The notes under the pieces are model-generated. The model did not search any database. It was not told the origin of the DNA and saw only the letters and a list, made by a program, of their open reading frames with translations. A stretch of 64,000 nt of DNA from Arctopsyche grandis (taxonomy: Eukaryota; Arthropoda; Insecta; Trichoptera; Hydropsychidae): assembly GCF_051622035.1 (NCBI RefSeq), contig NC_135357.1, positions 16,483,001 to 16,547,000 on the forward strand. The letters run 5' to 3'. The translations under genes were made by a program, and so were the position numbers. Of the stretch, positions 1 to 64,000 are shown one piece after another (the first letter of the stretch is position 1; each line of letters begins with the position of its first letter).

Positions 1-1339
<1,339 letters not shown>

Positions 1340-1572
1340 TCCGTTTCCTATCAGAGTTTGCCAATTTATCTGATTTAATTGATGAAACGGCTCCAGACAA
1401 ATTGGCACCCTATCCTCATTTGTTACCATAAATTGAATATAATTAAAATTTTTAAATAATAATGTTATAAATTTACATATATAAACTACAAATTTGGCCA
1501 TATGTGTCACACGCCTTGGGCAAAGCCCGTAATGACACTATGGTAAATATAAATAATTAAAAAAAACAGCAA
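1340..1572 (+). mobile_element. SINE body and tail, head missing
   Basis: The element begins in the SINE body block that starts CGTTTCCTATCAGAG and continues TTTGCCAATT, with GAAACGGCTCC downstream. The same block occurs near 16287, 34825, 42520 and 44430. It ends in a hairpin (left arm CCATATGTGTCA at 1498-1509, right arm TGACACTATGG at 1533-1543) and an A-rich tail. No tRNA-like head is recognisable upstream, so this copy is 5' truncated. An open frame on the opposite strand here is a shadow. Confidence 0.75.
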
Positions 1573-2054
1573 TAAGTATTATAATGCTTATTCAAATATT
1601 CTAAATAAATACATTACATTTTACATAGTATATATTATACATATGTACATACACATGTACTTATGTATATATTTTAGAAAAAAAAATAAACGCGTCACGA
1701 TATTGAAAGTGTCAAAATTAATTGAAAATTTTAACTCGGTGCAATTTAAACATTTGAATAATGTCGCTTAAGTGCCACATACAATACATTGGGGGGTTCG
1801 TGCAACCCCCACATCTAACCCTAGACGTCCCATGGGCAATCCACGAATTACTGTATTAGGTGCCTTAACGACTCGACTCACGCATTTCATAAAAGTGTCT
1901 AGTCGGATCCAATACTTTTATATATACATAGGTACATATGTACATGTGTATAATACACCGATGATTCCGAAATTCACGTGATAGAAAAATAATATAAATA
2001 ATATATGTACAAATGTATACGTATTCTGGTGTTTTTCTTCGTTACACGTGTACC
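1573..2054. other. Gene-free AT-rich spacer
   Basis: AT-rich DNA with short ATAC/GTAT runs and no feature I can support. The stretch around 1780-1880 is slightly richer in G and C. Confidence 0.5.
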
Positions 2055-2350
2055 GGAAGCTGTGCGACAAGTGGCCCCCACCCTCCCTCACGCTCCGCTC
2101 CGGGGGGTGATTTTCTCACCCCCACGAGTCGCACAGGCTCTCCCTCAAAAAAATCCAAATTGAATCATGCGGCGGGGGAATTGCGCTATTATGTTATTAA
2201 ACAGCGTGCGGGGGCGCGACCCCGCCTAAAAAAGGGCGCCAAAAAACGGCGCCCCACCGGGTAGCATATTTCACTTTATGACGACGGGGAGGTGAAGGTA
2301 GGGGTGGGAAGTGTGACTGATTTTATTAGCGGCGACCTGTCAGAACCGAA
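2055..2350. other. GC-rich unique island with stem-loops
   Basis: A sharp rise in G and C within AT-rich DNA. TGTGCGAC near 2070 and GTCGCACA near 2127 form inverted arms, and GGCGCC recurs on either side of an A-run near 2240. The 83-codon open frame across it has biased composition and no recognised domain. It could be regulatory DNA or an unrecognised repeat. Confidence 0.4.
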
Positions 2351-2903
2351 CCATCTTTATTATGTGATCGAATTTCCGCCATGCTCCTAGTTTTATTTTA
2401 TTTTTGCTATAGTGCCGTGATTTTTCCAAATTTGTAAATATATATGTACATATAGAAATTTATACACATTTATTATATACATTTGAATCCGTAATCAGAC
2501 AGTGGTGATAAATATAGGGTAGTATTAGTTTCAGTATGACTAAAATTTTGAGATTTTTTATATTAGCATTGTGATGTTTCACTACACCTCATACAGAAAT
2601 CGGATTACATAAAAGTAAGGGACTTTCTTACTTATATATAGTTCTTATTGAAAGAATGTCAGAAAAATGTAAGAAATATTTTCATATTATAGAAGCATTA
2701 AGTATATTATATAGTACTATATTTAAAAATACGTTTAGTATTGTAGCTGTAATGTTTACTGTATGTACTACGGAAAACGAAGCACTTTCAATAATTTCAG
2801 GTATTTTAAAAAAGTATATATGTACATGTGTATATTGATGGAATAAGATGTGTGGCATTTGAGGTAAATATAACAAGATTAAAGTTCATATTGGTGTATG
2901 CTA
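2351..2903. other. Gene-free AT-rich spacer
   Basis: AT-rich sequence with two overlapping short open frames on opposite strands and no signature of a real gene. Confidence 0.5.
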
Positions 2904-3237
2904 TCATCACTAATATTTACAGCCATTCGTCATCTACTGTTGGATGAAGGCCTCTTCAACACGATTCGATTTGTGTCTATTTTAGAAAATCCATCATCTA
3001 ATCCACATCATCCCACACATTTTTCTAATTTCACCCACTCAGCTCTCTTTTAAACTCTCTTGGGTATCGCTCAAGCACTTCTTCCGTCCATCTACATATA
3101 TATAACCCGTTTATAGCCATTTCAATCTCTTTACTCTAACCATTATATCAAACAACTTTGTCATACTTCTCACCCACGTATTTCTTTTTCTGTCTCCTCG
3201 TTATGCCGAGCATAAAGCATTTCGTACTTCATTGGGA
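2904..3237 (-). mobile_element. RTE-type LINE 3' fragment, degenerate
   Basis: Read on the minus strand, this matches the C-terminal part of the RTE reverse transcriptase frame seen at 4045-4862: the NTWVR-like block, LKW, EVLE and the terminal block preceding the TGA-rich tail. Reading frames are broken many times. The left end (ATCATCAC) is the 3' tail. The right end adjoins an inverted repeat whose partner lies at 5045-5195. Confidence 0.8.
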
Positions 3238-3370
3238 CATTGGAATAGAATCTTTCTTAATAAATAAATAACTATAAGAAGAAGAATAAATAGTTCCATA
3301 TATGAATGCTCCTAAGTATACTTAATGGCAAATATTGTAAAGTAAACTCAAACCACATTGATTTACTGTT
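3225..3370 (+). repeat. Left arm of an imperfect inverted repeat
   Basis: This stretch, with key blocks GGAATAGAATC, AACTATAAGAAGAAG and TTGTAAAGTAAACTC, reappears reverse-complemented at 5045-5195. The arms are about 1.7 kb apart and flank the longest RTE fragment of the window. Small differences show the duplication is not very recent. Confidence 0.8.
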
Positions 3371-4044
3371 AATCGTACTTAAATATACATATACATATAT
3401 ATACATATCTAGGTTTTGATTAAATAAGTTTATTTATCGTTCAGCTCTATCTCAGTACCTCCAACCCCTTTTAACTCCTTTGCCGCCGAGTCGGCAATTG
3501 TGTTATTATGTAACGCGACAAATATTCAGACGAATATTTACTTAACGCGCATAATATTTTAATCTTCCCCTCGGCGCAGGGTGCTCGGCGACATAGAGGC
3601 GTAAGTGCCACCGCCACCCAATCACGAATCTAACTCATACTACAACAACTCACACGGAGTTGATTTCCAGTTCAGCTTTCGGTCTAGGGGATGAGAGTTC
3701 GGCACTCCATCAAATGAATGAGTGAGGGTGGCGCGCAAGTGAATTTATATCGTTCGGGGGAGTATGTAGTTAAGCCCGAGCTGTATGGAAATGCGCGAAG
3801 CATTAAAACGATATACGAGTATGACAATAAGGTTTCGGGATGACGTCATAAATTGCTTTCATTCGGGAGTATGTGTGTCTGTCTGCGTGTGCGAGTACGC
3901 GTTTCACTAGTCTACATACATGCATATGTACGTATATATGTACATACATATATAAATGTATATGAAGGTAGTGTAAGGGAAAAGCGAAAGCAAATAATAA
4001 AACACTAGGCTTGGAGCTATTAATTATTTGACGCATATATACAT
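3371..4044. other. Gene-free stretch with GC-richer unique island
   Basis: About 3440-3790 is unique and richer in G and C than its surroundings (CCGCCGAGTCGGC, CTCGGCGCAGGG). It has no supported coding frame and may be regulatory. From 3890 to 3980 it holds short ATAC/TGTA runs. Confidence 0.4.
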
Positions 4045-4862
4045 ATATGGAGTAAGCATCAATGGTCGCTTCTTGAGTCACCTTCGGTTCGCAGACGATA
4101 TAGTTTTAGTAGTTCGTGATTCAGCTGACCTTCTTATCAGACTAACACAGCTGGACAGGGAAAGTAGAAAAGTAGGATTAAAAATTAACGTAGATAAGAC
4201 TAAACTAATGTTCAATAGTAATTGCATGCCTGATAGCATCCCCTTAGATGATAAACCAGTAGAAGTAGTAAATAATTATTTATATTTAGGTCAAATAATT
4301 GACATGTCTGGTAGTAAAGATGAAGAGATAAAGAGACGTATGAAATTAGGATGGAGTGCATTTGGACGGATGAATGCTGTTTTTAAATCAAAAATGCCAC
4401 TCTGCCTGAAGAAAAGGATCTTTGATCAATGCGTTTTGCCAGTGATGACGTATGGATGTGAAACTTGGACACTGAACGCCAAGATGCTAAATAAAATCCA
4501 ATGCAATCAAAGAAATATGGAACGCTGTATGCATGGCATAACGAAGAAAGACATAAAGCGGAACACGTGGGTGAGAAGTATGACATAGTGGATAGAGTGA
4601 AGAGATTAAAATGGCAATGGGCGCGTCACGTAGCTAGGAGGATGGACGAAAGGTGGACCAAAGAAGTGCTTGAATGGTACCCGAGAGAAGGCAAAAGAGT
4701 AAAAGGAAGACCGCAAGGAAGATGGGTGAACGAAATTAGGAAAATGTGCGGAATGAGAAGGATGAGTGTTGCGCAAAACAGAGACGAGTGGAAGCGTGTT
4801 GGAGAGGCCTTCATCCAGCAGTGGATGACGAATGACTGTAAATGATGATGATGATGATGTAT
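4045..4862 (+). mobile_element. RTE-type LINE, 5'-truncated RT and C-terminal region
   Basis: This is the longest retrotransposon coding piece here. A frame from about 4050 to 4588 shows the reverse transcriptase catalytic block LRFADDIVLV, then VGLKINVDKTK, YLYLGQIID, LPVMTYGCETWTL and NTWVRSM. A second frame, to 4845, continues with LKWQWARH, RRMDERWTKEVLEWYPRE, GRPQGRW and EAFIQQWM. This is the RTE (BovB-like) signature. The endonuclease and the first RT motifs are absent, so the copy is 5' truncated as is usual for LINEs. A frameshift near 4580 separates the two frames. The element ends in ATGATGATGATGATG, the usual microsatellite tail. It is non-functional as it stands. Confidence 0.93.
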
Positions 4863-4956
4863 GTATATATACAAATGTGTAAACATATACCTACATACAT
4901 ATGAATGTTGTTTTCACCCCAGGAAGGCGTATTTAAAAAAATATATTGGGTAGAAA

Positions 4957-5048
4957 CGAATAAAATCTTTGATCAATGAATCTTACCTGTAATGATGTAT
5001 GGATGCAAAACTTAAGTATCGAATGCCAAAATGCTGCATAAAGTTCAG
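4957..5048 (+). mobile_element. Small RTE-type LINE fragment
   Basis: It matches the 4410-4500 part of the larger RTE copy (AAAATCTTTGATCAATG, ATGACGTATGGATG-like block). It is cut off at about 5048, where the inverted-repeat arm begins. A short CCAGGAAGGCG piece at 4919 just before it resembles a SINE tail arm. Confidence 0.75.
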
Positions 5049-5195
5049 TAATCAATGTGGTTTGAGTTTACTTTACAATATTTAACATTAAGTATACCTA
5101 CTTACGAGCTTTCAAATATACATAGAACTATTTTTTCTTCTTCTTATAGTTATTTATTTATAAGCAAGATTCTATTCCAATGTCCAATCAGATCC
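5045..5195 (-). repeat. Right arm of an imperfect inverted repeat
   Basis: This is the reverse complement of 3225-3370, including CTTCTTCTTATAG, TTATTTATAAGCAAG and ATTCCAATGTCC. Together the arms could form a large stem-loop around the RTE copy. Confidence 0.8.
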
Positions 5196-6631
5196 CTCCG
5201 TAACCTTCATTATTTCACATTTATCCCTGTTCTACCAACTATTCCTGTAATTCCTTTTTTATATACGTGCATACATAGATCTTCGCCCTCTTATTGATAA
5301 TATTTGTTCCTTTTATTGCTTTAAATTTCAATTGTTTGTTCATTGGTCTTAGTATCACATATGTACATAGATATTTATATTCCATTTCTACCACTATTCA
5401 GACTTTTCTTCTTGTTTTTATTTTATATCATTGTCCTTATTTATTTTTAGAATTTTTTTTGCTAACAATGTCATGTTTTCATGTTCAAAATTTGACCACA
5501 AAATACAATATCGTATATATCATTTTTACTTTATCTATGTATGTATGTACATATAGTAACAATAGATGAAGTTTTGTGATCACTTCAATTAATATATTAG
5601 TTCTAATTGTTCTTTGAATCTTAATACGAGAACTTACTAAATTAAATAGTAAATTAAAAACAGCTTAAATTAGTTTGAATTCTGTCTGATGTCACTAATT
5701 TCCATTTAAAGGTTTTAAATCTAAAAATGGAAAATTTGCATTTGAACAAGTCATTCCTCATTCTGTAAATTAAATGCGCACTTGTCACCCCATGAAGCCT
5801 TTAGGGCTTTTGTGAATTACAATATTAATAAATAATCCTTTAACGTTGACAAAAATATGACACGTGATATGAATGTGTTTAATCCGGCTTTAGCTGACGA
5901 AACTTTACAGCATTATATTATTATTTTGACAATATTTTAATGCTTATATTATTTAATAAATCAATACTAATGAATTAATGACAATTTTTTTATTTTTTTT
6001 CGATCTTATTTATATAGCCGATTATGATGTATAAGTTTAATGTAGGCGAGAGGGGCTCGCAACAGATTACGTGTTTAGTCTCCAGAGATTGTTGTAGCGA
6101 ATATCCATTATGCGCGTGTCAAACATATTAAAATTGTTGAATAAATATAGCTCACCCCTCGCTTTGCACAATACACACACGATATGAGCATTTTATTATT
6201 ATAATACGTCTCGGATTCCTGTGAGGGGGTTCGCTTCTAATTCGTCAGACACATTGTCATCCGACGCTCAAGGGGTTGACGCGTAATGGAAATGTTCGCA
6301 CCCTCTAAAATATAAAAAGAAAGGGATTAAAAATATTCCCTTTTTATTGCTTCTATTAAGTGTATTAAAAACAGGTGCTTTCGTCACACTTTTTGCGAAT
6401 TTAGCTTATGATGTGATATATTTTATGTACAAATTTATGATTATAGAATTAATTTATTATATTCAGTGACATATTAATATTGACAAAAGATATATATTTT
6501 AATATTAGAAGCCGATTTTATGTATGTAGGTACAATTCTTCCCCTATATGAATTTACTAAGTGATAACAGATATTCATTTTATTTTGGGTTACAATTTTA
6601 TATAGGTACATATATACATGCATACATACAT
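5196..6631. other. Gene-free; GC-richer island at 6000-6320
   Basis: Mostly AT-rich with no coding signature. About 6000-6320 is unique and richer in G and C (GGCGAGAGGGGCTCGC, GACGCTCAAGGGGTTGACGCG) and could be regulatory. Confidence 0.45.
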
Positions 6632-6842
6632 TGCTAGAAGAATGGGTGAAAGATGGACAAAAGAAGTGCTAGAATGGTACTCGAGAGAATGCAAAAGGGT
6701 AAAAAGAAGACCGCAACGAAGATGGGTACACGAAATTAAGGAAGTGTGTGGGGGTGAGATGGATGGGAGTTGCACAAAACAGAGACGAGTGGAAGCGTGT
6801 TGGAGAGGCCTTCATCCAGCAGTGGAATAGTGAATGATGATG
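6632..6842 (+). mobile_element. RTE-type LINE 3' fragment
   Basis: The translated frame shows RWTKEVLEWYSRE and then KRRPQRRW, matching the C-terminal region of the copy at 4640-4845. It ends with the GGAGAGGCCTTCATCCAGCA block and a short TGATGATGG tail. It begins inside a CATA-rich run. Confidence 0.9.
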
Positions 6843-8419
6843 GCATACATACACACATAATGAACCACAAAAAGTTCGAATAAAATTTTAATTCAAGCTA
6901 ATTTTTTTATTAGTATACTAATCATCTTTATTTGATTGTATACTAATTTAGGGGGAAAATCTTTATTTTCAAATCGATATTAATTTATTTATATATATAT
7001 TTAAAAAAAATTTGAGTTTAATTATTTTCAACTTCTTTTTCGTTGCATCCATGATAACATGCTTTTCTTTATTTTTGCGAGATTGGTTGGCACGGAAATT
7101 CATAGGAGATTGAATTTGGCGATTAAATGAGCTTTCACAAAGTCGATACGTATTTCAATTGCTTTTTTTGCCTGGAACATGAAAGAAGTGTTCGTTTAAA
7201 ATTAAAGGATCAGTTTTAATAATCACAAGTTGTACTCTATAGAGCTTTTATATTGATTCTGTATATAAACTTATGTAAATCGCGTGAAATTTTATACCAT
7301 TAAAATGTATGATGTACGTAAAGGGTTAACAACCCGTTCGATTGCTCAACGAACGCCTTTTATTATATTATTTATGAGTTTGAAAGCAGGGTTGTTTTAC
7401 ACGAAGGGTGAGTGTCAGGTGCGATTGTCGCCCAAATAATGCGATTTATTTTCATACGGAAAGAATCGCATTTATTGTACATATAGTAAAATGGCATGAA
7501 ATTGGTAGTCGGCATACAGGGTGGCAAAGAGGTGCACAAATTGTTTTATTAAAACGCACCACGGGGGGGGGGGAAGGGAATGACAGTGCAATTTTAAAAT
7601 TAATTCCGTTCTAAGCTGAAAGTCATCTCATATATGTAGTATATACGTGACGAACTGGCAAGTTTTTGTGTTTATACATATATATAAGAATTTCGTGTTT
7701 TGATCGCGGTGCAATACCGCTACTCTCCTTTTATGCACCGTTGATCCTGGATGCTGAGCGCGTGCAAGTTAACCAGATCAAGAACATGTGTTTTTACTTA
7801 TGAAATCATAACATATATGGGATATCAAAGTGGTAGCCGCGTACGTTGGCGTATATGCATTACGCCGAGTGGTTCCAGGTTCGTATCCCAAAACAATGAA
7901 GTCCTCTCATAAAAAGGGTTATGTCAAAAATTTGATACAAAACACCGTTCAACGTTTCCATTGCGCGTCTGCAATAAGTTCAACTATGTATATCGTATTA
8001 CGACTTCAAGAATGTTAATTTTCAAATTGATACGATCGAAGAACGGTTTTTTACGTGTTGGAATTGTTCACAATTATAATATTTGATGAGGCAGAAAAAT
8101 TAGTTGAATTCTTCTTCCATGTATAAACGTGGAACTATGTATTGGGGCTTTTTGCAGAAATAAAAGTACCGAAACTGTAGCTTAACGAAGATTCATTGAT
8201 TTCATTTTATCAAAATTGTACACATTTTCTTCGAATATTATTAGAATCTATAGACGACTGTGAGTGAACTTATCAGGCCAACTTATGATATGTAATTACG
8301 AAGCGTCATTCTTGTTCTATTCAATGATGTAAGCATTTATATAGTTGAATATTGCTTTGTGAGATATTTATTGTGATTTTAAAGACGAAATATGTATATA
8401 TGTTCATTACGTATATGTA
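6843..8419. other. Gene-free; possible tRNA-like SINE head near 7830
   Basis: AT-rich DNA. A G-run lies near 7563. At 7830-7890 the block GGTAGCCGCG followed by GGTTCGTATCCC resembles A- and B-box elements of a tRNA-derived SINE head, but no SINE body follows that I can recognise, so this is weak. No protein gene is supported. Confidence 0.35.
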
Positions 8420-8817
8420 TATGTTACAGTCTGTGTTCCCTTCGGTTCGTTCATGAACATACTAGTTTGTTTATATACGAACTATTAGTTTCAGTTTAAG
8501 TGCTAACGGTCAAAAGCCATCTTCAAATAAAGTCACCAGCTGTCAAAAACTTCAAGATGTAAAACGCCAAGTATTTAAAATGAAAATACTATGGAAACCT
8601 TAATGGAAATTACAACATACATACAGAGTAAGCATACATATGTATGTACATCTATAGAGGATGGGACAAACGATTGAGAATACGTCAACTTTTGTGCATG
8701 AACAAACTGTCTGTCAAAACGTTTGTCGATTAGTTCTTTTGTGGCCAGATTGCTTCGTGTATGAACGAACTAGAACGTTCATGAACGAACGAAATGTGCA
8801 CTTCGACTTTTACATAT
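8420..8817 (+). mobile_element. Non-autonomous TIR element, copy 1
   Basis: The left end ATGTTACAGTC, followed by TCGTTCATGAACATACTAG, matches the reverse complement of the right end (ATGAACGAACTAGAACGTTC to ACTTTTACATAT). Internal repeats of TTCATGAAC and related sequence lie inside both ends. A related copy sits in opposite orientation at 28141-28626. No transposase frame is present, so this is MITE-like. The superfamily is not identified. Confidence 0.75.
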
Positions 8818-9560
8818 ATACATATATCTATGTATATGTAATACGTAGTTCTAACACTCGATGATATTGAAATCGAATATATAATATAGACGTTTTGTAT
8901 AGTTGGTTTATAAATTACGTTTGTCCATGCTTTTATTGTATCGAATTCGAATGTTAGTGTGTTTGATTACAATTTCTTAGGATGACCGATGAGATTCGAC
9001 TACAGAGGCGACAAGTTCCGATTGTTGTCCTATCGGTTCTTTTCAATCAGGCATATCCTCAGGTCTGATCCTTATCAGGGTTCAGAAGATTTCGTACGGT
9101 GTAAACGGGGAGTGTGGGCGGTGGTGGAACGATTAGCGTTAACCTCCCCACCCTTACCCGCCCGCCGTAGGGTGACCATGCGCCCCCCCGCCGACGCCGA
9201 GGGATTACCGAACCCTAATTTGATTTGAATTAATGTTTCGGACACCCTGATTTATTATCGAATCTTCCCGATACAAACAAAACTACAACAAAACCCGCCC
9301 ACCCACCCACTCCTCCACCCCCTGGCTCTCTCCTCCTGGATTGGGAAAATTCAATATAGGCGGCGGGAGAGCGATCTGTGCGACGTAATCCGCGACGCTC
9401 GTTTATAATGATTATTGCCTAATTTGGATTCATCACGCCTTTGCGCGCGATTTTTCACCGGTCGCTCTTTGCAGCTGAAGCGCGAGGGGTGTGTCGCTAT
9501 TAATTAAGGGGGTTGAGAAAAAAGCGGGGAAAATGGGATAAGATTCATCGGAAAATTTCA
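8818..9560. other. GC-rich unique island
   Basis: From about 8985 to 9540 the DNA is much richer in G and C than its surroundings, with runs such as CGCCCCCCCGCCGACGCCGAG and the unique block GCGCGCGATTTTTCACC. Open frames are short and compositionally odd, so I read this as non-coding, possibly regulatory. Confidence 0.4.
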
Positions 9561-11636
9561 CTATTTTAATAAATGTAGCGATATACAATTTTCTCTACGT
9601 ATCTACACCCCCACATATGTTTATATCTTTTAAGGGGTAAAAATAATCTGTTTAATTTCAAGCCATTTTTATTAAAAGGGAGATTATTGTGGTAATATAT
9701 CACATAAATTGTTTATTTAAAATATGAAATAATTTATTAACATAATCTGCCTATTTTACTAAAGATAAGATTAAACTAAAATATATGAATAGTTATTATT
9801 AATATATTCAAAATCTTTTAGTATAATAGGTACAACAATTAACACTTTTTTTAATACATGACCCGTTATAATTGAAAGTGGCATAGGTTCACTTTTCTTC
9901 ATTTTGAGAAATATCTCGTAAAATATTAAATTAAGTCAAACAGAAATATATTTTCGGATTTGAAAATTGGACTTCTGCCACATTTAAATATAACGTATGT
10001 GCTTATTTAATTTGAAGAATAAGCTTTATTAATTGATTAATCAAATATAACGACTCATATGTAATTTTGTTTATAATTTAGAATCATATTTTATACACAC
10101 TAAATAAAACAGTTGTACATTAAACCACATTAAAATGAAATTATTACAAAAAAATGGCTGTGATTGAATATGTTTCTCAAGTTGTCCCGAAGTTACTGTT
10201 TGTGTGTATAATATTAATATATAAATAGAAAATTTCGCAGATTTCAGTAAATAATTGAAATATTTCTAAGTTTTATGATAATAATATTTGCAAAAATGTG
10301 TGAGTAAAGGTAAGAGAAGTTTTTATGATGTGTTTGTAATGTGAAAAACTAACTGAGTGACTTAAAATTTATCGAAGCGTTTCCAATAATTTGCACCGTA
10401 GAATAAATCAAATATTTCTCTCCAAAAGAGTGCCTCAGCTATGAGTGAGAAAATCGCGTTTAAGTATTACACAAGCTGGTGTATATATGTACAACATATT
10501 TTTCATACATTTTATGATGTTTATATGGAAAAATGAATGCGAATGGTGTAACGTCTCGTCAGATTCCATCGTCGTCATATTCCATAACAGACTAGAACGG
10601 GTTCCTTCATGGACTCGATGTAATGAGTGCGGAATTCGTGATGATACAAACTGGGAATCTTTTTCTTTTTCGCATATTCTTTTTCAATCGGAGATGTGTT
10701 CAATCCTAACACCGATAATAGAACGTTGAACATATTAAAAAATGATAAGAAAGTAATAAAAGCAATTTAACGTACAGAGCTTACAAAGGATTGCTTTGAG
10801 TTTGCCATATATGTATGTATCTGAATTATCGACAATATGAAACGAGCTTTATTGAAATGTACACCAACGTCAGACGAACTTAAATTTTCAATACACATTC
10901 ACGACGAAGCTCGATCGGAATTTAATTGGACGTATAAAAGAGATGAAGGTATCGAAATGTCGACTTTTTCAATTCGAATTTAGTACGAAATATTTTGAAC
11001 GCGATCTTTTACAATTCCATGATTTATTGGCCATAATTCTCTCCCATAAAGTCAAATTAAAATTTTCGTTGTTTTTCATACGAAATTTATTGCATTATAT
11101 TAAGATCAAATCCAATAAAACCATATAAACATTGAATTGAAAGAAAAGCTTTGTGATTGAATTGGCTATGTATGTATACAAAGTTCTATGTATGTACATT
11201 GACCAAACATTTGCATAGACACATATTATATACATACAATTAAAATTTACATCAGCCATTTTTTGTATACATTTTAATATACAAATATTTAAAGGTTTAA
11301 TTTATAATGTACATACATATATAAAGTTTCTAGTAAAATTTTAAAAGTTTTAACTGAAATTCGAAAGCTCAGTCAACTCAGTAACTCTTCTTGAGAAAAT
11401 TTCATGGGAAATTGTCAAATATTTCTACTCTTAGTTATATTCCACTGACATTTTTCATAAGACCGTGAAAAACAATTTTAAAGTATCTTCTGACAGTAAA
11501 ATATTGATCAGCTATTCATAAATACACGAGTAGGAATTGATTTCGTTTTGTTCGTTGACAAAAAATGCTGTATTTACTGCCATCTATCTAGTCTCAATTA
11601 AAACATAATTATATTTCAATAAAGCCTTACAACGAA
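9561..11636. other. Gene-free AT-rich spacer
   Basis: About 2 kb of AT-rich sequence with only short open frames. I see no repeat end, RNA gene or coding signature. Confidence 0.5.
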
Positions 11637-11930
11637 TTAATTAACATGATCTAATGTTCGAATCATCGCCTCTTTATGATCTGGATTCCGATGAAAATGC
11701 GATGGGGACGAGCCGTTGAGGGGTCGAAAAGGTTGATGACGTTCTGGCGGCATTCCGCACGCCATATAAATATGACGATGACGACAATGAGGACGATGAC
11801 GACCGACGATCCTGTCTCTGTGGGTGGTTCGGTCATCATATGAGGACCCCCACTGACGCCGACTCATCTCTCTCGCCATAGTGATTTTTTGCCAGACCGT
11901 CGGCCACCGTTTGAACGTGCTCAAATCAAA
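11637..11930 (-). other. GC-richer island with open frame, possible exon
   Basis: A 95-codon minus-strand frame lies in an island distinctly richer in G and C than its flanks. Its predicted product is rich in Arg and His, with blocks like MACGMPPERHQPFRPLNG. I recognise no domain. The base composition could equally mark conserved regulatory DNA. I do not claim a gene. Confidence 0.25.
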
Positions 11931-14461
11931 CCGAGAATTATTTATTTGTCATTCATATATTGACATATATACCTAAATATACGCATATAAACATATTCTA
12001 TAAGAGATATAAATTATTTGACGTCTATCAATCCACTTTTTCTAAACGTCGATCGGCATCGCTTGCATTCCGTCGAGAAGTGAAATTATGATGATCGATT
12101 ACTCAACTGCAGCGGAAAAAAGAAATCGCATTCGCATATCCATATTATGGTCGTGCTTACTTGCTCTCGCAGATATGAGAATATTAACTTCTTAATAATT
12201 GCAGAGATGGTTCTCGATTTGTAATGAAATCTACCTACATATATATATACATAAATGAGTAAAATCAAACACATACATATGTATGTATGTCAGTGTATGG
12301 AAGAAGGTAATATATAATATGGACATACATATATAACAGTGAACAAAATTTATTTGAAAAGCCAAAGCGTGTGCACTCCTCACCACGCTTTACCTTTTTA
12401 AACTTACACTTGCAATAAAAATTTATTTCTATAATAATAGAAACAATGCGCACTGTAATAGTAATTCATCTTGTACACCTAGTACAAGATGAAATCACGA
12501 TGAAAGTAATAAATTGAAGGAAATTTTTGACATACTTTTTGTCAAAACAAAAATAGTTGTTACAATTATACAACATAAACTACATGAATAGTTTTAATAT
12601 CTACGCATACTTAAAGTTATTTATATGAGAGTAAGTTTATTAAATCTATTTTAAACGAACATTCGTGTTGTATATTAATTAAAATTGTTAAATTTTTCTT
12701 ATGCTTCCAGGGAGTCTCTCATCTCTTATAAGTATGTAGATATTAAGAATTAATTGAAAATGATCATCATAGTTTATATATTATTTATAGTATAAAGTTT
12801 TACTAATTAATATTACCTAAAATTTTGATAATACTCTCGAGTCCCCTGAAAACCCAAGATTTTTCCGGAAAATTTTTAGCTGTTTTTGATTTGATTAAAT
12901 TGATTTTCTAGAACTTTATCAATAATTATCTTAATTTAAAAATAAATTGTCGTTAGTTACAGTAAAAATAAAATAGAATTGATTGAATTTCGTCATAACT
13001 ACAATAGAGTGGTTCCAAGTCGTCTCTATGGTTAAACATAAAAATAAAAAATGGGAAAATAAAAATAAAACATGATAAAAAACAAAATAAACATAAAATA
13101 TGAGACAACTACAATAAAAGAACACATTTCAAACACGATATCAAATTAAACAATCCCTCAACCAGATCAGGATATTTTAGATTAAACAAATTTCAAGTTT
13201 AATACCCCTTGCAGTAGGCGATGAAACCATCAAATTGGTACGTGCCACAGGAGAAGATAATGAAATACAGCATCTAATATACATATTACATATGTAAATG
13301 AGTTGGCTGGGAACATTACAGCTCAATTCTGTCATAATTTGAGGATTGCTCACCAAACCAACCAGTAACTTTTCGAAATGTTTCCCCAAATATACTCTAC
13401 GTCGTGACTCGAGGGAATTACATATATCCTAGTGCTTCCAGCATGTTTCGGCTAGATATATAATATATACTTTGTATGGAAAGAATGAAAAATTGATCCG
13501 GCTTTTTTGAATAAAGGTGGGGGTGGGAAGGAAGAACTTGTTGATAGTTTTCGGAAGCGAATCATAGCGACCGCTCAAAACGACAGTAATTTATAGGTTC
13601 GAAAAAAATAATCGGGTCAGACCGAATCAGACCGCCGCACAGGCCCTCCTGTGCGAGACAACTTTTTTATGATTTACCTCGGCATCTGGCCGCTAAATCG
13701 AATTGAAATTGATATCGCGGACAAAAACGGGGAGCCACCGAGGAATTTATGGCGACCAGGATGCTGCGCGATCGAGAGGGCGCTCTATGAAAAACGGTCA
13801 GCGGATACCGAAATTTATTACTCTTATTAAAATAATAATTGCGAACGCCGAGTGGTTATCCTTCAAATGGACCGAGAATAGGAACGTCCGTCAAAACGTT
13901 CCGTGCGCCTCTTTAATGGCTTAATTTTAAAATATTCAATGGCGATTTATGAATCATTGAAAAAGTGCATTTCATACATGGTAGATTTTGAAAAGGTATT
14001 AAGATCAATTTTAGCTACATATTTCACCGTTAAAAGGTACACTTTCCCTTAAAAATTTAATCACATATCGATAATTTTTTTATACACTTTTCATTATAAG
14101 AAAAATTTCATTTTATTGGTATTGAAATAAATAAACAAAAGTGTAAATGTATGAGTAATAATAACACAAGTTATATGTAATTGAAGAAAATTAATAGATG
14201 CAGTTTTTAGTTAATAAACATCATTTCATGCTTATTCTTAAAATAATATAAATTTCGAAACGAAAAGCATTAAAATAAAAAGGACTTATGCTTTGAAATT
14301 TAATCAAAATTCTCTTACAAAAAGAGGATCACATACACACTATTTTATTTAAGTGTAAATATTCAAGGTTCAAATATGATTTTCAAATAATGTATTTTCA
14401 CAATGAAAAATGGGTCGATTCTATTTATTATTAGAATAATATTGCTTTTGACTTTTCTCAT
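11931..14461. other. Gene-free; GC-richer island at 13500-13925
   Basis: Mostly AT-rich. A 12-bp perfect inverted repeat (arms TTCATCTTGTAC at 12465-12476 and GTACAAGATGAA at 12482-12493) sits at 12.47 kb. About 13500-13925 is richer in G and C and unique, with no supported gene. CATA-type repeats occur at 12270-12330. Confidence 0.45.
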
Positions 14462-14800
14462 TCAGTTAAAGTTTAAGATAATCAACCTATTAATCCTATT
14501 CCAGATTGACCTTTCAACTGGGCCTTGCCGGCAACGCTCATCTCCTTGGATATGAGCGACTGTTGTCGTTTCTTGCGGCATCCATGAATCATTCAGGACC
14601 ATTTCTTGCTTCCGATGATCCGACAGTCGGAAATTCCTCGTCTCCTCGACTTGGCGCCCCCTGATCGTCTCCAGGTCGGTTCCCTGGAAGAAGCGCCACT
14701 TATCATAGGAATTTGATGGACCGTGTACTAATGAATACATCACGGGTGGCCGGTGAACAAAGAGGACCGCACATTCCTAATCTATTAATTAGGGTCACCC
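14462..14800 (-). other. GC-rich island with open frame, possible exon
   Basis: A 93-codon minus-strand frame crosses a sharply bounded GC-rich block. Inside the frame, at about 14695 on the minus strand, is an acceptor-like CGCTTCTTCCAG. The product is charged (LETIRGRQVEETRNFRLSD) with no recognised domain, and a second minus frame is also open over part of it. It may be a lone exon, or regulatory DNA. I cannot decide. Confidence 0.25.
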
Positions 14801-14888
14801 GAAATACTGTCGTCGATTGGACACTCTAGCTACCGAGAATTTTCTAATTCATTGCGAAGAAAAAATCATTCAGTAATTAGCACCTTAA

Positions 14889-15260
14889 ATGGGTCAAAGC
14901 TTAAAGTCAACAGGCATTTCGAATAATGTACATAAGTTTGAATATAATGCGATGTATTGTTTCAATTTTCGCAATTTTCCTCGGTTATTAGGTATACTCG
15001 TCGGAGCCGAAAGTCTGGTTTTCTCGGCCGAGAGAGGCCAATTTGTTGTTGGATTGATTTATCGTTTGCGCCGGGCGTTTAGCGACAGGTTCGCCGACAC
15101 GTTTGGTCTAAAGTCGCATTGTAGCCGGCCATGTTCGGCTTCAAATACCGAAAGGGAACTGACTGTTTATGGCGTTTATGCCATTTTTCATGCACGATTT
15201 GATTTATTCATGCCGTATATGTTGCCCGAGCGCCAGAGGCCGCAACCTCCTTTTAAATAA
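14889..15260 (+). other. Unique GC-moderate block with 123-codon frame
   Basis: The frame is open for 123 codons and ends at TAAATAA. The predicted protein has no signal peptide or domain I recognise. The first 35 codons are in AT-rich DNA and the rest in a GC-richer block. It could be a conserved non-coding element or a single-exon gene; the evidence is weak. Confidence 0.2.
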
Positions 15261-15758
15261 ATAATAAATTTTCCGTCATTTGCATGGAAAAAATTATGAT
15301 AATAAATGGGTTAAAACTATAGAAGTACGCGTGCTAGCGCACCTATAAACACGCACTTAATTTATTATGGTTATGAATAACATTTTATACCTACATATAT
15401 TTACTTCTAAACGCTTCAAATCCGAACCTACCCATATATTTCATACGAACGGATATTTCATTTAATGAAGTATGTATGTATAAAAATTCTATTCGAGAAA
15501 TACATACATCAATACATATACGGATTTTGAATCACGACGTTTAAAAAATAATATAATCGTATTGCGAGAAATCTAAATAAAGTCTATAAATATATATAAT
15601 AACATTTATAATTCGTTCAAAATCTTGTAATATTTGTACAACTCTTCATTAATCATTTTCATTTAAAAAATAAATATACAAATTTTATTTATATGGGGAA
15701 TCAATCCGTATTTGTGAAATGGATGGTGTGATTCCTTTATTATTTATATGTACATTGA
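15261..15758. other. Gene-free AT-rich spacer
   Basis: AT-rich sequence with CATA-type runs near 15370-15520 and no supported feature. Confidence 0.5.
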
Positions 15759-16120
15759 TTGAAGAAAAAGATCTTCGATCAATGTGTTTCACTAGTGATG
15801 AGTTGGGCATTGGACGCTAGAATTCTGCGTAAGGTCCAGGCTCTCAAATATAGAAAGCTGTATGCTTGGCATAATGGAGATAGTTAGAAAATATAATACG
15901 TGGGGAAGAAGTATGTCAAAAGTGGTTGGTATAATGGTGAGAGTAGAAAGATTGAAATGGCAATGGATGGGTTACGTAATTAGAAGAATGGACGAAAGAA
16001 GTGCTCGAATGGTACCTGAGAGAGTATAAAAGGAAGACCACGGGGGAGATATGTGTATGAAATTAGAAATTGTGTGATGAAGAGGTCTTTGTCCAGCAGT
16101 GGATGGCGAATGGTTATAAG
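15759..16120 (+). mobile_element. RTE-type LINE fragment, degenerate, interrupted by a SINE
   Basis: The blocks GAAGAAAAAGATCTTCGATC, TTGAAATGGCAATGG and GTCCAGCAGTGGATGG match the RTE copy at 4410-4835 in order, with many frameshifts. The RTE end breaks off at about 16120, where a SINE starts. A TGATGATGATGAT run, typical of the RTE tail, reappears just after the SINE at about 16588. Confidence 0.85.
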
Positions 16121-16128
16121 CATATGGT

Positions 16129-16587
16129 TAGCCAGCAGCGTGGCTCGGTCGTTAAGCTTCTGCTTAACACTGAGAGGCGCCGAGTTCGATCCCTTGAGCT
16201 GACCTCGATTGAAAAGAATTTTTCTGAGTATATCTGTAATGCTGCTGGTCAGACCAGGATTTGTGACTCCTGGTTGATCGTTTCCTATCAGAGTTTGCCA
16301 ATTTTCTCTGATTTCATTGTTGAAACGATTCCCGATTAAAAATTGGCTAAAAATCCTTCCTACCCACTATGTCACCACTATTTGAGTATGATTAATGTAA
16401 ATATTACAGTAAAAATGTATGTACAATTCATAGATGTCTCGTTAATTGTCGAGTTTAAGTCAGTGTCTCGTAATTTAGCGACTTATATAATAAAAAATGC
16501 TGTATTGTTTGTAATTTGGCCAGGAAGGCGCATTGGGGTTTATCTGTAATGCCTTCCTGGTATGAAATAAAAAAAAAAAAAAAAAAT
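16129..16587 (+). mobile_element. Full-length tRNA-derived SINE with 3' hairpin
   Basis: This is the best-preserved SINE here. The head at 16129-16195 is tRNA-like: A box TGGCTCGGTCG at 16141-16151 and B box GTTCGATCC at 16184-16192, which fits the polymerase III consensus. The body holds CGTTTCCTATCAGAG at about 16287. The 3' end is a perfect 10-bp hairpin (CCAGGAAGGC at 16520-16529, GCCTTCCTGG at 16551-16560), then TATGAAATAAAA and an A-run. Short open frames inside it are not genes. Confidence 0.88.
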
Positions 16588-16599
16588 GATGATGATGAT

Positions 16600-19500
16600 A
16601 TGAATATATTTCAAAAATATTTTATTTTCAAATATGCATTAAAAACGTCAACCTATCGTTACCCAGATAATCATCTGTCATTTATATACATATGTATTTA
16701 CAATAATTAGAACCGATTTATCATTATTGTATATTTGGAACTTCCCATACCTTTCAAATATGTATTCTCTTGTTATTATTTCTGATATCCCTATTTATAT
16801 GTACATGGGTACGTATTCGTTCGTTATAAATGAATTAAATCGTGACTTCTGTGTGTTTCTGTAATGATTATATGCATAGGTATATTGATTGTTTAACGCA
16901 TTTTATGAAAGAAACCGTTAAAGTTAATTACTAGTATTATTTAATTAGTTAGTAAGTGTACTTAAAATTACACATTGTATTCTATTGGAACTATTCTACA
17001 TGAATTTCTACAACTTTACAGTTGAAGAAAAAAATAATTAATGGGTAGTAACTGCAATAGGGGAATTTATTCAGTTAAATTTGCACTCGGTTTGCAATTT
17101 ACAAGATCTGCATTCTTGTGTCAGTGAGATTACAAGTACGACGCGTGTGCAGACCCGACACTCTAGTATTATACTACAACTACTCTCCGGTATATACCCA
17201 TTTCTATATGTGTATAATTAGTACTGGTCTTGTCGAGCTGTCGTTCCACGGGTGTCGATGGCTTTTCCTTTTGATATATGGTCGATGTTATTCTAATGAA
17301 ATCTGACACGTAAGATAATCGAATAAATCTTAATCGATAAAAAATGAAATCATCTATATTTGTTTTGATATCTAAATAATGATCATATACCTTTCAGTGT
17401 CAAGGAACCCGGACATAACCGCATATTTTTTCGAATGTATCTCGTTGACGTCGGGTAATTTATCGTCATAGGGTATGGCTCACTTGAATTCAATACGAGA
17501 AGTCAAATAAAATAAATTAAGCACTTGGGTATTACAATAATGATATTGTATTCACTGTGCACGGCAACGGCATCAGAGGCTGTAAATTTGCGCTACCGTT
17601 ATGCTGTTATGCGGTTATTTTAAATGTAAAACTGTGGGGCGTGATCTTCCCTATTTGAAAAAAGGTTAAAATAATATACTTATGTATTATATATAGCGGC
17701 AAAATATAAAATAAGTGTATGAATGTCAACATAATTATTCCATCAAGCAATTTCAATTAATCTGTGTATTGGTATTTGTTTGTAGGTGCAATAATTTTTT
17801 ATGTTTAGTATATTTTCTGAGTGAAATTTTCATTCAGTAAATGTTGAGAATCTCTGATATAATTAAACTTTGTCGCGTCGTTCGTCTTCGTTTTAAAGGA
17901 GGCTAACAATAAAGTATTGCCATTTTATACATTTAGTCCAAAAAACGCAAAACGCATTTATTTTATTATTGGACGGACGAACGCGACTTTCAGATCGGCG
18001 TTTTCCTTTTTGGATTCTTAGACACACATGAAAATTAACGGCGGTAAAAAATGAGCACAGCGGTCTTTTTAAATTATTCCGAGAAGAGTTTGAAATTGGA
18101 TCGATTCAAAAATCGTAATCGAAGTGATCATCCTCGTCGCGGTGAATTAACTTGATAATTCTGATATTTTAATGGATTATTTTTACATATACAACTAAAC
18201 AATAAAAAAGCATCATCTGCAAGATTTTATTAAAATTGACATGATTTTAATATCGGATTTGTCAGACTTTTGTCGGATTTGAACGTGCGTCGTTTGGTCA
18301 AATCTATGCCACGGAACGACCTCACAGTTCTCGGGGTCAGACCTTCAAAAGATAAGATGATAGTCTTCGTGAAAATATTTACACTTTTAAAAGTGCGTGA
18401 TCCGAAAACAAAACGTGGTAATTTTAATAAATAACAATATCACCGGTTTTCCCAAAGTCTCATTTGTCGACTGCGAATAACGGTCGACCTGATGGTAAAG
18501 CGTAACCACTGAATACGTGACAATGTTGTCAATATAATAAAATAATGCATATCTTGGGTCATCAGAATACGTTTATTTAATTCTCGAAATCAGATGACGT
18601 CTACAAAAAAAATTGATGGAGAAAAAAACTTCTTGGAAACGAAATGCTTTATTTAATCTGAATTGTATGGTAGTAAATTTATTTGTAAAATTGAAAACGA
18701 TGCAGCTAATGCTCGAAAGATGTCGCCACATTCGCCAAAAAGCATAAAAATATGGGGTAAAAAGATATAAAACGGCAGGAAGGGTCACAATAGACAAAAA
18801 CTATGCGTATTAGGGGAAAAAACGTTCGTTTTGATACTCACTAGTAGATGTCGCTTAGTATACGATTCCATACGTTTTTCTAAACACCTTCAAAAAGCTC
18901 ATAAAATATAACATTACTTATTTAAAAACCATAACCTTTTTCAGTTGAAAAAGCAACACGAATTCTTAAACGCTTCATGTCTTTATTTATAGAAATGTAT
19001 GTAATTAAAATTCACGTCAGTGCATTGTTCGAAAGTAGTGCGCAAATTTGAACGAGGACGTGTGACTTCTATTGAAGCACGTCTTCTGCAAGGTCGTTCT
19101 AATAAATTCTGTTAATGTTTCTTCCAAGGTCGTTCCAAATTCAGGAAAAGTTGACCATCTTTGAAAACTATCTTTTGGCGAATGATTCCTAATATATGTA
19201 AATACGATTAAAATTTTACAACATTGAGTCACTTCCCAAATTGTATCTTAAAAACAGGATAGTATAAATGTCTCACATTTGTCCAATGTGTATAATATAT
19301 TTGTGAATTTGCATAAATATCCCGTATTGTTCGGTAAAATTTGCAGTACGATCGCGTACCACAGATAACCGAAACGATCATTTGCATGTACAATTTCTCA
19401 TGATCGTTTTTTTTTGTTCCCTATTGCGAGTCTCTTCTATAGGAACATTATCGTTAACGAATCGCGGTCACATTGCCTAGAAAGTGCATGTCTATCCACT

Positions 19501-22500
19501 ATAATAATGAGTTGTTATTCTAGAAACACACCTAAAAGACACACATCAGCAGACAGCCACATCCTTCATCTTCTTTTGCATGGCGAAATCGCGTCACGTT
19601 TTGTTTTAATTGCATTGACATATATGCGTTGGGGGTTCTCAAACACGGATAAATGTATATACCCATCATCCAGGGTGAGGGTATTCATAGCACATGGACG
19701 CGACATGTTCATGCTAAGATGGTACATGGTGAGACGTGCTACAGTAGTTTATTTCGATAAAATAAAAAATGCGTAAGTAGAGTGATGTCTATTCGCGAGG
19801 GCATATCCTTAAAAATATGACCCTTAATCTTATGTATCTCTTGCATGGCAATGATACTTATGTTGTTCAATAGACCAAGAATAACGCTTTGTAACATAAT
19901 AATTAGTCGATTTACAGTCAGTCTGAATGTATTGCATTAATCCAGATATGCCCAAGAGATTTTATTAATCTATAATATAATTTCAATCAAATAATTTAAG
20001 TCACATGGGCTTAGAATGAAGTTAAAAATACTGCAATATTTGGAGTATGAAGGTTACACCAAAGTAACAAGTATAATTAAACATAATAATTCATAAATAA
20101 ACTTATTAGACTAATGTTGAATTGGAAACATTTACATTTTATAATTATTTTAAATAAATAACTTGCCTTGGAAAACTTGTGTATGTAGAATATTTCAGGA
20201 ACCAAAAATTGATTTGACTTCACAGGTCGAAGAATGATATGAAATTAATTTGACATGTTGTTTTTTACTTATGATTATTGATTGATGGAATAGTAGGTAC
20301 CACGAATCACGAAAAACAAAAAAAAATAATATCAAATCGCATATCCTTGCTATTTTTGAAAAAATTAACTTAACTGTCATACATGTAGGACGATGGGCAT
20401 ACATACATATCTGGGTTAAACCGTAATAAGCGAACGGTCCCAAAGTACTATATGTTTAAATTAAATAGTTGTGGCATTATTTTGATATCGGTATAATAAC
20501 ATGCGCGTATTTACAGATACGCATAACATGATTCTTCATAATTATTTTAAATAAATAACTTGCCATATGTAGTTTGGCTTTGTTTAAGTTAGTAAAATAA
20601 TCATAAAGGTCGGGCGAATTTGGGTTAAATAATAAAGAAGCGGAAATCAATCATAAAAGTGATACACATTTTTTTTGTATTGTTTAGAGTAGACATCACC
20701 CTCGTCTGAGCGATGGGTGCGAGAGGGTTGATTGGGGTATGGAGACAAAAGGGGTGGTGGTGGTGGGGGCTGAGTGTAACAAAAAGAGGATATCCATCCT
20801 CGGCATTTGTGGGTGTTCATGCGAGTCGGCCCCACGGCAAGGAAGCACTCGATTATGTGTCCCAAAAGAGTCGACTCGCATTAAATAACCCAGCCGCTCT
20901 AAATTTCGTCCTGTCCGATATTCAAATATACAATGAGGACTTCTTCCACGAGGGCGGGGGGAGGGGGGAGGGAACGGTCACCCGTGGGACGCTGTCCTTC
21001 TGTTTGCCAGCCCTGACGGGAAATTTCCAGAAACGAAAATCGAAAATTTTCCTCTTTTATATTTAACATTACGATTGTCATTGGTAACTTCTGGCGAATT
21101 AACGTACATACATACATATAATCGAAATAGATACAGTTTGTCTGAAAACCTCATCTCTGACGAATTACGCTATAATCCTATATGTACTACATATTATAAA
21201 ACGAGCAATTCTTGTGTGCTCGTCAATTTTATCGTGAAAACTGGTTTAAAGATTTTGATGAAATGTAACTGTCATTTCTTAGCATTGGAAAAAGCATTTA
21301 AGTTATAAAGTGGGGGGGAGGAGTTAATTTCTGCATACTATAAAGTTTATAGTAAAAATCAATAAAATTAAGTAAGTGAAAAAATATAAATAAAATTTAA
21401 AAGCAGCTGAAGTACTTACCTATGTACATGGGCTGGTTCATTATATGAATTACATATTATGTCGAAAATCGATATTAGTATTTTTTTGTTGTAGTATATA
21501 TGTACATACATACATATGTAATACTAGTAAGTGTTATTTATAAATATATGGCATTGAATAATAATATATTTATATTTCGTCAAAAATGTAAGGAATTACA
21601 GGGGATGGACAAGGGACGAAGTATTATTTGAATATGGGATGCTGGAGGTAGGGGCGGGTGGATGGAGCGTTTAAATAAAAAATAGATTATGTGTCCAGGG
21701 GCGTCCGTCGTCCATGGGAATCACAATTTATTCGCGTCTCGAGATTCCCATTTTACCCACGTCCCGTTTTTTATGTGTATCAATGGGCCGGGTGCCGTGG
21801 ACCCACCCGTGCAGCGCAATGCTTTTGCCGACATACTAGGAAAATAATACCACCCCCTCATACCATCCTCAAATTTAACACTACCGACCTTTTATTTTAA
21901 CTATATTTATGTACAAAACACAGAAAGTACAAAGGATAGCCTAGTATACGTATACAAATTTAGGGAAAGATACATTTTGTTAAAAAAAAAAGCAATAGTA
22001 TTATATACATACATTGAGGTTGAAGTGTACCTTCAGTTTTAATATATGTATTTTGACTAGTTGAAATATATTCCAAATAACCTGGTACCAACTACTGATA
22101 TATTTGAAGTTTATTTTAAGTTGTAATATACATACATATATTGACTGGTTGGAATATATTCCGTCTAACCTATATGATTCATATGGCGAATTACATTCTA
22201 ACTGAAAAAAATATATTACAATTAAAAATACAATTATAAGTTGGTACCTGGTTATAATCAAAGCGTGCTGGAGAGGCCTTCATCCAGCAGTGCATGGTGA
22301 ATGGCTGTAATTGATAATGATATAAGATATATAAGATCCACGTATTTGTTTCCTATGATTTTAAAACCGGATCAATAGAATTTTTAAAACAGTGCATGTA
22401 TGTATGTACGTTTTATATTCAGTTAGACCGTTTGAGGGTTAACGATCACGAGCAGCGCGCGTTCGCGTGTTCCAGAAATTAAATTTATGATATATTTTGG

Positions 22501-23534
22501 GGGTTTAGAGTCGTTAATGCGTTATTTGAGTTTTGTATATTTTCTTGTTTATATGGACCGGTGTTGTTGCCTGTTGATCATATCGACACGTGCTGCCAAC
22601 TGTCGGCACATTCGGCCTGGACCATCCACCACCTGTTTGTACGTCACTCATCTCAAAACGGAAAAAAATCACTATAAAATTATCCATAATCCGGAAATAT
22701 CAAATGAATAAATTATATTCTTAATTAAGTGATAAGCATTTATGCTTGTCATCAAAATTTTTATTGTGCAACCTTTTTTTTCATCGAGATAAAATTGTGG
22801 TCAGTTGTTACGGGGTCATTCGAGAGATTGGTCCCCTTGCAGTAAATTTGAACGGGCATATTTCAAAACATAACGACTCGTCTGTCCATCCATCCGTCCG
22901 TCTGTCGGGGCTTTCTTGATGCGGATATTTATTATCGGTTTTTGTCATTGTTTGATATCTCACCCGGCGCCATGGAGCTGCCAACTTTATTGCGCTTTTA
23001 TTAGTGTGTCACCGTTTCGGTATTTCCGTTATAATATTTTCATGTTGATGAAAAGGGTGTTGGTAAAAAGTACTGAAATAGAACAAAAAAACTAAGAAAC
23101 CCGATAAAACAATAGAGAAATTCGATACGGGATGTTACATAGTAAAAATGATAAATTCTCATGGGGTGTTTGTCGACGAGAACTCCACTAAAACCTTTTA
23201 TCGTGTCGATTTTTCACGACTGCAGATAGCATCGCAAAACCGAATTTAATTGTAAAAAAATTTTACTATAAAAAATGCAAATAAAACAATACCATTTAGG
23301 GACTTAAATCATAAAATTTATCATTTCAATTTAATATGAAAAGTTTTATTGGTCGCAGTTAAAATGAATTATCTACCTGTAATAAAATCCTTGTCATATT
23401 TATTTTTTTGTGCATTTATGGTTCAGGTATGGAGCACAATCAAGATAATAAGTTTCATAAAATATACACATATATATTATTCATAAAAATAATATATTCG
23501 ACTTAATAATATATCACTTATATAACACTTGTAA
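16600..23534. other. Long gene-poor stretch
   Basis: No gene is supported over nearly 7 kb. Unique GC-richer islands lie at about 17860-18160, 20690-21030, 21640-21850 and 22790-22990 and may be regulatory. A 27-bp direct repeat (ATAATTATTTTAAATAAATA, then ACTTGCC) occurs at 20141-20167 and 20538-20564. A 120-codon frame at 19414-19776 shows no domain I recognise. CATA-type runs occur throughout. Confidence 0.45.
22259..22320 (+). mobile_element. Very short RTE-type LINE 3' end
   Basis: It contains only the terminal block GGAGAGGCCTTCATCCAGCA, then GTGCATGG, ATGGCTGTAA and a decayed tail. It matches the last 60 bases of the copy ending at 4862. Confidence 0.85.
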
Positions 23535-23542
23535 TAAATACT
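23535..23542. repeat. Left target-site duplication of a hAT-type element
   Basis: TAAATACT is present here and again at 24523-24530, directly abutting both ends of the element between them. Confidence 0.9.
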
Positions 23543-24522
23543 CAGGGCCGCGACCAACATACATACATATGTATGTAAAAATGGTTCGGTAATTATTCAG
23601 CAAAAAGCGATCTAGCGCACGTCACTAAAATCTCGATCACGGAACATCTAGCACCCAAAAACTCCATCAATCGCACGTGAAATATTGTACTAACGAGAAT
23701 TCGAGTGCCAGATATTCCGTATTAGTGATTTTTGTGGCAACGATTGTCGTTAGCGCGATCGCAATTTGCGCAATAATCCGTTTCCCTGTCCAAATGTGTA
23801 CAAAAAGTAGAGACTTTAAATTATACGAAAAAATATGAAATCCTGAAAAAATACGAAACTAGACATCGTACTTTTTAAAATGGATTTAGGTTGTCTTGCT
23901 GTATACTTGTGGATTGCTGTTGCAGGTTACGACTAGAGGTAGGATCGGAAGCGTGCTTTTTCCAGGAAACAGGGCGTTTTGGGTCTATTTTCCAGGAAAT
24001 AGAGAAAACTACAAAGCTAGAGTGCAAAAAAAGGTTCATCATAAAAATTAACAATGCACGGTGAACAATAAACAAAGAACGGCGCAAACTTGATCCGCTC
24101 TTTAGTTACGACTTGTAACACACCCGAACTATAATTCGGGGAAATAACGGAATAGCAGGTATAGCTTCGATCCGCATAGAGCCAGATGTATTTTTTCAAG
24201 AATGTTGGTTGGTCATCGAAAGAACAATGTCCTAGATGTGGGTTTGGGGGTAAAAACACTATATTATCATGAAAACGTTGTCTCTTTTGTCGTTGTCTCT
24301 AGTCCTGTTCAGAACTAAACGTTTTGGTTTTCTGGTTAATTTTTATTGTAATTAAAATTTTCAACACTACATTTCTCACACAATATTTATCACAAGGTAA
24401 GATTTATGCACTACTCGCATGCACTTCATTTTAATTTATTAATTTGATTTATACATGATAAAATTAAAGAGCGGCCGATTTAAGTTTGCACACAGGCGGC
24501 TGAACTCCTAGGCGCGGCCCTG
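23543..24522. mobile_element. Non-autonomous hAT-type transposon, 980 bp
   Basis: The ends CAGGGCCGCG and CGCGGCCCTG are perfect 10-bp terminal inverted repeats and are flanked by a perfect 8-bp duplication. Eight-base duplications and CAGGG-type ends are typical of the hAT superfamily. No intact transposase is present. The minus-strand open frames inside (23875-24087 and 24017-24259) show no transposase motif I can recognise. The perfect duplication suggests a relatively recent insertion. Confidence 0.85.
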
Positions 24523-24530
24523 TAAATACT
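24523..24530. repeat. Right target-site duplication of a hAT-type element
   Basis: TAAATACT, identical to 23535-23542. Confidence 0.9.
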
Positions 24531-24539
24531 TCATATATG

Positions 24540-24965
24540 TTTATTTAATTAAAAGTTTGGACCTTTGTGGCATTACAAGAATTCCTATTGCTCCACAATG
24601 GTCAAAAATATAACAGAAAAGAAACAAAATAATTAACTATAGAAATTAAATACATATTTATACATACAATTCATAAAAAAACAAAAGTTCAAGCAATAGA
24701 ATTAGTCTCACAACATATACATAATATCATTTAAATATAAGGAGAAAAATTAGGATTGTCTAATATCAACAGTCAGCACCAATATATATGTAGGTAAGCA
24801 TGTACGTATTAACATATGACATAACATATAAGTACATATGTTCAAGATCCAACCGCGAACACAAAAAAATCCCCATGAGGCCCAAATCGATAAATAAATT
24901 TATAATATATCACTTATAATAAATGTATGTACATATAAGCAGTCTATTTATTCATTAAACTTTAT
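24540..24965 (-). mobile_element. LINE 3' tail fragment with terminal hairpin
   Basis: This minus-strand copy is nearly identical over about 375 bp to 36797-37160 and is related to the 3' region of the LINE at 59238-59990. It carries the decayed hairpin arms (GACCTTTGTGGC and CTCCACAATGGTC) and the conserved block CCCCATGAGGCCCAAATCG. No coding part remains. Confidence 0.8.
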
Positions 24966-27900
24966 TACGCACAAAAAGCGGTAGTTTGCTATCCACAAGT
25001 AGTCACAAACTTATAAAGATCTTTAACATTTTCTCTTCTTACAACATCAATTTTGCTTGTATTCCTACTAATATATATATTTTTTTTGAGGAATTTAATG
25101 GAATGGAAAATGTGTATCAGAAGTATCTACATGTGTATGATTAGTTTCATAGTTCATATCAATTCAGCCACAGCGTAGAGTATTACATACCAGTAGAAAG
25201 GTCGTGGATTCAAGTTTCGGCCAAATACATACATACATATGTACATACATATGTGTGTACGCTGCTGGCGAGATCCTGCGGTTCTTAAAACACATTTCGA
25301 CAGACTTCTGTTAGAATTTTCCAATTTTTCTAGCTTAATTGCTGTGATGGATCCAATAAATCGATATCCTTCCCCCCTCAGTTTCTCGCAAATTCGTATT
25401 TGTATTTCTCGCAAAATCTATATAATGCGTTTCTCGCAAAAACTGTGTATCAAAAATGTTGTTGATTGTCCATAGATATGGTATGGTATTCTATGTCCAG
25501 TTATGTTTCAAAAATTGTTAGTACTTATGTACAAAAATAATCTGTCTATATTTGTCGCCTTGGGTTAATTCTTGTCAGGGCACATATTATGTACATACAT
25601 ATGTATGTAATAAAAAATAAAATAAATATTACATAGACATTTATGAAGCAATTACAAAATTAATGAAGCTTTTTAGGCTATCGGGATTTATATTTATGTA
25701 TGTACATACGTACATATGTATGTAGAAGTGTCTTTGAATTTTTGGCTAACCGTGTAGAAAATATGTATATCAAAAGTACGAAATACAATATTATATTAAT
25801 ATACATATAATGTGTTTTTGTAAAATCGGCATACAAATAACCATGCTGGATGAGGAGAGGGTGGTAGTCAGGGTAGGAAGGGAGAGGGTTTGGAAAAAAT
25901 CTCTTCGGGAATCGAATTTGTGCTACTCGTGTACAAGAGATGGCTAGCTAGCTACAAAATGGAAATACGAGCGCCATTTTCACTACTCTTTTTCCCCGTT
26001 TGTATTTACATTCGCCTCAATTTCGTATCGTATCTCATTTGTTTATGCTCTCGGGAGACGGTTGGCAGTTTTCACGTAGACATGGGCAGCTCTAAATCAG
26101 CTACGGACCTGGAAACCTGGACACTCCACTCTCCCCCTTTTTATTTCATTTTATTACATTTTTCAGTGCGATGTGACTCGACGTGCCAATTCGGTCCACT
26201 TACGCAATATATACATAATATATATACATATATTTTTTATTTTCGTCCAATTAACCGACGTGATATAAATCTTCATAGGAATTTTGATTGTCCATGATCT
26301 TGTATTCTGTGTATATTTTTTTCGTACCATTTGTAAAATATTAAAATATGACTGTATCGTGTAATAAATATGGCCTCGATCATCTTTCCCGATATATTTT
26401 TACGGCGCGAATAAAAGCCGTGGATTTTTAAACTCATAATTATGTTATCCCTGTGAACTTTTACGACGGGCCGTTCTCTCTCGATCGCAATAAACAAGTC
26501 GGCAATTAAAAATATATGTATAAAATATTTTTATATTGTGTGGCCTTTTTGGCCGTAAAACGATAAAGTTGGCGAACAAAGGACGAACTTGTCCCACTAG
26601 TATGCGCCTCCATTTTTTTTCACAATATTTATCTCAATCGATAAGGACTATGAGGTGTTCAAAAGTGGACTTCACTTTTGACGTGGTTTATGGTATTCGA
26701 TTCCCAGGGACTGGAAGACTTCCTGTGGACATTGGAGTCGGAAAGTCTGCGTCACATAACTCATACGTGGGTAAAATGTCACTAGGAGACGTCATAAAAA
26801 TGTTATAAAGTCTTTGCGACCGAAGCATCAGGTGTAATGTGGTATAGGAGGATGTTAAACTATTGTATCGTATTATTTAAAAATATATGAAACAAAAATT
26901 TTATTTTGAATGAAAAGATATATATACATACATTTATACGGATAGGATATAAACAGGATATTCATTATACATATGTATCAATATTTACATTTCTACGTGT
27001 TATATAACGATATAACATTATATGGATACAAGTACATATTGTTATATCTGCTAGATAAGTTTGCGGTACACGGTGTGCAGAAGGCTCATAATCTCTAATG
27101 AAATTCACTTAATATCGCGTATATCAAGCGGTTAACGGCGTTAACCGCCATTCTGCCCCGTTTCACACCTTTCAATAAACGCAAGGTTCTAACGATTCCA
27201 ATTTCCCGAGGAGAAAATGTTCCCCGTAAAAGTGATAGTAACGACCAATGTGATCGGAACGATTTCGCCATACGAAAAATTCTAGTGTGGCCAATATACG
27301 ACTAGTATAATATATATTTTACATCGGCTTTTATGTGCCTGTATTCTGACAGGAAAAAGCTTTTAGAAAAAATATAATTTTGGGCCATTTGGGGTACATA
27401 ATTACTATTGTTATTATATAAAATAATAAATATATGAGCCGCTATGTTTGAAAGTAGTGGAAGTCTAATTTTTAGTTCCAAAAACACTATTTCAGTTTGA
27501 CTTAATTCACAATTTGTTATCACTACTATTCGATTTTCCTATCACTACTATCACACTATTCGATATGTCCAGAATCTCGGAGAAGCAGAATAAGTTTATT
27601 AAAGGTCACCAGCATTTTTAAATATTGTAAAACACAAAACATTATATTTAATTTTTTGCGAAATATTTCTCGATATGAAGAAAAGGGGACTTATGCCAAT
27701 ATAGCGGCTCATATGTATTATGATTTTGAAGTATTTTTCCTTCAACTTCCAACTTCAATTTTAGACCTTAGATTCTAGCTCCAACTTAAAAATATCTTAA
27801 ATGGACACATTCATTGATACATCTACATCTATAGCGGCTGCCGCAGTGGAAGAGTTGAAAGGCAAGGGTTGTCGCACGGTGTTTTCAACTCATATTTTTT

Positions 27901-28140
27901 GTAATTATGGTATTTGTAACTTATGTAAAACAATTCTGCTCATATATGTCACCTTGGGCAACCCGTAGTAGCATATATGTATGATCGGGGTTAATATTAT
28001 ATATAATGTATAAATAAATATTCAGAAACTTTTTTGGTGTTTTTTTTTTTTTTTTTTTAAATATTGTATTACTGTATGTTTCCGTTTTTAATAAATAAAT
28101 AAATTAATATGTATGTATGTCCATATACATATGTATATTG
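24966..28140. other. Gene-poor stretch
   Basis: No gene is supported. A possible degenerate SINE lies at about 25145-25590. It has a tRNA-like head ending in GGATTCAAGTTTCGG, the block TTTTCCAATTTTTCTAG, and a tail like CGCCTTGGG found at other SINE ends. Another SINE-like tail (CACCTTGGGCAACCCGTAG) lies near 27952. Inverted 13-mers TATGAGCCGCTAT (27434) and ATAGCGGCTCATA (27702) frame about 280 bp. A T-run lies at 28038-28058. The 135-codon frame at 25890-26297 shows no domain. Confidence 0.4.
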
Positions 28141-28626
28141 TATATGTTACAGTCAAAGTATAAATTTCGTTCATTCATGAATTCACTAGTTTGTTCATAC
28201 ACGAACCAATCTGGCTAGTTGTGGTTTACACCAAAGAACAAATTCAAAAAAACAAACTACATATGTAGTTTGTTCATGCACAAACTATTAGGCATAGGTT
28301 TAAATATTCTCAATAGTTTGTCATCTAGGTATGAATGCTTACCCTGGATTGCAATGTTTTAAAAAATAACGGAAATGAGAATTAAAGGAACGTTGTGATA
28401 TAGACCCCAAAGGATTTTATTTTTAAATACTTGGTGTTTTGATATCTCAAAGGCTTTGACAACTCAAAAGTTTTGGCGGCCAAAAGTTTCATGCATGCAT
28501 GCATAGTGGGTTTATTTGAAGATAGCTTTTGACTGTTAGCACTTAAATTAAAACCGATAGTTTGTGTATGAAAAAACTAGCATGTTCATGAACGTACCGG
28601 AGTGAACACTTGGACTATAACATATA
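28141..28626 (-). mobile_element. Non-autonomous TIR element, copy 2
   Basis: It is the same family as 8420-8817 but inverted. The left end TATGTTACAGTC and the right end (CATGTTCATGAACG to GGACTATAACATAT) are complementary. Both ends carry TAGTTTGTTCATACACGAAC-like subterminal repeats. It is longer than copy 1 in the middle and has no transposase. Confidence 0.75.
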
Positions 28627-31600
28627 TGTATATATGTACATATATACACACAAAAATTAACAGTCAAAAGAACATATTTTAATACAAAAAACGATATTTT
28701 GCGAAGCATGTACTTTATCAAAATATGTAGAATCGTAGACAGAGTTTTCATTTGCAGGCGAGTTTTCACTGAAATATTAACGCAAATCCCTTTCAGCTCC
28801 AACCGTATTCTTTAACCCCTTGCGCACCCCATTCACGCCACCGCACCCCTGCCACGCTCCCGCATTATACGAGGGAATATAATCCTCGCTCGGCATATTT
28901 GACGCGAGATGTGAAATTCCGCGGTGAATTATTTATAAACAATTTACACATGCCATACGCCGCGTCACTCTATGACAAACAAGGTTTATGTCTTAACCTC
29001 ATCAAATATTAACGCGGAGAACGCGCCGGTTACGGTTATTGCCGAGAGAGCGTGCCTATATTGTCACACACCCACCCCCACATAATATAAATAAATGCAT
29101 GTGTGTATGGGTTCATTTGTGTCCCCCGAATCCATGGGCCCGTGTGCGAGTCTCCGTCGTACCTCGCATAAAATACAATATGTCCTAAAAGGTATGCCAT
29201 TTTAATAATGAGTTTCATGATTGAAGTTATTTATACTCTTTGATACATCTAAGTGAGGTATTCAGTTTCAGATACAATCAAAAAATGATTTGCTTAATTT
29301 TTCCATACGACCGATTTATTTGAAAATACAAATATCTTGGAAAAATGTGTAGTTGATAATTATTAATGATAATTCCTTTCTGTTGTTTACCTTCCTTTAT
29401 TTGCGGTAATGTGGAGGAGGGACTGCCGGCTGGTGTATGGTGATTGGCACATCACCTATTTGTGTTAGATCGACACTATTCTAATTCTAATACACACCGG
29501 CAGTCCCCCATTTATACATAATCATATTACATTAAGGTGGGGAGCGGCCATAACCGTATTAAGATTGTCCATATCTTATACAAGTATTTGAAAATTACAC
29601 ATGTAGTTTGATTCTAACTGATTAATCGCTTTCGAGCTATTGATTGATTTAAATGGGTTTTTTGAATATATTGATATAATTCGATATTTAGCTTTTGATA
29701 CTCCCTATGCGAATGAGCGAGTATATATGTAAATATTGAATGGAAAAGCGAGGGGGTGTACGAAGCAATTTCCCCCGCGAAAATTATTTGCAAGTGGCTT
29801 TTATAAAATCGCACGATTGCGGTGGGCGGTTTTCCAGCATATATTGACACTTTTTATAAATGAAAAATAAATTTAACCCGCTTTTCCCATTTTCGAGCTG
29901 GAGAGAAAGAGAAATTTTCCCGAATCTGATACTCAAATCTTTCCCCCATGCCAAACATTTCCAGCTTAAGTGGTGAAAATGGGAAGGGGATTATGTACCA
30001 AAATGGCACTAGAATTTTATAAAATTAATGTGTATTTACACCTTAACAAATATTGACAATGCATATTATGTGCGCTTTGCAATTTAACTTGCATATACAA
30101 TGTATCTAAATACTACAATGTAAATAAAGGTTATTTGTTACAGTTTTAAATGTGAACCTGATAAGTTTAGCATTAGTTTTAGACCCCACATGAGTATTGT
30201 TTATATATTTATTTTTTATGTTTTTATAACTTATCTTGTAACGATTAGTAAGAACTTTCGATCGATTTAATTTCGACGATTTTATGATGCGGCACGATCT
30301 CGTGCCGACACGGATCTTTCGTGTTTGTATGTTATGAGAACGGTGAATCACATGTGTTTCTATGGGATTTTTTAACGGAAACGCCAATAGAATATATAAT
30401 ATTCAATAATCACCCGTTGGTATTCCGAAGCTTCACCCAAAAAAAATCACAATTGTGTTTATAAGGAAAATCATACCGCCTGTAGAATTCGTGCATATTT
30501 TTAATTGTTATTGCTCATATATTATCTTTTAGTATACAAATTAAAATTAAAGTAATTAAGTTGAACAAAAAAATAAAAACGATTGTTACGATCGTTTGCG
30601 GGTTAACAGTGTACAGGATGATCCCAAAGTCATCGGGATTATTTACACAAGTTGTCAGTGATTTTATGACGGGGCCGCAATAAAACAATACGAGGCGAGA
30701 TGAGATCGACAGATAAACAGACGCCAGCGGCTTTCAAACATTTGCAAGCGATTCATCAATAAGTCATTTCATAGAAATGAATCGATAGCGATTATTATAT
30801 TGCATACAATATACACATATTATGAAACTACGAGTAGTAAATATTTTTTTAAGATAAATTTATTACATCTTTAGACGGCTTGAGAATCCTAGATTTATAT
30901 AACACGTTGTCAATGTCGAATAAAATATATGCCTTTTGTAGTGTTCATATTGAACGCGTTCAAGCACACACAATAAAACGGGCGAGAACGGGTCAATAAT
31001 AAAATTGTTAAAATAAATATACAGATATGTGTATCATAATTTAGATTCGTAGTTCGTTATAGCGAGATTTTTATTGCACGTTCAATATTGTGATATCAAA
31101 TTTAATTTTACAGAAATTATACAATTTATGGTATCTACATTATGTATAAATAGCGAGTTACCAACGAACCAACGAACAAATTTATAGCGAATACTGAAAT
31201 AACAAAATTTCTAGTATGTAGGTAGAACTAATTATTTTTGCATGACCAAATCAAATTAATTAAGTTTTCAATTTAATTTAAATGAATTTATAATATAACA
31301 CAATAATCAAAAGATCCTTATATAGAAGTTCAATTTAACGATATTTAAGAATATGTACAATATTAATTACATAATAAATACCTAAATACTAGTAAAATTA
31401 CATATTGGTAAACGTTGATTGGCTTTCCTTGAATTGAATTCCGGATTGAAGTGGATGATGTACGACAAAGTCATCATTATCATTACGACATGATGAACGT
31501 AATGATAATGATGAATTTGTCGATATGTCCAAAGCGAAATACGTGAATTATGCAAATTCATCAATGGACCTATTGGAAAACTTTCATAGTATTAAATCTC

Positions 31601-32704
31601 CAACCAATCAATTTATCGTGACAAAAATTTCGAAAAAGTAGGCTTTTTTCATATATGTATTTCTTTTTCGAGAATAGTTTTCGTACTATAGAAATAATCG
31701 ATTTTCGTACTATTATAAAAAATAAAAATTCAATATTCACCTATTGAAGTTTATTTGGGTCGATTATGATAAGTTTTGACTGATTAACGAGAATCGTAAT
31801 TTTTTTCGTGTTCCTGTGATTATTTTGAAAATAAAAGTTGTTGAAAGCTTTTTTGAGTATATGTCTTAAACCTTAACACAAAAAAATCTGAAAAATTTCC
31901 CGAATTTGAAGGAGGCCAAAATGACCTGTTTTGACGTAAAACATAACATATTGCGTTGAAATACATGTTCGATTCCAATCATAAGAAACAGTATAAGGGA
32001 TAAACACCACAACGAAAGAAAGCAGTGACTAGAGATGTTGGATAAAATTAAAATTTCGACATGTATTTAGTTCGTCTAGTTTGAAAAAGTTTTACAGTAG
32101 TGAATTTGATCACAAACACCATCAAGCACGGAAAATATGTGTGTTTAAGAAGTCCACAGATTTCCAAATGCACAGAGGAAAATGGGTGAGATGAGGGGAG
32201 GGGGATGTGAGGTCTCAAAAGTTGGCTCAATAAGTTTCGGCCCTTCGTTTCGATATTTATGAGCGGCTGGAGAGGCGAGCGAAAGTTGTGTGTAAGGGCA
32301 CCACAGGGATCTGGTCCACGGGGCCCAACTTTCATCGGTGTCGTATCTTACGCTCCGATAAGGTGGCACCTAGCATGCGAAAACTTAGACAATCGACACC
32401 GGCACGAGCTATATGAGCCGTTATAATTTAGTTCATATACGTTTCGCGCGCACGCCCCTGGGACCGATAACGCGCATATACGCCCCTGGATTAACGACCC
32501 AGCAAACGAGTTATGTCCCGCCAACAACTTACTGCTCTCAACCTAGCGGTAGTCCTAACGTTCACCTGGACTATTTTATTAGTCCTTCTAATATTGGAAT
32601 ACGTTTCATTGCCTTTTTTTATTTTCTGTAATATAAAAGAGTGATTCTTCACCTTTTTTAAGGCAGTTGTATCAAAACTCTATACTCTGTTGTATCAAAA
32701 GTGT
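28627..32704. other. Gene-poor stretch with candidate regulatory islands
   Basis: About 28800-29160 is a unique GC-richer block (TTCCGCGGTGAATTATTTAT, AACGCGGAGAACGCGCCGG). A structured inverted repeat lies at 29419-29508. GC-richer blocks also lie at about 30600-30740 and 32150-32560. There is no supported protein or RNA gene. Confidence 0.45.
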
Positions 32705-32990
32705 AATCATCATTATCTACAGCCATTAAACATCCACTGCTGGATGAAGGCCTTCCTAACATGCTTCTATTCATCTCTTTTTTGGTTAAATCTCAACCAT
32801 CGTGTGTCATACATCTTTATAATTTCATCCACCTTAGATTCTTTCGACCATCTGTCGTCCACTTTAATTTCTCCACTATATCAAATTCCCTTATCATTCT
32901 TATCCTATCTCTCATTGCTATTTCAAGTATCTTCAAGCATCATACTTCTTTGAGTACTTTGGGTAAAATTTTGGCATGCAACGCCCAGTT
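32705..32990 (-). mobile_element. RTE-type LINE 3' fragment
   Basis: On the minus strand it carries the terminal RTE block (CATCCACTGCTGGATGAAGG on the plus strand) and then degenerate upstream coding sequence. The two plus-strand open frames across it are shadows of this fragment. Confidence 0.85.
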
Positions 32991-33074
32991 TTTTTATTCA
33001 AATTTCAATTTAGAACCAATAGGGATGCAAGGGTGTATGTTCACATTCATTGATCAAGACTGAATGACATAAAA

Positions 33075-33704
33075 ATGTTGAATATTAAATATAATTTTAC
33101 AGATTTAAAGGAATACAATTTAATTCTTTTAAATGCTGAATATCTTTGTAGCAATACAAATTTGAAAGCTTTGGAGTATACATACCAATTTTTAATTCTA
33201 ATTCTTTTTCAAATCCTATTTGCACTTCTACATATACCTACTCAAAGTTATACCGTAGACGTTTTTTGGAAGAAGTTGAGGCTTGGGCCACTTAAATTTG
33301 ATGCAAAAGTAAAATTTTTTCCTTTTTTTTTATTTCACCAACTTGAGCAAACCGAAGAAAATTCGTGTTGTATGTACATATACTTTGTAATTTTTTTTAA
33401 GTATTTACTTGAATTTAATTATATTGCTTGCTTAGCATATTCTTGTACATACATATACGAGATTATATTAATTGAGCTTAGAATTCGCACGCCAACGGTT
33501 GATAATGACTGTTATAAAGTATCAGATAAGCTCGAGTCGCGCGCACTATCGACACTGTACGATTGTTTATTTCCGTTTTCCGATTCACTTCGAATTTGTG
33601 AATGGACCTGGTGGTACCTCATGGGTGGTACCGGTCCATCTTCGACGACAGCCGCCTGTGGGCTGAAGACAAGACGTGAAAAGACCGCCTGGAAACGGAA
33701 ATAA
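33075..33704 (+). other. 209-codon open frame of unknown status
   Basis: This is the longest open frame that is not a repeat. Its first 140 codons are AT-rich and hydrophobic (FLILILFQILFALLHI). The last 60 lie in a GC-richer block with inverted arms TTTATTTCCGTTTTCC near 33566 and GGAAACGGAAATAAA near 33691. The abrupt composition change in one frame argues against a single exon. I recognise no domain and would call it uncertain, more likely non-coding. Confidence 0.2.
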
Positions 33705-34721
33705 ATTAGTGACATCTTTAATCACACGCACAACGTATCAAATAACCTGTCTGCACACACCCAACATCTCAGCGGAGCGGCTATTTTAGTACTAAGATTT
33801 CATTTAAATTTTTAAACTTTATTTACTACACTATAGTTATAGGTGTGTAGATTATGTTTAGATTTTTTGTTAATGATAAATCTAAATACATATCGGTAAA
33901 AAATGCGTTCAAAGGATGTGCGACTGTGCGTGTACGGTCGATCGATTCGTCACCACTCAACACGGTTTTTATCGAAAAAATTCCCTTTTTATACCAATAC
34001 ACGATCACCAATCGTTGTTATAACGATCGAAAAATACCGTGGTATTATCCTTTAAAAAATACATATAAAAATCCACGTCGATTGAACGAGGATTGGAGCT
34101 GCACATACACACACCGCCTCGATTCGACACGTCCTTTTTTTCACCGTACCCGAGTCGAAAATCGATCTATGGATCTATCGGTGTTAATATTGTCATCGCG
34201 CTATGGATAAAAAACGGCCTAAATAACCATAAGTAAATTGGAATCTGGATGAAAAGCTGCGCGTCATCGCGTCAGGTGCAACTAGAGTGCATGAATGAAA
34301 CTCGGGAATGTTTTCCCTTCGATTCGCACGTCGGTCGAGTTAAGACCGGCTCGGAACTCTCGGACAATGGATCAGATCAGGACGTTACGAGGCAATAATA
34401 ACTCTTGACCCAAAAAGAACAAACGCAAGGATCAGTCGGCTTCCTCGTAAAATGCATATTCATATGCGCGAACGCAATCATTCGTTGCGTCGGTCGTATA
34501 GAGACGTTCTCATCAGGGATGTAGTGCTAACCGGGTAAAACCACTAGTACCTACATATATGGAGTGGTTATAAAGAAACAACAATATTATTATGTACTAG
34601 TGTTGTGCCTGTTGATTAAAATTGTGCCTATGGATTTGAAAAGGAAATAATACACAAATTAAAATAAAGTGATGTATATGTTAAATAAAATAATAAATAA
34701 ATGTTAAAATAAAGTTATAAC
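33705..34721. other. Gene-free; GC-richer unique block
   Basis: About 33880-34520 is unique, with octamer-like ATGCATATTCATATGCGCG near 34452. A 118-codon plus frame at 33854-34210 has no recognised domain. It may be regulatory DNA. Confidence 0.35.
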
Positions 34722-35235
34722 CAGCAGCGTGGCCTAGTGGTTAGCATGCAGAGTGTGACGGGTTTGATTACCAATAGAGTCCCGTTGTTGGCCATACCCT
34801 GGTTTCTGACTCGAGGTCGATCGTTTCTTATTAAAATTTGCCAATTTTTCTGATTTTCATTGGAACGGTTCCTGTAAAATTTGGCATTCCCTTCCAAATT
34901 TCTCTCGCAAATCTTGAGTTGTTCAGTGTCTCATGGTTCGCCGATTGTATACAAAAATGCTGCAAAAAATTTCTCCATAGACGTCTTTGTGGAAGATTAA
35001 TGTACGAAAATTGTTGTACTGTATAAATGCTTATTGATCATATTATATCATTTAAAATGTTAAAATTGCAATGTTTGACCATACATACATGGATGTCGTC
35101 TATAAAAATGTAAAAAGTATATAATAGTTGTGTATTATATGTAATTTGGTATGTTTCTTGATCTGTATAGTACACTCCCGCTTTGAATGCAATCTGTTAG
35201 ACGAGTGTACATGATTAATTGAATAAATAAAATGT
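34722..35235 (+). mobile_element. tRNA-derived SINE, long copy
   Basis: The A box TGGCCTAGTGG at 34730-34740 fits the polymerase III consensus exactly; the B box region (GGTTTGATTACC) has decayed. The body block (CGTTTCTTATTAAAATTTGCC, GGAACGGTTCCTGTAAAATT) and further blocks GCAATGTTTGACCAT and TTTCTTGATCTGTA also appear reverse-complemented at 49780-50085. The 3' hairpin is not recognisable. Confidence 0.8.
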
Positions 35236-36112
35236 TTTATATAAATATAATGTAAGGTAATTTATAGATACACGCACGTATTAATAGTAAAATGTGTAAA
35301 AGTAAAGAGTGGCGCATTACACGCTCGCCGATCCAACCCGTTTACCCGATTGAAATGATGAATTAATGTGTATGTGTGTGTGTCCTCGTGAATGTGTGTA
35401 TGTGTACGCTCGAAATTTTTTTCCATATATCTAAGTCAATCAAACTGTATCACCAAAAAACTATCAATTTACTTGATTTCTACTGTATTTTTTTCTTTGG
35501 TTAATTTTTACTTTATTTTAATATTTGTACAAGAAACGATTATATAAATAATATATATTATCATGATATTTTTCTAAAAGCTCGACTTCACATATCAAAT
35601 ATTAGCTTGCTTGATAAGAAATCCTTTTTTTTAAATCCACGTTAGCCTCACATAGAAGTAGAATCGATAAAAAGAGAAACAAAAGATTATCACGGAAAAA
35701 ACCATTAAATAAAATATCTACATACATATGTATAAATCTATCAATAAGGACCTAATTTTTTTTGTGTTTGTGAATTTCGAAATAAAAGCACAATTTTGTA
35801 TGAAAATCAGTACTTGAGGCCAAAATTTTGAATTTAGAAAACAAATGGAGCGCGTTCCGGCTTAAAAAAAGATTCGCCGGAACGATGCTCCAGCCCGTTC
35901 CCCACTACACCACTGGTTCTCGTGTAATGAGATGCTCGGTGAAAAAACGAAGATAATTATTTAAACGAACAAGCATTTCGCATAAAAGCAATTCGGCACA
36001 GACTAATGATTCAATTGATCGTTTTCGATTCGAAGATCGAAGCTTTGAACGGCCAAAATGGTACAAACAACAACTTATGATGTACATATGTATGATCATA
36101 AACATACATAAT
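35236..36112. other. Gene-free AT-rich spacer
   Basis: AT-rich with a TGTG-type run near 35370-35400. A short inverted CGTTCCGG/CCGGAACG pair lies near 35852 and 35877. There is no supported gene. Confidence 0.45.
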
Positions 36113-36460
36113 CAGGGCCGACGAGAGAGGGTGGGGGGGGGTGGGGGAGCCGGGGTAAAGATACAGGGACTACTCGAGAGGCCCCGTGTCGGGACGTCTG
36201 ACTAACCGATATTGATATTTTATATTATTCTACACAAAAATACATGTATTCACTTTATTGCTAGATGTTTATTATTTTTCGATCCACGCATTTTCTGTGT
36301 CCATGTGAAATCGTACCTGTTATACCAGACTTTCTTATTCAATTATTTAAAAAAATAACCAACATACATATTAGAAATATCCACACGATCTTTATTTTTT
36401 TGTGTCATAGGGCCCGTAATTAATTTTTCCTAGGGCCCGAGATTCCTCTCGGTGGCCTTG
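36113..36460. mobile_element. Short element with CAGGGCC-type inverted ends
   Basis: The left end CAGGGCCGACGAGAG and the right end CTCTCGGTGGCCTTG are complementary at 12 of 15 positions. The flanking 8-mers (TACATAAT and TATACGTT) do not match convincingly, so the target duplication is lost or the ends are misplaced. There is no coding capacity. Confidence 0.5.
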
Positions 36461-36481
36461 TATACGTTACCCCGACATTTG

Positions 36482-37216
36482 TGTGCGGACCAAATCACGC
36501 CAGCATTTTGGCGCGGTACATTTCGGCGCGACGTCATTTCGATACACTAAACAAATTAAAACCAAATAAGAAAAACAAAATTTGTATGCAAAATAAATAA
36601 ATAAATAACTATTATACTAAATTAACCGGGCTAATGATGGAGAGATGTCAAACGAATAATCCAAAGTATTTGTTTTTAGTTCGTTACTACTATCTTAAAT
36701 TACTATTAAACTATTGTTTTAAAACCTACATGATTTCAATTTATAGAGATCAATATCAATACGAATTATCCTAGAAGCAATTACATATATCATTATATTT
36801 TATTTAAAGTTTTGACCATTGTGGCATTAAATGAATTCCTATATAACAGAAAAGAACCAAAATAATTAACTATACAGAAATTAAATACATATTTATACAA
36901 ACAATTCATAAAACAAGTTCAAGCAATAGAATTAGTCACATAACATATACATAATAATATTTAAATATAAGGAGAAAAATTAGGAATGTCTAGTATTAAC
37001 GGTTAGCATCAATATAAGTACATATGTACGTATTAACATATGTATAAGAACCAAACGTGAACACAAAACATCCCCATGAGGCTCAAATCGATATATAAAA
37101 TTCATAATATATCACTTATAATAAATATGTACATATAAGCAGACTATTTATGCATTAAATTAGGAACCCAATGTACCGCGCCGAATGTCGGCGCGATTTT
37201 GTCCGCGCGGAAATGA
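36482..37216. mobile_element. Element with long GGCGCG-rich inverted ends, enclosing a LINE tail
   Basis: The left end (GCGGACCAAATCACGCC, TTTTGGCGCGGTACATT) and the right end (AATGTACCGCGCCGAATG, GGCGCGATTTTGTCCGCG) are imperfect inverted repeats of about 45-50 bp. The interior is AT-rich and includes the LINE tail at 36797-37160, which ends directly at the right arm. This suggests nested insertion. The superfamily is not identified. Confidence 0.65.
36797..37160 (-). mobile_element. LINE 3' tail fragment inside an inverted-repeat element
   Basis: Nearly identical to 24540-24965 (shared AAGGAGAAAAATTAGGA, CCCCATGAGGC and CAATAGAATTAGTC blocks). One arm of the terminal hairpin (GACCATTGTGGC) remains; the other has been lost by a deletion of the loop region. 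Confidence 0.8.
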
Positions 37217-37315
37217 CGGGACACATGTGTACTGTTTTGTTAGCGTAATTATGTATATATGTTACACCGAATCCATGAATTTGTCTATTACAAGCATTCG
37301 GCTAGAGAATTGCCG

Positions 37316-37800
37316 AATGCGTGAAAAATGCAAGCACGTTGCCCAGTTCACGGATTCCGTAAATTCTTTGCCGAATGCGTGAACTGGACAGCGTGTTATA
37401 TTATAACCAAGTGTCAAAGTGACAGCTGAATAAGGATGTTTAATTTACATATTATTATGTATAATATGACTACATACATATGTTTCACTGTTAAAATATT
37501 GATCAAAATGTATAAAAATGGCATTATTTAATGTATAAGTCATATGATATGATCGAAACATATGTATGTAGTCATATTATACATAATAATATGTAAATTA
37601 AACTAAATTAAACATCCTCATTCAGCTGTCACTTTGACACTTGTCCACGCTGTCCAGTTCTAAAAAACAACACCGGAGCGCTGATGTCTTTTTGCCGACT
37701 CCATGCTTTGAGCAGACAAATTCTTGCCGAATACACGCATTCGCCAAAGAATTTACGGAATCCGTGAACTGGGCAACATGCTTGCATTTTTCACGCATTT
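37316..37800. mobile_element. Fold-back element with about 170-bp arms
   Basis: The left arm 37316-37486 is the reverse complement of 37555-37800, with a loop of 68 bp. Shared blocks include CACGGATTCCGTAAATTCTTT, GTGTCAAAGTGACAGCTGAA and ACATATTATTATGTATAATA. The right arm has an extra segment of about 80 bp (about 37662-37745) absent from the left. High arm identity outside the indel suggests recent origin or gene conversion. There is no coding capacity. Confidence 0.85.
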
Positions 37801-37835
37801 ACATGTAATAAGATTTTTTTTCGTTACGATTGTAC

Positions 37836-38152
37836 TATTTTTTACATACCTCCTTTACGTTTCACATGGCTTTCGTGTTAGTGGTCATTTTTATCTCTTA
37901 TCCGATCGTTTTCATACTTTGCCATATTGCTCATTTTGGTCATCAATATAAGTAAATGGAGCCTCCGCTATTACGATGGTGCAAATATATCGTGTAAGAC
38001 GCGTTTGTATTTGACGTTTACTATTTGACGTTTACGGTTGACGTTTGTTTGTTAGTTTTAAACATAGATGGCGATAGTAAAAAAAAAATATTGGTGTTTT
38101 TATTCAAAATAATAATTTTATATACAAATTATAGAAGAGGTATGTTTTTAAA
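37836..38152. mobile_element. Short TIR element, relative of 45324-45984
   Basis: The left end TTTACATACCTCCTTTACG matches the longer element, and the next 240 bases share blocks such as CTCTTATCCGATCGTTTTCA, ATACATTGAT-like spacer and TTGGTGTTTTTATTCAAAAT. The right end (GAAGAGGTATGTTTTTA) is a decayed copy of the terminal repeat. It is an internally deleted derivative. Confidence 0.75.
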
Positions 38153-40034
38153 AAACTTTTTTTTATTTGTTTTTTAGATGTTCTTAAAATGCTCAGCATA
38201 TGTTGATTTGCAATTTTTGTATATTTTTATTTTCGACATTGAAGCTGTTGAGATTTAATACCGTAGTTTGTTCAAACATATTTCATATCGTCATTTGTAT
38301 TATTTCACGGATGAAACATTTGCTAATTAATAATAGGTAATTATAAAATTAATGCAAATGTGATTCAATTCATCCTATTGTGATGCAAAAGTAATCCAAG
38401 CGAAAACTTTTACGGTTTCAATTTCATCTAAGAGAGTTGGGGTTTAAAAACTCGAATGTGGTTACAGGATGTTATTGCAACTGGATACTGATCAATTGTG
38501 TAACAAAGCCCCAACCTATTATATTGTGTTGTAAACTTATACAATTATTTTTTATTTATTTTCAGTGTCCACTCCTCCGGAAACCGGGCCTTCGTACTCT
38601 TTAATACCGCAAAGTCGGATATTGTATAAGGTTTTTACTACAACGCTAATACGATATTCATTCATGAATTTTTATTCACTATGAAAATAAAACGTTTCGT
38701 TTTCGAGCCCGGGTGTTTTACGCGTGGGTCGAGTTATAATTTTTTTCTTTTCCCATTTTTATTTTTATTCTTTTTAGCACCATTATTCACTGACCGCACT
38801 CGACGAGACACTGAAAAGGGTAAAATTACCGAAGAGTCATTTTCATAGCTGTAACTCATTCGTTACAATGCTCATCGTCGCATTAAAATGTCACATTATA
38901 TACGCAGGGGTTATGATACTTAAGATGTTGAGTGCCTAATTTGGCACACGCAAACCCCAAGGAGGTCCTCAACATTGTGCGCATTTGCAATAAATTGCAT
39001 TCAACCTTATCTTTAAAAATTATGTACAAACAAACTCATCAAAAATTCGCCGTCCCTAAAAAAATCCCATTATGCATGGAAAATCCAATATAGCACCAGA
39101 ACGAAAGGCATAATAAATTCAAACGATAGTTCGATATACCGTCAATTTATTTATTCCATACATATGTATTTGTATGTGTGCGTTTTTACACTGAAAATCT
39201 ATTGGTAATATGGCCTAGTCATTCTGAGGATACAAACCAATTTATTTAACTGTCATTCACAAACGTTTGAATCGACGCTCGTTCTGTAGGGTAGGTATGT
39301 GATCGATCGTATAAAATTAACTTTTTATTCCGACTCGATTTCACGCAAAACTGAAATGTTTTCGAAAACACGAATAATATGACGACTGATATATACACAT
39401 ACGCATTTGGCCGCAGATCGCAGACATAGATGAGTCGCTGTGTCTGCGACAAAATTTATGGTCACCCTAGTGAGACACCACTTACACGCTTACCACGCGA
39501 TATTTATTGCCGAGACCCATTCATATCTGCCTACCTGCCCTAGCTGCCCCAAATATTCTAGATAAATCGATCATATTTATTACTACCCATATGTCTACGG
39601 GGACTTCTACGAAATGGTCTCCTTTCCGTTTTGACTCGTTTTCATTTGCAAGCATAATTCATAGATCCATTTCCGTTTCTAATGCAAAATAGTACTGTTT
39701 TGAATATATCGAATACCCTTAAAATTATTAATACGACTCGGAAGCCAATAAATTTATTTATCTATAAATACATACATCTGCATACATACATACATATAAT
39801 ATGCATACATAATAATTTTGGATACCTGAATGTATTGTATAAATAATATATTTCAAGCAGTAGGGACGAAAATTTCCATATCATTTGACTAATCATGAGA
39901 AGATTCTGCACGTGTTTTTATTTTACATATGTACATATAACCCAGGAAATGGTATCAAATGATACATTTTTCAATCTTATTAATGATATTTTGTGCTGTT
40001 ATATTATAAGGACCAGAAAATGTACATAATTATG
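38153..40034. other. Gene-free stretch
   Basis: AT-rich with moderately GC-rich unique blocks at about 38560-38640 and 39240-39480. The short frames here (for example 39246-39452 on the minus strand) show no domain. Confidence 0.45.
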
Positions 40035-40425
40035 CATGAAATATCTTCCATTGAAGATTGTCTAAGCTTACAAAAAGACTTGGACTCTTTCTCTAACTAC
40101 TGTCTTAAATAATAACCAGTTAATTCTCAATGTTGCCAAGTGTATCCACATTACATTATCTGGACTTACATCCCTTTTATTGTTTAATTTTCTTATCAAT
40201 ACTAAACAATTACTTAGGATTGATTGTGTGAGAGACCTTGGTATTGTACTTGAAATTATCTTTCCGTTTTCATATTGATTTAATAATACTCAAGGCAGAT
40301 CTATAGGAATTTGGGTTTTTAGACTATCAGAGCCCGTTAAATCCCATAGTAATGCGCCTTGATTTTTAAGTCATCTGGAATTTGCTGGTACTGTTTGGAA
40401 TCCTTTCTATCGCGTATATACATAT
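40035..40425 (+). mobile_element. Jockey-type LINE RT remnant
   Basis: In-frame blocks DCLSLQKDLDSFSNYCLK, NNQLILNVAKCIHITLS, RDLGIVLE and LEFAGTVWNPFY are the expected order downstream of the catalytic motif in jockey-like reverse transcriptases. Stops and frameshifts occur between them and both ends are missing. It is a decayed fragment. Confidence 0.85.
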
Positions 40426-42399
40426 ATACAGGTAGACCTCGACTTAGACCGCAAAAAAATAAACGATTTTCAGAATTTCTTTAATTAGTTTTAAATCATG
40501 GACCACCGTTACCTACTGCCACTGCCTTTTGGGAGAAATTAAATGGTTCATATTTAAATGAGTAAATATGCACATTTTAAAATTAATAATATGCATAAAT
40601 TTTCTAAATATTTTGACGTTTTATTAGTATTTGGACTTAAGACCGAGGTGCAAGAATGTATCTGCGTCGTAATTTGAGGAATACCTGTACATAATACACC
40701 CATCACAGCTGGAAACCACGAGCACGACTTGTGCCACACTTTTGGGTGTGTTCTTACTAATATACTAAGAAGCACCAGTTTGATATACATAACTGCCGCT
40801 CCTCCTTACAATTTTCTTATTATGAGAAAATTTCAATATCAATATTAATTAATACTAATAATATTTACCATGGCGAATACATACATATATTATTTATGTG
40901 CTATATTATAGAAACTGAATGGATGATACATCAAAGTTTTTTAAATAATGCTTTGAAAAAATAACATTTTTGGTATTATTTTACGAGCGTTTATTTGTCT
41001 GCAACATGTGACAAATACATAATATGAAATCGCATAACTTATGACTAACGCCGTTAAAACGGCATCGGACACAACTTTTGCATTAAAATTTTTGTCTGTC
41101 GAAATTATGGGCACTTCATAACCCCCTCCCCTCACACATCTTTCACGACCATCACCAACCCCTTAACGACCAAAGTGAACATTTCTCATTTTAACTCACG
41201 TCTTATCTCGCGCTGATTTATTGCGCAATGAAGGCCTTTATGGAATTTTGACTCCTTATTTCAAGAGACAAAACTTATCGACGGGCGCCAAGCGACCACC
41301 GGGCCTTTAAGGGTTATCTCTAACCGTTTAAATTATCGTCCAGATATAATCTTGGACTTTTTAAAATTGCATTGAATCTATCTCAGTTTTGTATATACAC
41401 ACATATATGTACATTAAATAGCTAATTAAAATAAGTAAAATCCAATGAAATTTATAGACGATATAATGTGTTATTTAAAGGCAATTGATCGTTATGGTAT
41501 TCTTGAAAGCTGTTTTCCAAGAATGCTAAAATTTCATCTAAATTTATGATCGTAATAAATAGCATTGTTAATGCGTTATATTTGATTCTGCTGAATATAA
41601 AATTGTCATCATATTAAATTATGATATTTTAAAATCTGATTATTATAATTAGCTTGGATGCTTTCGATCGAGAGTTAATTTCGAAGAACAATAAAGTCGT
41701 ATACAAAAAAGCACGCGACTACGTTTCTTGGGGGTAAAAGAATACGTTAAAAATTCAGTAGCTCGACTCATTAATTAGCGACACAGATATGGCCCCATAA
41801 CAATGCGAATAATATAGGCTAAACAAAATCATTTTTAATGGGGGGGTCGATACGAGGTGGTCCCCTTGTCCGGCGACAGTAGAATGAAATACAGAGCAAT
41901 TATCTCCGTTTTTTCCGATGAAAAAAATCTCAGGTATAAAATATTCATCCAGGTTTTTTGGCCATCGACGACGACGTGGAAAAAAAACTCGGTTATATAT
42001 AACTGGCAAGCGCTGGCGATGACAGGTCGTCCCCTAACTAACAGGTTATTTTGTATCGTCATTTATATAACTTGAATGGGGACATTCGTACTAACTTCTA
42101 TTCTCGTTTTTTTTCATTACCATACCCACTGACATATTATTTTGAAACCTAAGTTTATGGCTACTATCGACACTATGTATACATTCAAAACAAAACACCA
42201 TAAAAAACTCATTGATATTTTTTTAGATTACGAGGTCACCCAGAATGTGCATTTTATTCATTAAATTCATTAAAATATTAATCTCATTAAATCAGATTCA
42301 AATATTAATCTCATTAAATCAGATTCAAATATAAATCACCGAATTATATTGTAGAACATAACTTAGCCAACAGTATAACTCGGTGGTTGTGTTAATGAT
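40426..42399. other. Gene-free; candidate regulatory island at 41130-41350
   Basis: About 41130-41350 is unique and GC-richer, with TTATTGCGCAATGAAGGCC, an inverted TTGCGCAA core of the type bound by C/EBP-like bZIP factors. About 41830-42050 is another GC-richer block. A 27-bp unit (ATTAATCTCATTAAATCAGA, then TTCAAAT) is repeated in tandem at about 42279-42332. Confidence 0.4.
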
Positions 42400-42745
42400 A
42401 ACCAAAGAGAGATTCTTGGGTGCCAGCTCTAGGTTGATTTAGATTGAAAATAATTTATTCCGATTATAATCTGTAGTGCTGATCGTCAGACTTGGATATT
42501 TGTGGCTTCAAGTCGAGCGTTTCCTATCAGAGTTTGCCAATTTTTCTTATTTCATTGTTGAAACGGTTCGTCATCAAATTAGCAAAACCATCCTACTCAC
42601 TATGTCACCGCCATTTAAATATGATTTCAAATTTATAATCTGTAAATTTATATTTGTATGTATAAGCTAAATACCATTGGTGTTGCTCAGCCTGTAACGG
42701 CAAACTGTAATGGCACAATGGTAAAAATATAAATTTTTATTTTTA
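42400..42745 (+). mobile_element. SINE with hairpin tail, degenerate head
   Basis: The body block CGTTTCCTATCAGAG is at 42519, followed by GAAACGGTTC. The 3' end carries a hairpin (TACCATTGGTG near 42671, CACAATGGTA near 42714) and an A-rich tail. The head is too decayed to identify A and B boxes with confidence. Confidence 0.75.
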
Positions 42746-44339
42746 AAAATAAAACTTGGAATATATCTTGGAGGAGATCTGATTGAAAATATAAGTTTTT
42801 GTTTAGTAATAAGTTTCATTTTAAAGAAAGGCGATTCTATTGTCTATGTATGTATGTACCTATACGATTTATTTATTTCTATACATATGTACATATATAC
42901 ATTCCTTCACTTACATAGGATGGTAGAATATATCTGTAATAAAATTTCATCTATAAACTTCCAGTTATACAAAATGCAATAAATCGATTTCATCATATTA
43001 AACGACGAAGTCACATTATCTACGAAATGATAAAATATTAAATATACATATGTATGTAGCTGGAAAAGATTGCCTTTATAAAATATAAATGTAATATCTA
43101 CATATATGTATGTACATATATTGTCTATTTGTACGTGTAATACATGTATACGCATGTGGATGGATCAAGTTACTTGGTAAATGTGAATTAAGCATTGAGT
43201 AGGACTTTTATCAACTTGCTTAAAAAAAAATACTTATTCGGGGAAACTCGGGGGGAAACTCTGTCTCCAATTTTCCCATATTTCGGGTTCAACAACCGGA
43301 GCGTCCGCCCACTCATAACCGCTCTCGTTTATGATTTGGCGCATAACTGGGCTTGCGCAATCCCCGCCCAGTTATGATTTAATATTTGTAACGTAGGCGG
43401 ACTTTGGGGCGTACCCCTTGTCATAACAAGTCATACAAACTCGCAGCCGGTTGGTCGGCTCGAGTGATTCACACCACAAGTACCAACAGCTATTCTTCGT
43501 ATACGTAGATTTTTACACGCAGTGAATTAAGAATCGAAATATTCGACGTCCATTTGTGTGGAAAAACTTAGTTAATCAAGCGCACGGCGACAGTAAAACC
43601 CGCAAAGCACTCGTTTCGACTGATTGAGAGCATCAAATCAAATGTGCCAATCACCCGGCTAACGCGAGAGTTGCTCCCCGGTCACGTAGCTTCGAGAAGG
43701 GAGGATGGGGGGGGGCACTATGGTGGTTAGGCGGTGGCCATAAGGGGTACAAGACGCTCACTTCAGCAACACCCTGTTCAGAAAGTGCTGGTGTGTAAAT
43801 AATCACAATTGAAAGCGTACGTTCAATGATGATTTGTATCGAAAATGCTAGAACAAGTGAAGTATGAATTCCCATCCAACGATTTCATTTCGGATATTTG
43901 TTTTGCCCTTTTGGTTGTAATCCCTAAAATTATAACAAATCTTATTAAGAAAGTTGTCACGAATTGTGACGTAAAAGAGGAAGAGGCAAATCCTAACCGG
44001 ATAGATATATTCTCTATAGAAAAAAACTCTAAATAAAGAGGAAATGGGAAGCACTATCACGAAATTACATACGATCACGATTTCCAGTCATGATGAACTA
44101 GAGTCTAGTCTCTCCTGACTAGACGGGACTATACTAGTGTTATAAGCAGATATGCTTTTCAAATAACAATAGACCACTCCATCGGTGTTCAAAGCAAGAG
44201 AGCAAAAGAGTATGGTTTTTTTAAGCAATTGACTAGAGTGACCAGTTTTTGTTGCGAAAAGCATTCATTCAACGCCGATATTTGATCATAAGAGACTAGA
44301 TGATCCATAGTCATTATCTTAATTACAATCTGCCAATTT
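42746..44339. other. Gene-free; GC-richer island at 43240-43760
   Basis: 43240-43760 is a unique GC-richer block. An 11-bp perfect inverted repeat, CATAACTGGGC at 43342-43352 and GCCCAGTTATG at 43366-43376, lies in it. About 44155-44290 resembles 56040-56130 and may be a decayed transposon piece. There is no supported gene. Confidence 0.4.
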
Positions 44340-44515
44340 CATCCAACAACACCGTAGAGCTGATGTCTAGAGTGTTGTTGATGAGATTTAGATCTTTGTG
44401 ACATCCAAATCGATCATTTATTATCAGAGTTTGCCAATTTATCTTATTTTACTGTTGAAAAGGCTCCTCAGAAATTGGCTCATACCTACCCTGTCAGATC
44501 TGCTGATTATTATTT
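44340..44515 (+). mobile_element. SINE body fragment
   Basis: It contains the body block TTATTATCAGAGTTTGCC and GTTGAAAAGGCTCC, in the same order as 16287-16330. The tRNA-like head and the 3' hairpin are absent. Confidence 0.65.
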
Positions 44516-44520
44516 AAAAT

Positions 44521-45323
44521 TTGTATGTGGTACAAACATACAGGTGTACAAAAGCTTTGAATGTCAATTTGAACGCAATTGAATATATGATTGTGAATAT
44601 AACAAATTTGAACGAACATTTTTTATTCGCACTGTGCGATCCAAAAGTGTCATATGAACGTTTTGTCGATGTTTCAGAAAACGCTCAAGGAAAAACTAAT
44701 CGAAGCGACCCTGATTTATCCTGAAATAAGACGTAGGACTTTAACTGCGAACCGAGATTATCAAACGTACGCACTCGCACACACACGAGAAATTTTATGA
44801 GGTCCCCATGGGACCCACGAGAATCACGGGCCCCTCAATAAAACGATGATACTCATCTGGATGGTCGTCCAATCAGCGCCGAGGTGTGACACGAGTGCCA
44901 AAAGGGCCAACTCGAGGTCGCTCTTTGTCGAATATGAAACACGTTGAATTGTGCAGTTCGCGGTTCATTAGTTGCCCACCGCCGCCTACCCACGCTCCGA
45001 TTGACAGATAAGTGATCTCACATATTCATCCCCCATCATTCGATTTTATATTCGAGTAATTTTCACTTATATCTACAAACTAACGATATGCATGTAAGTG
45101 AAAAAAATTGTTACCACGTAAGTATGTACAATGTATATGTACATATATACATACATATATGTACAAGTTAGACCTGAAATATTTTATTGATCTTCATCTT
45201 GTCATATAAATAATATAATGTCATATAAAAAATAAAAGTACTGTCATATAAATAAAAAGCTTTATATGTATGTACATAGCTGAAATTTCCAGGTGACCAG
45301 ACAACATTGATCTCATGCTGCTA
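44521..45323. other. Gene-free; GC-richer block at 44700-45010
   Basis: A 67-codon plus frame at 44521-44724 has no recognised domain. 44790-45010 is unique and GC-richer, and could be regulatory. The rest is AT-rich with ATAC-type runs near 45120-45160. Confidence 0.4.
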
Positions 45324-45984
45324 TATTTTTACATACCTCCTTTACGTTTCACGATTACAATTCAGGAAAAAGTTTGCCTCTTATCCGATCGTTTTCATAC
45401 TTTGCCATATTGCTCATTTTGCTCATCAATATAAGTAAGTGGATCCTCCGCCATTACGATAGAGATAAAATATCGTTTAAGAAGCTTTTCAAGTCCGAAA
45501 ATTTTTAATCTCGGTGACGTTTCGTAGTCATTAATTTTATACATAGATGGCGGTAGTAAAAAAAATTATTGGTGTTTTTATTCAAAATAATTATGTATTG
45601 TATCGACAATGTAATGCAAAAGAAACATAAGTGCAAAAATGGCAATTTTGGGCTGAGAACGCAAAATACCCGTTTATTTCATATCTTTGCTATGCAAAAT
45701 CGGCACATCTATAAAAATACCACAAGTGCTAAAATAAGGCTTTGCGATGTTTTTTTTATTTTTTTAAAAAAAAAAAAATTTAAAATAACCTTTCTTTTCG
45801 TTATTACAACAAAAGTAAAGAGATTTTTAAAATATATTTCAGTTAACAGACTTTTAATAAATAATTCAAAAAAATTTAATAAAACTTGATCGATATGTTA
45901 AAACACGACATTATCAATACTCTTAAATGTAAAGAAGAAGCTTGTAAAAAACCATGTGAAATGCAAAGGAGGTATGTAAAAATA
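45324..45984. mobile_element. TIR element of 661 bp
   Basis: The first 20 bases (45324-45343, TATTTTTACATACCTCCTTT) are the exact reverse complement of the last 20 (45965-45984), with weaker complementarity for about 12 more. The outer TA on each side fits a TA target duplication. A 106-codon Lys-rich plus frame (45569-45889) shows no transposase motif, so the element is probably non-autonomous. A shortened relative is at 37836-38152. Confidence 0.85.
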
Positions 45985-46737
45985 GATCACTGGATCAGTA
46001 ACTACATACATACATATGTACATATTACCACTATCACTTATACATATCATAAACAAATATATAATAAAACATAATGCAAATTAAATTTTATAAATATAAA
46101 AAGCTTTTTTTTATTTTGATTTTTAACTAACGAAAGAGTTCATGAATCTACATTTTATTTACGTACATAACAGTAATATGCTTGGCGTGGCTATTTTTTC
46201 ATTTCGATGCTTTTTAGTTACTTCAATCGATTAAAATTCAATCGAAAATTATATTTTTTACAAACAGATTTTTCAAGAATAGGGTTATATGCTGGTATAT
46301 ATGTATGTACATACATACATACATATGTATACTTTCATCTATGTTCGAAGCCAACGTTCTATCGTAAAAATTAATTGCGTCCGAGCCATACATCGAGACA
46401 CGTATAGGTGAGAGCTGGGCCAGGGGTGGCCAAGCGGGTCTCCCCCGATCTCCCCGGGGAGTCTCTAAACAAAAGCCTCTCGCACAACTATCGCTCGAAC
46501 TAAATGACAAATCGAATTATTTCCCCGGCATTCCGCCCTTATTAACCCCCGCAGGGTCGAGCGCCTTCTCGTCGCTTTTGTTTTGTGGGGTAATTCACTA
46601 CTCCCTGTTCAACCCCTCCGTAACCCCCCTCTAGAATATCTCTGAGTAACAGTTAGCGTTAACCTTTCTAGATTTGAGAATTATGCATATTTATTATAAC
46701 AAAAGTTTCAAATTTTATATAAATATAAATAATGCCT
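45985..46737. other. Gene-free; GC-rich block at 46380-46640
   Basis: AT-rich left part with CATA runs. A unique GC-rich block at 46380-46640 (GGGGAGTCTC, CCCCGCAGGGTCGAGCGCC) has no supported frame. Confidence 0.4.
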
Positions 46738-47190
46738 AAAGAAAAAGGTCTTCGGTCAATGAGTCTTACCAGTGATGACGTGTGTATGTAAAACTTGAAT
46801 ATTGAACTACAAATATTACACAAAGTCCAATGTACCCAAAGAAGTATAAAACGCTATATGCTCGTCATAGCGAGGAGATATAAGAAACGGAATACGTGGG
46901 TGAGAAGTATGCCAAGGGTAGTTGATACAGTGGAGAGAATGAAGGGATTGAAATGGCAATGGGTGGGTCACGTAGGAAAATGAACGATAGGTGGACAAAA
47001 TAAGTGCTGGAATGGTACCCAAGAGTATGTAAAAGGGTAGAAAGAAGACAATGTACAGTCAAAATAGGAGGACAAAATTACATCAATTGTGTGGGGTGAG
47101 ATTGATGAAAGTTGCGCAAACAAAGATGAATGGGAGCATGTTGGAGAATCTTTCACCCAGCAGTGGACGGTGAATGTAATGATGATAATT
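46738..47190 (+). mobile_element. RTE-type LINE fragment, degenerate
   Basis: The blocks AAAGGTCTTCGGTCAATG, NTWVRSM in one frame, LKWQWVGHV and the terminal CACCCAGCAGTGGACGG match the RTE copy at 4410-4850. Several frameshifts are visible. Minus-strand frames over it are shadows. Confidence 0.9.
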
Positions 47191-48739
47191 ATACATATTA
47201 TATTTTAACATATGATTAAATAGAATGAGGAAACTCAATACATGTACAATTGTTATATGATATTTAAACCACAGTCCAGGATAATGATAGTTGCAAATCT
47301 AGAAATTATTCCAATCGAAACAATTTCAATTTATTTAGTACTAGTGTTTTACCCGGATTCGCTCGATATTTGTAATATAAAGCGCTTAAACGTGGCCAAT
47401 CTGATATTATATTAAATTTATTTGAATAGTTTTATTTTATTTAAATTTATTTGAATATTCATTTGTTTTTTATTTAACGTCACGGATTTTACGAACCAAA
47501 CAAACATACATACCAAGTGTCTTTCGAAATTATATATTAGATGTCAACGTGAATATTGTGCTGGCTGATTTTGTAATCATAGAATTATAAATATCTAAAG
47601 ATAATGAAATACAAAAATATGATATGATATCAATTTTATTATCGAATGAAATCAAACTTTTGCCATATTTTATAGGAAGAGAGTATTAGCTCTGCTTATC
47701 AGCGACAATATTTTCTTGCATGTATGCTATTATATCAAGTGGATAGAAGAATGATAACATATTAATTTAATCTTAAAAAAAATACTTTTCAATCACTTTC
47801 GTTGATATAATACGTCCTCAAACCCGAAATGGTTGAGATGGACTTCCGCATTGACATTCATCCTTTTCTTTTTCACTTGTCGCAAAAGGGACACACATAC
47901 ACACAATCAGATCGAGATGACGCGTATGCAATCGGCAATCTTCCAATTTGGCCGTAGTGTGGCGAAATTATTACTTTCCATTGACATGTTGTTATTTATT
48001 TACACGGGGAGACCAGATTCGATTAGCGGCTACCCCGACAAGGGTCATTCGAAACTATAGGAAATTAGCACAATTTCCTAGTTTTATTCTGCGGAAGAAT
48101 CTACATCAAGGTTGCATATTTCTATGGTAATATTTCAAGAGCGGAACACAGTCGCCGAGACAATGTCATTCACAGAAATCATAATGAGTACGCGAGATCA
48201 CGTTTGTCGCTAATAGCCGCCAACACGGCGCGCGTACGTTCGCCGGAACAAAAGAGCTCGCTTCCCAGATAACAAATGAGAGCGATTTGTAATTAAAGAT
48301 TCTCTATCCACCTTTCACAAATTTCACAAATATGCCGGTCGAGCATCAATCAGCGGAGGTCTTGTGTCGGCGTCCGTGTATGGGGGCCTTTGTCTTAGGT
48401 CGGCCCTTTTACGACGTGGCACTTTGTGCGCCGCTCGTTTCATGTGTATGCAAGTATCTATATGTGCTTTTTGTATGGATTCGTATTATTAATAACGTGC
48501 GTTTTTCATCTGTGTAGCGATTTGTCTGACAAATGACGGCGACAATGGTCCCCCGAAGAGCCGCGGCCGCGATACCTACACTGTGATATCGCCTATAAAC
48601 CAGGCATATTCAACTCACGTTCTATCTATGTAGTAATTTATTTAGTAATTTCAAAAGATATTGCATAAAAATTTGGACATAGATCTGAACAAACAAACTT
48701 ACATACTTATTTGTATGTGAGATTTTGATTAATAATTGG
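47191..48739. other. Gene-free; GC-richer block at 48130-48600
   Basis: 47341-47400 carries an ACCCGGATTCGCTCG block of a kind often seen in dispersed insect repeats; no element ends are clear. 48130-48600 is unique and GC-rich (AACACGGCGCGCGTACGTTCG, AGCCGCGGCCGCG), possibly regulatory. Open frames there show no domain. Confidence 0.4.
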
Positions 48740-49133
48740 ACAATCATCATCGTCTACAGCTATTCACCATCCACTGCTGGATGAATGCCTCTCCAATTCC
48801 ATGATTCCACTCGTCTCTGTTTTGCCTCTCCGATTCCCCACATATTTTTCTTAATTTCGTCCACCCGTCTTCCCTGCGGTCTTCATTTTATCCATACTCC
48901 TAGCCACGTGGCCCACCCATTGGCATTTTAATCTCTCCATTCTATCCACTTTATCCATTACCCATTTTATACTTCTCACTCACATATTCCACTTCATGTA
49001 TTTCCATGTTATGTCGAACATATAGCGTACTTCTTTGAGTGCATTGAACTTTGCGTAGCATCTTGGCGTTCAATGTCCAAGTTTCACATTTATAAGTCAT
49101 GACTGGCAAAACACATAGATCGAAAATCTCTTA
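48740..49133 (-). mobile_element. RTE-type LINE fragment, minus strand
   Basis: It carries the RTE 3' block (CATCCACTGCTGGATGAATG on the plus strand) and upstream coding sequence to about the TTGATCxATG region, all degenerate. It lies in opposite orientation to the next RTE fragment, only about 60 bp away. Confidence 0.88.
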
Positions 49134-49194
49134 CTAGGCAAAGTTGCATTTTTTATTTAATTTGGAAATATTTGCACATATATAATATAACTAT

Positions 49195-49530
49195 ATAATG
49201 AGGAGAGATAGAAAACAGAATATGTGGGTTAGAAGTATGATAAAGGTGGTTGACAGAATGGTGAGACTAAAGAGATCGAAATGGTAATGGGCGGATTACG
49301 CAGCTAGAAGAACGGACGATAGATTGCCGAAAGAAGTGCTCGAATGGTACCCGAGAGAAATGGGGAAATGAAAGCTGCAAAAATATGGGTGAACGAAATT
49401 AGAAAAATGTGTGGGGTGAGACCGACGAGCTTTGCGCAAAACAGATACGAGTAGAAGACGGATGAAGAAGCCTTCATCCAGCAGTGTATATTGAATGGCT
49501 GTAAATGATGGTAGTGATGTTTTTACATGT
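49195..49530 (+). mobile_element. RTE-type LINE fragment, plus strand
   Basis: It begins GAGGAGAGATAGAAAACAGAA and runs to CCTTCATCCAGCAGTGTATA and ATGGCTGTAAATGATGG. Frames are broken. It matches 4530-4850 of the longest copy. Confidence 0.88.
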
Positions 49531-50085
49531 GTATTGTATTTTATTTTATTTTTATTTTATTCATATATTTATACCAGGAAGGCCTAACAAGTAAACTCAA
49601 TGCGCCTTCCTGGCCAATAATAATTACATATACACATATTTAAACATATGCAAATATATACATACACGTACAAATATATACATATGTATTCATACACAAA
49701 TACACATAAAAATCTTACAGATCGCTCCAAAGCGACGAGTGTACTTCAAGTACGACGTACTGTACTTCAAGTACAGATCAAGAAACACTAAATTATATAT
49801 AAATACAAAATTATTATAGTATATATATTTTACATTATATACGATAACTATGGTCAAACATTGCAAAGTAGCATTGCAAGCATTTATGTATTCAATACGA
49901 TCAGATCAATACAAGCATTTATACAATTCGGATTTAGACAAACATCATCCACGGAGAAATTCATGCAGCATTTTATTATATGTACAAATCGGTGAATCTC
50001 CAGACGCTGAATAACTTGAAATTTGCAAGAGAGATAGGAAAGGAGATGCCAATTTTACAGGAAGCAATCTACTGTTTTCGATCAA
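49531..50085 (-). mobile_element. Long SINE copy, minus strand, with perfect 3' hairpin
   Basis: On the minus strand this matches the SINE at 34850-35210 in its central part and 16510-16575 at its 3' end. The 3' hairpin arms CCAGGAAGGC (49574-49583) and GCCTTCCTGG (49604-49613) are perfect, followed on the minus strand by an AT-rich tail containing AATAAA-like units. The tRNA-like head is not recognisable. Confidence 0.8.
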
Positions 50086-51423
50086 TCTACTGTTGATCGA
50101 ATTCCGACTTTACTTTGTGGAATCCAGATCAATCAATATTAAATATCTCTATGTTAAGCAATATTAATGTTTTCAACATGGATATATTGACTATAAAACC
50201 ATTTACAGACAAACTTGAATAATCAAGATAATATAGAAAATGTATGTACATATATACTGCAGTTGTAAAAATAAACTACAGTATTATAAATTACTCGATA
50301 ATGAAGTTGAAACTGAAGACGGTCATGAATATTAATATTGATATTAATATTAATATTAATACTAATATTGCCATTCCTATATACGCAAATTTAAATGATT
50401 CGTATGTGACTGATTATGTATATGTAATATCTATCCGATAAATAATTCCTACATATTTTTTTCTGTAGAGAATATTGGAAGATATCGTAAATTATGATTC
50501 ATATTTACGATATCTTCCATTTTTCATTCTTTTAGTGATAATAAAACGACAAATATGATACTGTTGAAATATGAACTACTGTTGAAATATGATGTAAATT
50601 ATTTCAGAATTAATGCTCACATGATAAGTCTACTATTATATGTTGTAGAATTGCATTTCACCACAACGAGTTCCCTAATGTTGAAAGTTATATGTATGTA
50701 TGTAAAACGATAGTCGAAGTCCTCGACTTGAACTCGCATGACTTCATGACAAATGACCGCGATGATAGGGTCCAACAAGGCACGCTTTAATAATCCCCCG
50801 TGTCATCGTTCCCGTATATGTTTTTCATAGTCTAATGTAGAGACCACAGTCTCCAGCATCGGATAATGCGCGCACACACTGAGAGAGATACACTATTATG
50901 CCATTTCCACAATGGACTAGCTCAGATCGATTATACGACTCGCTTTTGTGGCCGTTGAAAGGCGAATCGTTCTTTTCACATATAATGTATATAATATTAT
51001 ACACATATGTATGTATGTGTACCTTGTTTTTTTTATTTTGATTATATAATTCACAAGTCGTCCTAGTGATGGCCCATTGAAAGGTTTATCAAATTTCGAG
51101 ATGTGCTTTATTGGTGTCGTTTAGTATCGCTGTGTGAGCCTTTTGTGCAGGAGGACAGATTAATATGAACCGAGCCATCAGTCCTTTATATTAAATGACA
51201 TTTGCCGTTTATAATATTAATTTTGAATGGTGAAAATAAAAGCGAACGATATAAACCTAATATTATATGATATTTATTTTTTAATTACCATTCATTTATT
51301 TCATAATAATATAATACAATATTTCAGTATACACACATGCATATGTATGTATGAACATACATATGTAACTACATATATTGTTATAAATTTCATTTTAAAT
51401 ATTATTTCTTTTCTTGATAATTA
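50086..51423. other. Gene-free; hairpin and GC-richer block
   Basis: A near-perfect ATT-type microsatellite lies at 50329-50367. A 17-bp perfect hairpin lies at 50476-50519. 50700-51190 is unique and GC-richer, possibly regulatory. There is no supported gene. Confidence 0.45.
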
Positions 51424-51545
51424 AACCATTTATTTATTTATTTATTTTATTTTTACATACATACTTATTTTTATACATACATATATACAAACATATACCA
51501 GGAAGGCTTAACAGGTAAACCCCAAATGCACCTTCCTGGTTCACA
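51424..51545 (-). mobile_element. SINE 3' end, minus strand
   Basis: Hairpin arms CCAGGAAGG (51498-51506) and CCTTCCTGG (51531-51539) are followed on the minus strand by a tail ending in repeated AAAT units (51424-51446). It lies 42 bp beyond the stop codon of the peptide gene at 51587-52115, on the same strand. Confidence 0.85.
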
Positions 51546-51586
51546 TATTGATTAATACATGTAAATCTGAACTTATGAATTTATGT

Positions 51587-52115
51587 TTAATAGCATGCAC
51601 ACGCAAGTTGCAAATGGCAAAATCCTGATTGAAAGCCTTTTTCTCTACACTCTTGTACGCACTTGTACATATAACACGGTTCTCTGCGACTTATTTCACC
51701 TGAAATACATAGATATGTGTAAGTTATTGTGAATATTACATTAAATTTAAATAAAAAAATAAAAATAACCTATTGTTTTTGGGATCAGTTCTTCGTGTGA
51801 TTCATGTTCTAGGATCGAATCTAAAAGTTAAATATATTTCTGATCAATGTAATAATAAAAATAAAGTGGTAATAATATTTAAAATAGAATTTGATCTCTG
51901 ATGGTGATGGTTATTTGTATTATTGATATTGGGAAATAATGCTAAACATATACTATAAACCACTTACCAGTTTTCTTACAGGCGCAGATTTCTTTGATCA
52001 AATCTTCTTCGATATGTAATTTTTTTAATAATTTGTGACAATTTTCATCAATACACGATGACAATACATTGTTGGAAATTGCAAGAATTAAAAATACGAC
52101 AAAAATTGACTTCAT
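51587..52115 (-). CDS. Secreted tandem CS-alpha-beta (defensin-like) peptide precursor, domain 1 degenerate
   Basis: Three exons, minus strand: 51968-52115, 51770-51820 and 51587-51699, with GT-AG introns of 147 and 70 bp, both phase 1. Predicted product: 103 residues. Residues 1-20 form a signal peptide (hydrophobic FVVFLILAI, cut near VLSS). Domain 1 (21-46) keeps only Cys 21, 26, 44 and 46; the positions of the third and fourth cysteines are Leu and Ile. Exon 2 gives an acidic linker (about 50-66), and a dibasic Arg-Arg at 71-72 precedes domain 2, a possible processing site. Domain 2 (75-103) has six cysteines spaced C-x4-C-x3-C-x9-C-x5-C-x-C with S-G-F-C before the fourth, the CS-alpha-beta pattern of insect defensins with an unusually short first loop. 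The donor of exon 2 (GTTATT) is weak; skipping this exon keeps the frame and gives 86 residues. Paralogue at 62489-63004. Antimicrobial or signalling roles are possible; target unknown. Confidence 0.83.
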
Positions 52116-52216
52116 TTTGAAAATCGATTCTTAATTTTGTATACGTATGTATGTATATGTTCTGTGAACAGCTTGAACAATGGTGATCAAATAATTCCGA
52201 TTTATTTTTCTACCAG

Positions 52217-52224
52217 TTTTTATA
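52217..52224 (-). promoter_or_regulatory. TATA box of the 51.6 kb peptide gene
   Basis: On the minus strand the sequence reads CTATAAAAACTGG, about 100 bp upstream of the start codon at 52115. This is a good match to the TATA consensus and would put the start of transcription about 70 bp upstream of the ATG, if no leader intron exists. Inference from position and sequence only. Confidence 0.55.
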
Positions 52225-55097
52225 GTAGAATCGTACATATCGTGTAGATAATATCATTAATATTTTCCTCGTTTATGTTATCATATTGTGTCAGATTAAA
52301 AATATATCAGATCAAACACTTGACTTTAAATACTAAGAAAATCGTATATGTTTTAAACAACAATGATATAAAAATTCAATCAGTCTTTTGCTTTTATGAC
52401 GGTGTTAGCAGTAGCCGAAGCTTTTGTTGTGATATGACGAACTGCTTCTGAAGATTATTTACGACTGAGCATGTTTCTGCCGCAGCATGTATTCCACGGG
52501 GCACAACTGGACCTTTTGAAAAATATTTTCATTCTTTAAAATGTTTAAAATTTTTTAAACAATAAATAAATAGAGATTTTTACAAACATATAGTACATGT
52601 ATACATGTTCAATGTTTTTTAAGATTTGATTCATATCAATTTCAATAATCTGATTTTGTCATCATTGCAAAGTTTAATCATAATATATTTCACAGAAAAA
52701 GATATGTATCTAATTAAGTAAAATCAATCAATCTAAAACTTCACTATTGATTATATGTAGAGATTCGGCACTGGCGACTCGCGTTCCAAGCCCGCATCTC
52801 GATAACGATGACATGACCATGATGTGGGGTCACCATTGTTTACGCTCGTTGTGGACCCACCTCACGTTACTCATATTTTGTGTCCCATTGCGAGTCTCAT
52901 TGATAATGCGAACCCGTTGCCAGATACCATAACTCGCGAACCGTTTATTATAGACGTTTATGCGATCGGAATTTGTTCGAGCGGACCTAGCAATAGAATT
53001 TCAATTAGCTTCAGCGTTGCAGACACGAAAGGGTTGTGAGTTGTGGGGTTATTATTATATACGGACAAACCGAGAAAAAGCGGTAATCGAGAGCGCTTGA
53101 CCCTTGTACGGTTTCCGTTCAAACTGCATTTGACTCGTCTTCGTACTCACCTATGCATCGTAATGCATACATGCACTTATAGCAATAATGACGAGAAGGA
53201 AGCCCTACAATGTGTGGATAATTAAGGCGAATTTCCTGCCGGGACGGTTCGTATATTAAAAGGACAAATTAAAGAGCGGCGGAAGGGATTGTCGTAGGTA
53301 CCAAAATTCATTAATATATTAAGCTACATATAATACAAGAAAATTATATTCATTAAAATATACACATTTGTCATGATTCTGATTTCTGATTAACAACAAA
53401 ATTCTGATTCCGATTTTTGATTAACAACAAAAATGTATATATACCTATTGGGACATAAATAATTTATTTCTTAAAAAATAAGTATGGTATTATAAAATGA
53501 TTTTTCATACATAAAACACATTTGATACTGTCAGATAAAAGGTATATATAAAAAAAAATGAAGGCATAAAAGAGCTTTTGATCTTATTATGCCTTTAACA
53601 CTAGCATTAAAATAAGATAATATAATAAATAGGTAATAATAGGAAAAATCATTTGGAAAATAGTCAATGAAAAGTTATTATAATTCCAGAGACACTCAAG
53701 AGGAGGGAAACAGGGGATCTTGGACCCGTCAAATAAGAGAAGAAAAGAAAAATCAAGTTTTTCAAAAGTCACGAATTACGAGGATCATCGAGGGGCTTTG
53801 TAATGAGAAAAAAACATGAAGTTTTCTTTTTTATTTTTTAAATGAAATTTTGGAATAAAAATATATTATACTCAACCCTCCAAACCTTCCAAACTTAAAT
53901 CCTGTGTTTGCTACTAGTAATTACTTAATTGAAAAGATAAAATAATTACTCTACATAAATGAAGACTTCTTGTATACATATATTAAACATATAAATTGCA
54001 GGTAAAAAGTATGCAATTGAATCTTGGATGATTTTTTTTTGTTTTTGATAAAATATATACAGGTTCATATGAAACATTTATAATGTTGTTTTGATTTATT
54101 CGATTGTAATAAATTTTATTATGGTTACGACGATTCAAAACACGGGTATTGATACTCGACTGCGTGTCTGTATAAAATTATACGAGCATTATCGGTTAAA
54201 TCGGTGGGCATTAATTGACCGTGGATTCCGATGTGCGGCGGTCAACCAAATCATAAGTCGAAATGCATTCTTATGAAATAAAAATGAAAAATATGAGCGT
54301 AATTAATGTGATATGTTCCGTGGAAAAAATTCAATTCGTCCCTTTGGAGATACGAACTTGGACCGCCGTCGCGCCAAAGTATTCTATCAACGCGACTTAC
54401 ACTCCGTTTGTTTATTTATTTTTCGTTTTGATTGTTCGCTAAGAAACATTCGTGTATAATCATAATTAGTCGGATTCAAAGGCAAAGATTCCAAATATGC
54501 CCGGTGACGGAATCAATCATTTTTATTCGACGATCAAACATACTGGACAACGAGATAACATTGCATAAGAATGGTATTTAATTCGTGGTTTTTCACATGA
54601 CGAATTTCATTGGTCATTTTAAGTTACGAAAAAAATCAACCCGTTCAATAATGGATGTTTAAAGATTATAAAACAGAAAGGGCTCTAATTAATTCTATTA
54701 TGTACATACACATATTACAAAACGATATTTTCATACAAATCATTACTAAACTACGGGTACGTTTGTACATACATCTGTAAATGAGCGCCTCCACAGTCAA
54801 CCTATTTTATGATTATTATAAATTAATTACATATTAATCAATTTTCCATACAACACCTTTTGAATTCAATGCTTCATATTTCATCTTTCGGCTATTGCAA
54901 AACACGACACATTTACACATACAAGTACTGATTGTTGATTAATTAATATGGTGATCAAGTAAGCAGACTATCACTTTCGTTAAGGATTTAAAGACATTGA
55001 AAATTAGTTGTTTTGTTTGGGAGGATCACTTATACAGAATTGTATTGTCTGCAGAAATATTTGTATTTGAAAAATTTTGAATAAATTGGTCCGGTGC
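52225..55097. other. Gene-free; GC-richer block at 52750-53290
   Basis: Upstream of the peptide gene. 52750-53290 is unique and GC-richer, possibly regulatory. A tandem duplication of a GATTCTGATTTCTGATTAAC-like unit lies at about 53377-53434. The rest is AT-rich with no supported gene. Confidence 0.4.
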
Positions 55098-55965
55098 CAG
55101 CGATTTCCAAACTGGGAGGTGCGAACTAGTACAAAGTAGGCGCGAAAAGTTAGTTCATAACGTAAAACAATAAAATAAAATAAAATATACGTACTTATAT
55201 ACTAACTATATAAAATGTACTTATATAATGTACTTATAAATGTACTTATAAAATGTACTTATATACGTATATACGTACTTATATAACTAATATAAAATGT
55301 ACTTATATACTAACTTTCAAAACATTAAAATATGTTTCAGAAACGCAAGTAATTTTCAGCTGTTTACAAGATACTGACGGTAATACATACAAGTTAAAGT
55401 AGTAGGAATATATGTAAGCGACAGCGAACAAGGTAGTAGAAAAATGAAGACAAGAAAATACGATTTATCCTATTTATCGATGCGATTTTTTAATGCTATT
55501 TTAGATAGCTTGGAGAGACCAATGTGTTTACTCTGTATGAAAGTTTTGGCTGCAGGTGGTATGAAACCCAGTAATTTAAAACTGCAACTTGAAACTCATA
55601 GAAAATTAGATCAGTTCAATAAACAGAAGCAAACGTTTAAAAAAGAAGTTTCTATTCCATCAAATGCAATGCTAGCATTGTACAAATTTTCTTGCAGAAT
55701 CGCAAAATGAAAAAAAAACACATAAAATAGGACAAATACTAGTTTGACCAGCAGCAGCTATTGGTATGGTTGATAATGTTCGGCGAATCGTATGCGAAAT
55801 AGTTACGCCAAAAACCACTTGCTGAGCATACAATTGAAAGAAGAATTATATTATTCAGCCAATCATATTTGTATTTTAATCATTTAAAAACGTGTTTGTA
55901 TTAAAAATATAAGGAAGGGGGGGGGGGCACCAAGATTAGATGTTTTTCAAAGGAAAGCCTAGTTA
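55098..55965 (+). mobile_element. Degenerate hAT-type transposon with BED-like transposase remnant
   Basis: The left end CAGCGATTTCCAAACTGGGA, then GGTGCG, resembles terminal repeats of hAT elements of the ZBED5-like group. A G-run followed by CACCAAG near 55917-55935 resembles the matching right subterminal part, but a clear right end is not found. A minisatellite of AAAATGTACTTATATA-like units lies at 55185-55315. Confidence 0.6.
55444..55850 (+). pseudogene. N-terminal hAT/ZBED5-like transposase remnant
   Basis: An 88-codon frame starting MKTRKYDLSYLSMRF contains PMCLLCMKVLAAGGMKPSNLKLQLETH, which fits the BED-type zinc finger of ZBED5/GTF2IRD2-like hAT transposases: C-x2-C and the following Lys/Leu/His pattern. 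It continues with NAMLALYKFSCRIAK. After a stop at 55710, further family blocks appear in other frames (GESYAK, and then LAEHTIERRI at about 55830). Stops and frameshifts show it is broken. The catalytic domain is missing. Confidence 0.75.
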
Positions 55966-57221
55966 GTAGTAATATGTTTGGAGACTACTGATGTAAGCCA
56001 ATAACTAGACTTTGGCGTTGGCTTGTGCTCTTTAAATAAAAATAGGCCTCTCCATTAGTTAACAAAGCAAGACAACAAAAAAGCATGGTTGACAATAGTG
56101 AACCATTTTTTTGCTAAAAGCATCGTCCGAACACCTCTTCTAATAACTATCCAAATTAAATAAATAAAAAGCATGTACAAATTGACGCATATAACATCGT
56201 CAAGTTAAAATAATACCACAAAGCTTATCGAATACAAACTCTGAATAAAAATGATCTGATCAATACAAGTCCGATTCAATATATGATTTTGAAAATCTAC
56301 GTATGTTATATGAAGAGATTCATAGTTATGGACCTTGTACAAATTTAAAACAATCAAATTTTGAAAAAGATCAAATTTCAAAAAGTGAATCAATCTTTAT
56401 GTAAATTTTATAGGTGTTGAAACGACATGCAGGTGTTTCATATTATATGTACAGGATTTGTGTAAGAACAATATACATAATTATGTATATGAAATATAAT
56501 ACATATGTATGAAATAACTACGTCAAAAAAAACCAAGCCACTTTCAAGCGAAAGTTCAGCAACAAGATTGAATATCACTGATGCGTGATTTAAACTGGGT
56601 CGACAATAATAGCGATTTGGTGTATTATGCTAATGATCGAGCTCACTGAAGAGCTTCTGTCACAAATTCTCAACATTTTTTCGCATAGCACCCACACACC
56701 AGCACACATAGACGCGCCCGCTAAAACAATAAACAATAAAAACACGATGTCACCGCGCAAGAATGTCACATAATGTAATGGATTTTTTAACAGTGTGTCC
56801 TTTTTTTAATGTTTCGTGTTGTTGCACGTCCAACTCCTTTATATAATTTAATGTAAATTATGAGCGACGAAACAAAGGGGGGACGAGAAAGCTTCCCACA
56901 CTCGGTCACCCGTCATATCGTTTACCGGGAAACCCGAGACATCTATCCGAAGGATGTTCTCAGAGGATGCAAATACTTAATTTATGTATGGCATTTCAAT
57001 CGGAAATGTTTACTATGTGGTCACCCTCATAAATAATATTCAAATATCGTGCATTATTGAATCAGCGCCAAAAACTCCTGGCATGAAATATTCCCACACT
57101 CGTATGAATAAACTGAAAAATCAAACTACATACAACAAATATTGATTCATTGCGTCGTCATACCAATTTATGGTATTTTCGTTTTATTTTATTCACATCT
57201 AAATACATATATAAAGTACTC
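55966..57221. other. Gene-free stretch
   Basis: 56030-56130 resembles 44155-44290 and may be a transposon relic. 56830-56960 is unique and GC-richer. There is no supported gene. Confidence 0.4.
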
Positions 57222-57545
57222 AAAGAAATATGGAATATTGAATGCTCGCCATAATGGGGAGAGATAGGAAACGGAATACTTGAGTGAGAAGTATGACAAG
57301 GGTTGTAGAGTAGAGAGTGTAAAGAGATTTAAATAGCAGTAGGTGGGTCACGTAGCCAGAAGAATGGACGAAAGGCGGCCAAACAATTGCAGGAGTGGTA
57401 CTCAAGAGAATGTAAAAGGTGAAAAGTAGGCCGCAAGGAAAACGAGTGGATGAAATCAAAACAATGTGTGGGGTGGGATGGACAAGAGTTGCGCAAAATA
57501 GCAATGGATGGTGAATGACTGTAAATTATGGTGAAGATGATGATA
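57222..57545 (+). mobile_element. RTE-type LINE 3' fragment, degenerate
   Basis: The blocks GGGGAGAGATAGGAAACGGAA, GGTGGGTCACGTAGCC, ATGGACGAAAGGCGG and ATGGTGAATGACTGTAAAT match 4530-4850 of the longest copy. Frames are broken. The minus-strand frame at 57220-57504 is a shadow. Confidence 0.88.
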
Positions 57546-59237
57546 CACGAAGTATCGTCAGATAAAGTATTGATTCCATAAAAAATTAAGAACTATAGAT
57601 TTTGACTAAGGTGTGTTGAGTATTTGTCCATGGTCATGTTTTGAAACTGATTGCGGCACGAAACTTTGCAACGCTGCAAAATTGCACAAAACAGCGCCAG
57701 ACAATGAGGAAAGAATTCGCAGTTTCCGTTTCCTTCTCTCCGTCTTTATTAACCCTCCACGTACTTAAGAATTAATATACAAATGTAGCTAATGAGTATA
57801 TAGACTTTGCGTAAGGAAGTCTTACTTTTGTAGTGTAAGATTTTTTTAACATATTTCTTAAATGAAAAAGCACCAAAAATCAATTCAGAGCAGATATTTG
57901 AGATTTGATTTATATTATATACATATATTTATACAATATATACTAATGGACCGAAGTTTAAATACGATTACGATCAATTTATTCAAAAATATGTACAAAT
58001 TTATTTCAAAAGATTACAATTTGGATCATTCAAATGTGTACCTTATATATTCATGTAAGCAAAAAATGCATCGATAAGCGATAGGCATTCCCCTGATCCC
58101 CACACCCAAGCAGGAAAACATATTTCAACACGAATTTACATCGATCATTTATCATTTCTGTAATGCATCCTATACATATTAATATCGCTTGAGAACCACC
58201 GTTAACATTGTCGCACCCACTTGCATAAAATAATAGTTTAATAGCAATAATTTAGTCACATCAGTATCAGAATGTAGATCAGTGTCATAATCGCACTTGC
58301 TAACTGGAATATGAGCGCACGGATTCAGGGCGTATTCGTACGCATACAATGGCCCATATGGGTCCACACACACATTATTAACACACCCAAGTCGATGAGA
58401 ACGGATATGGACAGGTGTGGGCTTTTGTCCATCCACTGGGCTTGCCCACCGCCGTGCTTCCCGTGTATTATTCATAACACGATACGTCCATTATATGCTC
58501 GACTCATGTCCATTTGGCGTAAGCGCGCTCATCCGCGCGAAATAAGGCGCCGCGAAAAAGACGTGTGGCGAAATTCAGATCTTTTTTGTCAAACTTTCTA
58601 CTTTAAATTAAGTCGAGACAATATTAAAAATCATATTCAACGGATGTTTTGCAAAAATTCAGTCAATCTGTGCAACAAATCTTAATCGATTTCAATGTAT
58701 GTTATTCAAACTCAATATAATTCATTCACTTATGTATACTAGTAACAAATTTTGTAGAATTTGTATGTGGAATTTAATTACAATTTCAATACAAAAGGCA
58801 TACCTACATACATATGTATATCTGGAACATAGATCAGCCCTTTTTATATGTAAATAAAATTGTCATTTATTGCGCAACAATGTAACGATGACATATTCAC
58901 GAATAACAATAACGATATCAACAATAAACGACATTCACAATAACAAAATCGTTTTAAATAAAACGTGAGCGGATGGGTGCGCTCTCTCGTTTATTATATG
59001 GAATCAAATCGAATAATGATAACGACAAGTTCAATTGCGTCATAAATAGAGCTATCAATAGCTCAATTAATGACAGACGCTATTGTCGTTTTGATATGAA
59101 AAGAAAAATAAACCGTCAGTTGTAATTACAAATCAGATGAACTGGAAACATATACATATGTACTATTTAAATACAATTTATCGTTTGATTATAGTTTAAT
59201 TAATGATATAACGTTATTAATTATTATTTAATATATT
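57546..59237. other. Gene-free; GC-richer block at 58290-58580
   Basis: The block at 58290-58580 is open on both strands for more than 90 codons, a consequence of composition; no domain is recognised. It may be regulatory. The rest is AT-rich. Confidence 0.4.
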
Positions 59238-59985
59238 ATTTATTTATTTATTTATTTTAAACAGACCATTGTGGCATAACAGGAATTCCTAAAGCGCCAC
59301 AATGGTCAAAAAAAAAATATAACACAAAAAAGAAAAAAAAAAAAACAAAATAGCAATAAAACATAAACATAAATACATTCATACATAAACATAAAAAATA
59401 GCATTTATAATAACAGATAAAGTAAAAATATCAAATAAAATACAGCATAAGGAATGCCTTGCACCTACAGCCAGTTTCAATAAATATGTAAGAAACAACT
59501 ACAAATACAAAACATCCCTGTAAGGCCCAAATGGAAGAGAGTTAATCAAAATTTCACTCATAAATCACTATCAATCATGAAAACAATGATGAGCGCAGAC
59601 TACCAGATAAATGGGTTAGGGTAATTTCCGACAATTTACGCTGACTAAGGTGGAAAATATCACATTCAGTCTCGGCAGCAACGATTTCATTAAGAAGTCG
59701 GATAGCTCTTGGAATAGGAGCCATTCGAAAAAGGACTGTGCGGGCAGGAGGTACAGCCAGCAAATGATGATGTCTACCACGCACATAGTGATTAGGGACA
59801 TAAAGTCCCAACTGCTCCAGCAACAACGGGCATGACGTATTACCACGTAAGAGCAGGAGAACGAAACGAATTAATGAGAAGTTTCTCCGAAGTTCAAGGG
59901 AATTATACCCAAGCATGCCCAAAAGGAAAGGAGTGGGGTAGAGATAACTAGTAATTGATAAAGGCTTTGTATTTATCTCCAGTAC
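59238..59985 (-). mobile_element. LINE 3' region with RT C-terminus and perfect terminal hairpin
   Basis: A minus-strand frame between about 59955 and 59600 gives PFLLGMLGYNSLELRRNFSL, then CPLLLEQLGLYVPNH and ARTVLFRMAPIPRAIRLLNEI, the C-terminal region of jockey/I-like non-LTR proteins. The 3' UTR ends in a perfect 12-bp hairpin (GACCATTGTGGC at 59264-59275, GCCACAATGGTC at 59296-59307) and a tail of AAAT units. The RT core is absent. Tail-only relatives lie at 24540 and 36797. Confidence 0.85.
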
Positions 59986-60865
59986 CTTTGTATCTCTTCT
60001 GGTGCTCCTCAAGGTTCCCACTTGGAACCGCTATTATTCAGTATCTTTATAAAAGGCTTAGTAGCTCGTCTCAAGTTTAATTGTCTACTATACGGTGATG
60101 ATCTGGAAATAATTGGGTTAAGCTACGAATTGACATCTGCGAGTGGAGTAGCGAAAATGTTCTGCTCTTAAATACCTCCAAATGTTTCTCAATAACACTC
60201 TCTTAGAATAATATACTAATTTATTCCCTTCTTAAGTTTTCTCTATCGGAACGCTAAACCTTTTAAATGACCACATACAGCAATTCTACTGTAATGCAGT
60301 TTTAGTTGCAGTTAGCAGACTGGATTAAACTGGACACATTACTAGTTTAAAGGTTCAAAATGTTTCATGAAATATTTATCTTACAAATTTGGCCTAAAAG
60401 GAACGTCAATAAACTATGATAGACTTAGATATTTCAGTAAAGATAGTTCATCCAATCAAAGAAAGGTGTCTGATCTTATGCTATTATGTAAGATCTCGAG
60501 ATAATTTATATGTACATATATGTACGCATACGTTTTGGAGAATACTGATTTTAATGCTAAGACAAATAACACTAGATCCACCAATCTTTTTTCTTTACCT
60601 TTATGCAATAACAATATTTCATTCAACAACACAATTACCCGAATTTGCCGTCTTCACGATAGCATACTCAAGTGCCCCGACATATTTTCAAATAGCATAA
60701 AGGCTTGTGGTTATTTGAGTTTTTATTTGTCAATTTTTATTATTGTACTGCATTTAAATTTTAGCATATGATACATACTGTTATGGGGTGCATACATATT
60801 GTCATATTTTTTATATTCTTTTCTGTATGTACTCTGTTTGTATGCTAATTTAATAAATAAAAAAT
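59986..60865 (+). mobile_element. Jockey-type LINE RT remnant
   Basis: The frame starts with SSGAPQGSHLEPLLFSIFI, then LLYGDDLEIIG, where Y-G-D-D stands for the usual F/Y-A-D-D catalytic box. A frameshift follows, then CEWSSENVLLLNTSKCFSI, and much later STNLFSLPLCNNNISFNNTI and ITRICRLHD. The order fits jockey-like elements. It lies back to back with the previous LINE, so two insertions meet at about 59985. Confidence 0.85.
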
Positions 60866-62450
60866 AATAATTAAATAACAAACTTACATATATACTTAAG
60901 TTAATCAATGAACTTTTTCTGAATGATATTGTGGTTTCTAGTAATTTGTATAATTTTGAACTGCCTTAAACTCTATGGGATTCCGTTCGATTCGGTTACA
61001 TCTCATAACCGGAACTGGTCAATTTGAATGTCAGTTTGAATGTCAGTTTGTTTTGTTCAGTCGGTGAATTTAATTTAGACGCGGTGATTCTAGCGTTTGT
61101 TATGCAAATAAATTATAGCCGGACGCTAAACAGAACAAACTATATGTATGTATGTATGTATGTATGTAGAATATATTAAACGTGCGCAAGTTTGTAGCGA
61201 ACTTCAGTTATTGTAATCGAGTTTTTTTTTTGATTACATTATGCAAATTCATCAATGGATATTTCGTCCTATAAATAGAACAAGCTAAAATCATAGAACA
61301 AGCTAAAAGCATCGGCTAAAAGGATTGAATAGGAAAGTGTGTTTGTATCGGAATTAGTAATTTTCCGTGTAATTATGGCAATAGTAGTTGATCCCTGCGC
61401 TGATGATGTCTGATTGTCATTCCAATAAGAGGAATAGCGGTAATGAGCCTTCAGTACAGGGAAACACAACCTGTTCTTAATTAAAAATAAAAAATAAATT
61501 TCATTTCAATTATATAACGAAACAATATTTAAAAATTACTACATAGATAGTGATTTTAAGGTACAAACTTTTATTGTGAATATGGCAGTAACACTTTCTA
61601 TAAAACAATGTTCAATGGAATACGCTTGTTATTTAGTTTATTTTTAAAATTTGTTTTATTATAAACATAGGTCTAGTTCTGCCTGATGGCATTATTATTA
61701 AATTTTATGATTATTTCTTTGTAAAATAATTTAAATAATTTTTTTTGAGATATTCAAATCTATATGAACTTTTTGAAATTCGATTTAATGACAAGGTTGC
61801 CTGCAACCGTACGAATCACAACAGTTGAATGAGCGAACCGGCACCGGTGTTCCGGATCCAGACCACAAAACCAAAAACCGAAACGGGGCGAACCACAGAC
61901 CAACCTGGTTTTCAATCAAACTGCATCTGCAGTGCCCTTATTGGAGAGCCACTGCCGCTCATTAGGAACGACTGTCACTCTAAAACACCCCATGTTCATC
62001 GCAGACAATCAGATTAACACTAAAAATAATTAGATATTTCGTCAATTTATATTGCACAGTACGACCGTACAAATAAATGTTAATATAAACGCACAGGTAG
62101 CCAATGAGCAAATTGTGTACTTTAGCAAATTAAATAGACAAGATAATCCGTTTAGATGCATTTTCCTATTGCCCGGAAGTGCGGTGTATTATGTGAGCGT
62201 GCATTTAATGCACAAAGCGCCCGCAGTTCGATTGCAACACACTGAAAATCTAATCAAAACTGATTTGATTGTGCTGTTTATCCTACTGTTCACTGATGTG
62301 ACTGATCGCTTTGTACAATCAGTCGTTGATTAGTCAACGATCGTCAGTTCGACGATCAACAATTTTGTCGACAGATTTCAAGCACAAAATTCACTTTTAC
62401 AACAGGAATCTTTTTTAAATTGATGAAAAAAAAAAATAAGGAATGCCATT
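60866..62450. other. Gene-free; GC-richer blocks
   Basis: A GTAT tetranucleotide run lies at 61141-61167. 61790-62010 and 62100-62330 are unique and GC-richer, with open frames of 62 and 93 codons and no recognised domain. Confidence 0.4.
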
Positions 62451-62456
62451 TTTATT
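62451..62456 (-). terminator. Polyadenylation signal of the 62.5 kb peptide gene
   Basis: AATAAA on the minus strand, 33 bp beyond the stop codon at 62489-62491. The short 3' UTR is typical of small secreted-peptide genes. Confidence 0.6.
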
Positions 62457-62488
62457 TTCAAATCGATTCAAAAGCAAAAGATCATTAA

Positions 62489-63004
62489 CTAATATTTAAT
62501 GCAATAACATGTCTGGAAGGAACAGTAGCCACTCTTGTATCCGGCCATTCTGCAATTGTAGGAGCATTGAAAATCATAGCAAATTCTAGGTAATATTACG
62601 GTTTTCAATAAATTTTGAACCGGTTCATCTGAAATAATACAAATACATTAGATAATTGTTGATTATATTGAAAGTTTACAATGAAAAAAAAATATTCATA
62701 CCTGTAATAGCGGAGGGGTTTTCATCTACTACAGTAGGAGCAATATTTACTTGTTTAATGTTGTCCAATTTAATTCCTAATTTATAAAATATTTTATTAA
62801 TTCATATATGGTAAAAAAGAATGACTATGTATATTCAAATAACATGTATTTACCAGATATGTAGCAGTAGCATTCTTCTCCTTCGCAGTTTCCAGAGTCG
62901 AAATGCATTTCCCGGCACTCCCGATCGCAAACGTCATTGTAACACACGGCCAAAACGGCAACCAAGATGGTAAATAGCAAACATATAAACAAATGACACT
63001 TCAT
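62489..63004 (-). CDS. Secreted precursor with two complete CS-alpha-beta (defensin-like) domains
   Basis: Three exons, minus strand: 62854-63004, 62702-62776 and 62489-62628, with GT-AG introns of 77 and 73 bp, both phase 1. Predicted product: 121 residues. Residues 1-20 are a signal peptide (FICLLFTILVAVLAV). Domain 1 has Cys at 21, 26, 30, 40, 45 and 47; domain 2 at 92, 97, 101, 111, 116 and 118. Both read C-x4-C-x3-C-x9-C-x4-C-x-C with S-G-x-C at the fourth cysteine, as in insect defensins but with a first loop of only four residues. By analogy the disulfides would be 1-4, 2-5 and 3-6. Exon 2 encodes a linker of about 25 residues. Each domain sits in its own exon, so duplication of an exon explains the layout. 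Codons, splice sites, TATA box and poly(A) signal are all in place. Mature products could be one double-domain peptide or two cleaved ones. I know of no named family with this exact architecture, and function is not inferred beyond an immune or signalling guess. Confidence 0.88.
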
Positions 63005-63082
63005 TTTAAACTGAAAATCTTGTTCAGTATGACAACAATATGAAAAGCTTATATGCTATGAAGACATCATCTATTGGGTCGG

Positions 63083-63090
63083 TATATATA
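63083..63090 (-). promoter_or_regulatory. TATA-like box of the 62.5 kb peptide gene
   Basis: TATATATA about 79-86 bp upstream of the start codon at 63004, at a spacing that would allow a leader of about 50 bases. AT-rich context lowers its weight. Confidence 0.45.
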
Positions 63091-63343
63091 CGCGTAGGAA
63101 GAGGAAAATATGGATTTATTCGAGTGCTTTCTTCGTATTATATTTTATCATGTTATTTCGATGGCTACAATTCTCGGAAAATTCAATTTTATCTTATTTA
63201 TTGCTTTAAAGTGGCTTAATCTTACAAGATAATATGTATGTATTTTCAAACAAATCAACAATTATATTTACTATTGGAAATAAGTATTTATAAGAGACTA
63301 GCTGAACCCGACATGCGTTGCAATGCCACAATAACGCCTGCAA
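63091..63343. other. Upstream region of the 62.5 kb peptide gene
   Basis: AT-rich with no supported gene. At 63298-63340 the block ACTAGCTGAACCCGACATGCG resembles a sequence common in dispersed insect repeats, but I cannot define the element. Confidence 0.4.
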
Positions 63344-63411
63344 TTCCCGTTCCATTCCCGTTTTCATTCTCGTTCCCCTTTCCGTTCTCATTCTCGTTCC
63401 CGTTCCCATTT
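63344..63411. repeat. Hexanucleotide minisatellite, TTCCCG/TTCTCG type
   Basis: About eleven imperfect six-base units (TTCCCG, TTCATTC, TTCTCG and similar). The overlapping frame on the minus strand (GTGTRMRTERGTRMKTG) is an artefact of the repeat. Confidence 0.9.
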
Positions 63412-63590
63412 ATAATAAGATGTTTTGACTTACGAAGATACGCACTAAGATCGAAAAAAAAATCAAAGAATTATTATTTTTACTTCCCCGTAATGCGCAG
63501 TTACTGAGAATATATCATGTGTTAGTATGGGTGACCGAGCGATGGTCCCAACCCGGAACGTTGTCGGTTTATCAAACGAAATTTTTTTAG

Positions 63591-63737
63591 TCTTCAATTG
63601 TTTCTCTCGTCGAAATAAATCAATTAAATAAATCATTTCAGAGGTAAATTTTATCGGATAATGTCTTCAATTGTTTCTCTCGTCGAAATAAATCAAATAA
63701 TGAAATCCATCTCAGAGGTAAAATTTATCGGATAATG
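63591..63737. repeat. Tandem duplication with 73-bp period
   Basis: The unit starting TCTTCAATTGTTTCTCTCGT at 63591 recurs at 63664; both copies end near TTATCGGATAATG. A reverse-complement of its CGTCGAAATAAA core lies just after, at about 63751-63764. Confidence 0.9.
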
Positions 63738-64000
63738 TGTGATTATTAATTTTATTTCGACGAAAGAAAAAAAAACCCTTTGACAAATCACCGACATTTT
63801 TTTTGTTAAATATTTCATCGACGGCGAAACACAGTAGTATATCGTGACGACTTATAAGAAACAATAACAAGGTTTTTTTCGCTCGTAATTATAATATTTC
63901 TTTGGTTGTAATGCGTATCGTCGTAATTCAAAACATTGTTGTAATTCAAAACATCAACGATGATCTAATTTTAGCTCAATCTCGCTCGTTAGCTTAATTT
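63738..64000. other. Gene-free end of window
   Basis: AT-rich with a repeated ATTCAAAACAT at 63927 and 63942. No gene is supported. Confidence 0.45.

Follow-up and report, generated by a model that had tools for sequence, protein, structure and literature searches.

The window analyzed here, a stretch of 64,000 nucleotides of the Arctopsyche grandis genome, contains two related genes on the minus strand, termed gene A and gene B. In gene A, exon 1 (51968..52115) encodes a signal peptide, recognized by eye, and domain A1; exon 2 (51770..51820) is a linker exon of 51 bp; and exon 3 (51587..51699) encodes the end of the linker, domain A2 and the stop codon. Gene B has the same plan: exon 1 (62854..63004) encodes a signal peptide, again recognized by eye, and the acidic domain B1; exon 2 (62702..62776) is a linker exon of 75 bp; and exon 3 (62489..62628) encodes the linker end, domain B2 and the stop codon. 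The linker of each protein is thus made of the 51- or 75-bp exon and the 5' portion of the last exon, and both linker exons are of phase 1-1 and skippable in frame. These models come from a search over minus-strand splice sites, which gave one solution per gene, and all four introns are GT-AG and of phase 1. The gene A protein is identical to NCBI entry LOC143909853 and the gene B protein to LOC143909465 (both A. grandis; 100% identity over 100% of the length). The coordinates and the common exon plan proposed in a first-pass annotation of this DNA are therefore exact, whereas its suggestion that the genes could escape standard annotation is incorrect, as both proteins are already NCBI entries.

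B1 and B2 share the cysteine framework C-x4-C-x3-C-x9-C-x4-C-x-C and A2 has C-x4-C-x3-C-x9-C-x5-C-x-C, so that, as originally noted, a six-cysteine framework is common to three of the four domains (five of six when gene C, described below, is counted). A1 has four cysteines (C-x4-C-x17-C-x-C). The pattern C-x4-C-x3-C-x7-G-x-C-x4/5-C-x-C occurs three times in the window and in none of 150 equally long windows generated by a first-order Markov model. A looser pattern detects the same three domains and no other across the surrounding 264 kb, once matches made of TG microsatellite and the like are removed by rule. The exons are short and the window looks gene-poor, as would be expected if the gene models were spurious products of chance open frames, but the Markov comparison, the identical NCBI models and the related gene C on another contig make this explanation most improbable: genes A and B are real.

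The two domain positions differ in charge. Within its cysteine limits, domain 1 is negative in all three genes (A1, -2; B1, -6; C1, -3), although A1 becomes neutral once the following Lys-Lys is counted. Domain 2 is net positive in all three (B2, +2 with its tail included). Basic residues precede domain 2 in each case: in exon 3 of gene A, Arg-Arg and two further residues lead to the first cysteine of A2 (SRR-EP-C), in exon 3 of gene B, a single Arg and one residue lead to that of B2 (PR-I-C), and the corresponding site in gene C is QR-G-C.

Similarity between domains was assessed by fixing the cysteines, shuffling the other residues 5000 times and counting the shuffles that reached the real score. 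By this measure, the three six-cysteine domains of genes A and B are alike beyond their cysteines (A2/B2, 0; A2/B1, 6; B1/B2, 25 of 5000), and A1 resembles none of the five other domains beyond chance, the best result being with B1 (335 of 5000). The whole A and B proteins match by BLASTP with E 8e-9 in a single comparison. A recent duplication of A and B was considered and rejected, as a blastn comparison of their regions found five matches, 13-21 bases long and each with E 0.31.

AlphaFold2 predicts a helix-strand-strand order with middling confidence for B1 (helix 23-32, strands 37-41 and 44-49), A2 (helix 77-86, strands 92-95 and 99-102) and B2, and two helices with low confidence for A1 (pLDDT blocks of 43-53). 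By framework and predicted fold together, A2, B1 and B2 fit the CS-alpha-beta class, and C1 and C2 fit it by sequence. The first-pass description of two tandem CS-alpha-beta genes thus stands for gene B, whereas for gene A the view of a full tandem of two such domains was rejected on account of the four cysteines and helix-helix model of A1.

Among solved folds, those closest to gene B belong to scorpion short toxins, to nasonin-1 and to drosomycin, and a profile of A plus B finds its best PDB matches in two defensins, ARD1 (E 0.004) and heliomicin (E 0.022). In Pfam, Toxin_3 (PF00537) passes its cut-off of 21.5 bits with the whole B protein alone (24.4 bits; best stretch 21-48) and is absent from the results for A and C. 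For PF01097 (cut-off 20.4), the exon score is above the cut-off for C2 (21.0) and below it for B2 (19.3), and the whole-protein scores are 8.5 for A, 16.4 for B and 16.5 for C. NCBIfam returned actinodefensin alone, at 20.7 and 11.2 bits, far under the cut-off of 65. Cobatoxin 1, BmBKTx1, nasonin-1, termicin, drosomycin and heliomicin/ARD1 are known as single-domain peptides and share the fold and core spacing seen here, but their sequence likeness to A and B is weak (best profile E 0.004).

Elsewhere in the window, a scan of 10 long frames, out of 313 frames of at least 55 aa, gave a single piece above its Pfam cut-off, a reverse transcriptase remnant unrelated to A and B, and there was no Rfam match in the window. 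In the 1.2 kb upstream of A or B, consensus patterns gave no kappa-B site against about 0.1-0.2 expected, so that the zero count is uninformative; TATA-like matches were under expectation, and GATA-like matches numbered 4 and 6 against 4.3 expected.

A third two-domain gene, gene C, is probably present on contig C9, on another chromosome. It has the domain order of A and B and a predicted phase-1 junction. Four candidates for a linker exon were found in gene C, none convincing, and exon 1 would be joined straight to the last exon in phase 1. Gene C offers some independent conservation of the cysteines and, given this predicted splice, of the intron phase. The search for further copies proposed in the first-pass annotation gave this one probable gene on another contig and none in the 264 kb around A and B.

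For all six domains, the best partner is the domain at the same position of another gene, and the shuffle test gives 4 (B1/C1), 66 (B2/C2) and 0 (A2/B2) of 5000 for same-position pairs, against 1944 (B1/C2), 808 (B2/C1) and 2034 (C1/C2) for cross pairs. This suggests that the two-domain precursor is probably older than the split of A, B and C. The positional order is not clean: likeness also holds for A2/B1 and B1/B2, and the score of A2 is higher against C1 (57) than against C2 (34). Genome searches were run exon by exon with A, B and C, and the best candidates alone were scored. The gene A search (E <= 5, best six candidates) returned neither B nor C, and the searches with gene B (E <= 1) and gene C did not return A among the best four candidates each, so the kinship of A to B and C is faint. 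The gene A query gave one extra place, with E 4.6 and an internal stop, which was taken for chance. No further family member was found within 264 kb or among the scored candidates of the three genome queries, and three protein searches of limited sensitivity gave no relative outside A. grandis.

The same genome contains canonical prodefensins at C11:2183813-2183905 and C6:28405365-28405457. Their last exon has a phase-1 acceptor, an RSKR site and one mature domain, so that, as in the tandem genes, a phase-1 intron lies ahead of the mature-domain exon. Exon 1 in the predicted models would encode a signal peptide and an acidic propeptide (net -4 and -6 for hand-chosen stretches), in the place where the tandem genes carry their acidic domain. 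The canonical SKR-AT-C and the gene A SRR-EP-C both consist of a dibasic site, two residues and the first cysteine. The canonical prodefensins differ in having one domain, the RSKR site and a C-x6-C first loop. A2 and the C11 defensin are alike beyond their cysteines (0 of 5000 shuffles), whereas C2 is no closer to the C11 and C6 defensins than shuffled sequences are (1780 and 1297 of 5000). The C5 domain has a net charge of -1.

Caddisflies (Trichoptera) and Lepidoptera are sister orders within one superorder. The X-tox proteins of moths (Spod-11-tox, Gall-6-tox and others) are, like the proteins here, secreted and built of tandem CS-alpha-beta motifs, and their published account describes them as restricted to Lepidoptera, with 3 to 11 'cationic' domains of the consensus C-x4-C-x3-C-x7-G-x-C-x3-K/R-C-x-C, and treats their role and the driver of their rise as unsettled (PMC2728511). 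Induction in haemocytes, with no antimicrobial activity, is among the criteria for X-tox. The X-tox spacing is exact in B1, B2 and C2, exceeded by one residue before the next-to-last cysteine in A2 and C1, and missing in A1; the proteins here differ in having two domains, the first of them acidic. In the wasp Nasonia vitripennis, nasonin-2 and nasonin-6 are described as carrying several defensin domains per precursor, nasonin-6 with one exon per domain and phase-1 introns (PMC2853521), an arrangement also seen in A and B and, with its predicted splice, in gene C. Nasonin-2 and -6 have four to five repeats of short n-loop domains against two domains here, and they differ from A and B in the separate linker exon of the latter; in the nasonin type, a phase-1 intron directly follows the signal peptide, whereas in A and B the signal peptide shares exon 1 with domain 1. 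Given such multi-domain precursors (PMC2728511; PMC2853521), the initial view that a two-domain precursor is unusual for insects is too strong.

The reading favored here, for which the chances seem about even, is that A, B and C encode two-domain defensin precursors with the acidic domain 1 as pro-domain and the basic domain 2 as effector. The family would descend from a defensin gene of two exons, after a second CS-alpha-beta unit had taken the place of the acidic pro-segment in exon 1 or been added to it. The two-domain protein would be secreted, and domain 1, a folded or half-decayed acidic pro-domain, would hold domain 2, with its net positive charge, inactive while the protein is secreted; a cut at the basic residue immediately ahead of domain 2 might then free this putative effector of a defense-type precursor. 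The RSKR site, phase-1 intron and predicted acidic propeptides of the canonical defensins argue for a defensin precursor, as do the likeness of A2 to the C11 defensin, the equal domain order and phase-1 junction of gene C, and the fold models with their ARD1/heliomicin matches, and the consistent signs of charge at the two positions argue for a pro-domain. On the other side, a single Arg ahead of domain 2 in B and C is a weak cleavage signal, and B1 has a complete framework and predicted fold that a mere pro-domain would not need. The charge argument is weakened by the neutrality of A1 with Lys-Lys, by the small charges and by the number of genes, since three do not suffice for a test. The uneven positional order, the unlikeness of C2 to the C11 and C6 defensins, the negative C5 domain, the lack of relatives in the other species searched and the failure of the A searches to reach B and C, and of the B and C searches to reach A, also count against this reading.

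A possible, if somewhat unlikely, alternative is that the two domains stay joined as one tandem protein of the X-tox kind, which would not be a source of free defensins and might represent a stage from or beside which X-tox arose. Spod-11-tox has been concluded to act undivided and not to supply free defensins. The cysteine and glycine spacing of the consensus equals that of B1, B2 and C2, but spacing by itself can converge, and Lys or Arg before the next-to-last cysteine, as read from the letters, occurs in none of the six domains. The variable X-tox repeat number, the gene B linker with no dibasic site and the in-frame skippable linker exon fit a joined protein, whereas the dibasic site of gene A is placed as in canonical defensins and the first domains are negative, unlike the 'cationic' X-tox domains. 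A search with the tandem query gave 25 candidates, none with E <= 10 and none an X-tox, by a word-based method of low reach. Convergent tandem duplication in caddisflies, with a non-immune role (for example as an ion-channel ligand or as a peptide carried in a secretion or in silk), seems distinctly unlikely: nasonin-2 and -6 show that phase-1-intron repeats arose in another order, and the nearest folds include short-loop scorpion potassium-channel toxins as well as nasonin-1, but a common fold says nothing on function, and the same-phase canonical defensins of this genome point to a defensin origin.

A further proposal, doubtful at present, is that the two-domain precursor dates back to the lineage common to caddisflies and moths. 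X-tox would then not be confined to Lepidoptera: its source would be a prodefensin of two domains, the first a folded acidic pro-domain, which caddisflies retain, and the moth rosary of domains would have begun self-inhibited. Tandem CS-alpha-beta precursors as such are already known from moth X-tox and nasonin-2 and -6; what is new is an acidic, cysteine-rich domain in the propeptide place. The genes offer a simple two-part molecule in which one CS-alpha-beta unit can be tested as the pro-domain of another. If convergent, they would add a further case, beside the nasonins, of an exon-based route to multi-domain defensins. As a gene family of Lepidoptera's sister order, found beside same-phase defensins, they are a specific candidate for the form from which X-tox started, and these two-domain caddisfly genes may help to reveal the origin of the tandem defensins of moths and wasps.

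The window (G000:C3:16483001-16547000; genome 476 Mb) carries two genes for tandem defensin-like peptides, both on the minus strand and 10.4 kb apart, in the caddisfly Arctopsyche grandis, which taxonomy places in Trichoptera, Hydropsychidae, inside Amphiesmenoptera. Both genes are real and are annotated as uncharacterized; the spliced products of gene A (51587-52115; 103 aa) and gene B (62489-63004; 121 aa) are identical to the NCBI 'uncharacterized protein' entries LOC143909853 and LOC143909465, respectively. Three coding exons (148, 51 and 113 bp in gene A; 151, 75 and 140 bp in gene B) are separated by GT-AG introns of phase 1. Exon 1 encodes a putative signal peptide, called by eye rather than by a predictor, and domain 1 (A1 or B1), and exon 3 encodes the linker end and then domain 2 (A2 or B2). 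The linker exons (51770-51820, 51 bp; 62702-62776, 75 bp) are symmetric 1-1 and their removal adds no stop; thus, skipping would shorten the linker with the frame intact. The full six-cysteine motif occurs three times in the window and in 0 of 150 Markov windows, and A1 has only four cysteines. A looser motif yielded no additional copy across 264 kb, after simple-repeat matches were dropped.

Just 3' of gene A lies a 73-base dispersed repeat (51500-51572) with near-complementary ends (CCAGGAAGG ... CCTTCCTGG) and, from the best 40 of 143 candidates scored, at least 39 further genomic copies of 91-100% identity. The left end of the window (1-1006) is a perfect (TG)503 microsatellite, and a reverse transcriptase remnant occupies 4001-4585 (Pfam RVT_1, 31.4 bits; cut-off 29.6).

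A genome-wide search with gene B recovered, besides the three exons of gene B itself, a single additional locus (C9:27573831-27573977; E = 0.004). It encodes a signal-like peptide and a six-cysteine domain, and a second six-cysteine domain lies 1 kb downstream on the minus strand. Exon 1 of this gene C ends in phase 1 and would be spliced in frame to the phase-1 acceptor preceding domain 2; the interval between these exons contained no convincing candidate for a linker exon. Gene C as query matched itself and gene B (exon 1 against exon 1, E = 0.016; last exons, E = 2.6, which alone is not significant). Gene A was absent from the matches to gene B (E ≤ 1) and gene C (E ≤ 5), and, when used as query, it matched nothing but itself and one locus that looks like chance, missing both B and C. 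The evidence that A and B are related is therefore pairwise BLASTP (E = 8e-9, single comparison), the shuffles described below, the common exon plan and their closeness in the genome.

Domains were compared with shuffles in which cysteines were fixed and other residues permuted (15 non-independent pairwise tests, units of 26-28 residues). Real scores were reached in 4 (B1/C1), 66 (B2/C2) and 0 (A2/B2) of 5000 shuffles, indicating likeness beyond cysteines, whereas B1/C2 (1944), B2/C1 (808) and C1/C2 (2034) are not alike. The top-scoring partner was the same-position domain of another gene for all six domains, that of A1 (B1) being not significant (335 of 5000). Counter to a clean split by position, likeness also extends to A2/B1 (6) and B1/B2 (25), and the score of A2 against C1 (57; 155 of 5000) exceeds that against C2 (34; 789 of 5000). 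Judged from these sequences, the two-domain state probably predates the split into three genes.

The arthropod defensin profile PF01097 (curated cut-off 20.4) matched six loci in the genome (E = 0.004-0.8), five of which exceed the cut-off: a pair on C11 with nine kb between them, and one each on C6, C5 and C9, the last being domain 2 of gene C; the sixth, domain B2 on C3, scored just below it. Matches were found in 3 of 14 control genomes, none above the cut-off. The single-domain loci are C11:2183813-2183905, C11:2192621-2192713, C6:28405365-28405457 and C5:5061318-5061386, and the first C11, C6 and C5 loci were inspected in detail. At the first C11 locus and on C6, a phase-1 intron is followed by RSKR, ATC and one six-cysteine domain, and the predicted upstream exon encodes a signal peptide and an acidic pro-segment; with these predicted first exons, both genes look like ordinary prodefensins. 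The C5 match has a longer first loop. Against the C11 domain, A2, B1 and B2 are alike beyond cysteines (0, 5 and 13 of 5000 shuffles), C1 is less alike (66), and C2 (1780) and A1 (2368) are not.

In the two canonical genes of this genome (first C11 locus and C6), the acidic segment of the predicted exon 1 has a net charge of -4 and -6 (hand-chosen stretches); a phase-1 intron and then a dibasic site precede the mature domain, which is basic (+2, +3). In the tandem genes, domain 1, in exon 1, has net charges of -2, -6 and -3 within its cysteine limits (0 for A1 if the next two Lys are counted), and domain 2, downstream of a phase-1 intron, is +1 in each. This parallel in charge and position suggests that domain 1 is most likely an acidic pro-domain and domain 2 the effector. 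Between a basic residue and the first cysteine of domain 2 lie one or two other residues (SRREPC, LPRIC, DQRGC); cleavage would occur at this basic residue, the acidic domain 1 might be inhibitory and domain 2 might have antimicrobial action. In the chief competing reading, the protein would remain intact and serve a function other than killing, by analogy with Spod-11-tox, a moth protein of the tandem X-tox type; its authors found it in fragments but no active defensins among them, and favour a non-killing function (PMC2728511).

The X-tox consensus spacing is that of B1, B2 and C2, but the K/R preceding the next-to-last cysteine is absent from all six caddisfly domains, and X-tox domains are cationic whereas the first domains of A, B and C are not (PMC2728511). 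The genes are therefore not classed as X-tox. A kinship search with a tandem query of X-tox-like size gave 25 candidates, none with E ≤ 10, which is weak evidence because the method requires exact matches of five-residue words. Among solved structures, a profile of A and B matched the defensins ARD1 (E = 0.004) and heliomicin (E = 0.022) best. Their lepidopteran origin is suggestive only, Archaeoprepona demophon being a butterfly. This species is the source of ARD1 in its structure record, and heliomicin comes from the moth Heliothis virescens (PMC2728511). Nasonin-2 and nasonin-6 of a wasp also combine tandem domains with phase-1 introns (PMC2853521), so that convergent origin of the caddisfly tandem genes is a live option.

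No literature on caddisfly tandem CS-alpha-beta proteins was found in a search with most subscription journals outside its coverage. Trichoptera is the sister order of Lepidoptera, which bear X-tox. Tandem CS-alpha-beta proteins are already known; what is new here is a two-domain variant whose first unit is acidic, found in Trichoptera.
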